From IMG/VR virus record IMGVR_UViG_3300032242_002783, positions 1 through 37,920 of that record: a stretch of DNA of 37,920 nucleotides; one strand, written 5' to 3'. A program made the translations under genes and the position numbers. The notes beneath the pieces were generated by a model, which made no database searches, was not told the DNA's origin, and was given only the letters and a program-made list of their open reading frames with translations. This document shows, piece after piece, positions 1-37,920 of this stretch (the first letter of the stretch is position 1; the number at the start of each line of letters is the position of its first letter). Source of the DNA: a virus.

Positions 1-123
1 AACTTACTAATACCGGAAATCATAGGGCTTTAAAGTTTTGTCTCTGGCCAAACGCGAAGAAAGAAGACTTCAGGAACCCTCTGAAAGTGCAGGAAGTCTT
101 CGAACGACTGAGGCGAACGGGCG
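1..123. repeat. terminal direct repeat marking circularity
   Basis: Bases 1-123 are identical to 37798-37920. The reading frame of the initiator gene runs through the junction without interruption, so this is best read as assembly overlap of a circular or circularly permuted molecule with a 37,797-bp unit, not as a biological terminal repeat. Confidence 0.9.
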
Positions 124-404
124 GTTGTACCGACGACGAACGCCTTCAGGTCTTCAAATTCATCGCTAACGTGCTCGAACTAGCTAAGCCGACCGATCGT
201 GTGCCCGGACTCATTACGAGCGTTTTACGCGGGTCTGGAACGCCCTGGCGATCGCGTGGCAACGCGATCAACGAACAAACTGCACGAGCGATGATCCGCA
301 CGCTCGATGTGCCGCTCGAATTGCAGAGACGGACCAGTGACTTATCGATCGACGGTGAACGAGCACGCCAGGCGGCGGCGCTTCGTGACAAGTATCCAAT
401 CTGA
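1..404 (+). CDS. replication-initiator-like protein, C-terminal part (continues from 37110)
   Basis: This is the 3' end of the gene that begins at 37110 and runs through the circular junction. The first full in-frame codon is at position 3 and the stop ends at 404; an internal GTG at 87 is not needed as a start. The joined protein is 363 residues. This segment supplies roughly the last 134 residues: a charged, helical region (KVQEVFERLRRTGG, then DERLQVFKFIANVLELA) followed by a basic segment. I recognise no catalytic motif in it. Together with the N-terminal winged helix it fits a lambda O-like DNA-binding initiator, but the family assignment is inference. See the entry at 37110. Confidence 0.7.
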   Translation, partial: LTNTGNHRALKFCLWPNAKKEDFRNPLKVQEVFERLRRTGGCTDDERLQVFKFIANVLELAKPTDRVPGLITSVLRGSGTPWRSRGNAINEQTARAMIRTLDVPLELQRRTSDLSIDGERARQAAALRDKYPI

Positions 405-419
405 CTGAAGCCTTTCCAC

Positions 420-443
420 CGATCGGATGATCCGATCGCTTTT
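420..443 (+). terminator. probable terminator after the initiator gene
   Basis: CGATCGG / CCGATCG with a five-base loop (ATGAT) lies 16 bases after the stop at 404 and is followed by CTTTT. The arms extend to a 9+9 palindrome around one central base. A short T-run keeps this at moderate confidence; it could instead be a protein-binding palindrome. Confidence 0.5.
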
Positions 444-450
444 CCGATAG

Positions 451-479
451 CGCGGCTGCGACATGATGTCGTAGCCGCG
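451..479. other. 13-bp hairpin in the 405-509 gap
   Basis: CGCGGCTGCGACA pairs with TGTCGTAGCCGCG across a TGA loop, with one G-U pair. No T-run follows. With the hairpin at 420 it fills most of the gap between the initiator and the next gene; it may be a second transcript-end structure or a host-type palindromic repeat. Confidence 0.5.
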
Positions 480-509
480 TCTTGGAGACGTTTTGTAAGG
501 AACTGATGA

Positions 510-734
510 GTGCCAACCCCCCCCCTTGTATTAAGTTCGAAACGAATCAAGCCTCTACACAATCAGAAGCAAATGTTCGATGAACCGATCGTTAAATATT
601 GTCGAATCTGCGGAAGACGACTTCGCGGTCGAAAGTCGGTTGAGACTGGAATTGGACCGACGTGCGGACGTGCCGCAGATCTCCAGTCTGTTCGAGCTAA
701 GAAGCTTGTGCGAAGCCGGAAAACGAGACAATGA
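510..734 (+). CDS. small zinc-ribbon protein, DUF6011-like
   Basis: A 74-residue basic protein with the pattern C-x2-C-G-R-x-L, then S-x3-G-I-G-P-x-C-G (CRICGRRL ... GIGPTCG) in residues 31-52. This Cys4-type ribbon with a GIGP turn is the signature of DUF6011, found in many small phage and actinobacterial proteins of unknown role, probably nucleic-acid binding. GTG 510 is preferred because TAAGGA lies 8 bases upstream; ATG 573 is an alternative giving 53 residues with a weaker site. A C9 homopolymer (517-525) lies just inside the longer form. The next reading frame (parB frame) is open through the whole of this gene, so the two frames overlap; the zinc motif is why I accept this one. Confidence 0.65.
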   Translation: MPTPPLVLSSKRIKPLHNQKQMFDEPIVKYCRICGRRLRGRKSVETGIGPTCGRAADLQSVRAKKLVRSRKTRQ

Positions 735-889
735 GTTCTGGCGATGCATCACGATCGCGGCCGCGAGAGATATTTGCCTCGACGTGAGTTCTGGTCCGGG
801 TGTCGACCCGTTCGATGCGGCGGTGATGGCATTGGCTCAACGTCGTTTCACCGAAAGCCCTGGCGGCACATTCGACGAACGCGAAGCGA

Positions 890-907
890 TGATTTCCGGG
901 GAAATCA
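890..907. repeat. palindrome TGATTTC-CGGG-GAAATCA (site 1)
   Basis: Perfect 7-4-7 inverted repeat, 39 bases upstream of the preferred parB start at 946. Candidate ParB autoregulatory site; one of nine perfect copies in the genome. Confidence 0.75.
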
Positions 908-945
908 ATTTATTCATTCAACGTTTTTTGAAAGATGAGGATCCC

Positions 946-2460
946 ATGATTGCGACGACTGGAAAACTGAAGAAGCCCAAAGCGGCAAAAGCCGAGACAC
1001 ACAATGCCATTCCCGAAACCGGTGACACCGAATTCGAGGCTCTTAAAGCCACGGGCAAAAGTCGAACCGTTCCGACAGAACCAACCCCAACGTCGGAACC
1101 GGTTCGCGACATCGACATTCCTCTCGCGAGTGTCGTTGACTCGCCATTTCAGACGCGGCAAGAACCGTCGACGGAATCGATCGAGCAGCTTGCGGCGAGC
1201 CTCAAACGTGATGGTCAGCGAGATAATGTCGTTGTTCGACATCGCGGCGGCAAATACGAATTGATCGGAGGCCACCGTAGAACCCGGGCGGCTCGAACGC
1301 TCGGCTGGAAAACGATTCGCGCCACGATCATGACCGTCGACGATTCCCAAGCGTCGCGGCTGGTCTGGGACGACAACCGACAACGCGAGGACCTCAACGC
1401 GATCGAACGAGCAAAGGGCCTGCAGCTCATCTGGTCGGAATATCAAAAGGCCGACAAGTCGATGGACCAGATGGCGATCGACGTCGGCATTGATCAATCC
1501 ACGATCAGCAATCGTATCCGACTGCTGGCGGCTCCCGAGTCGCTGCAGCAGCGATTGATTTCCGGCGAAATCACCGAGACGCGTCTGCGTGGTTTGGCCA
1601 AGTGGGCAGCGGTCGAGGGCTTGCTGGAACGGTTTGAAAAGGAAATCACGCTTCGGTGTGAGTCGGGCCCCATTTCAAAAGAGCACTGGCGTTCGTCGTT
1701 GAAGATCGCGATTGAATCCAAGTCGCGACAGACAAAAAAGCATTATCACTACGCTTACCAGGGCGATCCGCTTTTTCCCGTCGAAAAATATGCTGACGAA
1801 CTCGACATTCGGGAATATCGACTCGACGACGACGAACCGCTGGAAAAACGGGCCTTCAACGTTAAACGTTGGGATCAGCTTCAGAAAGAAGCGAAGGCAA
1901 AACTGAAAGAAAAACAGGCGAAGGCTGCGGCCGCGACAAAATCCGACGAAATCAAAACTCGCAAAGATCCCAGGGTTCTGAACAAACGGAGACGTGATGC
2001 GTGGCTCGGCGTGCTGTGGAACAAGATCGGTGAGACGTTCACTCAGAAGAAGACCAAGCCTGAAAAATGGATGTGCATTCGGTTGATGCATCTTCTGGAA
2101 TCAACAAGCGATGAATGGGTCTTGGAGTCGCTGAGCCTGACCTTCGACGAATACGTCGAAAAGTGCATCGCGAATTTGGTCGAGGAATGGCCCGATAGCT
2201 ACGGGTGGAATACGAATTGGGAAACGCTCGAAAAAATCGGCAGCCACTTTGGTGTTGAGATTCGATCGACCTGGAAACCAACGAAAGCGCTGCTCGACGC
2301 CTGCATGAAGGAAGAGTTGCTGGCATTCGTTGAGGAATGCGGTCTTCAGGGAGAAGAGACTGTGTCCATTGATGACTTACTTTTGAATTGGGAACCCGGA
2401 TGGGTACCGGCGTTGTTTGAGATTGAAGAACCAAAGTCAAAAGCGAAAAGTAAGAAGTGA
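946..2460 (+). CDS. parB: ParB/KorB-like DNA-binding CTPase
   Basis: From ATG 946 the protein is 504 residues. Residues about 53-140 form the ParB N-terminal CTPase domain: IPLASVVDSPFQTR, then GGHRRTRA (the GERR-type box, about residue 108) and DNRQREDLNAIE (the ENxQR box, about residue 143). A helix-turn-helix follows at about 173-198 (MAIDVGIDQSTISNRI). Lys/Ala-rich coil and an unrecognised Trp-rich C-terminal domain complete it. Such proteins clamp DNA after loading at palindromic sites, for partition (ParB) or repression (KorB). No ParA is encoded, favouring a regulatory or host-ParA-dependent role. Start: GAGGA lies just before ATG 946, but the frame is open upstream to ATG 580, and 735-945 looks coding, so an upstream start (GTG 784, ATG 829) remains possible. 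Confidence 0.85.
   Translation: MIATTGKLKKPKAAKAETHNAIPETGDTEFEALKATGKSRTVPTEPTPTSEPVRDIDIPLASVVDSPFQTRQEPSTESIEQLAASLKRDGQRDNVVVRHRGGKYELIGGHRRTRAARTLGWKTIRATIMTVDDSQASRLVWDDNRQREDLNAIERAKGLQLIWSEYQKADKSMDQMAIDVGIDQSTISNRIRLLAAPESLQQRLISGEITETRLRGLAKWAAVEGLLERFEKEITLRCESGPISKEHWRSSLKIAIESKSRQTKKHYHYAYQGDPLFPVEKYADELDIREYRLDDDEPLEKRAFNVKRWDQLQKEAKAKLKEKQAKAAAATKSDEIKTRKDPRVLNKRRRDAWLGVLWNKIGETFTQKKTKPEKWMCIRLMHLLESTSDEWVLESLSLTFDEYVEKCIANLVEEWPDSYGWNTNWETLEKIGSHFGVEIRSTWKPTKALLDACMKEELLAFVEECGLQGEETVSIDDLLLNWEPGWVPALFEIEEPKSKAKSKK
1556..1573. repeat. palindrome TGATTTC-CGGC-GAAATCA (site 2)
   Basis: Perfect copy inside parB, where it encodes the peptide LISGEIT. Confidence 0.75.
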
Positions 2461-2465
2461 TAACA

Positions 2466-2717
2466 ATGAGGGCCGAAAGCATGAAATTCAAATTCAATTT
2501 CGTCGAACTGGAAATCCGGGTAGATGACATCAATAACGCATCGTCGCGAATAGAGGGCTCGAAAATCCACGGCGATGGCGTGCTCGACGCGATGTTTTTT
2601 CTTCTGTTTATTCGCTTCCTGGAAAAGACAAATCCGGGTGCCGTCAAGATGGCTCTTGTGGCAATCGAGCCAAAAACTTCAGATGAGGCGACGGAGGACA
2701 GCGTTTATGACCACTGA
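2466..2717 (+). CDS. small hypothetical protein
   Basis: An 83-residue protein starting 5 bases after the parB stop; GTG 2457 overlapping the stop and ATG 2481 are alternative starts (GAGG lies 9 bases before 2481). It shows an alternating acidic/hydrophobic N-terminus (KFKFNFVELEIRVDD) and a hydrophobic run (LDAMFFLLFIRFLE) at about residues 37-52 that may be amphipathic rather than membrane-spanning. No family recognised. Its tight spacing suggests co-transcription with parB. Confidence 0.5.
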   Translation: MRAESMKFKFNFVELEIRVDDINNASSRIEGSKIHGDGVLDAMFFLLFIRFLEKTNPGAVKMALVAIEPKTSDEATEDSVYDH

Positions 2718-2720
2718 CGA

Positions 2721-2969
2721 GTGGAAAAGTGCAAAGCGGTCTATGCCGATGTGGCTCGCGATCGGTTGAAGGGCAAGGAACGCGAAAACCCGTGGCGAGT
2801 TGGTACCGGTTTTCATCTGGCGTTTGAGGCCGCATCGCGTGGCGATCATTTCAGCTCAGTCACTCCATTCATTCCGGCGACTTCAAAACCGGAAATTGCT
2901 CAAAGCAACAACGTTGTTGCAAAGCCGTTTGTGAAACCCAAACGGGAACAACTGTCTCTTTTTTCTTGA
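2721..2969 (+). CDS. small protein ending in a sliding-clamp binding peptide
   Basis: An 82-residue reading frame with GTG start; function unknown. The C-terminus reads KREQLSLFS, an exact match to the canonical beta-clamp pentapeptide QL[S/D]LF placed at the extreme end of the chain, where such peptides act in UmuC and similar proteins. It therefore may bind the host DNA polymerase III clamp. The start is doubtful: a good Shine-Dalgarno (GGAGG, 2693-2697) serves ATG 2707 in a different frame, which stops after 20 codons. A -1 frameshift or a one-base indel near 2725 would give a single protein starting at 2707 (MTTDEWKS...). Unusual residues: otherwise none. Confidence 0.5.
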   Translation: MEKCKAVYADVARDRLKGKERENPWRVGTGFHLAFEAASRGDHFSSVTPFIPATSKPEIAQSNNVVAKPFVKPKREQLSLFS

Positions 2970-2976
2970 GGGTCAA

Positions 2977-3252
2977 ATGATGAATGTCCGGCAAATGATC
3001 ATGCGCGTGTTTGGTGGCAACGTGACGCCCGTTGAGGTCGACTCGATCAGGTCGACGGGCACCGAAGACGGCCGCGTTGCTGCGGCCGCTTATTGCGATG
3101 GGTTCTTTGATGGAGCTGCAGCCGAATTGGAATCGCGATTCGCAGGTTTCCAGATGATCGATGTTCAACCGATTGCGATGGTGAAAAGTCGGCGGCTGCC
3201 GACGAAGGAACGAAGAGTTTTAACCACGAAGAGCGCGAAGGCCACGAAGTAA
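2977..3252 (+). CDS. small hypothetical protein with repeat-derived C-terminus
   Basis: A 91-residue protein; GAGGG lies 5 bases before ATG 2977 (ATG 2980 also possible). The N-terminal half is a plausible globular domain; the central part contains AAAAYCDGFFDGAAAELESRF. The last ten codons (VLTTKSAKATK) are a CCACGAAG-type intergenic repeat (about 3221-3249) that has run into the reading frame, replacing or extending the original C-terminus. No family recognised. Confidence 0.55.
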   Translation: MMNVRQMIMRVFGGNVTPVEVDSIRSTGTEDGRVAAAAYCDGFFDGAAAELESRFAGFQMIDVQPIAMVKSRRLPTKERRVLTTKSAKATK

Positions 3253-3255
3253 GAA

Positions 3256-3333
3256 TCACGCCATGGGCGGAAATTTCTTCGCCAGGTAGATGAAGACGGC
3301 GAGTGCCAACATTGCCAGGGCTGTTGCTTCCAT
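3256..3333 (-). CDS. 25-residue membrane microprotein coupled to the RHH gene
   Basis: On the minus strand the stop of the RHH gene and this start overlap as TGATG (ATG at 3333-3331), a classic translational coupling. The 25-residue product has one hydrophobic span (ATALAMLALAVFIYLA) and a short Lys-Lys-Phe-Pro-Pro tail. That fits a small membrane peptide, for example a toxin, holin-like or signalling peptide; nothing more specific can be said. Too short for ordinary gene callers; support comes from coupling and the membrane-segment pattern. Confidence 0.45.
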   Translation of the reverse strand: MEATALAMLALAVFIYLAKKFPPMA

Positions 3334-3521
3334 CAGGTTGCTTTCTGCTTTGACTGTTTGGTGGTTGCGGGTGCGATGGCTTGTAACACGATCTTGCGTA
3401 AGAACGTATTGACCGGTTCAGCGGTTTTTTCGACGTGGTTACGCAACAGGCGATGCTCTTCTAACGTCAGTTCTGTCGACACGTTTTTGACCAGGCTACC
3501 GAGTTGATCTGAAAATCGCAT
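3333..3521 (-). CDS. ribbon-helix-helix (CopG/Arc-like) regulator
   Basis: A 62-residue leftward gene with AGGAG 8 bases before its ATG. Residues about 18-50 (TELTLEEHRLLRNHVEKTAEPVNTFL then RKIVLQAI) follow the ribbon-helix-helix pattern: a short strand, an EEH-type helix start and a second basic helix. Such proteins dimerise and bind short inverted repeats through the N-terminal strand. An ATTCGTTC inverted-repeat cluster lies 26-52 bases upstream of the start, a likely autoregulatory operator. The reading frame is open upstream to 3965 but the strong RBS and the domain fix the start at 3521. It forms a two-gene leftward operon with the microprotein, opposed to all other genes here. It could be an antitoxin. 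Confidence 0.6.
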   Translation of the reverse strand: MRFSDQLGSLVKNVSTELTLEEHRLLRNHVEKTAEPVNTFLRKIVLQAIAPATTKQSKQKAT

Positions 3522-3546
3522 TCCGTCGACTCCTGTGCTTGACGTG

Positions 3547-3573
3547 ATTCGTTCGGGGAACGAATTATTCGTT
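3547..3573. promoter_or_regulatory. inverted-repeat operator upstream of the RHH gene
   Basis: ATTCGTTC (3547-3554) and GAACGAAT (3558-3565) form a perfect 8-3-8 inverted repeat; a third half-site ATTCGTT (3567-3573) makes another 7-1-7 palindrome with the second. Three alternating half-sites spaced 10-11 bases apart suit cooperative RHH dimers. The remaining gap to 3779 shows no clear gene. Confidence 0.6.
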
Positions 3574-3779
3574 GTTGCGACGAATTGAGACTTGCGGCGA
3601 GCCAAGGACGGCGAGCCGCGATTCTCGTTTAAAAGCCTGTTTTTGTCGACTGCCAGTTCTCCCTTCTGTCTTTCCTCTCGACGCGCATCTTCAGCGTTTT
3701 TTATTCCAAAAATTATTCCGTTTGATTGCATCGGGTTTTTCCCGTCGCAGTGTGTTCGTGCATTTCCAAGGATGGAATC

Positions 3780-3971
3780 ATGATTCGACGTCGACCTGGT
3801 GAGCCGATCAAGAAATGGTCTGCGCTCGCTTTGTTTGGCATGTTGGCCTCTCAAGCAGCCGACGTGATCTTTCTGCCACGACTGCCATTCAGTCACGCTC
3901 AAGTCATTCGCCATCGGTCCCAGAAAAAGAAACGGTTGATCGCTCGGCGACGCAACCAGGTGCAAGGTTAG
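3780..3971 (+). CDS. small basic membrane protein, hypothetical
   Basis: A 63-residue protein with AAGGA 7 bases before ATG 3780. The N-terminus is basic (MIRRRPGEPIKKW), followed by a hydrophobic stretch (SALALFGMLASQAADVIFL, residues 14-32) and a strongly basic tail (KKKRLIARRRNQ). A single-pass membrane protein is likely. The frame is open upstream to 3726 but without a ribosome site. No family recognised; it is divergently oriented from the RHH operon and may share its control region. Confidence 0.5.
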   Translation: MIRRRPGEPIKKWSALALFGMLASQAADVIFLPRLPFSHAQVIRHRSQKKKRLIARRRNQVQG

Positions 3972-4092
3972 ATCGCGATTCAGTCCCGCGTGATTGGACG
4001 TTGTCGCACATCCTCCCGGTGCACAGCTTCACCCGCTGGCGTCTGATTTGATCCCCGTGGGACTGGTTCGCGATCTCCCCTTTCCAAGAGTT

Positions 4093-4200
4093 TTGAACCA
4101 CGAAGGGCACGAAGGCCACGAAGGAATTCTTTAGACATGGCTAACGCTACATGAACTCTGTTTGAAAACCTTCGTGGCCTTCGTGTTCTTCGTGGTTCAA
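4093..4200. repeat. host-type CCACGAAG inverted repeat
   Basis: TTGAACCACGAAGG... at 4093-4124 and its near-perfect complement at 4169-4200 (32-base arms, two mismatches) flank about 44 bases. This CCACGAAG-based repeat family is common between genes of planctomycetes and related bacteria. It fills most of the 3972-4255 gap, in which I see no gene. Confidence 0.75.
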
Positions 4201-4255
4201 TTCCTCTCTTCGCTTTTCCCGCCCCATCATCACGTCTCAGTCAAGGATGCTCGTC

Positions 4256-4678
4256 ATGGACGAATTTTCCCCCGAACAAATTGTGGCCATTGCCGGAGCC
4301 ATCAAAGAAAGTCGCGAGAAGGCCGCGAAAGCTGTTCTGAAGGATGGATCGACCGCCAGCGTCGACTTCGTTTGTCGCGTCTCAGGGACCGTTCAAAAGG
4401 GACAAGGGACAGCTGCCGGGACGTCGTCGAGGCCTGCGACGGTCGCTCTGGATGGTTTGCCCGTCTTCTGTGCCATCCTTCGTCATTTGAAGATTGGCAA
4501 GAAACGCGTGGCCGATGCCCTGGCCGCGATCGATCCGTTCGCGAAAGCCGACGATGAGTTCGATACGTTGTTTGCTCATGCCGCGGCCGAACACGCCAAG
4601 GACCTCCCGCCGGTCGAAGCGGTTGTTCCCGCCAAGGCTGGAACCGTCACGAGCAACATCACCGTGTCGCTCTGTTGA
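4256..4678 (+). CDS. hypothetical late-region protein
   Basis: A 140-residue protein; ATG 4256 has AAGGA 8 bases upstream (ATG 4247 lies too near that site). N-terminal helix rich in Ala/Lys/Glu (EQIVAIAGAIKESREKAAKA), a central segment with VDFVCRVSGTVQKG, and an acidic C-terminal helix. No known family recognised. Its position at the head of the late cluster, before sigma factor and terminase, would suit a small terminase subunit or regulator, but I see no TerS helix-turn-helix, so function is left open. The stop codon is the first three bases of palindrome site 3. Confidence 0.65.
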   Translation: MDEFSPEQIVAIAGAIKESREKAAKAVLKDGSTASVDFVCRVSGTVQKGQGTAAGTSSRPATVALDGLPVFCAILRHLKIGKKRVADALAAIDPFAKADDEFDTLFAHAAAEHAKDLPPVEAVVPAKAGTVTSNITVSLC

Positions 4679-4693
4679 TTTCTGGCGAAATCA
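4676..4693. repeat. palindrome TGATTTC-TGGC-GAAATCA (site 3)
   Basis: Perfect copy whose TGA is the stop codon of the 4256 gene; it lies about 115 bases before the sigma-factor gene. Confidence 0.75.
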
Positions 4694-4748
4694 TGCTTCG
4701 TGTGCCACTGCCCCGGAGTCTTCTCCGACGCAGTGTCTTGTGGTGTTT

Positions 4749-4788
4749 GAAGAGCACTGCGTGACCGAAAACGGTCATTCAGTGGCAC
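4749..4788. repeat. 40-bp REP-like hairpin, copy 1
   Basis: An imperfect hairpin (GAGCACTG...GTGACCG / CGGTCATTCAGTG). A second copy at 11452-11491 differs at two of 40 positions. Both lie between late genes; likely a host-type palindromic repeat. Confidence 0.65.
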
Positions 4789-4806
4789 GAAAACGAAAGG
4801 CCGATC

Positions 4807-5466
4807 ATGGATGATCACGAACGACAATTGTGGACGGCATTTCACGCGGACCGGTCCGTGGAGAATCGGAACGCCCTGGTGATGTGCTATATGCCGTTCG
4901 TCGTTCATACCGTCGAACGGTTCGTCGCGACGCTTCCGACGCATGCTCCCGTCGAAGCTGGTGACTTGGTCAATGACGTGGTTCCCGCGTTGATTGGGTT
5001 AATCGATCGATACGACCCGTCGCACGGCAACGGTTTTTTGGCGTTTGCCAGTCGACGGATCGCGGGTCAACTTCGCGATGCCCTTCGCAATCTGGACTGG
5101 GTGCCACGATTGGAGCGACGGCTGCAAAAGCAGGATGACAATCATCGCGTGGTCGCTGTTCTTCCGATGGACGCTGAAGAATCGGAGCGGTGCTTTGACA
5201 ATACCGACCCGATCATGATCAAGCTGCCCGGAGCCAAAGCGGAGCCGTCGCTGGGCGACGTCGACCGATATTGGGCTTTTGTCTGCCAGGGTCTGGATAA
5301 GACGGACAAGCTAATTGTCCTCATGTATTTCCGGGAGTCGCTGACGATGAAGCAAATTGGCGATTCGATCGGTGTCAGTGAATCACGAATCAGCCAACGC
5401 ATGAAATCAATTCGCATTCGTTTGCGGGAACGGTTCAAGCGCGAGGACCTGGCGTTCCAAGGTTGA
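4807..5466 (+). CDS. FliA/WhiG-like sigma-70 family factor
   Basis: A 219-residue sigma factor. Region 2 (about residues 20-105) contains ALVMCYMPFVVHTVERF, the PVEAGDLVND...ALIGLIDRYDPSHG core-binding/-10 segment, and FASRRIAGQLRDALRNLDWVPR, the last being a hallmark of the sigma-28 (FliA) group. Region 4 (about 160-212) has LTMKQIGDSIGVSESRISQRM, the -35-binding helix-turn-helix. Region 3 is shortened or divergent. It would redirect host RNA polymerase; lying directly before the terminase gene, it may drive late transcription. AAAGG lies 6 bases before the start. A host-derived gene recruited by the phage is likely. Confidence 0.88.
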   Translation: MDDHERQLWTAFHADRSVENRNALVMCYMPFVVHTVERFVATLPTHAPVEAGDLVNDVVPALIGLIDRYDPSHGNGFLAFASRRIAGQLRDALRNLDWVPRLERRLQKQDDNHRVVAVLPMDAEESERCFDNTDPIMIKLPGAKAEPSLGDVDRYWAFVCQGLDKTDKLIVLMYFRESLTMKQIGDSIGVSESRISQRMKSIRIRLRERFKREDLAFQG

Positions 5467-5472
5467 TCTGTT

Positions 5473-7647
5473 ATGGCCAAGAAAAAAGCCGCTGCGTCTT
5501 CCGACGACAGCCCGGATAAGCGAAAGGCCGCTCAGTCACATCGTGACAAAATGGCGGCAAACTCGCGGGCCAACTATGAATCGGTCGCCGAAATCGGTGC
5601 GATCAAGCCGGTCAAGAATCAGAAGCGTCGCGACTCGTGCAAGAACGACGCTCACAAGTTTTTGACGACGTACTTTCCTGGTACCACGGGGCTTCATCCG
5701 TTCTCTGACGATCACAAACGAGTGATCAAACGGTTTGAAAAGGCTGCCAAAAAAGGTGGCCGTTTTTTTAACCTGGTCTTTCGTGGTTTCGCCAAAACGA
5801 CCATCAGCGTCAATCTGTGCTTGTGGGTGATGTTGTACGGTTGGCGAATGCTCATCGTCTTGATCGGTGCAAACCGATCGGCAGCGAAAGACTTGCTCGA
5901 TGCCATCAAGGCTGAACTCGAAACGAACGAGCTGCTGGCCGAAGACTTCCCGGAGGTCGTTCAGGCGATCAAGGCTCTTGAGGGAAAGAATCAGCGTTGT
6001 GCCTCACAAACCTGCGGCGGCGAACTCACGCATATCGAATGGACAAAGGATCGAATCGTTTTTCCGACGATCGCCGGTTCAAAGTCGAGCGGCGCGACGG
6101 TGGTTACTCGAGGCATCACGGCGTCGATCCGTGGCATCGGCCAGCGGCGTGGCGATGGAACTCAGCAACGGCCGGATTTTGTGATCTGCGATGACCTGCA
6201 GACAGACTCATCGGCAGCCAGCCCGGTTCAAGTTCGCAAGCGATTGATGACGTTGTCGAAGTCGGTTCTCAAACTGGCTGGCCACAACAGCACAATCGCG
6301 TGCGTCGTGAATGGGACCATCATCGAAACCGATGACCTGATGGACCGTCTTCGCGACCCGAATCAATATCCGGGTTGGCAGGGCGAAACCGTCAAAATGG
6401 TCAAGTCCTGGTCGACGAACCACGAAACGCTCTGGATGAGCGAATACGCTCGCCTGCGAAAGTCGTTCGACCCAGCGCAGCCAGGCGATCAGGAACGAGC
6501 CCACACGGAGGCTACGGCGTTTTACAAGGCCAATCGAAAAGCGATGGACGCCGGCTGCCAGGTGAGCTGGGAGCATTGCTACGATCACGAGCTGGAACTG
6601 TCGGCCATTCAGCATGCCTACAACTTTCTGATCGACGATGGCGAAGAAGTCTTCGCGGCGGAATGCCAGTCGGAACCGCTCCGGGCCGAAGGCGAAGACG
6701 CTCAGCTCACGGCCAGCGATGTGATCCACAAACTGAGCGGCCTGGCTCATCGCGAGGTTCCATCAAATGCCGTTCGTCTGACGGCGTACGTTGACACTCA
6801 GGATGAATCGTTCTGGTTTGTCGTTGTCGCCTGGACTGCGAATTATTGTGGCTACATTATCGACTATGGGGCGTTCCCAGATCCAAAGACTCGCGACGCC
6901 TCAAAGAAAAAGCTGAGAAACACACTCAGCACGCTTTATCCATTGCTGAAGAACAAAGAAGCCCGCTGGCGGGCGGGGATCTCCGATCTGTGCGACGAGC
7001 TGCTCGCGCGTGACTGGTTGGACTCCGAAGGGAAGCAACACGCGATCACGTTCGCGTTTCTGGACGTTGCCGACGGCGATTCGGCCTATCCGCTCCGATC
7101 ATGGGTCAAGACCTCGAAGTGGTCAAAGATCCTGCGTTGCTCGATGGGCCTCGGGTTGAAGCCGGCGGACACTCCGTTGGGAGAACGAAAGAAGGCTGAC
7201 GACGAGCTGCGACGCGGGCTCAATTGGGTCGAGAAGCGGGACAAAAAAGTCCGTGGAGGCTCGATCGTCTATATCGACGTGAATTCATGGAAGTCATTCC
7301 TGGCCAATCGCTGGCGAGCGGCTTCGCCTCGTCCGAAGAACGACGCGAGTTTCCGGCCTAACGAGCCAGGGGCGATCTATCTCTACGGAGTGGATCCACA
7401 CGCTCACATGACTTTCGGTTCGCACCAGACGTCGGAGTTTCGCACGCGGCTGAAGAACGAGAAGGCTGGTCGAACGATCGACTTCTGGTCTTTGAAACCC
7501 AACCGGCCTGACAACGAATGGTGGGACGGCACGGTCGGAAACTGCGTGGCTGCCGACATGGCCGGCGGAATTTCTTTGAAGGATGCCGGTCTGAAGTCAG
7601 CTCCGGTCAAGCGGCGGTTAGGTCAACGTCAAGCGACGTATCTGTGA
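5473..7647 (+). CDS. terL: terminase large subunit
   Basis: A 724-residue packaging motor. The ATPase half shows a Walker A-like FRGFAKTT (about residue 102) and Walker B FVICDD followed by LQTD (about 235). The C-terminal half has a candidate RNase H-like nuclease: AYVDTQDESFWF (about 437) and FLDVADGDS (about 535) supply acidic residues. It cuts and pumps phage DNA into the prohead. The length is above average, with an N-terminal Lys/Ala-rich extension. The gene begins 6 bases after the sigma-factor stop, so the two are probably co-transcribed. No small subunit is recognised. Confidence 0.88.
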   Translation: MAKKKAAASSDDSPDKRKAAQSHRDKMAANSRANYESVAEIGAIKPVKNQKRRDSCKNDAHKFLTTYFPGTTGLHPFSDDHKRVIKRFEKAAKKGGRFFNLVFRGFAKTTISVNLCLWVMLYGWRMLIVLIGANRSAAKDLLDAIKAELETNELLAEDFPEVVQAIKALEGKNQRCASQTCGGELTHIEWTKDRIVFPTIAGSKSSGATVVTRGITASIRGIGQRRGDGTQQRPDFVICDDLQTDSSAASPVQVRKRLMTLSKSVLKLAGHNSTIACVVNGTIIETDDLMDRLRDPNQYPGWQGETVKMVKSWSTNHETLWMSEYARLRKSFDPAQPGDQERAHTEATAFYKANRKAMDAGCQVSWEHCYDHELELSAIQHAYNFLIDDGEEVFAAECQSEPLRAEGEDAQLTASDVIHKLSGLAHREVPSNAVRLTAYVDTQDESFWFVVVAWTANYCGYIIDYGAFPDPKTRDASKKKLRNTLSTLYPLLKNKEARWRAGISDLCDELLARDWLDSEGKQHAITFAFLDVADGDSAYPLRSWVKTSKWSKILRCSMGLGLKPADTPLGERKKADDELRRGLNWVEKRDKKVRGGSIVYIDVNSWKSFLANRWRAASPRPKNDASFRPNEPGAIYLYGVDPHAHMTFGSHQTSEFRTRLKNEKAGRTIDFWSLKPNRPDNEWWDGTVGNCVAADMAGGISLKDAGLKSAPVKRRLGQRQATYL

Positions 7648-7652
7648 TCGGG

Positions 7653-7685
7653 TATCTCAAATTTCAAATTTCAAATCTCAAATTT
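7653..7685. repeat. AT-rich heptamer repeat
   Basis: Tandem copies of TCAAATT/TCAAATC units between terL and the next gene. Related GAGATTTG repeats lie at 13121-13143 and 18908-18946; a host-type intergenic repeat. Confidence 0.65.
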
Positions 7686-7700
7686 AAAAGAAGGAAGAAC

Positions 7701-7964
7701 ATGGCGAAGAAAGCTGGACGGCCTCAGGCGGCACCGAACAAGAAGTATGACATCGCTGAAGCGACTGAAACGAAATGCCGCTGCGGGTCTACTCGGCGAG
7801 CCCCGTACAACGCCAAGGTTGATCGGACGGTTTTACAGAACACGTATGTGAATCCGAAGACTCAACTGGAATACAACGTGATCGAATTGCGCACAACCAG
7901 GTGCCTCGATTGCAACCAGGCTCGCAAGGACCGAACCGAGGTTCTTGAAGAACGGGAGGCGTGA
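7701..7964 (+). CDS. small zinc-ribbon protein
   Basis: An 87-residue protein with AAGGAAG just before ATG 7701. Two Cys pairs, CRCG (about residue 32) and CLDC (about 72), separated by a charged beta-like segment, suggest a four-Cys zinc ribbon. The basic N-terminus (MAKKAGRPQAAPNKK) suggests nucleic-acid binding. It sits between terminase and connector genes and overlaps the next gene by one base (TGATG). A packaging accessory role is possible but not shown. Confidence 0.65.
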   Translation: MAKKAGRPQAAPNKKYDIAEATETKCRCGSTRRAPYNAKVDRTVLQNTYVNPKTQLEYNVIELRTTRCLDCNQARKDRTEVLEEREA

Positions 7965-8209
7965 TGGATGCGATCAAGAAAGCCGTTCGGGACGGCTACA
8001 CGGTCCAGATTGAACGGGTGGAATTCGGTATTCAGATTCGCCTGATCAAAGACAAATCGTTTAATCAGATCGTCGTCATGCCGGAATTGGTTTTTGACAC
8101 GGACTATGACGTGATTCAAACCAGCATTGAAGAATTGCAACGAACGTTTCGACGCTCAGCGACCTACACCGGCAAGGTTCCTGATCGGCTCAAGCCTGAT
8201 TTGTTTTAG
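7964..8209 (+). CDS. small hypothetical protein
   Basis: An 81-residue protein; ATG 7964 overlaps the preceding stop (TGATG) and has GGGAGG upstream, indicating translational coupling. The chain alternates basic and hydrophobic residues (DGYTVQIERVEFGIQIRLIKD), implying a small beta-rich fold, and ends in a basic tail. No family recognised; expressed with the zinc-ribbon gene. Confidence 0.6.
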   Translation: MDAIKKAVRDGYTVQIERVEFGIQIRLIKDKSFNQIVVMPELVFDTDYDVIQTSIEELQRTFRRSATYTGKVPDRLKPDLF

Positions 8210-8215
8210 GGCTTA

Positions 8216-8322
8216 GGAAAATGAATTGCATTTTCCAATTTCCTTGAACGGGTGGGCTGGTGGTTTCTGACGATGGTTCTTAGGCGAGCGAAGAGTCCGA
8301 GGGCTTACGCCTCCCGGCTCAC
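8216..8322. repeat. intergenic hairpins in the 8210-8367 gap
   Basis: GGAAAATG / CATTTTCC (8216-8223 and 8229-8236) form a perfect stem without a T-run. At about 8284-8322 lies a GC-rich palindromic sequence (GAGGGCTTACGCCTC core) of a type common between planctomycete genes. I see no gene in this gap. Confidence 0.5.
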
Positions 8323-8367
8323 CAAGAATCATGTGTTCCCGTAACGTCATCACATCGTGGAAACCGC

Positions 8368-8568
8368 ATGGCTGACAATACCCGACGAATCGCTGAAATC
8401 CGGGAAATCCTTAGAACCGGCGTGGTCAGCTCCAACGTGGATGGGACATCGATGACCATCGACCCGGAATCGTTGCGAAAGGAACTTCGGCAGTTGACGG
8501 GTGAGGATGACACACAACGACTACGTCGACCTCGTCTCAGTACGGTGAATCTCCAAGGACTTCGCTGA
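8368..8568 (+). CDS. gpW-like head-tail joining protein
   Basis: A 66-residue protein. Residues 5-45 (RRIAEIREILRTGVVSSNVDG then TSMTIDPESLRKELRQL) match the gpW pattern: a helix, a short beta hairpin carrying a G-x-S/T turn, and a second helix beginning with a Ser/Pro cap. In lambda, gpW lies directly before the portal gene and seals the packaged head; here too the gene abuts the portal gene with a TGATG overlap. The family call rests on length, pattern and position. Confidence 0.7.
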   Translation: MADNTRRIAEIREILRTGVVSSNVDGTSMTIDPESLRKELRQLTGEDDTQRLRRPRLSTVNLQGLR

Positions 8569-10094
8569 TGGCGTTTTCTGATTTCGTCCGAAATCAATGG
8601 GCTGCCATGAACGCACCGGCCGCGTCGCGCGTCGGGACGTCGTCGTTTGGTTACGACATCGTCAGCGATGCCAAAAAGCGGAAGCAGGCGTCGCCGAATA
8701 TCCGCTCGGAAGATATCGAGCTCCTGCAGGCTCAACGCCAGCAACTCAACGCGCAAGCCAATGATGCGATGCGCAATTTTTCGATTTGCCGTTGGGCGGT
8801 GGGGAAGCATCTCGATTTCGTCGCGCGTCACTCGTTCATTTGCCAGACGGGCGATGATCGGTTTGATACCGACGCTCAAACCTTGATGGAGTCGTACAGC
8901 AACAATCCGAGCGAGTGCGACGTGATGGGTCGGCATACGCTCGATCGCATCGTCCGGATGACCGAAGCCAGGGCCGTGCTGGAAGGCGATCATCTATTGT
9001 TGCCTTTGAACAGCGGAATGATTCAACAGGTCGAAAGCGATCGACTTCGCAGCCTTCTCGGCGTTGGGATCAATGACGAAGAGGTCCACGGAGTGACATT
9101 GAACCCGCAAGGCCGGGCTCTGTCATACAAAATCTGGCAGCGGTGTCTGTTCGGTGGGTACAAAGATCCCGTCGACATTCCCGCGAAGAACGTCATTTTT
9201 CACGGCTACTTTCCGGGCGAGCGAAGCGACCAGGTGCGTGGCGTCGGTTTGATCACGTCTGGCTTGGCGGACTTCTGTGACGCTTACGAATGGACCGACC
9301 TGACGCGAGCGGCCGCAAAATTGCGAGCCGCCTTCGGGATGATCATTACATCGGAAGCAACGGACGGCATCGGTGATCATTACGAGACCGAACCGACTCA
9401 ACCGATTTACGATCAATACGGCCGTCAGATCGCACCCGCAACGAACGGCAAGTACGAAGTCGATTTGGGTAAGGGTCCGTTCAAGCTTGAAATGGATCCG
9501 GGTGAAGACTTGAAATTTGTGACCGACGATGCACCATCCGTGCAGACGTTCGAGTTTTTTAAATCGGCGATTGGCTTCGCGTTGAAGTCGATCGACATTC
9601 CTCTCTGTTTTTACGACGAAGGTTTGACCAACTTCTTCGGGCAGCGGGCCGCTTTGATTCTGTATCTAGAAAGCTGTAAGACCAAGCGTCGCAACCTGGT
9701 GACCAATGTTCTCGCACCGTTGACTCGCTGGTTGCTGGTTCGCTGGATCGCTCAAGGAAAGCTCCGGCTGCCGTCTGGTGGCGACGTCTCCAAGATTCCT
9801 TTCGCGTGGCACCCGGCGGGCGTTCCGTACTGGAATCCCTCACAAGAAATCAATGCGGACATTCAGGCGATCCAGTCCGGGCTTGGGAATTGGGAAGACA
9901 TTTATCTCGAACGCACGGGCCGGGACTGGTACCGCGACATGTTGCGGCTAAAGAAGCAACAGCAGTTCCTGAAAGACAATGACATTCTTTTGGATCCGAA
10001 AGTGATTCAACTGATTCAGGTCGCGACCGATCCAAGCCTGATGGGTGCCACGAATCCGTTGTCTTCGTTGCCGATCGGAGGCCTGGCACTATGA
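8568..10094 (+). CDS. portal protein, lambda gpB-like
   Basis: A 508-residue protein. Conserved portal features include the DAMRNFSICRWAVGKHLDFVA helix (about residues 64-84), the segment IPAKNVIFHGYFPGERSDQVRG (about 204-225; compare the IPA..V.H...Q.RG of lambda-type portals) followed by a helical AAKLRAAFGMII, and an aromatic C-terminal clip/crown region. It forms the dodecameric ring through which DNA enters and leaves the head. Coupled to neighbours on both sides: TGATG with the gpW-like gene and ATGA with the protease. Confidence 0.88.
   Translation: MAFSDFVRNQWAAMNAPAASRVGTSSFGYDIVSDAKKRKQASPNIRSEDIELLQAQRQQLNAQANDAMRNFSICRWAVGKHLDFVARHSFICQTGDDRFDTDAQTLMESYSNNPSECDVMGRHTLDRIVRMTEARAVLEGDHLLLPLNSGMIQQVESDRLRSLLGVGINDEEVHGVTLNPQGRALSYKIWQRCLFGGYKDPVDIPAKNVIFHGYFPGERSDQVRGVGLITSGLADFCDAYEWTDLTRAAAKLRAAFGMIITSEATDGIGDHYETEPTQPIYDQYGRQIAPATNGKYEVDLGKGPFKLEMDPGEDLKFVTDDAPSVQTFEFFKSAIGFALKSIDIPLCFYDEGLTNFFGQRAALILYLESCKTKRRNLVTNVLAPLTRWLLVRWIAQGKLRLPSGGDVSKIPFAWHPAGVPYWNPSQEINADIQAIQSGLGNWEDIYLERTGRDWYRDMLRLKKQQQFLKDNDILLDPKVIQLIQVATDPSLMGATNPLSSLPIGGLAL
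8579..8596. repeat. palindrome TGATTTC-GTCC-GAAATCA (site 4)
   Basis: Perfect copy within the first codons of the portal gene. It is read in a different codon phase from sites 1, 2 and 5 (SDFVRNQ, not ISGEI), which argues for selection on DNA rather than protein. Confidence 0.75.
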
Positions 10095-11446
10095 GTGACC
10101 GATTGAAACATGCACCGCAAGTCGATCGATTCTCGGCGCCTGCAAAGGCCGCGATCGATCCTCAAAAGATCGATCGAACGGGCGGACGCTACGGGGCTGG
10201 AATCATTCCCGGAGTGTCACTCTGTGCCAGGGGTGAAGCGCTCGGCCACGGAATGTGGATTGATGATGAGTTCCTGCAGCAGATCGTTGACGCGGCCAAC
10301 ACGAATCCGAAACTGCTGAAAAGCCGATTTACTCATCCGGATCTTTGCACGGACGGCATGGGTAAAGCGGTCGGGACGCTCGAAAACTTTTCGAAGGTGG
10401 GCGACCAGGTCTATGGCGACCTGCATTGTTACTCGGCCGCACATGACGCTCCTGACGGCGATCTCGCCGGCTACGTGATGAACCTGGCGGAAGAAGATCC
10501 GACCAACTTCGGTTTGTCGATCGTCTTCAGTCACGACTATCAGGACGAAGAGGACTTCTGGAACGAAAACACCCAAGAAGTTGAGGGCAAGGACGACAAG
10601 GGGAATGTCGTCTCGAGAACAAAACAGTTCCAGTCACCAGATCCGTACAACGTCCAAAACTTGCCACATTGCCGTTTGTCAGAATTGCGAGCGGCCGACG
10701 TCGTGGACGAACCGGCTGCCAATCCGAAAGGATTGTTTCACCGTGAAAATGCGCTGCTTGCCGATGGCCACAAGCTGATCGACTACGTACTCGGTCGATC
10801 GAGCCAAAAACCTGCTTTGTCGTCGGCTCTGGCTGCCGATATTGCACCGGAGAGACTCAAGAGTTTCGTCACGAAGTACCTGGCATCCGCCGGGCTTTCA
10901 TTAACCAAGGAGGCGGACATGCCGCAATCCGATGACAAGGTCGATCCGCTGGCCGCAAAGCCTGCGGACGAAAAGAAGAAACCCGATGCCCAGCCGAGCG
11001 ACGCGAAGCCTGACATGGAACCGGACGGCGACGAAGGCACGGGCGATCCCACAAAGCAGACTGCTGATGATTCTGCTGCGGACGATTCTGCTAACAAAAA
11101 AACGAACTGCGACGACAAATCGTCCTGTTCGGAAGCAAAGCCCGATGCTAGCCTGAAGGAATACTGCGACGCCTTCGGTCATGAAGACGGAGCGAAGTTC
11201 TTCCTGGAAGGGGTCAGCTTCAAGACCGCTCAGAATCAGCTCGTGACATCCTTGCGTGCTCAGCTCAAGGATCGTGACGACAAGCTCGCGGCTTTTGCCA
11301 AGCTCGGCGTTGAGCCTGTTGGATTCACGCCAGGCGAAGACAAGCTGCGCGACAAGTCGAACGGCGAGACCAAGAAGACGGGCAACGAACCGGTCGACAA
11401 TCGGGCCGCATTCGCGGCCGCAATCGCCAAGCCGGAAGCGAAGTAA
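10091..11446 (+). CDS. capsid maturation protease with scaffold domain
   Basis: A 451-residue protein. The N-terminal domain (about 1-215) has SRFTHPD (His about 82) and FGLSIVF (Ser about 142), candidate His/Ser catalytic residues of a prohead protease, then ELRAADVVDEPAANPKGLF, a segment typical of phage capsid proteases near the cleavage domain end. Residues 277-451 are acidic, Asp/Lys/Pro-rich and then helical, as in scaffolding proteins. A perfect internal ribosome site at residue 277 gives a separate scaffold (see 10919). The protease would remove scaffold during head expansion. Overlaps the portal gene as ATGA. Confidence 0.8.
   Translation: MSDRLKHAPQVDRFSAPAKAAIDPQKIDRTGGRYGAGIIPGVSLCARGEALGHGMWIDDEFLQQIVDAANTNPKLLKSRFTHPDLCTDGMGKAVGTLENFSKVGDQVYGDLHCYSAAHDAPDGDLAGYVMNLAEEDPTNFGLSIVFSHDYQDEEDFWNENTQEVEGKDDKGNVVSRTKQFQSPDPYNVQNLPHCRLSELRAADVVDEPAANPKGLFHRENALLADGHKLIDYVLGRSSQKPALSSALAADIAPERLKSFVTKYLASAGLSLTKEADMPQSDDKVDPLAAKPADEKKKPDAQPSDAKPDMEPDGDEGTGDPTKQTADDSAADDSANKKTNCDDKSSCSEAKPDASLKEYCDAFGHEDGAKFFLEGVSFKTAQNQLVTSLRAQLKDRDDKLAAFAKLGVEPVGFTPGEDKLRDKSNGETKKTGNEPVDNRAAFAAAIAKPEAK
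10919..11446 (+). CDS. nested scaffolding protein (internal start)
   Basis: AAGGAGG at 10906-10912 lies 6 bases before an in-frame ATG at 10919, the best Shine-Dalgarno in the region, inside the protease gene. Translation here gives a 175-residue acidic protein (MPQSDDKVDPLAAKPAD...) with a low-complexity DD/KK/P segment and a C-terminal helix (KTAQNQLVTSLRAQLKDRDDKLAAF). This reproduces the lambda C/Nu3 arrangement, in which the scaffold is made from an internal start of the protease gene and shares its C-terminus. Confidence 0.75.
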   Translation: MPQSDDKVDPLAAKPADEKKKPDAQPSDAKPDMEPDGDEGTGDPTKQTADDSAADDSANKKTNCDDKSSCSEAKPDASLKEYCDAFGHEDGAKFFLEGVSFKTAQNQLVTSLRAQLKDRDDKLAAFAKLGVEPVGFTPGEDKLRDKSNGETKKTGNEPVDNRAAFAAAIAKPEAK

Positions 11447-11451
11447 CGATT

Positions 11452-11491
11452 GAAGAGCACTGAGTGACCGAAGACGGTCATTCAGTGGCAC
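11452..11491. repeat. 40-bp REP-like hairpin, copy 2
   Basis: Second copy of the element at 4749-4788 (38 of 40 bases the same), immediately after the protease stop. The stem is nearly perfect (CACTGAGTGACCG / CGGTCATTCAGTG). Confidence 0.65.
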
Positions 11492-11642
11492 AAAGGCAAC
11501 GCGAGAATGACCAGGGCATGCGTAACCCGTCATTCATCGCGCATCAAAAGACTCCGTCACGGGAGCGGTGGGATTAGGTGGATAGCTACCACCCCCCACC
11601 AACCCGCGACTGAATAACCCGTTTGATTGATCAACCGTGACG

Positions 11643-11663
11643 GAGGCTCTTGAAAGGAGCCTC
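11643..11663 (+). promoter_or_regulatory. hairpin sequestering the capsid-gene ribosome site
   Basis: GAGGCTC (11643-11649) pairs perfectly with GAGCCTC (11657-11663). The Shine-Dalgarno AAAGGAG (11653-11659) lies across the loop and right arm, 8 bases before ATG 11668. The fold would hide part of the ribosome site and exposes GGA at the loop edge, a pattern CsrA proteins bind. Confidence 0.55.
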
Positions 11664-11667
11664 TACG

Positions 11668-12615
11668 ATGCCGAGCTATCCAACACTGCTTGATATGGCG
11701 AAGAGGAACGGCCGCGATCGAGCCGTCCCGTTGATTCAGGAAACGAGCAAGCTGACCCCGGAAATCTCCGGCGTCACGATGGACGGACGTAACTTGCCAG
11801 GGGTTGGCCAAGTCCGGACCATCAAAGGGATCAACTTTCACACGCTCGTGCGAACGAGCAACCCGGTCGTTTCGTTCCGTGATGCCAACACGGGGACCAC
11901 ATCCAGCGCTTCCACGTACGAGAATCGACTCGTCGAGACGTTCATTCTGAACCCTCGGTGGGAGTGCGATAAGGCAGTCGCCGACCGAAGTGAAGATGGT
12001 CCGGACGCGTATATCGCCGATGAAGCCATGGCGATCATGGAAGCGACGATGCAGTTGCTCGGCAAACAGTTCTTCTACGGCCGTACGACTGGTGATGGCA
12101 AAGGTCACACGGGTCTGGTTGATTCGGTGATCAGCCAGTACACGAAATCGGCTGGCGGTACTGCCGGTCAATCGTCTTCGGTCTGGTTCGTCAAATTCGG
12201 CCCCACCGACGTCCAATGGGTATATGGTGAAAACGGTGCCTTGACGATTCCCGACAAGCGAATCGAAACCCTGTACCGTGCCGACCCTGGCACGACCACG
12301 CCGCTCAAGCCGATGACCGGTTATGTGCAGGACATGCTGGCTTATCCCGGCGTGCAGGTCAGTTCGGTTCGCTCGATCGCTCGATTGACCAACGTGTCCG
12401 CCGAAACCGGACACACGCTGACCGATGCGTTGCTGTATCAAACCATCGCGCTGATGGACCGGCAGCCGGATGTGATCTTCATGAACAAGATTCTGCTCGA
12501 ACAGTTGCGTGAATCACGCACCACGTTCAACCCGACCGGTGCTCCTGCTCCGATCCCAACGGATTGCCAGGGAATTCCAATCGCTCCGACTCAGTCGCTG
12601 ACCATGACCGAGTAA
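11668..12615 (+). CDS. major capsid protein
   Basis: A 315-residue protein, the usual size for HK97-fold capsid proteins that lack a delta domain. It follows the scaffold gene and has its own strong ribosome site. Features consistent with the fold are an N-terminal arm, a long helix (DEAMAIMEATMQLLGKQFFYG, about residues 114-134), a beta-rich P domain and a late VIFMNKILLEQLRES helix (about 271-285). The helix followed by FFYG resembles capsid proteins of the podovirus gp10 / Bordetella phage type. An in-frame TTG at 11650 lies in the hairpin and is not the start. Confidence 0.82.
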   Translation: MPSYPTLLDMAKRNGRDRAVPLIQETSKLTPEISGVTMDGRNLPGVGQVRTIKGINFHTLVRTSNPVVSFRDANTGTTSSASTYENRLVETFILNPRWECDKAVADRSEDGPDAYIADEAMAIMEATMQLLGKQFFYGRTTGDGKGHTGLVDSVISQYTKSAGGTAGQSSSVWFVKFGPTDVQWVYGENGALTIPDKRIETLYRADPGTTTPLKPMTGYVQDMLAYPGVQVSSVRSIARLTNVSAETGHTLTDALLYQTIALMDRQPDVIFMNKILLEQLRESRTTFNPTGAPAPIPTDCQGIPIAPTQSLTMTE

Positions 12616-12657
12616 TCCTCGGCGTTCGTTTGACAACGACACTTTTTACAAATAATC

Positions 12658-12677
12658 GCACGAGCTAAAGCCCGTGC
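12658..12677. repeat. small host-type hairpin
   Basis: GCACGAGCTAAAGCCCGTGC forms a short stem (GCACG / CGTGC, extended by G-C pairs) in the gap between capsid and cement genes; it resembles intergenic GCACGGGCTAAAGCCCGTGC-type repeats of planctomycetes. Confidence 0.5.
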
Positions 12678-12692
12678 TACGAAGGATCAAAC

Positions 12693-13112
12693 ATGCGTCC
12701 ACTTTTAGCCGATGGGCAATTGAAACAAACGATCGCGATGCCGACCGGTGCGTCGAGCGTCACGACTGCTGGCATTGATCTTGGCAACACAGTCAACGCC
12801 GATAACATCGCGGAATACGAGCTGCTGATCACCGCTCCCGCGTTGACCACGGCGATGTTGGCCGACACGGCCACCGTCAAATACGACATCGTGACGGGTG
12901 CCAGCGTCGACGGCAGCGGAGTGATCCAAAGCCCGACAACGATCGCCATGACGGTGTTGACTCAAACCGGAGCCGGCGGAGCTGGTGCGGCGACCGCGAC
13001 CAAGCGGTTCCAATTGCCAACCGACGCGCAACGGTACGTCGGTGTCAAAGCGACCAAGTCGGCAACCGGCGATGCGTCGAGCGTCAGCGCGGCTCTGCAA
13101 TTGGTCTTCTGA
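12693..13112 (+). CDS. probable capsid cement/decoration protein
   Basis: A 139-residue protein, Ala/Thr/Gly-rich and predicted mostly beta (KRFQLPTDAQRYVGVKATKS, SVSAALQLVF). AAGGA lies 6 bases before ATG 12693. Size, composition and position directly after the major capsid gene match Bbp16-type cement proteins that trimerise on the capsid surface. The assignment is inferred from context and general character; no diagnostic motif is visible. Confidence 0.55.
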   Translation: MRPLLADGQLKQTIAMPTGASSVTTAGIDLGNTVNADNIAEYELLITAPALTTAMLADTATVKYDIVTGASVDGSGVIQSPTTIAMTVLTQTGAGGAGAATATKRFQLPTDAQRYVGVKATKSATGDASSVSAALQLVF

Positions 13113-13120
13113 TCAATTGG

Positions 13121-13143
13121 CAATTTGAGATTTGAAATCTCGG
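13121..13143. repeat. GAGATTTG-type intergenic repeat
   Basis: CAATTTGAGATTTGAAATCTC, containing the palindrome GAGATTT-G-AAATCTC; same family as 7653-7685 and 18908-18946. Confidence 0.55.
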
Positions 13144-13169
13144 ATGAATGGCGAACGACAAACCATCAC

Positions 13170-13196
13170 GGGCTGAGAATCGTCTCAGCCCTTTTT
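13170..13196 (+). terminator. rho-independent terminator after the capsid genes
   Basis: A perfect 9-bp stem GGGCTGAGA / TCTCAGCCC with a four-base loop (ATCG) followed by TTTTT. It follows the capsid and cement genes and would limit read-through into the fibre genes. Confidence 0.9.
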
Positions 13197-13210
13197 GAAA
13201 GAGTGACAAA

Positions 13211-13387
13211 ATGAATCCCGACGTCAAACGCGCAATGCAGGAGCTGGAAGAGGCCGAAACGAAAGCCGTCAATGATGCGGCTGCCGTGGAGCTGGCTCAG
13301 AGGGCTGCTGATGAGAGTGCCGCCCTGGTACCGGTCAAGGCTCAAGCCCTGGCAGATATCACCAAGAAGACCTACGGGGCGAAGTGA
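13211..13387 (+). CDS. small coiled-coil protein, hypothetical
   Basis: A 58-residue protein starting at ATG 13211 (AAAGAG upstream), in-frame to TGA 13385-13387. It is an Ala/Glu/Lys-rich amphipathic helix (KRAMQELEEAETKAVNDAAA...) with a Pro break near residue 41. A small structural or chaperone protein is possible; no family recognised. The stop codon opens palindrome site 5, and the next gene follows 40 bases later. Confidence 0.6.
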   Translation: MNPDVKRAMQELEEAETKAVNDAAAVELAQRAADESAALVPVKAQALADITKKTYGAK

Positions 13388-13402
13388 TTTCGCCGGAAAT
13401 CA
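13385..13402. repeat. palindrome TGATTTC-GCCG-GAAATCA (site 5)
   Basis: Perfect copy beginning on the TGA stop codon of the 13211 gene and lying 25 bases before the 13428 gene. Confidence 0.75.
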
Positions 13403-13427
13403 AAACGACGTGTGAAAGGGGGCATTT

Positions 13428-13733
13428 ATGCAAACTGCTGTGACAACGCAGGGAATCATCAATGTCCCCGCCAACACGTTGGTCGGAAACAACACGAGCT
13501 CGAATGGATGTGCTCTCGCGCTTCAGGCAAGCCAATGGGCTGCGATGCTGGGCGTCTCGGGTGCGTTGCCGACGTCGAACCCCGGAACACCTGGCGTCGC
13601 CTTTTTATTGCTCAACAGTGCAGGGGACGCTTACACGCTGATGATCTCAACGGGCTCGTCGTCAGCAGTCACATTTGATTCCACCGTCTCCACGTTTGAT
13701 TCTACGGTTCTTACTTTTGACAGGGTGTCGTAA
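13428..13733 (+). CDS. small virion-associated protein, hypothetical
   Basis: A 101-residue Ser/Thr/Gly/Asn-rich protein with AAGGGGG 5 bases before ATG. It contains NTLVGNNTSSNGCALALQAS and ends in near-repeats TFDSTVSTFDSTVLTFD. Such composition is usual for fibre-tip or fibre-attachment proteins. It overlaps the next gene as TAATG, so it is translationally coupled to the fibre protein that follows. Function inferred from context only. Confidence 0.6.
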   Translation: MQTAVTTQGIINVPANTLVGNNTSSNGCALALQASQWAAMLGVSGALPTSNPGTPGVAFLLLNSAGDAYTLMISTGSSSAVTFDSTVSTFDSTVLTFDRVS

Positions 13734-14824
13734 TGTCCTATACCCCCATTAATCTCGGTAGTGCGGACAACGACCATACCGGGAGTAATTTGAAGGCGGC
13801 TGGAACGATCATCAACGCGAATTTCGCGGGGCATGATGCGACGATCGCCAGTCACACGACGACATTGGCTGCTCTGGGGACCGCCGCCAATCAGGCATCG
13901 TCTTTTTTCGTCGCGGCTTCAACATTGGCTGCAGCCAGCGGCGTCGCAACGCTTGATAGCGGCGGCAAGCTGACAGCAGGTCAGATTCCGGCGTCGCTCA
14001 CGGGTGCGATGAATTACCAGGGGACGTGGAATGCCAGTACAAACTCGCCCACATTGGCGAGCAGCACTGGTACCAAAGGTTATCTGTATAAGGTGACGAC
14101 TGCCGGATCGACAACGCTTGACGGCATCTCGGTCTGGAACGTCGGCGATTCGGCCGTGTTCAACGGAGCGACATGGGACAAGTGGGACGGAATCATCAAT
14201 GAAGTTGTGTCAGTTGCCGGCCGAACGGGAGTTGTGACGCTGTCAACGTCCGATATTTCGGGTTTGGGAACGGCCGCAACACATCCTGCAACGGATTTCG
14301 TGAGTGCTGCCAGCCCGACATTCACGGGAGTGGCCACATCGCCGGTATGGGCAACGTCCGGGATAACAGGCGCAACGGCCGCCAATCGTCATGTTGGCGG
14401 CACAACGGGAGGAGCACCGACAAGTGGAACGTTTGCCAAGGGCGATTACATCGTCGATCAGAATGGCATCATGTGGATTTGCGTCACGGCAGGAACTCCG
14501 GGGACCTGGAATTATATCGGCGATCCGCCAGTACAAGCCTTGGGTTCAATCAGCGGTTCAAATGCTGTCGACTGGCGTAAGTCAAATCGATTCTCGTTGA
14601 CGATGAGCGCGAATGTCACGCTGACGATGACGGCCCCTTTGACATGCAAGACGTTGAAGTTGTACGTCACAAACACGGGGTCTTTCACGTTGACCTTGCC
14701 GACTTATTTGAAGTCTGGCGGTTCAATCGTTGTTGTCACAACAGGGGCAGCAGTCGACGTTCTGGCTGGTGACTATGACGGAACGAATTATTACTGGGCC
14801 GATGCACTTCCTAACGTGAGCTGA
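13733..14824 (+). CDS. tail-fibre-like protein
   Basis: A 363-residue protein. The N-terminus resembles the short repeat domain that anchors many phage fibres (SYTPINLGSADNDHTGSNLKAAGTIINANF). The middle has IINEVVSVAGRTGVVTLSTS followed by DISGLGTAATH, the VNGKTGxVTLTxxDVxGLG motif of collagen-like or T4/lambda side-fibre repeats. The C-terminal third is a beta-sandwich-like Ser/Thr-rich region. It likely forms a trimeric fibre that contacts the host surface. Its position between head and neck genes is unusual. Confidence 0.72.
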   Translation: MSYTPINLGSADNDHTGSNLKAAGTIINANFAGHDATIASHTTTLAALGTAANQASSFFVAASTLAAASGVATLDSGGKLTAGQIPASLTGAMNYQGTWNASTNSPTLASSTGTKGYLYKVTTAGSTTLDGISVWNVGDSAVFNGATWDKWDGIINEVVSVAGRTGVVTLSTSDISGLGTAATHPATDFVSAASPTFTGVATSPVWATSGITGATAANRHVGGTTGGAPTSGTFAKGDYIVDQNGIMWICVTAGTPGTWNYIGDPPVQALGSISGSNAVDWRKSNRFSLTMSANVTLTMTAPLTCKTLKLYVTNTGSFTLTLPTYLKSGGSIVVVTTGAAVDVLAGDYDGTNYYWADALPNVS

Positions 14825-14827
14825 TCA

Positions 14828-17428
14828 ATGGCAACCGGCGACGTTACAAACGCGATCATTCTTTCGACCGGCGACCAACTCACTCTCGATATCGAGGGTT
14901 TGTCGACCGGCGGCACATACAATTTCGGGCTTGGCAACGTCAACGGAACTCCGACCGACGTGACGACAGGCACTCCGAAAGTTGTCGTCACCCTTACGTC
15001 TTTGTCGTTTGATGACAGTGGCAATGCGACAACGGCAACCAGAACGTTGTGGGGTACGTACAAGATTCGAAAGCCATATTCGAACCAGGCTGTCAATCAG
15101 GAATCGGTTGGAGGCTCGCCATCAAAAGTCACCGTGACGATCGACCTCAACGAGTATGTCTATTCGAGCGATACATCGATCACGGTCAAAGTCTTGTCTG
15201 GTCTCTATACGCAGGCTTCGACGCCAAACAATGCTGCAGCCAGTTTGACGGCGACGAACAACTCGACGCTGGCACATGGCCGCGTCGTTGGTGGTTGGTC
15301 GATGCCGGGCTGTGACAAGATCACCACGACAACCTGGATTCCGCGATTCACGGCGTTCCAGCATTTCGGACAGCTCGGACGTCCGGTACGTGGTGTCAAG
15401 ATCACGGCGACCGATGGGACTCACACGGTTACCGCGACGGTTTTGAATCCGTCGTATGATGCGTCTTTTGGCGACACGTTACCCGTTGTCGATTATCACC
15501 CGGTCATGGATTTGTCGACGTTGACGCCTGGCGTCATCACGTTCAACGCCAAAGCGTGGGGATGGTTTGGTGACTCGTCGAGCGTGCTAGATACGAGCGA
15601 CGGGGTTGCTGGAACCTATCTTCCTTCCGTGGTCTATTCGCCCCTGAAGTATGTGTATGACCCCAACAATACTTACTGCACTGTCGTTGCGGTGGTCGAT
15701 TCGATTAACGGCCATGATTCAGGCGGTTCGGTAGGCGTGGCTGTCACAGGCGGGTTGAATCTCGGTTCGCCTCCGCTGCCATTCGCCAGCATTGGAGCGG
15801 CCTACACTGCCATCAAAACTCTTTGCAATTCGACATATTCCCGCAACAACGGCGGCGGGGCTGTCATCTATTTGAAAGATAATGGAAGCGGGGGTCGCGC
15901 TGAATACGACTGGTGCGGAAATGCTGGCGTCACGGGCGGGACAACTCCGCAGTGTTCGCTCGTGATCAGGAATTATCCGGGTGCGACCGCGTACAACTGC
16001 GCGATCACCACGTCCGCTTCCGGCAACGCTCAGCAACTTTGCACCCTGGTCAAGTTTCAGGGGATCGCCTGGGACGACAAAAACTCGTCGTCTCCACGTG
16101 CACCGCAGATTTACTGTGGTGCCAACTCGACGACTCCATTTCAGCATTGGTTCGATCAGTGTTACATCAATCTGCGAAACGGCAGCACGGCAACTCTCTA
16201 TAACGCGGGGCTCGTTCACGTCACGCGCTGCACGGTGCCGAACTGGGCCGGATCAGGCAACTGCGGATTGGGTCAATACAATACCAACAGTTACACCATG
16301 ATTGGGGTTGTTCGAGGTAATGACTTTGCCAACGGGGGCGGATCAGTCGGCCAGGTACAGGCCCAAATCTTCCTCGGCAATCGAGCGGGTGCTTGGTACC
16401 AGCTCACGGATGTTATTCAGGGCAGTTCGATCCCGGCTTATACCGGCAACGTGGTGGCCTATAACAAAATTTCGGCCGCGATCTCGTCCGGGACCGCGTT
16501 GATTTCCATGCGGAATGGAGCTTTGAGCGACACGTTCGGAATCGCGATCGTTCAAAACAACTTCGAAAATTATGCGGCAGTCAGCGGCAAGACAGTCAGT
16601 GTTGCGGCGGACTCGTCCAGCGGATCTCCGGTCTACAACTGCATGATCTGGAACAACACGTCGACCGGTCGTGAAATGAGCCTGGCTTACAACGAGTACG
16701 GCGGCGGGGCTTACATTCGCAGTAACTGGTCAATCAAGAACAACATTCTTGACGGGTTCAGCATTAAGGGCGATCTGTTCGGCTTGAACACGACAGGAAC
16801 GGCCGTTGTGACTGGCGGGACATCCGTTGTCGTGACGGCATCGGGACACGGTTACCAGGCGGGCCAGCAAGTCGTGATCACGGCGGCGACGGCGACATCC
16901 GCGAACTATATCGGCACATGGACATTGACGGCCGTGACGTCGAGTACATTCTCGTTCACCACATCAGGGACGGTCAGCAACGCAACCGTCACGTTCGGCG
17001 GGTCCGGTGCACGGACGGGCAATTTTCCGATCGTCTACGGTTGTGGCTGTGCGAACAACACCGTCGGACAACTAGGCCTGACGGCGAGCGGTTCATTCTC
17101 TCAACAGTTTTTCGGCCTCAACAGTTGGACGGCATCGACTCCTTCAGAACCGGCGAACAATGGCGGCGTTCAGTCGGCTGCCGGAGCTGCCAGCAGTCTG
17201 AACTTTCCTTCCTACGTCAACCGGCAAGCAGCAGGTTGGAATGGGTCGAGCATTGTCGCGGGAACGGGTGGCGGGGATTACCACCTGCAACCGACATCGA
17301 CCGTGCAACGCCAATTGATGACGACAGATTTTCTGATTCCGTTTGATCTCGATGGCCTTCCGCGTTCAGCGAACGCTCGCGGCGGGGCTTACGCTGATTC
17401 GCCGCAACTTGCTCTGTTATTGGGTTGA
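14828..17428 (+). CDS. beta-helix tail-spike-like protein
   Basis: An 866-residue protein. N-terminal residues 1-130 form a beta domain; residues about 270-640 read as a right-handed beta-helix (short Asn/Gly turns: VIYLKDNGSGGRAEYDW, CYINLRNGSTATLYNAG, IVQNNFENYAAVSG, MIWNNTS). Residues about 655-728 are a separate module (VVTASGHGYQAGQQVVITAA ... SSTFSFTTSG) of the FCCH-like type also found in the 28320 protein. Such spikes bind or cut surface polysaccharide; no catalytic residues can be assigned. Starts 4 bases after the fibre gene. Confidence 0.72.
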   Translation: MATGDVTNAIILSTGDQLTLDIEGLSTGGTYNFGLGNVNGTPTDVTTGTPKVVVTLTSLSFDDSGNATTATRTLWGTYKIRKPYSNQAVNQESVGGSPSKVTVTIDLNEYVYSSDTSITVKVLSGLYTQASTPNNAAASLTATNNSTLAHGRVVGGWSMPGCDKITTTTWIPRFTAFQHFGQLGRPVRGVKITATDGTHTVTATVLNPSYDASFGDTLPVVDYHPVMDLSTLTPGVITFNAKAWGWFGDSSSVLDTSDGVAGTYLPSVVYSPLKYVYDPNNTYCTVVAVVDSINGHDSGGSVGVAVTGGLNLGSPPLPFASIGAAYTAIKTLCNSTYSRNNGGGAVIYLKDNGSGGRAEYDWCGNAGVTGGTTPQCSLVIRNYPGATAYNCAITTSASGNAQQLCTLVKFQGIAWDDKNSSSPRAPQIYCGANSTTPFQHWFDQCYINLRNGSTATLYNAGLVHVTRCTVPNWAGSGNCGLGQYNTNSYTMIGVVRGNDFANGGGSVGQVQAQIFLGNRAGAWYQLTDVIQGSSIPAYTGNVVAYNKISAAISSGTALISMRNGALSDTFGIAIVQNNFENYAAVSGKTVSVAADSSSGSPVYNCMIWNNTSTGREMSLAYNEYGGGAYIRSNWSIKNNILDGFSIKGDLFGLNTTGTAVVTGGTSVVVTASGHGYQAGQQVVITAATATSANYIGTWTLTAVTSSTFSFTTSGTVSNATVTFGGSGARTGNFPIVYGCGCANNTVGQLGLTASGSFSQQFFGLNSWTASTPSEPANNGGVQSAAGAASSLNFPSYVNRQAAGWNGSSIVAGTGGGDYHLQPTSTVQRQLMTTDFLIPFDLDGLPRSANARGGAYADSPQLALLLG

Positions 17429-17430
17429 TC

Positions 17431-18153
17431 ATGACTCAGGTTGTCCAATTTGTCGCACCAAGCGGATTGGCCGGGATGACAGCAAAGCTGTTCGTGCCTG
17501 GTGCCGATACCGTGATTGCGTCGGCATCGGCGACCGAAGCCGTTCATGCTCTTGGAAATTTCACTGCGACGTTCAACGCCGTGGCTGCCGCGACGTATCA
17601 ACTGATTGTGTTCAGCTCAAACGGTTATCCGGTCGCTCAATGGTTCGTCGATTTTACGGCGTCGGGAACATTTCTGACTTATGACGGTCTGGCAACGGTC
17701 CATGGGTTTGATGCGGCTGGTTTGCTGGCGATGAGACAGAATTTGACCGGGGCCGTTGTTACCGTGACAGGACCAGTGACTTATGATCCGTGTGACGGGC
17801 TGACAGTCACCTTGACGATCGGCGACGACTATTCCGCCGCGGATTCGCGGGCGATTGTGTTTGACCTCGACGGAACGGCTCTCCCGGACCTAACTACCGC
17901 GACGGTGGCTTTGGTTTGTGAAATGAGCGGCCGGAAACAATTTCAGGTGGTGATTTCGGGCGAAATCACCGTGCCGACCGGGACAACTCGCACCGTGCGA
18001 TTTCAGCCGGCGGCAAACGATACCGCGCAATTAAGTCCTACGGTCGACGGTGAGTTCTTTACGGTGATCACGCTGGCCAGCGGGCGGACGATCACGCCAT
18101 TGGAGGCTCGCGGCAAGTTAGTGGTGTTGATGGGGAAACGAATCGGGTTGTGA
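17431..18153 (+). CDS. baseplate/fibre-associated beta protein, hypothetical
   Basis: A 240-residue protein from ATG 17431 (an in-frame TTG at 17425 is less likely). The N-terminal 100 residues resemble a small beta-sandwich; the second half (residues about 110-235: DPCDGLTVTLTIGDDYSAAD ... VALVCEMSG) resembles the N-terminal domain of baseplate upper proteins that carry receptor-binding proteins. It follows the spike by 2 bases and carries palindrome site 6. Assignment tentative. Confidence 0.55.
   Translation: MTQVVQFVAPSGLAGMTAKLFVPGADTVIASASATEAVHALGNFTATFNAVAAATYQLIVFSSNGYPVAQWFVDFTASGTFLTYDGLATVHGFDAAGLLAMRQNLTGAVVTVTGPVTYDPCDGLTVTLTIGDDYSAADSRAIVFDLDGTALPDLTTATVALVCEMSGRKQFQVVISGEITVPTGTTRTVRFQPAANDTAQLSPTVDGEFFTVITLASGRTITPLEARGKLVVLMGKRIGL
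17951..17968. repeat. palindrome TGATTTC-GGGC-GAAATCA (site 6)
   Basis: Perfect copy inside the 17431 gene, with arms extended to 9+9 (GGTGATTTC / GAAATCACC). Confidence 0.75.
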
Positions 18154-18177
18154 CTTTCAACCAGTAAAGGGTAATCG

Positions 18178-18903
18178 ATGTTTCATTTCTTGATTCTGGG
18201 CTTGTTCATTCATGCGTTCTTTTGCCATCGGTCTATCAAACGACTCGAACGGGCCGAACGCGATCGCACGTATCGGGAAACTCGGTACCTGGACGAACTG
18301 CATCCGCATCGCATGCAAATGCCATTTTGTTTGATTGGCTTGCTTGCACTTGGCGGGGCTGCGATCGCCGATGAGCCTCGAACGAAGCCGCCGCTTCAGA
18401 CGATGCATATCGAACCGTCGACCCGGCAGTGGTACCGCAACCAGCCGGACAGCGGTGGCTCTTGCGTGCAGATGTCTTTGGGAATGTGTGGCTGTAACTC
18501 CAACGATGACAACGCGGCTTGTTTGCCGTTCGATTCGGTCTATGGTCAGGCGGTTCGCGGGGGATCGTTGCCGAGTCGGGTTGAACGTTACTGCGATGCA
18601 CGAGGCCTTCGGGTTTACAACGTGACGGGTCGCTCGATCGACGACACGATGCCTTGGATCGAATGGTCTGCCAAGACTGGTCGGTTCGCGGCCATTGGTT
18701 TTACGGAAGCCCATTTTCAGACGTTGTACGGGTATGACCACGTCACTAAGCAGTACCTGGTGTGTGACAACAATTCACCGCATCGAATCGATCGCTACGA
18801 CGAACAAACCTTTCGAGCAAAGCATCGGGCGTGCATGCCCTGGTGCGTGATCCTGGAAAAGCCATCCAGTCCGCCGCCGAAGCTCGATCCGTGGTGGAAG
18901 TGA
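18178..18903 (+). CDS. membrane-anchored papain-like cysteine peptidase
   Basis: A 241-residue protein with AAAGGG before ATG 18178. N-terminal hydrophobic helix (residues 2-16), a charged linker, then a second hydrophobic segment (MPFCLIGLLALGGAAIADEP, about 48-67) that looks like a signal peptide with an AIA-D cleavage site; ATG 18313 just before it may be an alternative start. The catalytic domain has NQPDSGGSCVQMS (Cys about 100) and AHFQTLYGYD...VCDNNSP (His about 180, Asp/Asn about 199), the Cys-His-Asn order of C39/papain-like peptidases. It could cut cell-wall peptide or process an exported protein; the target is unknown. Confidence 0.65.
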   Translation: MFHFLILGLFIHAFFCHRSIKRLERAERDRTYRETRYLDELHPHRMQMPFCLIGLLALGGAAIADEPRTKPPLQTMHIEPSTRQWYRNQPDSGGSCVQMSLGMCGCNSNDDNAACLPFDSVYGQAVRGGSLPSRVERYCDARGLRVYNVTGRSIDDTMPWIEWSAKTGRFAAIGFTEAHFQTLYGYDHVTKQYLVCDNNSPHRIDRYDEQTFRAKHRACMPWCVILEKPSSPPPKLDPWWK

Positions 18904-18907
18904 TCGA

Positions 18908-18981
18908 TTTGAATTTGAGATCTCAGATTTGAGATTTGAGATTGAAACGGAAGAGAACGGCGGCCGGAAGCCTCCGCTACT
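18908..18981. repeat. GAGATTTG repeats and GC-rich element
   Basis: Repeated GAGATTTG/GATCTCAG units (18908-18946) followed by a GGCCGGAAGCCTCCGC element (about 18959-18976). Both belong to intergenic repeat types common in planctomycetes. No gene in this gap. Confidence 0.6.
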
Positions 18982-18997
18982 TATGAAGGAATGAATC

Positions 18998-20233
18998 ATG
19001 CGTTGGTTATTCATGCTCATCGCGATTGTAAATCTTACAACTGCGATCGACGCTCAGACTGAACGTGAGACGATGGATATCGCGAAACGCGAAGTCCTCC
19101 GTCGCGGTAGTCATGTTGTTGCTACAGGAACGGTCCGAAGCGGGCTCGTCGAGCAGGCTCTTGCGCCGCCGGCTGATGATTCTGATAAGTGGCATTTCAC
19201 TTTGATTGGTGAAGTGGCTGACAAGAATTTTCAGGCCATGAAAACGATGCTTTCGGAGACGAAGGAACAATCGCTTCTGGCTTGGGTCGACGTCAAAGAC
19301 CAGCCTCATTCGAAGATGTGGTATCACGAGCGAATCTGGGACCTGAAGGGGACTCAAAAGGATTGGCTGTTACCGCTTGAAGGCCAGGTGAAAGAGCACG
19401 GGCTGCCGTTGATTGTGATACAACCTTGCCGGAATGGCCGCTTTGGCGACCCGACAACGATCGTCAAACGAATCCATGGAGTTGTGACGGCGAGCGAGCT
19501 GGCCGAGAAGATCCGGGAGTCGGTGTTTGCCTACGTGCAGTCGATCGACAAACCGGTGAATACTTCAGGTGTGACGCAAACCGACATCGGAGTTCCGCCT
19601 CCATTCAATGTGAATCCTCAGAACACTCCGCCGGTGCCGAAACCGGAAGAGAAACGTCAGACGTTCGAATTTCCCGATTTGAAACCGGCTGCTTTGACGC
19701 TCGAACAACTCCGCAACGGGTGCCCGGGAGCGACGCCGGAGTTTTTACTCGAGGTGATCTCCGCCAAGGAATCGAATCTGGAAAAAGTCCAATTGCAGTG
19801 GATGGTCGCTCAACTGAAACAAGAGCGGTCCAAGCCATCCGTTGATCTCGCTCCGGTACCAGAAAATGAGGGCGAAGTCGTGCCAGCTCGACCAGGTGCG
19901 AAAGATCGATCGTCTTTTTTTGTGCCAGCGAACTCATCCCCGGAGACGCTGGCGTTGACGATGATCGGGGTGTTTTTGGCTGGGATGGTGGCGATGAGAC
20001 TCCAGATGATCCCGTGGGGAACGCTGATCGGAGGCGTCGGCGGAGGGAAGAACACGCGCGGAAACGTCGACCAGATGATTTCGACCTACCACCAAACGAT
20101 GAGGGCCGAAGGCCGCAACTATTGCCAGAATCCCATGACGCAAACTCCGACCGAATCGAACGCCGAGCCGAGCGAAAGCACGAGCACGAAATGGCGACCC
20201 TCGAACGTGAAAGGCTCCGAACCGAGCGAATGA
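18998..20233 (+). CDS. secreted thioredoxin-fold-like protein with C-terminal membrane segment
   Basis: A 411-residue protein; GAAGGA lies 7 bases before ATG. Signal peptide at residues 1-19 (LFMLIAIVNLTTAIDA). Residues about 62-175 (KWHFTLIGEVADKNFQAMKT, then LPLIVIQPCRNGRFG, then a C-terminal helix) resemble a thioredoxin-like fold without a CxxC pair. A Pro-rich linker and a helix precede a transmembrane span (LALTMIGVFLAGMVAM, about 322-337). The last 40 residues are Ser/Thr/Pro-rich and overlap the next gene in another frame. An envelope protein of unknown function, unexpected in a structural operon. Confidence 0.55.
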   Translation: MRWLFMLIAIVNLTTAIDAQTERETMDIAKREVLRRGSHVVATGTVRSGLVEQALAPPADDSDKWHFTLIGEVADKNFQAMKTMLSETKEQSLLAWVDVKDQPHSKMWYHERIWDLKGTQKDWLLPLEGQVKEHGLPLIVIQPCRNGRFGDPTTIVKRIHGVVTASELAEKIRESVFAYVQSIDKPVNTSGVTQTDIGVPPPFNVNPQNTPPVPKPEEKRQTFEFPDLKPAALTLEQLRNGCPGATPEFLLEVISAKESNLEKVQLQWMVAQLKQERSKPSVDLAPVPENEGEVVPARPGAKDRSSFFVPANSSPETLALTMIGVFLAGMVAMRLQMIPWGTLIGGVGGGKNTRGNVDQMISTYHQTMRAEGRNYCQNPMTQTPTESNAEPSESTSTKWRPSNVKGSEPSE

Positions 20234-20406
20234 AGATCGCGGCAACGCGGCCGCGTCCGATTCTGGATTTTCTCAGCGGGATGTTTACGCCGGTTGTGAA
20301 CTGGTGGGGATTCATCGGGCAGGTTCCCAATTTGATTTATCTGGCGATTGGATGCTTTGTGCTGTTTGTCATTGTCCAAGTATTGAAGTTGTTCAAAGGC
20401 GATTGA
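20191..20406 (+). CDS. small membrane protein, holin candidate
   Basis: From ATG 20191 the protein is 71 residues; ATG 20230, overlapping the upstream stop as ATGA, would give 58. N-terminal charged helix (LERERLRTERMKIAATRPRP), then an amphipathic Trp-rich segment (VVNWWGFIG) and one clear membrane span (LIYLAIGCFVLFVIVQVLKLF). Size and topology would fit a class III-like holin or a spanin partner, but no lysis family is recognised. The frame is open further upstream to 20014 and the reading there looks helical, so the true start is uncertain. Confidence 0.5.
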   Translation: MATLERERLRTERMKIAATRPRPILDFLSGMFTPVVNWWGFIGQVPNLIYLAIGCFVLFVIVQVLKLFKGD

Positions 20407-20411
20407 AAGCG

Positions 20412-20504
20412 TGAACCACGAAGGACACGAAGTCCACGAAGGTGAGAAGAACAACCTTTTCCGGTTTCCTGCTTCGTGTTCTTCGTGTCCTTCGTGGTTC
20501 AAAA
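20412..20504. repeat. host-type CCACGAAG inverted repeat, second locus
   Basis: TGAACCACGAAGGACACGAA at 20412 onward and its complement at 20472-20504 form the same kind of element as 4093-4200. It separates the small membrane gene from the thioredoxin gene. No gene in this gap. Confidence 0.75.
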
Positions 20505-20528
20505 CTCCTGATCGATTATGGAAATGGA

Positions 20529-20969
20529 ATGCAGAACGTGAACCAGACTTTGTTTCAGCTTGTGATCATGTCCGCCCTGGTGGTAACGCTGGGTGCTCTT
20601 GAGGTCTTGAAGCCTCATGGGTCCGTTGCCGTGCCTGAAGTCAAAGTGATGTTGATCGGTAGTGCACAACCGGAAGTGCAGGCCGTCGTCTTCGGGGCCG
20701 ACTACTGTTTGCCATGCCGCACGATGAAAAAGACACTCAAAGCCGAGATGCCAAAAGATGGCTGGAAGCTGGCTGATGCCAAAGATCCGGACGCGGCGAA
20801 GACGGCTCATATCCTTTTCGATGATCGGCAGGAGCAATTCACCAAAAACAAAATCATCAAGATTCCGACCGTGGTCTTTTTTAAAGACGGTGTCGAGGTC
20901 CGAAGGATTGAGCAACCGATTTCGCCGGATGACCTGGCGAAAAATTACAACGAGGTCGGGACGAAATAA
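20529..20969 (+). CDS. membrane-anchored thioredoxin-like protein (CLPC)
   Basis: A 146-residue protein. Residues 8-26 form an N-terminal membrane anchor (LFQLVIMSALVVTLGALEV). The thioredoxin domain has VVFGADYCLPCRTMKKTL with a CxxC redox pair (about residues 60-63) and the conserved cis-proline segment KIPTVVFFKDG (about 115). It is predicted to face the periplasm and exchange disulfides, perhaps in maturation of Cys-containing virion or envelope proteins. The frame is open upstream into the repeat (GTG 20442), but ATG 20529 gives a clean signal anchor. Coupled to the next gene by TAATG. Confidence 0.75.
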   Translation: MQNVNQTLFQLVIMSALVVTLGALEVLKPHGSVAVPEVKVMLIGSAQPEVQAVVFGADYCLPCRTMKKTLKAEMPKDGWKLADAKDPDAAKTAHILFDDRQEQFTKNKIIKIPTVVFFKDGVEVRRIEQPISPDDLAKNYNEVGTK

Positions 20970-21061
20970 TGGGCGGTCTTGTGCGGGAAATGGTGCGTGG
21001 TTTTTTGTGGTGCGTCGTACTGATCGGGGTCGGGGCCGCGATCGTCGCCAGTGTGCGTTGA
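20969..21061 (+). CDS. 30-residue membrane microprotein
   Basis: ATG 20969 overlaps the thioredoxin stop (TAATG); the frame closes at 21061 after 30 residues. The product has a short charged N-terminus (MGGLVREMVRG) and one hydrophobic span (FLWCVVLIGVGAAIVASV). Translational coupling and the span support it. A partner for the thioredoxin-like protein or a lysis peptide is possible; no family recognised. Confidence 0.5.
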   Translation: MGGLVREMVRGFLWCVVLIGVGAAIVASVR

Positions 21062-21096
21062 TGTTTTTTCATCTTCATCTTTCAGGGGTTTGTGTC

Positions 21097-21498
21097 ATGC
21101 AGTTCTTTTGCAATCTCATAAAGCAGCACGTGAAAACGTCTGACGCGCTAGTCTTTCTTTACCGGGAACTGGCTAAGCTCAGCTATTTGCTGACACCAGA
21201 ACACATTGCCGAAGTGGTTGGCCTGGTCAACCAGTTCGTCGCGGGAACGCCTGTCGCGGCTAAAGTGACCGTCGCGGAAGCGGGTGTGACGACGTTTGCC
21301 AATGTCGTGCAGGAAGTCAAACAGGTGGTTGAAACGGTTGTTTCACAAAATGAACCAACTGTTTCACAAACTTCGGCAGACGATTCACAGCCGGCGGCTG
21401 CCGATTCACAGACTGTTGTGAATGCTGACCCGGTGCCACCTCCGGCTGCCGAACAAGCTCCGGCCCCTCAAAAGCGTTGGTCGCCTAAAAAGAGTTGA
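21097..21498 (+). CDS. hypothetical protein with Ala/Pro-rich tail
   Basis: A 133-residue protein. ATG 21097 is preceded by CAGGGG; an in-frame ATG at 21061 (TGATG with the microprotein) would extend it by 12 residues. Residues 1-45 form a helical domain (HVKTSDALVFLYRELAKLSY), then a helix EVVGLVNQFVAG; the C-terminal half is disordered (SQ-, AP- and KK-rich). No family recognised. It ends the membrane/redox cluster before the neck genes. Confidence 0.6.
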   Translation: MQFFCNLIKQHVKTSDALVFLYRELAKLSYLLTPEHIAEVVGLVNQFVAGTPVAAKVTVAEAGVTTFANVVQEVKQVVETVVSQNEPTVSQTSADDSQPAAADSQTVVNADPVPPPAAEQAPAPQKRWSPKKS

Positions 21499-21500
21499 GG

Positions 21501-21541
21501 TAGGGCAAAGGCCCGTTGACCACCGCCGCAGGGGCAGTGGG
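21501..21541. repeat. 41-bp intergenic repeat, copy 1
   Basis: TAGGGCAAAGGCCC followed by a CCACCGCCGC segment; a second, better-paired copy lies at 23436-23477. Both precede a tail-module gene that follows at once with its own ribosome site. Confidence 0.6.
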
Positions 21542-21555
21542 TTTGAGGAATACAA

Positions 21556-21921
21556 ATGTACCAGCAAACGATTCAACATTTTCGGCTGATGTGGGCCATG
21601 CGAGGGCGTGTCGTTGGGACGTTGGCGCGAGGTTCGGCCACTTGTGTGTTGCCTGTTGTGCTGGGACGGGCGAATAACTCGGCGATGCTGAAAGAGAACA
21701 TGACCTTTCAAGCCGACTGTCAAGATTTTTTGTGCGTGGTTCCAGACTACGCACCTGGCGGCGTGGTTTCAGATCCTGCGGTCGACGACACGGTAACAAT
21801 TACGCGCAACGGGGTCGCGACGGTGTATGAGTTGCGGCCCGCAACGGATACCGAACAGGTTTTCCAAATGAGTCCCGCGAATGACGGTCCGATGATCCGG
21901 ATCCACACGAAAGCAATCTGA
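21556..21921 (+). CDS. head-tail joining (neck) protein
   Basis: A 121-residue protein with GAGG 7 bases before ATG. Beta-rich C-terminal half (DDTVTITRNGVATVYEL, GPMIRIHTKAI), with FQADCQDFLCVVPDYAPGG before it. Size, beta character and position directly before the tail-terminator gene match head-closure/neck proteins of long-tailed phages (lambda FII, SPP1 gp16 type). It overlaps the next gene as TGATG. Confidence 0.6.
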   Translation: MYQQTIQHFRLMWAMRGRVVGTLARGSATCVLPVVLGRANNSAMLKENMTFQADCQDFLCVVPDYAPGGVVSDPAVDDTVTITRNGVATVYELRPATDTEQVFQMSPANDGPMIRIHTKAI

Positions 21922-22424
21922 TGGGTTCACGTTCTTGTGATATCGCGAATGCTTTGGTTAACGCCTGGAGCGGTGCCTATGCTGCTGCGCGCGTTTCTCA
22001 AAACATTGTGGTCAGTCGCACCTGGTACCAGGTGACGAAGAAGGCGATCGCGACGTTCCCTCAGTTTGATCATACGAACATTCTGGCGAACACCGTCCGC
22101 GTGTTCGTGATGTCGATGGAAGAACAGCCAAGCCAGGAAGATGATTCCCGGCGGCTGTTCATGGTTGAGTATCCGATACAAATCGGAATCTGTGCGTACC
22201 TCAAGACCAACACTCCCGCCGACATCGATCCTTTGATGCAAGTCTCTCAGGAGTTGAGGGACTATTGCATGCAGCTTAGTGATCCGAGTTATTCACTCGG
22301 AATTCCAGAAGGGATCGTTGGAGTTCCTGAAATCTTGTGCGATCCGGACAAGGATGCATTGTCGACGGACAAAATGTTTTTGTCAGCGTTCGTTCTGACC
22401 TTCGTGGGAGGACGCGGGCGATGA
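21921..22424 (+). CDS. tail terminator/completion protein
   Basis: A 167-residue protein. Alternating strands and helices with FPQFDHTNILANTVRVFVMS, then RRLFMVEYPIQIGICAYLKT and a C-terminal strand MFLSAFVLTFVGG match the general lambda gpU-like tail-terminator pattern (a central beta sheet with the conserved V.V.P/YPI.I strand). It would cap the tail tube at the head-proximal end. Coupled on both sides (TGATG, ATGA). Confidence 0.6.
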   Translation: MGSRSCDIANALVNAWSGAYAAARVSQNIVVSRTWYQVTKKAIATFPQFDHTNILANTVRVFVMSMEEQPSQEDDSRRLFMVEYPIQIGICAYLKTNTPADIDPLMQVSQELRDYCMQLSDPSYSLGIPEGIVGVPEILCDPDKDALSTDKMFLSAFVLTFVGGRGR

Positions 22425-22915
22425 TGTTTGATCTCGGATTGAAAACCAAAGTCGACTTTGATGCTGACCTGGTGTCTCGGCATGTGACGACCGTTCTCGA
22501 AACACCGTTGCAGGTATTCGCCGAGTTGGTGCAAGAGACGGCTCGCGATTCGATCAAGCCAGCCAGGCGAATGGATGTCAACGAGTTATCTCCCAAAGCC
22601 CAGCAACGGTTCGCATTGAAGACGCGATTGGTAAAACAGAAGGGCCGTCCAGTACCGGTTCTGCCGTTTGTCCATTCGCAGCCTGGTCAACCGCCGCTCA
22701 GTCCGAGCGGCAAGCTGGCTCGATCGATTTTGTTTGAAGTGGATCCAGAAAAAAGCGTCGCGGTCATTGGAGCCGTCAAGCTGGCAAATGGTGGGCTCAA
22801 CGTTCCGTCGATATTGGAATTCGGCGACGGACATTCCGCCGCCCGCCCGTTCATGGGACCTGCGCTGAAACGCTCATCGCCGAAATTCGTGCAATTGTTC
22901 GAAGAGATCTTTTGA
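22421..22915 (+). CDS. HK97 gp10-like tail completion protein
   Basis: A 164-residue protein starting ATGATG at 22421 with GGGAGGA 8 bases upstream. The C-terminal half (SPSGKLARSILFEVDPEKSV then AVIGA...LEFGDGHSAARPFMGPALK) carries the L-E-F-G-x-G and ARPFMxPAL signature of the HK97 gp10 / phage virion morphogenesis family, which acts at head-tail joining. The middle is basic (FALKTRLVKQKGRPVPV). Confidence 0.75.
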   Translation: MMFDLGLKTKVDFDADLVSRHVTTVLETPLQVFAELVQETARDSIKPARRMDVNELSPKAQQRFALKTRLVKQKGRPVPVLPFVHSQPGQPPLSPSGKLARSILFEVDPEKSVAVIGAVKLANGGLNVPSILEFGDGHSAARPFMGPALKRSSPKFVQLFEEIF

Positions 22916-22927
22916 TAAGGAAGAATC

Positions 22928-23416
22928 ATGCCTGCACTCGCTACGCCGAGACTCGGTAAAAATTCGGTGCTGTACCGAAACACTGGCACCTATGCGTCGC
23001 CAACGATCGCGACCGTTCGCAATGTCAAGGACCTGAAAGTCCCCAATTCGTTAGGGGAAGATGATGTGTCTGCTCGCATCACGGGCGGATTTGAAGCGAT
23101 GGTCACGACGCTGTTTAAGGTGGGAATCACCTGGACGATGTTCGCCGACGATGGAGCGGACATCACTGCGATCCGGACAGCTTATTACGCTCAGAGCGTG
23201 GTTGAGTTCTTTGTGATGAACGGACCTTTAACGGACGCGGCCGCTCGCGGGCTGCGGATTACTTGTCTGATCAAGAAATTCGAAGAAAGCCAGGGGAATG
23301 ACAAGGCCGTGACTTATGACGTTGAAGTCAGTCCAACCTGGCCGGATCAAACGACTGCCGGAACTCCTTCGGCCGCTCCCGTGACCGGCGGAAGTTCCTG
23401 GACGGTTGCGAGCTGA
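22928..23416 (+). CDS. tail tube (major tail) protein
   Basis: A 162-residue protein with AAGGAA before ATG. Pattern: ATVRNVKDLKVPNSLGEDDVSAR, a typical tail-tube opening with a loop carrying D and R/K, then WTMFADDGADITAIRTAYYAQ and a beta-rich C-terminus with a DVEVSPTW strand. Such proteins stack as hexamers to form the tube. Position before the G/GT chaperones and tape measure supports it. Followed by a terminator-like repeat. Confidence 0.78.
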   Translation: MPALATPRLGKNSVLYRNTGTYASPTIATVRNVKDLKVPNSLGEDDVSARITGGFEAMVTTLFKVGITWTMFADDGADITAIRTAYYAQSVVEFFVMNGPLTDAAARGLRITCLIKKFEESQGNDKAVTYDVEVSPTWPDQTTAGTPSAAPVTGGSSWTVAS

Positions 23417-23435
23417 TTTCGTTGATGGCATGAGC

Positions 23436-23481
23436 TAGGGCAAAGGCCCATTAACCACCGCCGCCGGGGCGGTGGGGTTTT
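23436..23481 (+). terminator. 41-bp repeat copy 2 acting as terminator after the tail-tube gene
   Basis: CCACCGCC (23455-23462) pairs with GGCGGTGG (23468-23475) and is followed by GGTTTT. The upstream TAGGGCAAAGGCCC part matches the copy at 21501. Partial termination after an abundantly needed protein is plausible. Confidence 0.6.
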
Positions 23482-23510
23482 AGTGTGAAATTCAACTTCA
23501 GGAGATAACC

Positions 23511-24287
23511 GTGACTCCACGGACGTTTAAAGATAACGAGGGCCGGACGTGGACCGTCGCGGTGCCTTACAACATGATCGTCAAGGTGCTTGGCGAAACG
23601 GGCTTGGATCTTCGGCAATTGGCGGAAGATCATGACCATGTTGCTCGCGAACTGGATGATCCCATCAAGCTGCGAGTTGTGCTGGCCGTTCTGCTGGGTG
23701 AGCAATTGACCGTTGCCAAGATCGGGATTGATGATCTGCTGGAAGCGATCGTCAACGAAGAGCAGGCCACCGCGATGGTGATGGCCATCTACCAGGCGTC
23801 TTTCGATTTTTTCCAATCGCAGAGCGGCGTGATGAACGACGCTCTGAGTCGAGTGCAGCGGGCTCAGCAGACGGCGAAAGCCGCTGCGGCAGCTCGCATG
23901 AAAACATCGATCGACAACGGGCAGATGGATGCTTATCTCGCGATCGTGACCGATCCGAGTGTGGCAGCAGAGTGGATTCTGGCGAGTCAGAATCCGGCCA
24001 ACGTGGCAATCGTGGCGGCGTGGAACGAAGTCGTCGAAGCGGGAATCGAACCCGAAAAGAGGCTGTCGGCGTTTGCTCGACTGATCGTGGAGAACGGGTT
24101 GACGTTGCCGATGGTTGCGTCGAACGTGATGGCGTCCAGCTCGTCGACGATCCCTATGTCGCCTGGAAACGAGGTGACTCCGCCAACGACAAATTGGAAA
24201 CCGTCGACCCCTTCGACGAATGCTGGCGGCTCGCCGGAATTATCGGCGTCCACCCCGGCTGTTTCACCTGGCGTCAGCTCGACTTGA
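23511..24287 (+). CDS. tail assembly chaperone, short form (gpG-like)
   Basis: A 258-residue reading frame with GTG start and AGGAG 6 bases upstream. Residues 1-110 (MTPRTFKDNEGRTWTVAVPY ... LEAIVNEEQATAMVMAIYQA) are helical, as in tail chaperones; the helix around VAAEWILASQNPANVAIVAA is well ordered. From about residue 208 the frame becomes Ser/Thr/Pro-rich (ASSSSTIPMSPGNE...), while the -1 frame becomes a convincing protein, indicating that the tail of this frame is a non-conserved end. It binds the tape measure during tail assembly. Confidence 0.72.
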   Translation: MTPRTFKDNEGRTWTVAVPYNMIVKVLGETGLDLRQLAEDHDHVARELDDPIKLRVVLAVLLGEQLTVAKIGIDDLLEAIVNEEQATAMVMAIYQASFDFFQSQSGVMNDALSRVQRAQQTAKAAAAARMKTSIDNGQMDAYLAIVTDPSVAAEWILASQNPANVAIVAAWNEVVEAGIEPEKRLSAFARLIVENGLTLPMVASNVMASSSSTIPMSPGNEVTPPTTNWKPSTPSTNAGGSPELSASTPAVSPGVSST

Positions 24288-24565
24288 TGGCACGAGGGCG
24301 TGAGATGTCCGAGTGGAACCGGACATCTCACGTGCTGGCTTGGGTTCAGAACTGGTCCGGTTTTTCGGATTCGACGGTAGCTCCGCGATCGCTGAACCCG
24401 TTCGTGGAAGAGAGCGACGGGCCGACGATCGATGCCGGAGACGTCGCGGTCATGCTTTGTGGGCAGGCGGCGGTTGAGGCGTTTGCCAAAGCGGACGTGG
24501 AAAAGATGAAGAGGGAAGACACTGCGTTAGAGAAGACTCCAATGCCGTGGCACGACGGCGTGTGA
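23511..24565 (+). CDS. tail assembly chaperone G-T fusion made by -1 frameshift
   Basis: The -1 frame downstream, ending at 24565, reads DPFDECWRLAGIIGVHPGCF, then TWRQLDLMARGREMSEWNRT, the pattern of gpT-type extensions (the R..L..M..GR...EW segment). It has no start codon or ribosome site at its beginning. A -1 slip near T-GGA-AAC (24164-24170) would give a fusion of about 351 residues. Slipping G-GT chaperones are conserved in long-tailed phages. The exact slip point is inferred. The stop is on palindrome site 7, and the tape measure gene follows. Confidence 0.72.
24164..24170 (+). promoter_or_regulatory. candidate -1 frameshift site TGGAAAC
   Basis: In the chaperone frame the codons are GGA AAC; slipping back one base gives TGG AAA, re-pairing well in the A site. 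Downstream the -1 frame reads W-K-R-G-D then a conserved gpT-like protein. P-site re-pairing is imperfect, so another site between about 24120 and 24200 cannot be excluded. Confidence 0.5.
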
Positions 24566-24580
24566 TTTCGGGAGAAATCA
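24563..24580. repeat. palindrome TGATTTC-GGGA-GAAATCA (site 7)
   Basis: Perfect copy: its TGA stops the G-T fusion, its centre GGGAG serves as Shine-Dalgarno, and the tape-measure ATG follows at 24582. As RNA it would fold with the ribosome site in the loop. Confidence 0.78.
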
Positions 24581-24581
24581 A

Positions 24582-27389
24582 ATGGCGAGCGGTAACAATG
24601 TTCGGGCAGGCGGAGCGTACGTGGAAGCGTTCGTCGATCGCTCGAAGCTCGACTCGCAACTCGCTGACGTCAATAAAAAGATCCGGTCGTCGGTTTCGCT
24701 CGCGAAAACTTCGATCGGATCTGTCGGACACGGTGCGGCTCGACATGGGGGCCTCGCCGTCGGTGCGATCGCTTTAGCATCGCGGGCTGTGGCGGGAATC
24801 GGAGGATCCCCTGCAGGAGGGAGCCAGGCGGCACTTCAAGTCAAAAGTTTGACGGCCGCGATCGAGAGTCTGAAACCCTTGTTGGCTCAAATGCAGTCTC
24901 CGGTGAAAGAGTTATTTTCCCGGTTTACGGGCGGCATCACCGAAAGCTCTTTCAATCTCCGAACGATGCGAACGTTGTTGAACAACGTGCTTCCTCCTGA
25001 TCTGGCGTCAACGTTTGATCAGTCGATGCGTCGCATGGGTGACAGCGGTAAAAAGGGGTCGTACGCGATCGTCAATGCGTTCTCGGATTCGCTGGGGGGT
25101 AAACTTGCGACGCGAGCAGGACTTGTCGCTCGGATCTTCGGAGACAAATTTCAGCTTGACCTGGCGAAACAAGCCAAACGTGCGACCGATTCGATGAGGA
25201 TCGACTTTGCCGCGAAGCGATCGTTTTCGGAAGGCTTGACGACGTGGGCTATGATTGGCGTTCGGCGGGGGTTTCTGGGTGCCACGGGGGCGACGTTGTC
25301 GGCAGTGGATAAATTCACCGGTCGAATCGTCGGTCGCATGCTTGGTGGCTTACAGGGCCTCGCTCGGTTTGTTGCTGGAAAGAAAATCTCGACTGGCCTG
25401 GACGACATCGGATCGGCGGCAACCGGTGCCACGCCAAAGCTGGAAAAGACGGCGACGGTCGCATCGAAACTGAGTGGCAAATTGTCTGCCCTTGCGGGGA
25501 TTGGAAGTCGAGCTGCAGGAAGCCTGGCAAAGATCGGTGCGGTGTCCGGCGGAATCGTGGCCACGTTGGCCGGAGCGGCCGCGTTTAATACCGGTTCGCT
25601 TTCGGCGGCATTCACTTCGTTCAAGGATTTCAATCCCGCGACGGCAAAGAAAATGGCCGACACTCTGGGGTTGTCGGTTGAGCAAGTCACCAGGCTTGGG
25701 TCTGCAGCAGAATTGTCCGGATCTTCGCTGGACAGCGTACGCGGTGCGATTTCGCATGTTTCCGAGCTGGCAAAAGACGGGTCTGATTCGTTCGCCAAAT
25801 ATGGACTGTCACTTCAGGGAGTTCAAAATGCGGCTCCTGAACGGCGGCTCGAATTGGTTTCGATCGCCTTGAAAAAGATTGCCGACCCGGCGAAGCGATC
25901 GGCGGCGGCGATGGAGCTGCTCGGTACAAGTGACCTCGGACCAATGCTGGAGGACCTCGACGGTTTTCGGAATAAGGCGGAAGCACTCGGCGGCGTCCTT
26001 TCGACGAAGGATGTCGCGGCTTCTCTCGCGTTCAAGAACTCGATCGGTGAAATGCATCTGGCCAGTAAGGCACTCGGGCAAACGCTCAGCTCCGCGATCA
26101 TTCCTCAGTTGATCGAAATGGTGCAGGGTACGACTCGCACCGTGAGTGCTGTCAGGGATTGGGCCGCTCAGAATCCGGAATTGGTCGGACAGATTTTTAA
26201 CATGGCGAAGAAGCTGGCGTTGCTGGCGACGGTGACAAGTACTTTCTGGGCCGTTGGGTCACGGCTTGCGTTTCTGGGTCCGATCATCACGGCCGCATTG
26301 CCATTTGCTCCGGTGATTTTATTAACGGGTGCGATCGCAGCACTGGTGATGAAGTTTACTCCGATGAGTCAACTAGCCAGGGAAGCGTTCACTGCCCTGA
26401 AGGAGGCGGCTGGCGGAGCCGTTGGATTCGTTACGGACGGTATCGCCGTATTGAAGGCCGACTTTGACGATGTGTGGTCTGGAATGGTTGACGCTTTGGC
26501 TGCAGGAGATCTGTCGCTTGCGGCTGAGATTGCCATTGATGGCGTGAAGCTGGCTTTCGCGCGAGGCTGGTCGACGATCCATTCCGGATATCTCGATTTC
26601 AAAAACGATTTTCTGTCAGGTTGGGATGTGATGACAGCGAAGGTCAAAGTTGCGGGAGACGAAATGTTTCCGGGCTTCGAATCTGCCTGGTCGGAAACCG
26701 TATCGTTCCTGGAAGACGCGTGGACGATCTTCGTCAACGGCATCATTTCCGGTTGGGATCAAGCATTTGGATTTCTGACGAAATCAATCAACTATCTGCG
26801 ATCGCTGTTTTCGAGTGCATTTGATTTAGAAGCGGCGGATAAGGCTGTCGACGCGAAGATCCTCGCACGACGTGCGGAACGAGGGGACGCTCAAGATAAG
26901 TTGATCGGTGCTCGTGAAGCGAAACGCGATCAGCACAAAGAGGATGTCAAAACGAAGGGCTTGTCGGCGACGCTCGAAGACGAAAATGCCGCCGCGAGAG
27001 AGGCTCGACGTAAGGAAGCTGACGCAGCCAGGGCTGCCGATCTGGAAGCGATCAATGCCGCGAAGGAAAAGCTGGCACTTGCTCGACAAAAAGCATCGGC
27101 AGAACGTCGAGGGCGAGAGGAATCGATCAAAACAGCGGCCGCGACTGGCGCAGAGTCGGCAAAAGCCGGAGCGGTTCAGGCATCGCGCAAAGGGTTCGAG
27201 GCCTCGGATATCCGGTCGAAAGAAGGTTTGTCGGCAGTCGCTTCGACCGGGCGTGGCCACAGTCCGTTGGATAAACAACTCGACGTGCAGCAGAAGACGC
27301 TGGCGGAAGCGAAAAAACAGACTGACCTAGCATGGAAACAGTGGAAGCAAATGCAGGCGGGTTTGGTACCGGCATGGCCTGGTAGCTGA
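24582..27389 (+). CDS. tape measure protein
   Basis: A 935-residue protein, the longest in the genome, directly after the tail chaperones. It starts with a helical segment (GGAYVEAFVDRSKLDSQLAD, VNKKIRSSVSLAKTS), typical of TMP N-termini, is Ala/Gly/Lys-rich, has hydrophobic membrane-like stretches at about residues 300-335 and 545-590 (LALLATVTSTFWAVGSRLAF, ALPFAPVILLTGAIAALVMK), and a C-terminal coiled coil (about 755-860). It sets tail length and may form a channel during DNA entry. At 0.15 nm per residue it implies a tail near 140 nm, an estimate only. Confidence 0.88.
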   Translation: MASGNNVRAGGAYVEAFVDRSKLDSQLADVNKKIRSSVSLAKTSIGSVGHGAARHGGLAVGAIALASRAVAGIGGSPAGGSQAALQVKSLTAAIESLKPLLAQMQSPVKELFSRFTGGITESSFNLRTMRTLLNNVLPPDLASTFDQSMRRMGDSGKKGSYAIVNAFSDSLGGKLATRAGLVARIFGDKFQLDLAKQAKRATDSMRIDFAAKRSFSEGLTTWAMIGVRRGFLGATGATLSAVDKFTGRIVGRMLGGLQGLARFVAGKKISTGLDDIGSAATGATPKLEKTATVASKLSGKLSALAGIGSRAAGSLAKIGAVSGGIVATLAGAAAFNTGSLSAAFTSFKDFNPATAKKMADTLGLSVEQVTRLGSAAELSGSSLDSVRGAISHVSELAKDGSDSFAKYGLSLQGVQNAAPERRLELVSIALKKIADPAKRSAAAMELLGTSDLGPMLEDLDGFRNKAEALGGVLSTKDVAASLAFKNSIGEMHLASKALGQTLSSAIIPQLIEMVQGTTRTVSAVRDWAAQNPELVGQIFNMAKKLALLATVTSTFWAVGSRLAFLGPIITAALPFAPVILLTGAIAALVMKFTPMSQLAREAFTALKEAAGGAVGFVTDGIAVLKADFDDVWSGMVDALAAGDLSLAAEIAIDGVKLAFARGWSTIHSGYLDFKNDFLSGWDVMTAKVKVAGDEMFPGFESAWSETVSFLEDAWTIFVNGIISGWDQAFGFLTKSINYLRSLFSSAFDLEAADKAVDAKILARRAERGDAQDKLIGAREAKRDQHKEDVKTKGLSATLEDENAAAREARRKEADAARAADLEAINAAKEKLALARQKASAERRGREESIKTAAATGAESAKAGAVQASRKGFEASDIRSKEGLSAVASTGRGHSPLDKQLDVQQKTLAEAKKQTDLAWKQWKQMQAGLVPAWPGS
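26769..26786. repeat. near-copy of the palindrome (one mismatch)
   Basis: GGATTTC-TGAC-GAAATCA within the tape measure gene; 13 of 14 arm positions match. Confidence 0.45.
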
Positions 27390-27406
27390 AAAAAGAAAGT
27401 TCACCG

Positions 27407-28312
27407 ATGTCATTTGTAGCCTTCACCGTGACCGACGCGAACGAAGTTCGTCGCGATTCCAATGGGGTCGCGACTTGTTACTTGCGCGGTATCGCGAAAA
27501 TGTCTTCTTTGGATGACAACTTGACCGCCCTGCAAGTTGGAATGCCGAGTTATCAACGATTCCAGCCTCATCCAAACGCGGCCGCTCATGGCACTGAGAC
27601 AACGCTTTATGTCAGTGAATTTCAGGCCGTTCAAAAGAAGTCTACCCCGTTCTGGGATGTTCAGGTCACTTACACGGATTCGCTAACGTCCAACCCATTG
27701 AATGAGCCCGCAGTGATCGGTGAAGTGCAGACGTTCACGATGCCTTCTGCGACGCTGGTCGACTATCAAAACAATGCGATTCTCAACACGGCTGGAGAAC
27801 CGCCAGAGCCTTTCGACTTTCCTGAACGAGTACTGCAGATCCCATTCATCAAAAATATCCCCGCGACGTTGCCGACCTGGCTGTTCGCGTTTGAGGACTG
27901 CGTGAACGCCGATGCGGTGACGTTCCCTGATGGCAATATCGCTCCGCCCAAAACGTTGCTGATCAATTCAGTGAAACTGTCGTCGATCAATCAACAAGGA
28001 GACATCAGTTTCAGGACCTGCACGGTCGAACTGCTGATGCGGAAGTCGACGTGGGAAGTCGTGTTTCCGAGCCGCGGATTCAATGAACTGAAAACCGTGA
28101 CCGCGTTGAAAACCAATCCAACCACGGGGGCATTGAGCTACTCAACCACGAAGAAGCTGGTACCGATTCTCGTTAAAGGCGAACCACCGACTGAAGCTCA
28201 GTTTTTAGACCTCAATGGTCGGTGGATTCCGAATCCGAATCCGAGCGACGTCGTTCTATTGAAAGCGTTGCTTCAATCGCCTGTTCCGTTTTCTCAGTTT
28301 CCGCTGAGGTGA
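27407..28312 (+). CDS. tail tip/distal tail region protein, hypothetical
   Basis: A 301-residue beta-rich protein following the tape measure gene. Features include AFTVTDANEVRRDSNGVATC at the start and WTFAFEDC-like hydrophobic strands mid-chain (LPTWLFAFEDCVN, about 158-170), and a C-terminal WIPNPNPSDV. Position corresponds to distal tail or baseplate hub proteins, but sequence features I can see are not diagnostic. Confidence 0.55.
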   Translation: MSFVAFTVTDANEVRRDSNGVATCYLRGIAKMSSLDDNLTALQVGMPSYQRFQPHPNAAAHGTETTLYVSEFQAVQKKSTPFWDVQVTYTDSLTSNPLNEPAVIGEVQTFTMPSATLVDYQNNAILNTAGEPPEPFDFPERVLQIPFIKNIPATLPTWLFAFEDCVNADAVTFPDGNIAPPKTLLINSVKLSSINQQGDISFRTCTVELLMRKSTWEVVFPSRGFNELKTVTALKTNPTTGALSYSTTKKLVPILVKGEPPTEAQFLDLNGRWIPNPNPSDVVLLKALLQSPVPFSQFPLR

Positions 28313-28319
28313 ATAATCC

Positions 28320-28826
28320 ATGTCTCTCAAAGATTTACTTCGCGGGTGTGACAACACCTATTTATTGTCGCAGTTCCTTCCGGCCGGGGCCGATCCGACA
28401 GCCTATACAGCGTCGTTGTCTGTCTGCGCTTTTCCAGCATTTCCGATCACGAATGCGACCAACACATCGCCGATCGTCATCACGTCCGCCGGCCATGGGC
28501 TGACAACTGGTAAAAAAGTGGCGGTCGTCAATGTTGGCGGGAACGGTGCTGCCAAGGGAACGTTCACGATCACCGTAATCGACGCGAACACTTTTTCGTT
28601 GGACGGATCGACCGGATCTGGAGTTTATACACGCGGGGGTGAGTTCTTCGTTGCGTTATCGGATGCATGTGGACTGGCGTTTTCTGGTTCGCCTCCGGCT
28701 TTGACGATTCCCGGCTCACTGGGACTCGATGGCGCTTCATACGTTCTTGTCATGACCGTACTCGGCACTTATCGCGATTCAGTGAACTCGATCAATTATG
28801 TGTCGGTGAATGACCGGAGTGCGTGA
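28320..28826 (+). CDS. virion protein with FCCH-like domain
   Basis: A 168-residue protein. Residues about 48-102 (SPIVITSAGHGLTTGKKVAV ... GTFTITVIDANTFSLDGSTG, ending GVYTRGG) are a textbook example of the small beta domain annotated in phage proteins as E1-type FCCH: HGL-x-T-G-x-x-V, then NTFSLDGS. The same module sits in the spike at 14828. These modules are probably structural decorations on fibres. Overlaps the next gene as TGATG. Confidence 0.65.
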   Translation: MSLKDLLRGCDNTYLLSQFLPAGADPTAYTASLSVCAFPAFPITNATNTSPIVITSAGHGLTTGKKVAVVNVGGNGAAKGTFTITVIDANTFSLDGSTGSGVYTRGGEFFVALSDACGLAFSGSPPALTIPGSLGLDGASYVLVMTVLGTYRDSVNSINYVSVNDRSA

Positions 28827-30391
28827 TGTCTAATCAGGTCTACGGGTTCATTGCGTCGGACTGCGAAGCGATCACGCGCATGAAACATGCTTTCCTCGGT
28901 GGGCAGCTGACAAACTTTCCGCCCGTTCCGAGAAACCCTGAAACGGGAATTACCGGCCTCGAAAGCTATGTATTGTTGGAATCGCTCGGGCCGGAAAATC
29001 AGGTGTCAGAGTCTGGGGGAACCTTGTTTCAAGCGGACGCGTTGCGCCTCGAGCCGACGGCGTTTCCGGTCTGGTACATTTGGGTACCGGTCACAAGTGA
29101 AGATCTGATTTGGACATTTAAGCTGACCTATAACGGAACGACGTCGGGATTGTTGTTGAATGCACCTGGTGACATTCAAGCATTCCTTCGTTCAGCAGGT
29201 GCGACTGGCTGCACGGTCTGGGGACAAGGGACGTCGATTGTTTACGACGACGGATCGACGGATGCGATCACTCGCAATTATTTCTTCGTCGCATTTGAAG
29301 ATGGAACGGAGCCAGCAGAGTTAACTGGTCAATTGTGGGTGACGGATTCCGGCGGCGGTACAGGCGTTGATCACACTGGTATGGTCCCGTCGATGGAACC
29401 GATCGTCTGTACCAGGCGGCTCGACATGTTGCCGTTGGACGGCGTGGAGACGATCAGCCTCGCTCATCCAATCCGCTGGACGGATTCGTTTCGGCAAGGC
29501 GAAATTGTCGATGCACTTCCACAACCAGGTCGAGGTTCTCGCGTCGTCACAGACGGCCGCAAATTGGGGCCTCAACCATATATTCTTGTTAACCCCAACG
29601 GATCCTCCGTCAATTCAGCTTATTATGCGGGATCTCGCACTGTCGGCTATGCGATGCCAGCTGGCTGGGACGGTATGAACTGGGGCGAAATCGTCGGTGC
29701 ACCCGGCTTGATTGAAGTTCATTTTGACGCCTTCACTGGCGTTGCTTTCACCGGTCAGATGATTTGGGTCGCGACCGACGTTCCGATTCCGTGGGTGTTA
29801 GGTTCGGAAACTCGCCGATCGCCGTACGGCCCGCGACACTACGCGGTGGCTGGCGGCAATACGACGCTTTCACATTGCACTTACGTAGCCGGTGTGTCGT
29901 CGGTGTCAATCCATTATCAGGACAGTTTTGGAAATGACAAAACGTGCCAGGCATTTGCAAACAACTGGACGCGGGTTTGCTTGAGGGACGGACAGTATGT
30001 GATCGTTGCAGTCGACAGCCGACCTGGCTTTACGCCGTTCAATATCATCGGAGTTGGCGGCCCATGCTGTCCAAGTCCGTGCGATGCGTCATCGATCGTG
30101 AGCAGCTCGTCGACCGTATCGAGTTCGTCGATCGTCAGCAGTTCTTCACTTTCAGACAGCTCGTCAACTTTCAGTTCGTCGGTTACGGCGAGTTCGTCCG
30201 GATCGACAAGTTCTTCCGTTCCGACAACATCGAGTAGCAGCGTTTCACCTTGCGGAACAAGTCTCTGGGTCTGGGGCTTCGGCGGCGTTTGGCTGAGCGT
30301 TCTCAGTAGTTGCACGGGCGGCTGTCATCCACAACTCCCGGCCTACGCGGGCGATTATTTCGGCGAATACACGACAACGGACTGCGCATGA
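28826..30391 (+). CDS. adhesin-like tail protein with Ser-rich linker
   Basis: A 521-residue protein; GGAG lies 6 bases before ATG 28826. Residues 1-415 form a beta-rich region with many Trp and Gly (FPVWYIWVPVTSEDLIWTFK). Then comes CCPSPCD, a roughly 60-residue run of SSS-x-V type repeats (about 425-485), and a Cys-containing end (CGTSLWVWGFGGVWLS ... CTGGC). Ser-rich linkers with Cys caps occur in planctomycete surface proteins. Suggests a tail-tip adhesin with a flexible stalk. Its stop overlaps the next start as ATGA. Confidence 0.6.
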   Translation: MSNQVYGFIASDCEAITRMKHAFLGGQLTNFPPVPRNPETGITGLESYVLLESLGPENQVSESGGTLFQADALRLEPTAFPVWYIWVPVTSEDLIWTFKLTYNGTTSGLLLNAPGDIQAFLRSAGATGCTVWGQGTSIVYDDGSTDAITRNYFFVAFEDGTEPAELTGQLWVTDSGGGTGVDHTGMVPSMEPIVCTRRLDMLPLDGVETISLAHPIRWTDSFRQGEIVDALPQPGRGSRVVTDGRKLGPQPYILVNPNGSSVNSAYYAGSRTVGYAMPAGWDGMNWGEIVGAPGLIEVHFDAFTGVAFTGQMIWVATDVPIPWVLGSETRRSPYGPRHYAVAGGNTTLSHCTYVAGVSSVSIHYQDSFGNDKTCQAFANNWTRVCLRDGQYVIVAVDSRPGFTPFNIIGVGGPCCPSPCDASSIVSSSSTVSSSSIVSSSSLSDSSSTFSSSVTASSSGSTSSSVPTTSSSSVSPCGTSLWVWGFGGVWLSVLSSCTGGCHPQLPAYAGDYFGEYTTTDCA

Positions 30392-31608
30392 TTCACTGCA
30401 GCATCATCGGCGATCGCCATTCGCCGGCACAAAACGGACGGCCGGAAGTGTACTCTTGCCCGGTCAAATCGTTCTGTACGAAAGAACGATCGACTATGAG
30501 GCTCACTGCCGGCGGTGAGATGCCATTCTGTAGCGCTGAATGCGAAGGTTATACGCCGATCCGAATTCCGGTCGCGATTCGATCGGACCGCCCAAAGGGC
30601 AGGTTTTGTTTTTTCACTGGTTCAAATCGACCAGGTGAACGGCCAATGATCGAATCAATGATCGCATCCGCCAGGCGATGTGGGGTCAAAGAGGATTTTC
30701 ACGCGTTTACGCCAATGCCGATCGAAGGCGCAATCTGGCATCAAATCGCATTCGATCATCCGTGGAAGTCCTACATGGCCAAGATCGACTTCACGCTGGA
30801 GATGCTCGACGTTGACGCGGAACAGGTTGTATGGCTCGATACAGACCATTGGTTTGTCCGCGATCCGGGCGATCTGTCAAACCTGATTCGTGATGAGCCA
30901 ATCTGGGCATCGGTCGAAAGTGACCTTCTGTCGCCCGATGCCAAGTTCAGCAACTGGTGGGGGCTTCCTTTAAAAACGATACCAGGAGCGAAAGAACTCT
31001 GGTCGGGATTTGGCGCAAAAGTGGTGGCCAACACCAACGCCGGAATGTTTATTGTTCGTCGCCAGTTCATTCGCGAATTCCATTCGCGCGTCTGGTCAGT
31101 GTTCAACAAACTGCAAGCGATGGGGTTTCATTCGATCACAGAAGAACCCCCCTTGGCGATTGTGGCAGCGTCGGTGATTCAGGACTCGTCGCAAAATCGT
31201 TTTAAAAACCATTCGACTACGTGGGCTTCCGATTACTTTGGGGCCTGGTCAAAAACTCTGCCAAGCGGTGAGGCGTGGGAAATGTGGGACTGGTTAACTC
31301 AAAAATCAGTCGGTCAGATCAATCCGGCGATCGTGCACATGATGCGCGGCAAGCATCTTCTCGCGGGGGCCGACTTCCAGCATGAATCGCGACGGCTGCC
31401 GGAGGACCTGGAATATCTGGTTTGTCGACACAGAAAAGAACCGACCGGCGATGTGCTGAACTGCGACTGCCAAGTCGATCGAACAATTTACAAATGTGAC
31501 GTGAAAGGACGATGCCTGAAGCGGCTGCCAATGGCATTTCAGCGACAGCAATTTCCGATTCTTGAGGACGTGGAAGTCTGTAAAGGGTGCAAAGCGGCGG
31601 AAGAATGA
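30388..31608 (+). CDS. glycosyltransferase-like protein (GT-A, DxD)
   Basis: A 406-residue protein from ATG 30388 (ATGA overlap); an upstream in-frame region to 30310 lies inside the previous gene. Residues about 70-300 resemble a GT-A nucleotide-sugar transferase: GRFCFFTGSNRPGERPMIES near the start, then VVWLDTDHWFVRDP (about 147-160), a DxD metal/nucleotide-sugar motif, and NTNAGMFIVRR (about 220), usual for acceptor-side loops. Cys pairs at the N-terminus (CPVKSFC, CSAEC) and C-terminus (CKGC) suggest bound metal. It could modify the virion or the host surface; donor and acceptor unknown. Confidence 0.65.
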   Translation: MIHCSIIGDRHSPAQNGRPEVYSCPVKSFCTKERSTMRLTAGGEMPFCSAECEGYTPIRIPVAIRSDRPKGRFCFFTGSNRPGERPMIESMIASARRCGVKEDFHAFTPMPIEGAIWHQIAFDHPWKSYMAKIDFTLEMLDVDAEQVVWLDTDHWFVRDPGDLSNLIRDEPIWASVESDLLSPDAKFSNWWGLPLKTIPGAKELWSGFGAKVVANTNAGMFIVRRQFIREFHSRVWSVFNKLQAMGFHSITEEPPLAIVAASVIQDSSQNRFKNHSTTWASDYFGAWSKTLPSGEAWEMWDWLTQKSVGQINPAIVHMMRGKHLLAGADFQHESRRLPEDLEYLVCRHRKEPTGDVLNCDCQVDRTIYKCDVKGRCLKRLPMAFQRQQFPILEDVEVCKGCKAAEE

Positions 31609-31621
31609 GTGCCGAAAATCC

Positions 31622-31657
31622 AAAAAAGAGTACCGCTAATGCGTGTTAGCGGTACTC
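31622..31657 (-). terminator. strong hairpin, terminator in minus orientation
   Basis: A perfect 12-bp stem GAGTACCGCTAA / TTAGCGGTACTC with a six-base loop. On the minus strand it is followed by TTTTTT, so it would stop leftward transcripts; on the plus strand only ATTCT follows. Confidence 0.7.
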
Positions 31658-31670
31658 ATTCTGCCGATGC

Positions 31671-31688
31671 TGATTTCGGGAGAAATCA
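31671..31688. repeat. palindrome TGATTTC-GGGA-GAAATCA (site 8)
   Basis: Perfect copy in the gap, 15 bases before the 31704 gene and with the same centre as site 7. Confidence 0.75.
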
Positions 31689-31703
31689 CTTCGGAGCGAA
31701 CGC

Positions 31704-32039
31704 ATGAAAACGACGGTCTTCTTCTGGGTCGGTGCCGTTTTCGGTTATCACAGTTGGATCGCATTTCTTGAACATTACGCGGCCGCATCGGACGTGAGTG
31801 TTCGTGGTGCGATCTTCTGGCTCGGCGGAATGGTGCTTCCGTTTCCAATTCTGATTGGTGGGCTCGTCGGAGCGCTCTGCGGTCGGTTTGTAGAAATTAA
31901 ATTTCCAGGGTCACCCAGCCTTTTTTGTCGTCTGGGACCGATTGTTTTGATGTGGTGGCCTCGCACCGCGTTGGGTCAACCCTTGTATCCGCTCTGGCGT
32001 CGTCTTAAAGTTCGATGGCGGGGATTTAAAAAGCCATGA
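31704..32039 (+). CDS. membrane protein, lysis candidate
   Basis: A 111-residue protein with GGAG 7 bases before ATG. Three hydrophobic segments are visible: TVFFWVGAVFGYHSWIAFL (3-21), GAIFWLGGMVLPFPILIGGL (35-54), and GPIVLMWWP (about 78-86), with a basic C-terminus (WRRLKVRWRGFKKP). It could be a holin; position at the end of the tail operon, next to small lipoprotein-like genes, supports a lysis cassette. No endolysin is identified beside it. Confidence 0.55.
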   Translation: MKTTVFFWVGAVFGYHSWIAFLEHYAAASDVSVRGAIFWLGGMVLPFPILIGGLVGALCGRFVEIKFPGSPSLFCRLGPIVLMWWPRTALGQPLYPLWRRLKVRWRGFKKP

Positions 32040-32042
32040 AAT

Positions 32043-32234
32043 TTGAATGAAACGCTTTTGGTCCACCATCGTTCGAAAAGGTTAGTCGCATGGGCAGTGT
32101 CACTGATCATAATCTTGTTTGCGTGCTCACCGACGGTCAATCACTACAGGGAGATGCGTGGTCTCGAATCTATGAGCGTTGGTTCAAAATTGGCCGTGAA
32201 TTCTTATCAAACTCTGACGTGGAGGATTGCCTGA
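32043..32234 (+). CDS. small lipoprotein-like or membrane protein
   Basis: A 63-residue frame that needs a TTG start (32043) and ends in TGATG overlap with the next gene. It has a basic N-terminus, a hydrophobic stretch (LVAWAVSLIIILFACSP) with a lipobox-like LFAC, and a polar tail, as in outer-membrane spanin subunits (Rz1 type). The lack of ATG lowers confidence. Confidence 0.4.
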   Translation: MNETLLVHHRSKRLVAWAVSLIIILFACSPTVNHYREMRGLESMSVGSKLAVNSYQTLTWRIA

Positions 32235-32443
32235 TGGATCATGTACCAAGTCCGAAAATGTCTGGGGCTGGAGCTCCATGTTGGGCGAGAGAGCGGGAGG
32301 GACAGGGATGGCATCGTGCATTCTTTCAGCAGTGGAACACAACCGGCTCGAAAGTACTTGCACTGATCATTTACGCCGACGGCGAAGTGCAAGGAGTGTC
32401 GATTGGGAATGTCTCGTTTAATCCCAAATGCCCATCAGCGTGA
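32234..32443 (+). CDS. small hypothetical protein
   Basis: A 69-residue protein. GGAGG lies 8 bases before ATG 32234, the ATG overlapping the upstream stop. A longer frame to 32090 exists but lacks such a site. The C-terminal half (KVLALIIYADGEVQGVSIGNVSF) is beta-like. No family recognised. The stop codon begins palindrome site 9. Confidence 0.55.
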   Translation: MDHVPSPKMSGAGAPCWAREREGQGWHRAFFQQWNTTGSKVLALIIYADGEVQGVSIGNVSFNPKCPSA

Positions 32444-32458
32444 TTTCGCCAGAAATCA
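32441..32458. repeat. palindrome TGATTTC-GCCA-GAAATCA (site 9)
   Basis: Perfect copy on the TGA stop codon of the 32234 gene, between the tail/lysis block and the integrase gene. Confidence 0.75.
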
Positions 32459-32462
32459 GACT

Positions 32463-32500
32463 GCCCGGCGTACCGCATGCGGCTGCACGGTGCACCGGGC
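32463..32500. repeat. GC-rich hairpin before the integrase gene
   Basis: GCCCGGCGTACCG pairs imperfectly with CGGTGCACCGGGC (two mismatches). A host-type palindromic repeat that has invaded the space before the integrase start; in-frame read-through to ATG 32477 is therefore unlikely to be the true N-terminus. Confidence 0.55.
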
Positions 32501-32575
32501 GCAACCAACGTCTTATTCAAGGCCGCTCCCGTCAGGCTGTCGTCTGATGATGCGTTTGTATCTCGGGTGATTAAA

Positions 32576-33487
32576 ATGCAAAAGCACAAACCGAGCGACA
32601 TCGTCACAGTCAAAGGCATCACCCAGACGCTCAATCATTTCGCTGAGCAACTTGGAACGCCGGTTCAAACAATTCTGAGCCGAATCAAAGGCGGATGGTC
32701 GGTCGAAGACGCGTGTTCGATTTCTATCAAAAAAACGGGGGGATCGAACAAAGGCAAAAAAGCCGATGCCGACGTCCTGCAGGCCGAGGAGATCCGACGA
32801 TTGCTTGATGCCGCTCCGAAGAGTGCTACGGCGATTCGAGACCGTGCCTTGATCGTTTTGGCGTATCGGTCCGGGCTGCGGTGCTCGGAGATCCTCTGGC
32901 TGATGCCAAAGGATCTGGACGTGACAAAGGGCACCGTGACTGTTCAGCACGGCAAGGGCGACAAATTTCGCATCGTCGCATTGGATCCCGCCGGTTGGGC
33001 TCACCTGGCTGAATGGCAGCAACTTCGATCGAGTTGGCCTGTCAAAGATTCATCGCCGTTGTTTTGCACCAAAAAGGGAACATCAATCGGCAGCCGCCAG
33101 GTGCGTGCAATGTTTCAGCGACGAACGGCTCGCGGCAAGATCGATAAACATGCTCATCCGCACGGAATGCGTCGAACGATGGCCAGTGAGATGGCCTCAG
33201 AGGGCGTGCCATTGATCGACATCAGCGGGGCCTTAGGGCATGCGAACGTCGCAACGACGAACACTTACATTAAGAGAATCAATCCGACGTCTGTGGTGGA
33301 TGCGATGCGATCGCGAGCATGGGGCCCAAGCAGCTCGCAGCGAGAACTGGCAATCGCCTCGAGTAAGACCCCGCCGCCGGATTGGCTGCCGCGATTACGG
33401 TCAGACATTGGGCCCGAACGGCTGATGCTCGTGCATGACGCGAGAACAAGTGAAACCGAATTCAAGGCCGTTGTGATTCTGTTCTAA
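32576..33487 (+). CDS. int: phage integrase, tyrosine recombinase
   Basis: A 303-residue tyrosine recombinase from ATG 32576. N-terminal helical DNA-binding domain (residues 1-60). The catalytic set is complete: Arg I in YRSGLRCSEI (about 101), beta-hairpin Lys in HGKGDKFRIV (about 126), H-x-x-R in HPHGMRRT (about 200), LGHANVATT His (about 222), and Tyr in NTYIKR (about 231). It cuts and joins attP and attB. The putative attP lies 123 bases beyond the stop, as in many phages that integrate into tRNA genes. The C-terminal extension of about 65 residues is unusual. Confidence 0.88.
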   Translation: MQKHKPSDIVTVKGITQTLNHFAEQLGTPVQTILSRIKGGWSVEDACSISIKKTGGSNKGKKADADVLQAEEIRRLLDAAPKSATAIRDRALIVLAYRSGLRCSEILWLMPKDLDVTKGTVTVQHGKGDKFRIVALDPAGWAHLAEWQQLRSSWPVKDSSPLFCTKKGTSIGSRQVRAMFQRRTARGKIDKHAHPHGMRRTMASEMASEGVPLIDISGALGHANVATTNTYIKRINPTSVVDAMRSRAWGPSSSQRELAIASSKTPPPDWLPRLRSDIGPERLMLVHDARTSETEFKAVVILF

Positions 33488-33609
33488 CAATTGAAGACGA
33501 CCCGATTTAAAAATGATGGGTCCTTCTTTGCGACTTCGGTTTGCGCCTCCGTAGGACACAGGCAGCGTGTCGAACTGCCTTTCTTTCGCGCCGTGACGCG
33601 TTTTCCCTA

Positions 33610-33655
<46 letters not shown>

Positions 33656-33669
33656 CTGTTTCAAGTTAG

Positions 33670-33694
33670 ACCACCGGATACAGCATCCGGTGGT
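33670..33694. repeat. inverted repeat beside attP
   Basis: ACCACCGGA (33670-33678) and TCCGGTGGT (33686-33694) form a perfect 9-7-9 hairpin. TCCGGTGGT also occurs inside the tRNA half at 33621-33629, giving three copies in 74 bases. Candidate integrase binding sites. No gene in 33488-33715 otherwise. Confidence 0.6.
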
Positions 33695-33715
33695 GAGACG
33701 CAAACGGAGCCAGCA

Positions 33716-34372
33716 ATGTTCCGAAGTTTTGCCGTCGTTTTATTCGTCGCTTTTTCTACGTGCACGGCTGAAGAATTCACCCTTGAAGGCAATGTCGTCT
33801 CGATAGAGCACGGCGATGCGATCACGCTGAGCTGCAAGGGCACTAAGAAGCTCATTTACCTGCGTGGCACAGACGCTCCCGACAAAGATCAAAAGTATTG
33901 GTCCGATTCAAAAAAGAATATTTCAGATCTTTTAAAAGATAAGTCGGTCGAAGTGCATTGGACTGACGTCGACGGAGCCGGTCGCTTGATGGCAGAAGTT
34001 TTGCTGAACGGCAAATCCGTAAATCGACAAATGATAAATGACGGATGGTCTTGGCATTACTCACAACAATTTGAATCGGAAGAATACGCAAAAGACCAGG
34101 CGGAAGCGAAAGCTGCCAAGCGTGGAATTTGGGCTGATTCAAGATCAGAAGCTCCGTGGGTACACAGGCAGAAGGTACACGCGGAAACCAAACCATTTTC
34201 ACCTTCAATGACCACGACTCAGAAGACGTTGAAACCCGCCAAAGAAATCGTTCCTTCCGTTGAAAGTAAAACCACAACTGTCAAACCAACGGGCGACATT
34301 TGGGTTGATGGGCACTGGAGAAAAACGAAGACAGGGCGGACATGGGTCGATGGTCATTGGCGTAAACGATGA
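33716..34372 (+). CDS. secreted staphylococcal nuclease-like protein
   Basis: A 218-residue protein; GGAG lies 6 bases before ATG 33716. Signal peptide at residues 1-18 (FAVVLFVAFSTCTAEE). The nuclease fold spans about 20-140: VVSIEHGDAI, LIYLRGTDAPD (Arg35 equivalent; the usual catalytic Glu position near here is occupied by Asp or shifted), AGRLMAEV (Arg87 equivalent), NRQMINDGWSWHY, and AAKRGIW. The C-terminus has a Thr/Lys-rich linker and a tandem WVDGHWRK motif (about 196-217). It may degrade extracellular DNA or RNA. It is the first gene after attP, hence at one prophage end, typical of accessory cargo. Confidence 0.78.
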   Translation: MFRSFAVVLFVAFSTCTAEEFTLEGNVVSIEHGDAITLSCKGTKKLIYLRGTDAPDKDQKYWSDSKKNISDLLKDKSVEVHWTDVDGAGRLMAEVLLNGKSVNRQMINDGWSWHYSQQFESEEYAKDQAEAKAAKRGIWADSRSEAPWVHRQKVHAETKPFSPSMTTTQKTLKPAKEIVPSVESKTTTVKPTGDIWVDGHWRKTKTGRTWVDGHWRKR

Positions 34373-34380
34373 ACGACCAA

Positions 34381-34408
34381 TTGTCTTTTGTAACGATAGA
34401 GATACAAT
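34381..34408 (+). promoter_or_regulatory. sigma-70 promoter for the XRE gene
   Basis: TTGTCT (-35), 16-base spacer, TACAAT (-10, 5 of 6 consensus). The predicted start at about 34415 coincides with ATG 34416, implying a nearly leaderless mRNA, as for lambda cI from PRM. A half operator TGTAAC (34389-34394) lies in the spacer. Confidence 0.65.
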
Positions 34409-34415
34409 CGAGGGT

Positions 34416-34664
34416 ATGAACGTGACCGACGAAGAAGCCAAAGACCGAGTAGCGGCAAACATTCGTCAGATCCTAGAAGAACGGGGTCTTTCGGGGCGGG
34501 CTCTTGCACGTATGACGGGCGATACTGCGATGCGGATCAATACCGTTATGCGTGGCGAAGTGAACCCCAACATTGGAGTTTTGGCACGAATCGCTGCTGC
34601 ACTTCAAACCACCGTCGACTATTTGGTGATGCACGAGCCAAAGAATTCTGATATCGCCGCTTGA
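34416..34664 (+). CDS. XRE-family transcriptional repressor
   Basis: An 82-residue protein consisting of a Cro/CI-type helix-turn-helix domain: ANIRQILEERGLSGRALARM, TGDTAMRINTVMRGEVNPNI (recognition helix) and LARIAAALQTTVDYL. No cleavage or oligomerisation domain follows, so it is a short repressor or Cro-like protein. GTG 34422, 7 bases after GAGGG, is an alternative start. It is flanked by its own promoter and, overlapping its stop, a promoter containing a perfect palindrome. Likely the lysogeny switch. Confidence 0.75.
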   Translation: MNVTDEEAKDRVAANIRQILEERGLSGRALARMTGDTAMRINTVMRGEVNPNIGVLARIAAALQTTVDYLVMHEPKNSDIAA

Positions 34665-34688
34665 CGAGTGTAACTATATAGTTACACT
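34661..34688 (+). promoter_or_regulatory. operator-promoter after the XRE gene
   Basis: TTGACG (-35, 5 of 6) begins on the XRE stop codon; TACACT (-10) lies 16 bases on. A perfect 22-base palindrome (34667-34688, core GTGTAACTATATAGTTACAC) fills the spacer and overlaps the -10. A repressor bound here would block the promoter. The half-site TGTAAC recurs in the XRE promoter. Confidence 0.7.
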
Positions 34689-34690
34689 AG

Positions 34691-34756
34691 CCCCCGTTGA
34701 ACCGGGGGACGAACGAGAGACGCCGCCTGGGCCAACACGCCTGGGCGGCGTTTTTT
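34691..34756 (+). ncRNA. short terminated RNA or attenuator leader
   Basis: A 6-bp hairpin CCCCCG / CGGGGG (34691-34708) precedes a strong terminator: ACGCCGCCTGGGC / GCCTGGGCGGCGT (34720-34732 and 34739-34751, two G-U pairs) then TTTTTT. From the promoter at 34661, transcripts would start near 34695 and end near 34756, about 60 bases. Either a small RNA or a leader controlled by antitermination. Confidence 0.6.
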
Positions 34757-34792
34757 CGTTGGCGACCTCCGACGCCGCCGCCCGGGATTGTT

Positions 34793-34894
34793 TAAGCCTC
34801 TCGTGATGCGGCGTGGTCTTCCCACCGCACTCACCAGCTGCGGTAAAGGGACGTTGGCCCGACCCTTTAGCCCCGCCGCGTCACGAGAGGCTTA
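34793..34894 (+). ncRNA. structured RNA element, three-way junction
   Basis: Outer stem: 21 bases at 34793-34813 pair with 34874-34894 (one G-U). Inside are two hairpins, ACCGCA / TGCGGT (34824-34844) and AAAGGG / CCCTTT (34845-34868), directly adjacent so they could stack. The Shine-Dalgarno of the 34912 gene begins 4 bases after the outer stem. It resembles a leader regulator or a stable RNA; no known family is recognised and no reverse transcriptase is present. Confidence 0.6.
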
Positions 34895-34911
34895 CCTGGG
34901 AGGGCTTTCTC

Positions 34912-35232
34912 TTGCCAAAACAGTCGACTGTTACCGATCGCGACGCGTTGCGAATCGAGGCTCAACGCCTCAGAGATGAACTCTGTTGGACTCCGATCGA
35001 TATCGCCAATCGTCTTCAGGTTCCACTCGCCACGGTGCGTCACTGGCTGTCAGTGGCCAAACTTGGCAGGTCTGTGTTGCGACGTGGTCAATTACCTGTC
35101 GGACCCCGCGACGAATTGCTCGATCGATACTTCCTGACTCCGATCGGAAGCGAGGCGGCTCATCAGCTTCTTCACGCTGTTAGGTTCTCGCCGGTTTCTG
35201 GCACGTTGCCAGAATTCAACGACGACGATTGA
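34912..35232 (+). CDS. helix-turn-helix protein
   Basis: A 106-residue protein from TTG 34912, chosen because GGGAGGG lies 7 bases upstream; longer frames reading back through the structured element are rejected. HTH at about residues 23-50 (LCWTPIDIANRLQVPLATVR, then HWLSVAKLG). The rest is a basic then mixed region ending in acidic FNDDD. Candidate early regulator or recombination directionality factor, as it stands beside the two recombinase genes. Control by the RNA leader at 34793 is likely. Confidence 0.65.
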   Translation: MPKQSTVTDRDALRIEAQRLRDELCWTPIDIANRLQVPLATVRHWLSVAKLGRSVLRRGQLPVGPRDELLDRYFLTPIGSEAAHQLLHAVRFSPVSGTLPEFNDDD

Positions 35233-35421
35233 TCGTTATGACCGTCGCGACTCTGGCCGCATTTTGATCGTCGGGTTTTAAAACGTCGAATTTTGCGAAG
35301 TGAACATGGGTAGAAAAATGACCAGGACGCGGCGGACTTGTCAGTCGGCCGAAGTGGATGCTGAGCGTGGAGGCTCAAAACATTTTCGCGATCTCCATTC
35401 TTGCTGAAATAGGTCAATACC
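35233..35421. other. intergenic region with only a weak small ORF
   Basis: No convincing gene. ATG 35306 opens a 33-codon frame (MGRKMTRTRRTC...) without a strong ribosome site. A GGTTTTAAAAC palindromic core lies near 35275. Could hold the promoter or RNA leader of the recombinase that follows. Confidence 0.35.
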
Positions 35422-36417
35422 ATGAACGAAGCTTCGTCACTCACACTCGCCAAAGCCTGGGAAACTCTTGTCGTGCCTGAAATGGACCAAGTTGCCGATA
35501 GCACTCTTTCGCAGTACCGCGACGATCTGCGGCTCTGGGAGAAGCTATCACCGAACCCGCCCGTCGCTGAAATTCGACGCGACACGGTGATGAAGTTTCG
35601 CGAGAAGCTCATCCAGACAGCCTCAAATCGAGGCCGACAGAAGGGCGGTAAGCGATCGCTTTCGACAGTCAACCGAATCATGCGAGAGATTCACGTTGTT
35701 CTCTCGCCCTTCTGGCCTGCGGACCGGAGCTGCCCTGGCGGCAAAGGATTCGTTCCGTTTTTCGCCTGGCCACGCCCGTTGTCGTTTCAACGTAAGCTGC
35801 CGTTCATTTTCTCAGTCAAGGACCTCGACAACCTTTATCTTAATGCCGACGCCTACGCGGCAACGTCGGGATGCCGCTCAACGCCGATGAACGAGGGCAG
35901 GCTATGGAGAGCCGCCCTTGTTCTCGCGCTGAACTGCGGAGCGCGTACGTTCGATTTGTTTGATCTGCAATGGACCGACATTCGACTGGATGATCCGCAC
36001 CCCTACAAGTTTGGATCTGTCGTGTTCGGTGCCAGGAAGACGAACAAGCTTCACCGAGTTCCCCTCAACGAATGCGCTTTCGCTCATTTGAAAGACCTCA
36101 AGGTCGATCCAGTCGCGTCTTCCGAATCAGACCGCGTCTTCCCTGGCTTCAACAAAGGGAAGACGTTTTACAAGGCTTGGAAGACGATTTGCGATGCATC
36201 GGAAGTCGATGGCTGTTTCGAATCCCTTCGAAAAACGTGCCACACGATGCACAGCAATATCAGTCCAGACGTCGGCAAGTGGCTGACAGGCCATCGTTGC
36301 AGCGACGTCACGGGCTACTACGACAATCCAACGCTTCGAATTCTCGAAGCGGTTTACAAATTTGACCCGCGACCAGCTTTCAAAGCGGGAATGCTCGCGC
36401 TAACGGGGGCCGCATGA
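35422..36417 (+). CDS. second tyrosine recombinase
   Basis: A 331-residue protein. N-terminal core-binding SAM-like domain (residues 1-95: DSTLSQYRDDLRLWEKL). The catalytic domain has Arg I in NCGARTFDLFDLQW (about 176), the Lys in ARKTNKLHRVPL, R in FESLRKTCH (about 270) and Tyr in GYYDNP (about 301), with GH in LTGHRC. The first His of the HxxR box is replaced: the segment reads E-S-L-R. Members with this change are frequent in planctomycete mobile elements. A second recombinase could resolve dimers or excise. Overlaps the next gene as ATGA. Confidence 0.75.
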   Translation: MNEASSLTLAKAWETLVVPEMDQVADSTLSQYRDDLRLWEKLSPNPPVAEIRRDTVMKFREKLIQTASNRGRQKGGKRSLSTVNRIMREIHVVLSPFWPADRSCPGGKGFVPFFAWPRPLSFQRKLPFIFSVKDLDNLYLNADAYAATSGCRSTPMNEGRLWRAALVLALNCGARTFDLFDLQWTDIRLDDPHPYKFGSVVFGARKTNKLHRVPLNECAFAHLKDLKVDPVASSESDRVFPGFNKGKTFYKAWKTICDASEVDGCFESLRKTCHTMHSNISPDVGKWLTGHRCSDVTGYYDNPTLRILEAVYKFDPRPAFKAGMLALTGAA

Positions 36418-36563
36418 TCATCGCGATTCTGGTTGGACTGCATGTTGTTTGTCTGAGCGTGTTCGGGATTGCAGGCCACCAGGATCCGCGACGGCCCGTG
36501 GAACGTTGTATGGATCGGATCGTGACGATGTCACGAATTTCGAAGAGTGAAGGAGGCCGCTGA
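36414..36563 (+). CDS. small membrane protein, hypothetical
   Basis: A 49-residue protein, too short for ordinary ORF lists, coupled on both sides: ATGA with the recombinase and TGATG with the next gene. An N-terminal membrane span (MIIAILVGLHVVCLSVFGIA) is followed by a polar basic tail. No family recognised. Confidence 0.55.
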   Translation: MIIAILVGLHVVCLSVFGIAGHQDPRRPVERCMDRIVTMSRISKSEGGR

Positions 36564-36784
36564 TGCAGCTGCAAATCGAGTCGACCGATGAGGTCGTCAT
36601 CCTGCAGGAGGTTGAACACCGCGTATGGCGTGGGGTGACTCCTTACGGTGTGGAATGCCAGGTCCTCGTGCGACGAATTGCCGTCCGCGAGGGAGAAATG
36701 ATGGATGAGTTCGAATCTGATCCTCATTTGCAGGTACGCCCTCAGGAAAGAGTTAAGGGCGACAATCCCTTCTGTCCGTTTTGA
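36563..36784 (+). CDS. small conserved-looking protein, hypothetical
   Basis: A 73-residue protein with GGAGG 6 bases before ATG. The compact sequence (MQLQIESTDEVVILQ, then VWRGVTPYGVECQVLVRRIA) reads as a small beta fold with a charged tail. It has no recognised motif. Position two genes before csrA in the early operon suggests an accessory or regulatory protein. Confidence 0.6.
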   Translation: MQLQIESTDEVVILQEVEHRVWRGVTPYGVECQVLVRRIAVREGEMMDEFESDPHLQVRPQERVKGDNPFCPF

Positions 36785-36828
36785 TTTGGCTTCTGGTTTT
36801 GTGATTTACTTTTATCAAGGAATTGAAG

Positions 36829-37065
36829 ATGGCAGGAATGTGTGTTTTAACCAGGAAGCCTGGCGAGACTGTTGTCATCGGAAACGTGATTGTCACGTTT
36901 ATAAGATTAAAGGGCGGAGCGATTCGCCTCGGAATTGAGGCACCTAGTGATGTGCGGATCTTGCGCGGCGAATTGATGGAATGGAAAACAGAAGGCGGAA
37001 AGCTGGTCCCTTGTCTGATTGAGCTTGAAGAGGCTTCTTCAGAACTGGCTTCTGATGCTGCATAG
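36829..37065 (+). CDS. csrA: CsrA-like translational regulator
   Basis: A 78-residue protein; AAGGA lies 7 bases before ATG 36829. The CsrA fold is clear: CVLTRKPGETVVIGN (strand 1 and the R-K-x-G-E loop), VIVTFIRLKGGAIRLGIEAP (strands 2-4, G-x-x-x-R-L-G-I), then SDVRILRGELME (the binding edge V-x-I-x-R-x-E) and a short helix. The dimer binds GGA in RNA hairpin loops, blocking or stabilising mRNAs. The tail is longer than bacterial CsrA (usually near 60-70). Phage or host mRNAs may be targets, including the capsid gene leader. Confidence 0.9.
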   Translation: MAGMCVLTRKPGETVVIGNVIVTFIRLKGGAIRLGIEAPSDVRILRGELMEWKTEGGKLVPCLIELEEASSELASDAA

Positions 37066-37109
37066 CAGCTTCAGTCGATTCGCTCGCATTTCCTCAGGGA
37101 TTATCCCCG

Positions 37110-37920
37110 ATGCCTTCATTGTTTGACGAACTAGGTCCCGATTCTGCCCGAGTGACCGGGCTGAATTGTGGCCAGCAACAACTTTTGATTCTTCTGACCA
37201 GGCTGACTGCCGATCGGGGCGAATGGACGGGCTCGCGATCGGACCTGGCGAAGGAACTTGGATGTTCCTCCGATACCGTCACACGGAGGAAGGACAAACT
37301 GGTCGCGATGGGTCTGATCTCGGCTTTTCCAAGCGGTCGAGTGATGACCTATCGCGTCCTTTTCACTCGCGTCAATGATGGGTTTTTGCATAGGGCAGTC
37401 GCTCGTGCGTTGAAGGGCGATCGGAGTACTCAGCGCGCCGAATTAGCGCCGAAACGTCGTTGGTGGAAGAGACCTGATGATAATCAGCTTGAATTGGACT
37501 TCGGACCAGCGACACCACCGACAAATCGACGTGAAGTCGCTCGTCGACTGGCCGCAACAACGCTTGAATGGATGTCGCTGGTCATTACGCTGGTCGTCGG
37601 ACCTAAGGCACCAGCGACGAAACGACCGACGACACCAGCGACAATCGACGAAAAACAGCCTGAATCAACGACATTTGTGCCGCCGGTGGCCGTTCAACCA
37701 GCGACACCACCGACGACACCTGAACCCCCTATAGGTATAGGTATTTCTATTCCGGCGTCTCCCGAGACCCAGCTTTTAAGCCCTAATAACCCTATTGAAC
37801 TTACTAATACCGGAAATCATAGGGCTTTAAAGTTTTGTCTCTGGCCAAACGCGAAGAAAGAAGACTTCAGGAACCCTCTGAAAGTGCAGGAAGTCTTCGA
37901 ACGACTGAGGCGAACGGGCG
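37110..37920 (+). CDS. replication-initiator-like winged-helix protein, N-terminal part
   Basis: The gene begins at ATG 37110 and, across the circular junction, ends at 404: 363 residues. Residues about 18-80 are a winged helix (LLILLTRLTADRGEWTGSRS, DLAKELGCSSDTVTRRKDKL with MGLISAF), as in phage O-like initiators and primosomal proteins. QLELDF (about 128) matches the hexapeptide form of the beta-clamp motif. A Pro/Thr-rich linker encoded by iteron-like repeats follows, then the C-terminal domain. It is the only candidate replication protein in the genome, so host polymerase and helicase must be recruited. No helicase or primase motif is seen. Confidence 0.72.
   Translation, partial: MPSLFDELGPDSARVTGLNCGQQQLLILLTRLTADRGEWTGSRSDLAKELGCSSDTVTRRKDKLVAMGLISAFPSGRVMTYRVLFTRVNDGFLHRAVARALKGDRSTQRAELAPKRRWWKRPDDNQLELDFGPATPPTNRREVARRLAATTLEWMSLVITLVVGPKAPATKRPTTPATIDEKQPESTTFVPPVAVQPATPPTTPEPPIGIGISIPASPETQLLSPNNPIELTNTGNHRALKFCLWPNAKKEDFRNPLKVQEVFERLRRTG
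37505..37797. other. candidate replication origin inside the initiator gene
   Basis: ACCAGCGAC occurs at 37505, 37610, 37634 and 37697 (two copies extended to ACCAGCGACACCACCGAC), with an inverted copy at 37574-37582. An AT-rich stretch follows (from about 37730, with CTATAGGTATAGGTATT), and AAGCCCTA / TAGGGCTT inverted arms span the junction (about 37775-37786 and 23-32). Iterons then AT-rich DNA within an initiator gene is the lambda ori plan. The repeats also encode PATPPT, so coding bias is an alternative. Confidence 0.5.

Follow-up and report, generated by a model that had tools for sequence, protein, structure and literature searches.

A three-way junction conserved in shape over sequence in the probable early leader of temperate planctomycete phages

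About 100 bases of an IMG/VR virus record of ~38 kb (the window, i.e. the whole stretch of DNA that was analysed) fold into a three-way junction at positions 34793-34894 on the plus strand, and a junction of the same shape, but of different sequence, is found at the same place in related phages. The window is a temperate phage of planctomycetes whose relatives include the plasmid-prophage pPLIM01 and prophages that sit in tRNA genes, and the element is probably a cis-acting structured RNA module that forms part of the 5' leader of the early transcript in such phages. A literature search found no description of this element or of the control region of planctomycete temperate phages.

Fold and stability of the element

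The junction has three arms, namely: (i) an outer stem (34793-34813 paired with 34874-34894) of 21 pairs, 20 of them Watson-Crick and one U.G (34807.34880), with a 3-bp extension inside it (34815-34817 with 34870-34872); (ii) hairpin 1 (34824-34844); and (iii) hairpin 2 (34845-34868). The minimum free energy (MFE) of the region 34780-34920 is -76.8 kcal/mol (z -6.7), a stability equalled by none of 200 shuffled sequences; the element alone gives -61.8 kcal/mol (z -9.0), and a scan of the 37.9-kb window for three-way structures placed it first, at -63 kcal/mol versus -50 kcal/mol for the runner-up. Fold, shuffles and z values confirm the structure of the original prediction, with a 21-bp outer stem and two inner hairpins. 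Its statement that no known riboswitch family is recognized agrees with Rfam, which returned nothing above the gathering threshold in the whole window and nothing overlapping the element in 33500-35500, and only tRNAs in the relatives.

Long inverted repeats are often mobile, and the window holds others, so that a transposon end, a MITE or a chance inverted repeat has to be considered. However, when the 37.9-kb record was searched for copies, only the element and its own two arms were matched, and the same place is occupied in many phages by a structure of unrelated sequence; together with the z of -9, this makes such an origin hardly credible. Identity to a transposon end, named beforehand as an observation that would speak against a structured RNA, was not found, distant relatives being devoid of sequence similarity.

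In the MFE fold the stem is lengthened by pairing of 34781-34786 with 34895-34900, which engages the first GGG of GGGAGGG (34898-34904, plus strand), the likely ribosome-binding site found 3 bases past the stem. The gene that follows (34912-35232, plus strand; TTG start at 34912) encodes a small HTH protein of 106 aa with a weak HTH_23 match below cut-off, for which no relatives were found in viral or genome contigs, and its reading frame is open upstream to a GTG at 34813, within the structure. The pairing of the first GGG and the 3-nt distance are what one would expect if the element controlled the HTH gene as a translational switch or riboswitch, yet such a role is very unlikely: the HTH gene has no counterpart in the relatives, whereas the junction does, and in most of them the junction lies hundreds of bases before the gene of the second tyrosine recombinase, IntT. 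The proposed location directly at a ribosome site is correct for the window and not as a general feature, the distance to IntT in most relatives being ~200-400 nt.

The phage and its predicted early control region

The layout of the window agrees with that of plasmid pPLIM01 of Planctopirus limnophila (terminase, portal, capsid, tail, ParB, two tyrosine recombinases and CsrA) and with that of prophages in the genomes of one planctomycete family. The phage attachment site is the 3' part of a tRNA-Asp (33610-33657, plus strand), recognized from the sequence and from direct repeats: the same stretch of 38 bp is present in two copies both in G517 (38.6 kb apart) and in G503 (37.5 kb apart). Such repeats are expected where an integrated phage begins and ends, and they place the region within the phage. 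In G510 the site is empty and there is no upstream leader. Judging from the layout, the window would hold a nearly complete phage genome, opened at another point, and the element would be phage, not host, DNA. Downstream of the attachment site, a hairpin mimicking the tRNA anticodon stem-loop (ACCGGAT.....ATCCGGT) is found at 33670-33694; it recurs at the same place in L043, L044, L045, L046, L052, L026, L027 and L030, and varies with the tRNA used. Elsewhere, two near-related long inverted repeats (4093-4200 and 20412-20501; TTGAACCACGAAGG...CCTTCGTGGTTCAA, arms of 30-37 nt) are, for their composition, more stable than the element studied here.

The first integrase, the attachment site and a nuclease-like gene are followed, in this order, by an XRE repressor gene, a promoter, a hairpin, a terminator-like stem, the junction, the HTH gene, IntT and CsrA. 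The XRE (Cro/C1-type) repressor gene (34416-34664, plus strand) is identified by Pfam HTH_3 and by the PHROG transcriptional repressor. The predicted sigma-70 promoter (TTGACG-16-TACACT, 34661-34688, plus strand; 9 of 12 matches) has counterparts in two relatives, L043 and L045, and its -10 box is covered by a perfect 20-bp palindrome (GTGTAACTATATAGTTACAC, 34668-34687), which, with near-palindromes at the same place in both relatives, is likely the operator of the neighbouring repressor. At the predicted transcript start, a hairpin (34691-34708, plus strand) carries the sequence GCCCCCGTTGAACCGGG, identical in L043 and replaced by another hairpin sequence in L045. Next comes a stem-loop followed by TTTTTT (34712-34760, plus strand), with counterparts in both relatives, which is a possible attenuator resembling a terminator, the terminator scan being by itself not above its shuffles.

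IntT (35422-36417, plus strand) is 55% identical in L043, the most informative relative, and 37% in pPLIM01. It shows FExxRKT where tyrosine recombinases usually show HxxR, an atypical active site that is kept among relatives. A csrA-like gene (36823-37065, plus strand; Pfam CsrA) lies downstream, and CsrA is near IntT in most relatives too. Paired GGA motifs precede IntT, for example in the window (35340-35421, GTGGAT...GGAGG) and in L024 (4070-4160, CACGGAGG...ACGGA), which suggests possible CsrA autoregulation.

In the lysogen, the XRE protein would keep the promoter at 34661-34688 shut; upon its release, RNA polymerase would start near 34690, pass the hairpin and the terminator-like stem and then transcribe the junction ahead of the early genes (HTH, IntT, CsrA and others). 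Transcription, repressor binding, read-through and processing are predicted steps of this scheme, in which selection would preserve the fold and not the sequence, and the module would serve as a landmark of double-stranded RNA that parts the regulated leader from the early mRNA, most likely through RNase III cleavage or as a stable 5' block. Taken alone, the RNase III or insulator step is a tentative proposal.

The N leader of lambda carries an RNase III hairpin, and T7 has early RNase III sites. Similar to these, the element presents a long double-stranded stem in or between phage early mRNAs, by the start of early genes, with shape prevailing over sequence, and it places a helix of about two turns (20-24 bp) in the early leader; it differs in being a three-way junction instead of one hairpin, in that no boxA or boxB was seen, and in that cleavage is a prediction. 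The put RNA of HK022, which likewise folds in the nascent leader of an early phage operon, consists of two hairpins without an enclosing stem, lies before the terminators and depends on specific sequences. A processive antitermination RNA of this kind, staying on the polymerase so that the terminators of the long early operon are passed, would suit the position and the paired hairpins of the element; it is nevertheless decidedly unlikely, since the sequence is free here and the first terminator-like stem precedes the junction in the window and L043 (and the place of the junction in L045), too early for help. With the Gifsy-1 IsrK leader (PMC4825925), the window would share a phage transcript with short terminated and read-through forms, as predicted for the window; sequence and genes differ, and the trans-acting role is that of IsrK, none being claimed for the window element.

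Relatives with the same shape and a different sequence

Relatives were gathered with the tyrosine recombinase gene (IntT) as the search key. In L043, read as the reverse complement, an XRE-like gene, a promoter that carries a near-palindrome, a hairpin with the 17-base sequence GCCCCCGTTGAACCGGG and a terminator-like stem are followed, 13 nt on, by a junction (outer stem of 20 bp, two hairpins of 7 bp each) whose sequence is unrelated to that of the window. As these 13 nt leave no room for a promoter of its own, transcription of the L043 junction would be by read-through. Everything except the junction is present in L045 (IntT 51% identical); none was seen in L025 and no clear one in L044, and the L033 sequence stops short of the region.

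A junction at the same place is found in 11 further related loci (L005, L006, L024, L046, L052, L088, L026, L028, L030, L050 and L027), and among the three-way structures of each of the 11 scanned records giving such an element it ranks first in stability in nine (it is second in L052, and not first in L050). In these distant relatives it spans 82-96 nt (a range that leaves out L027), with a short outer stem, a hairpin 1 of 9-14 pairs and a hairpin 2 of 13-19 pairs. Sequence identity between subgroups is little or none; L026, L027, L028 and L030 share part of the stems, and in L005 and L006 the stems are near-identical (one U-A changed to U.G) and the loops differ. Elements of the same shape and unrelated sequence at the same place are what the covariation check proposed with the original prediction called for. 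Other searches were less productive: IntT alone and a two-row alignment had no matches in viral contigs, the leader motif common to the window and L043 occurred in no other viral contig, and IntT is absent from the short contigs of the terminase relatives L070-L072.

In the ten shorter-stem elements, the outer stem and hairpin 2 together amount to 20-23 pairs, with 0-2 nt between them on the 3' side, where they could stack; the outer stem reaches 20-21 pairs by itself in the window and L043. The recurring quantity is a helix of about two turns, a post hoc regularity on elements whose ends were chosen by eye, to be taken as a lead. With the long helix being the outer stem in the window and L043, and hairpin 2 in the others, the window type may be convergent.

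Directly before the junction, other subgroups carry a conserved structured leader RNA of ~200 nt, made up of a hairpin, a CACCCCGTCGAAAGGGTG hairpin and a 124-nt domain CTCAGC...GCTGAG with a U-run (L005 23555-23750, L006 3383-3577, L024 3640-3838, L046 4115-4312, L052 1715-1888, and L088). RNAalifold finds 38 pairs in the conserved domain, seven with double changes. The corresponding model (R1) has no Rfam match and gave weak hits at the right place in L050, L026 and L044, none of which had been used in building it. The type-C leader motif gave two additional hits, in G464 and G494, which looked like chance.

The main rival explanation is that of a DNA element used by IntT, either a folded single-strand/cruciform recombination site or a lox-like inverted repeat, as such sites can keep shape or arm symmetry while the sequence drifts. 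Integron attC and CTX-phage attP are folded single-strand sites of this type, found near a tyrosine recombinase gene and keeping shape or symmetry over sequence. The element resembles them in its conservation of shape and in its neighbourhood, but it is present in single copy, has a long spacer in the window, and its ends, which read TAAGCC/GGCTTA, do not carry RYYYAAC/GTTRRRY boxes. A tyrosine recombinase does lie downstream in every relative, as is bound to be the case in a set collected by that gene. In L005 and L006, hairpin 2 has the form of a 16-bp inverted repeat whose 8-bp spacer is not the same in the two, as would be expected of lox-type sites; however, in L026, L027, L028 and L030 hairpin 2 closes on 3-7-nt loops, and the long arms of the window and L043 are 45-60 nt apart, unlike those of lox or dif sites.

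Covariation fits a folded RNA and a folded DNA strand alike and cannot tell them apart. The single G-U pair of the outer stem, which had been read as a sign of RNA selection, turned out to be uninformative, with G.U pairs near equal on the two strands in seven elements (12 on the plus versus 11 on the minus strand); in 12 elements they are 28 versus 17, a bias that leans to RNA weakly, its weakness counting in favour of a DNA site. All in all, a DNA site is unlikely, given that the phage already has an integrase beside the attachment site and that the element is placed within a promoter-to-gene leader, which in several subgroups has a separate structured RNA domain ahead of the element. An RNA is favoured by this position, by the hairpin at the transcript start and by the conserved leader domain of the other subgroups; the points against a leader RNA are L045 without a junction, L025 where none was seen, and the weak strand bias of G.U pairs.

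Protein and RNA candidates for immunity

Judged by its sequence, the immunity device of the window looks like a Cro/C1-type repressor with its operator. The element had been put forward both as a phage regulatory RNA, which stands in the form of a probable regulatory structure, and as a superinfection-immunity RNA, which was rejected: it is not antisense to its own leader, and in some relatives a candidate antisense RNA is encoded separately, with the leader as its predicted target. Antisense targets of the window element scored at most 22, near background (no formal null); in the reverse search, for an antisense RNA directed at the leader of the window, the best hit (score 28.5) was a match of 47 nt within the Int1 gene, rich in wobble pairs, and was not accepted without a null.

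The separate RNAs are found in L026, L027, L028 and L030, as stem-loop elements of 90-120 nt after the tRNA (L026 3124-3245, L027 2555-2645, L028 2405-2505 and L030 3961-4053, oriented with IntT on the plus strand), the loop of which complements, over 17-19 bases, the first predicted bases of the early leader (starting near 3408, 3303, 3606 and 4147, respectively, in the same orientation). Their sequences differ from phage to phage, and in all four the cognate duplex is the strongest (-28.2 to -34.8 kcal/mol, versus -16.2 to -26.3 kcal/mol for non-cognate ones), a strength matched by 0 or 1 of 300 shuffled sequences. In L027, a second copy lies in tandem (2690-2778) and differs in specificity: it does not fit the leader of L027, and a search for its target gave one 3-mismatch hit only, taken as chance. 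The CI RNA of phage P4 is small and structured and acts by pairing with the early leader. The four antisense candidates, with their predicted pairing, look like P4-CI-like RNA immunity, no sequence relation being claimed; the element of the window is no RNA of this kind, its complementarity being near background. Taken together, these features suggest that the phage group guards the same leader by protein or by RNA.

Another conserved block after the tRNA, GATGAGGCnCC...GTCAGGGC..., is present in L024 (~3120-3425, twice in tandem), L025 (oriented, ~3740-3840), L044 (~2700-2815), L046 (~3100-3200) and L052 (~560-660); in L046 two stretches complement the early leader, and the block is perhaps the immunity RNA of its subgroup.

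A broader proposal, for the time being doubtful, is that such early-leader RNAs form a new class in phages, with selection acting only on the three-way shape and the two-turn helix, and offer related phages a common platform on which control devices are swapped: the XRE repressor and attenuator for the window and L043, and for L026, L027, L028 and L030 an antisense immunity RNA directed at the first bases of the leader. Since pPLIM01 resides in a cultivated species, Planctopirus limnophila, its version, at 23752-23841 of NC_014149.1, is directly testable. If the element is indeed part of the early leader, one RNA shape would persist at a fixed place through a near-total turnover of sequence, so that sequence-based RNA searches would miss it, and the same leader would be under protein control in some phages and, seemingly, under antisense-RNA control in others.
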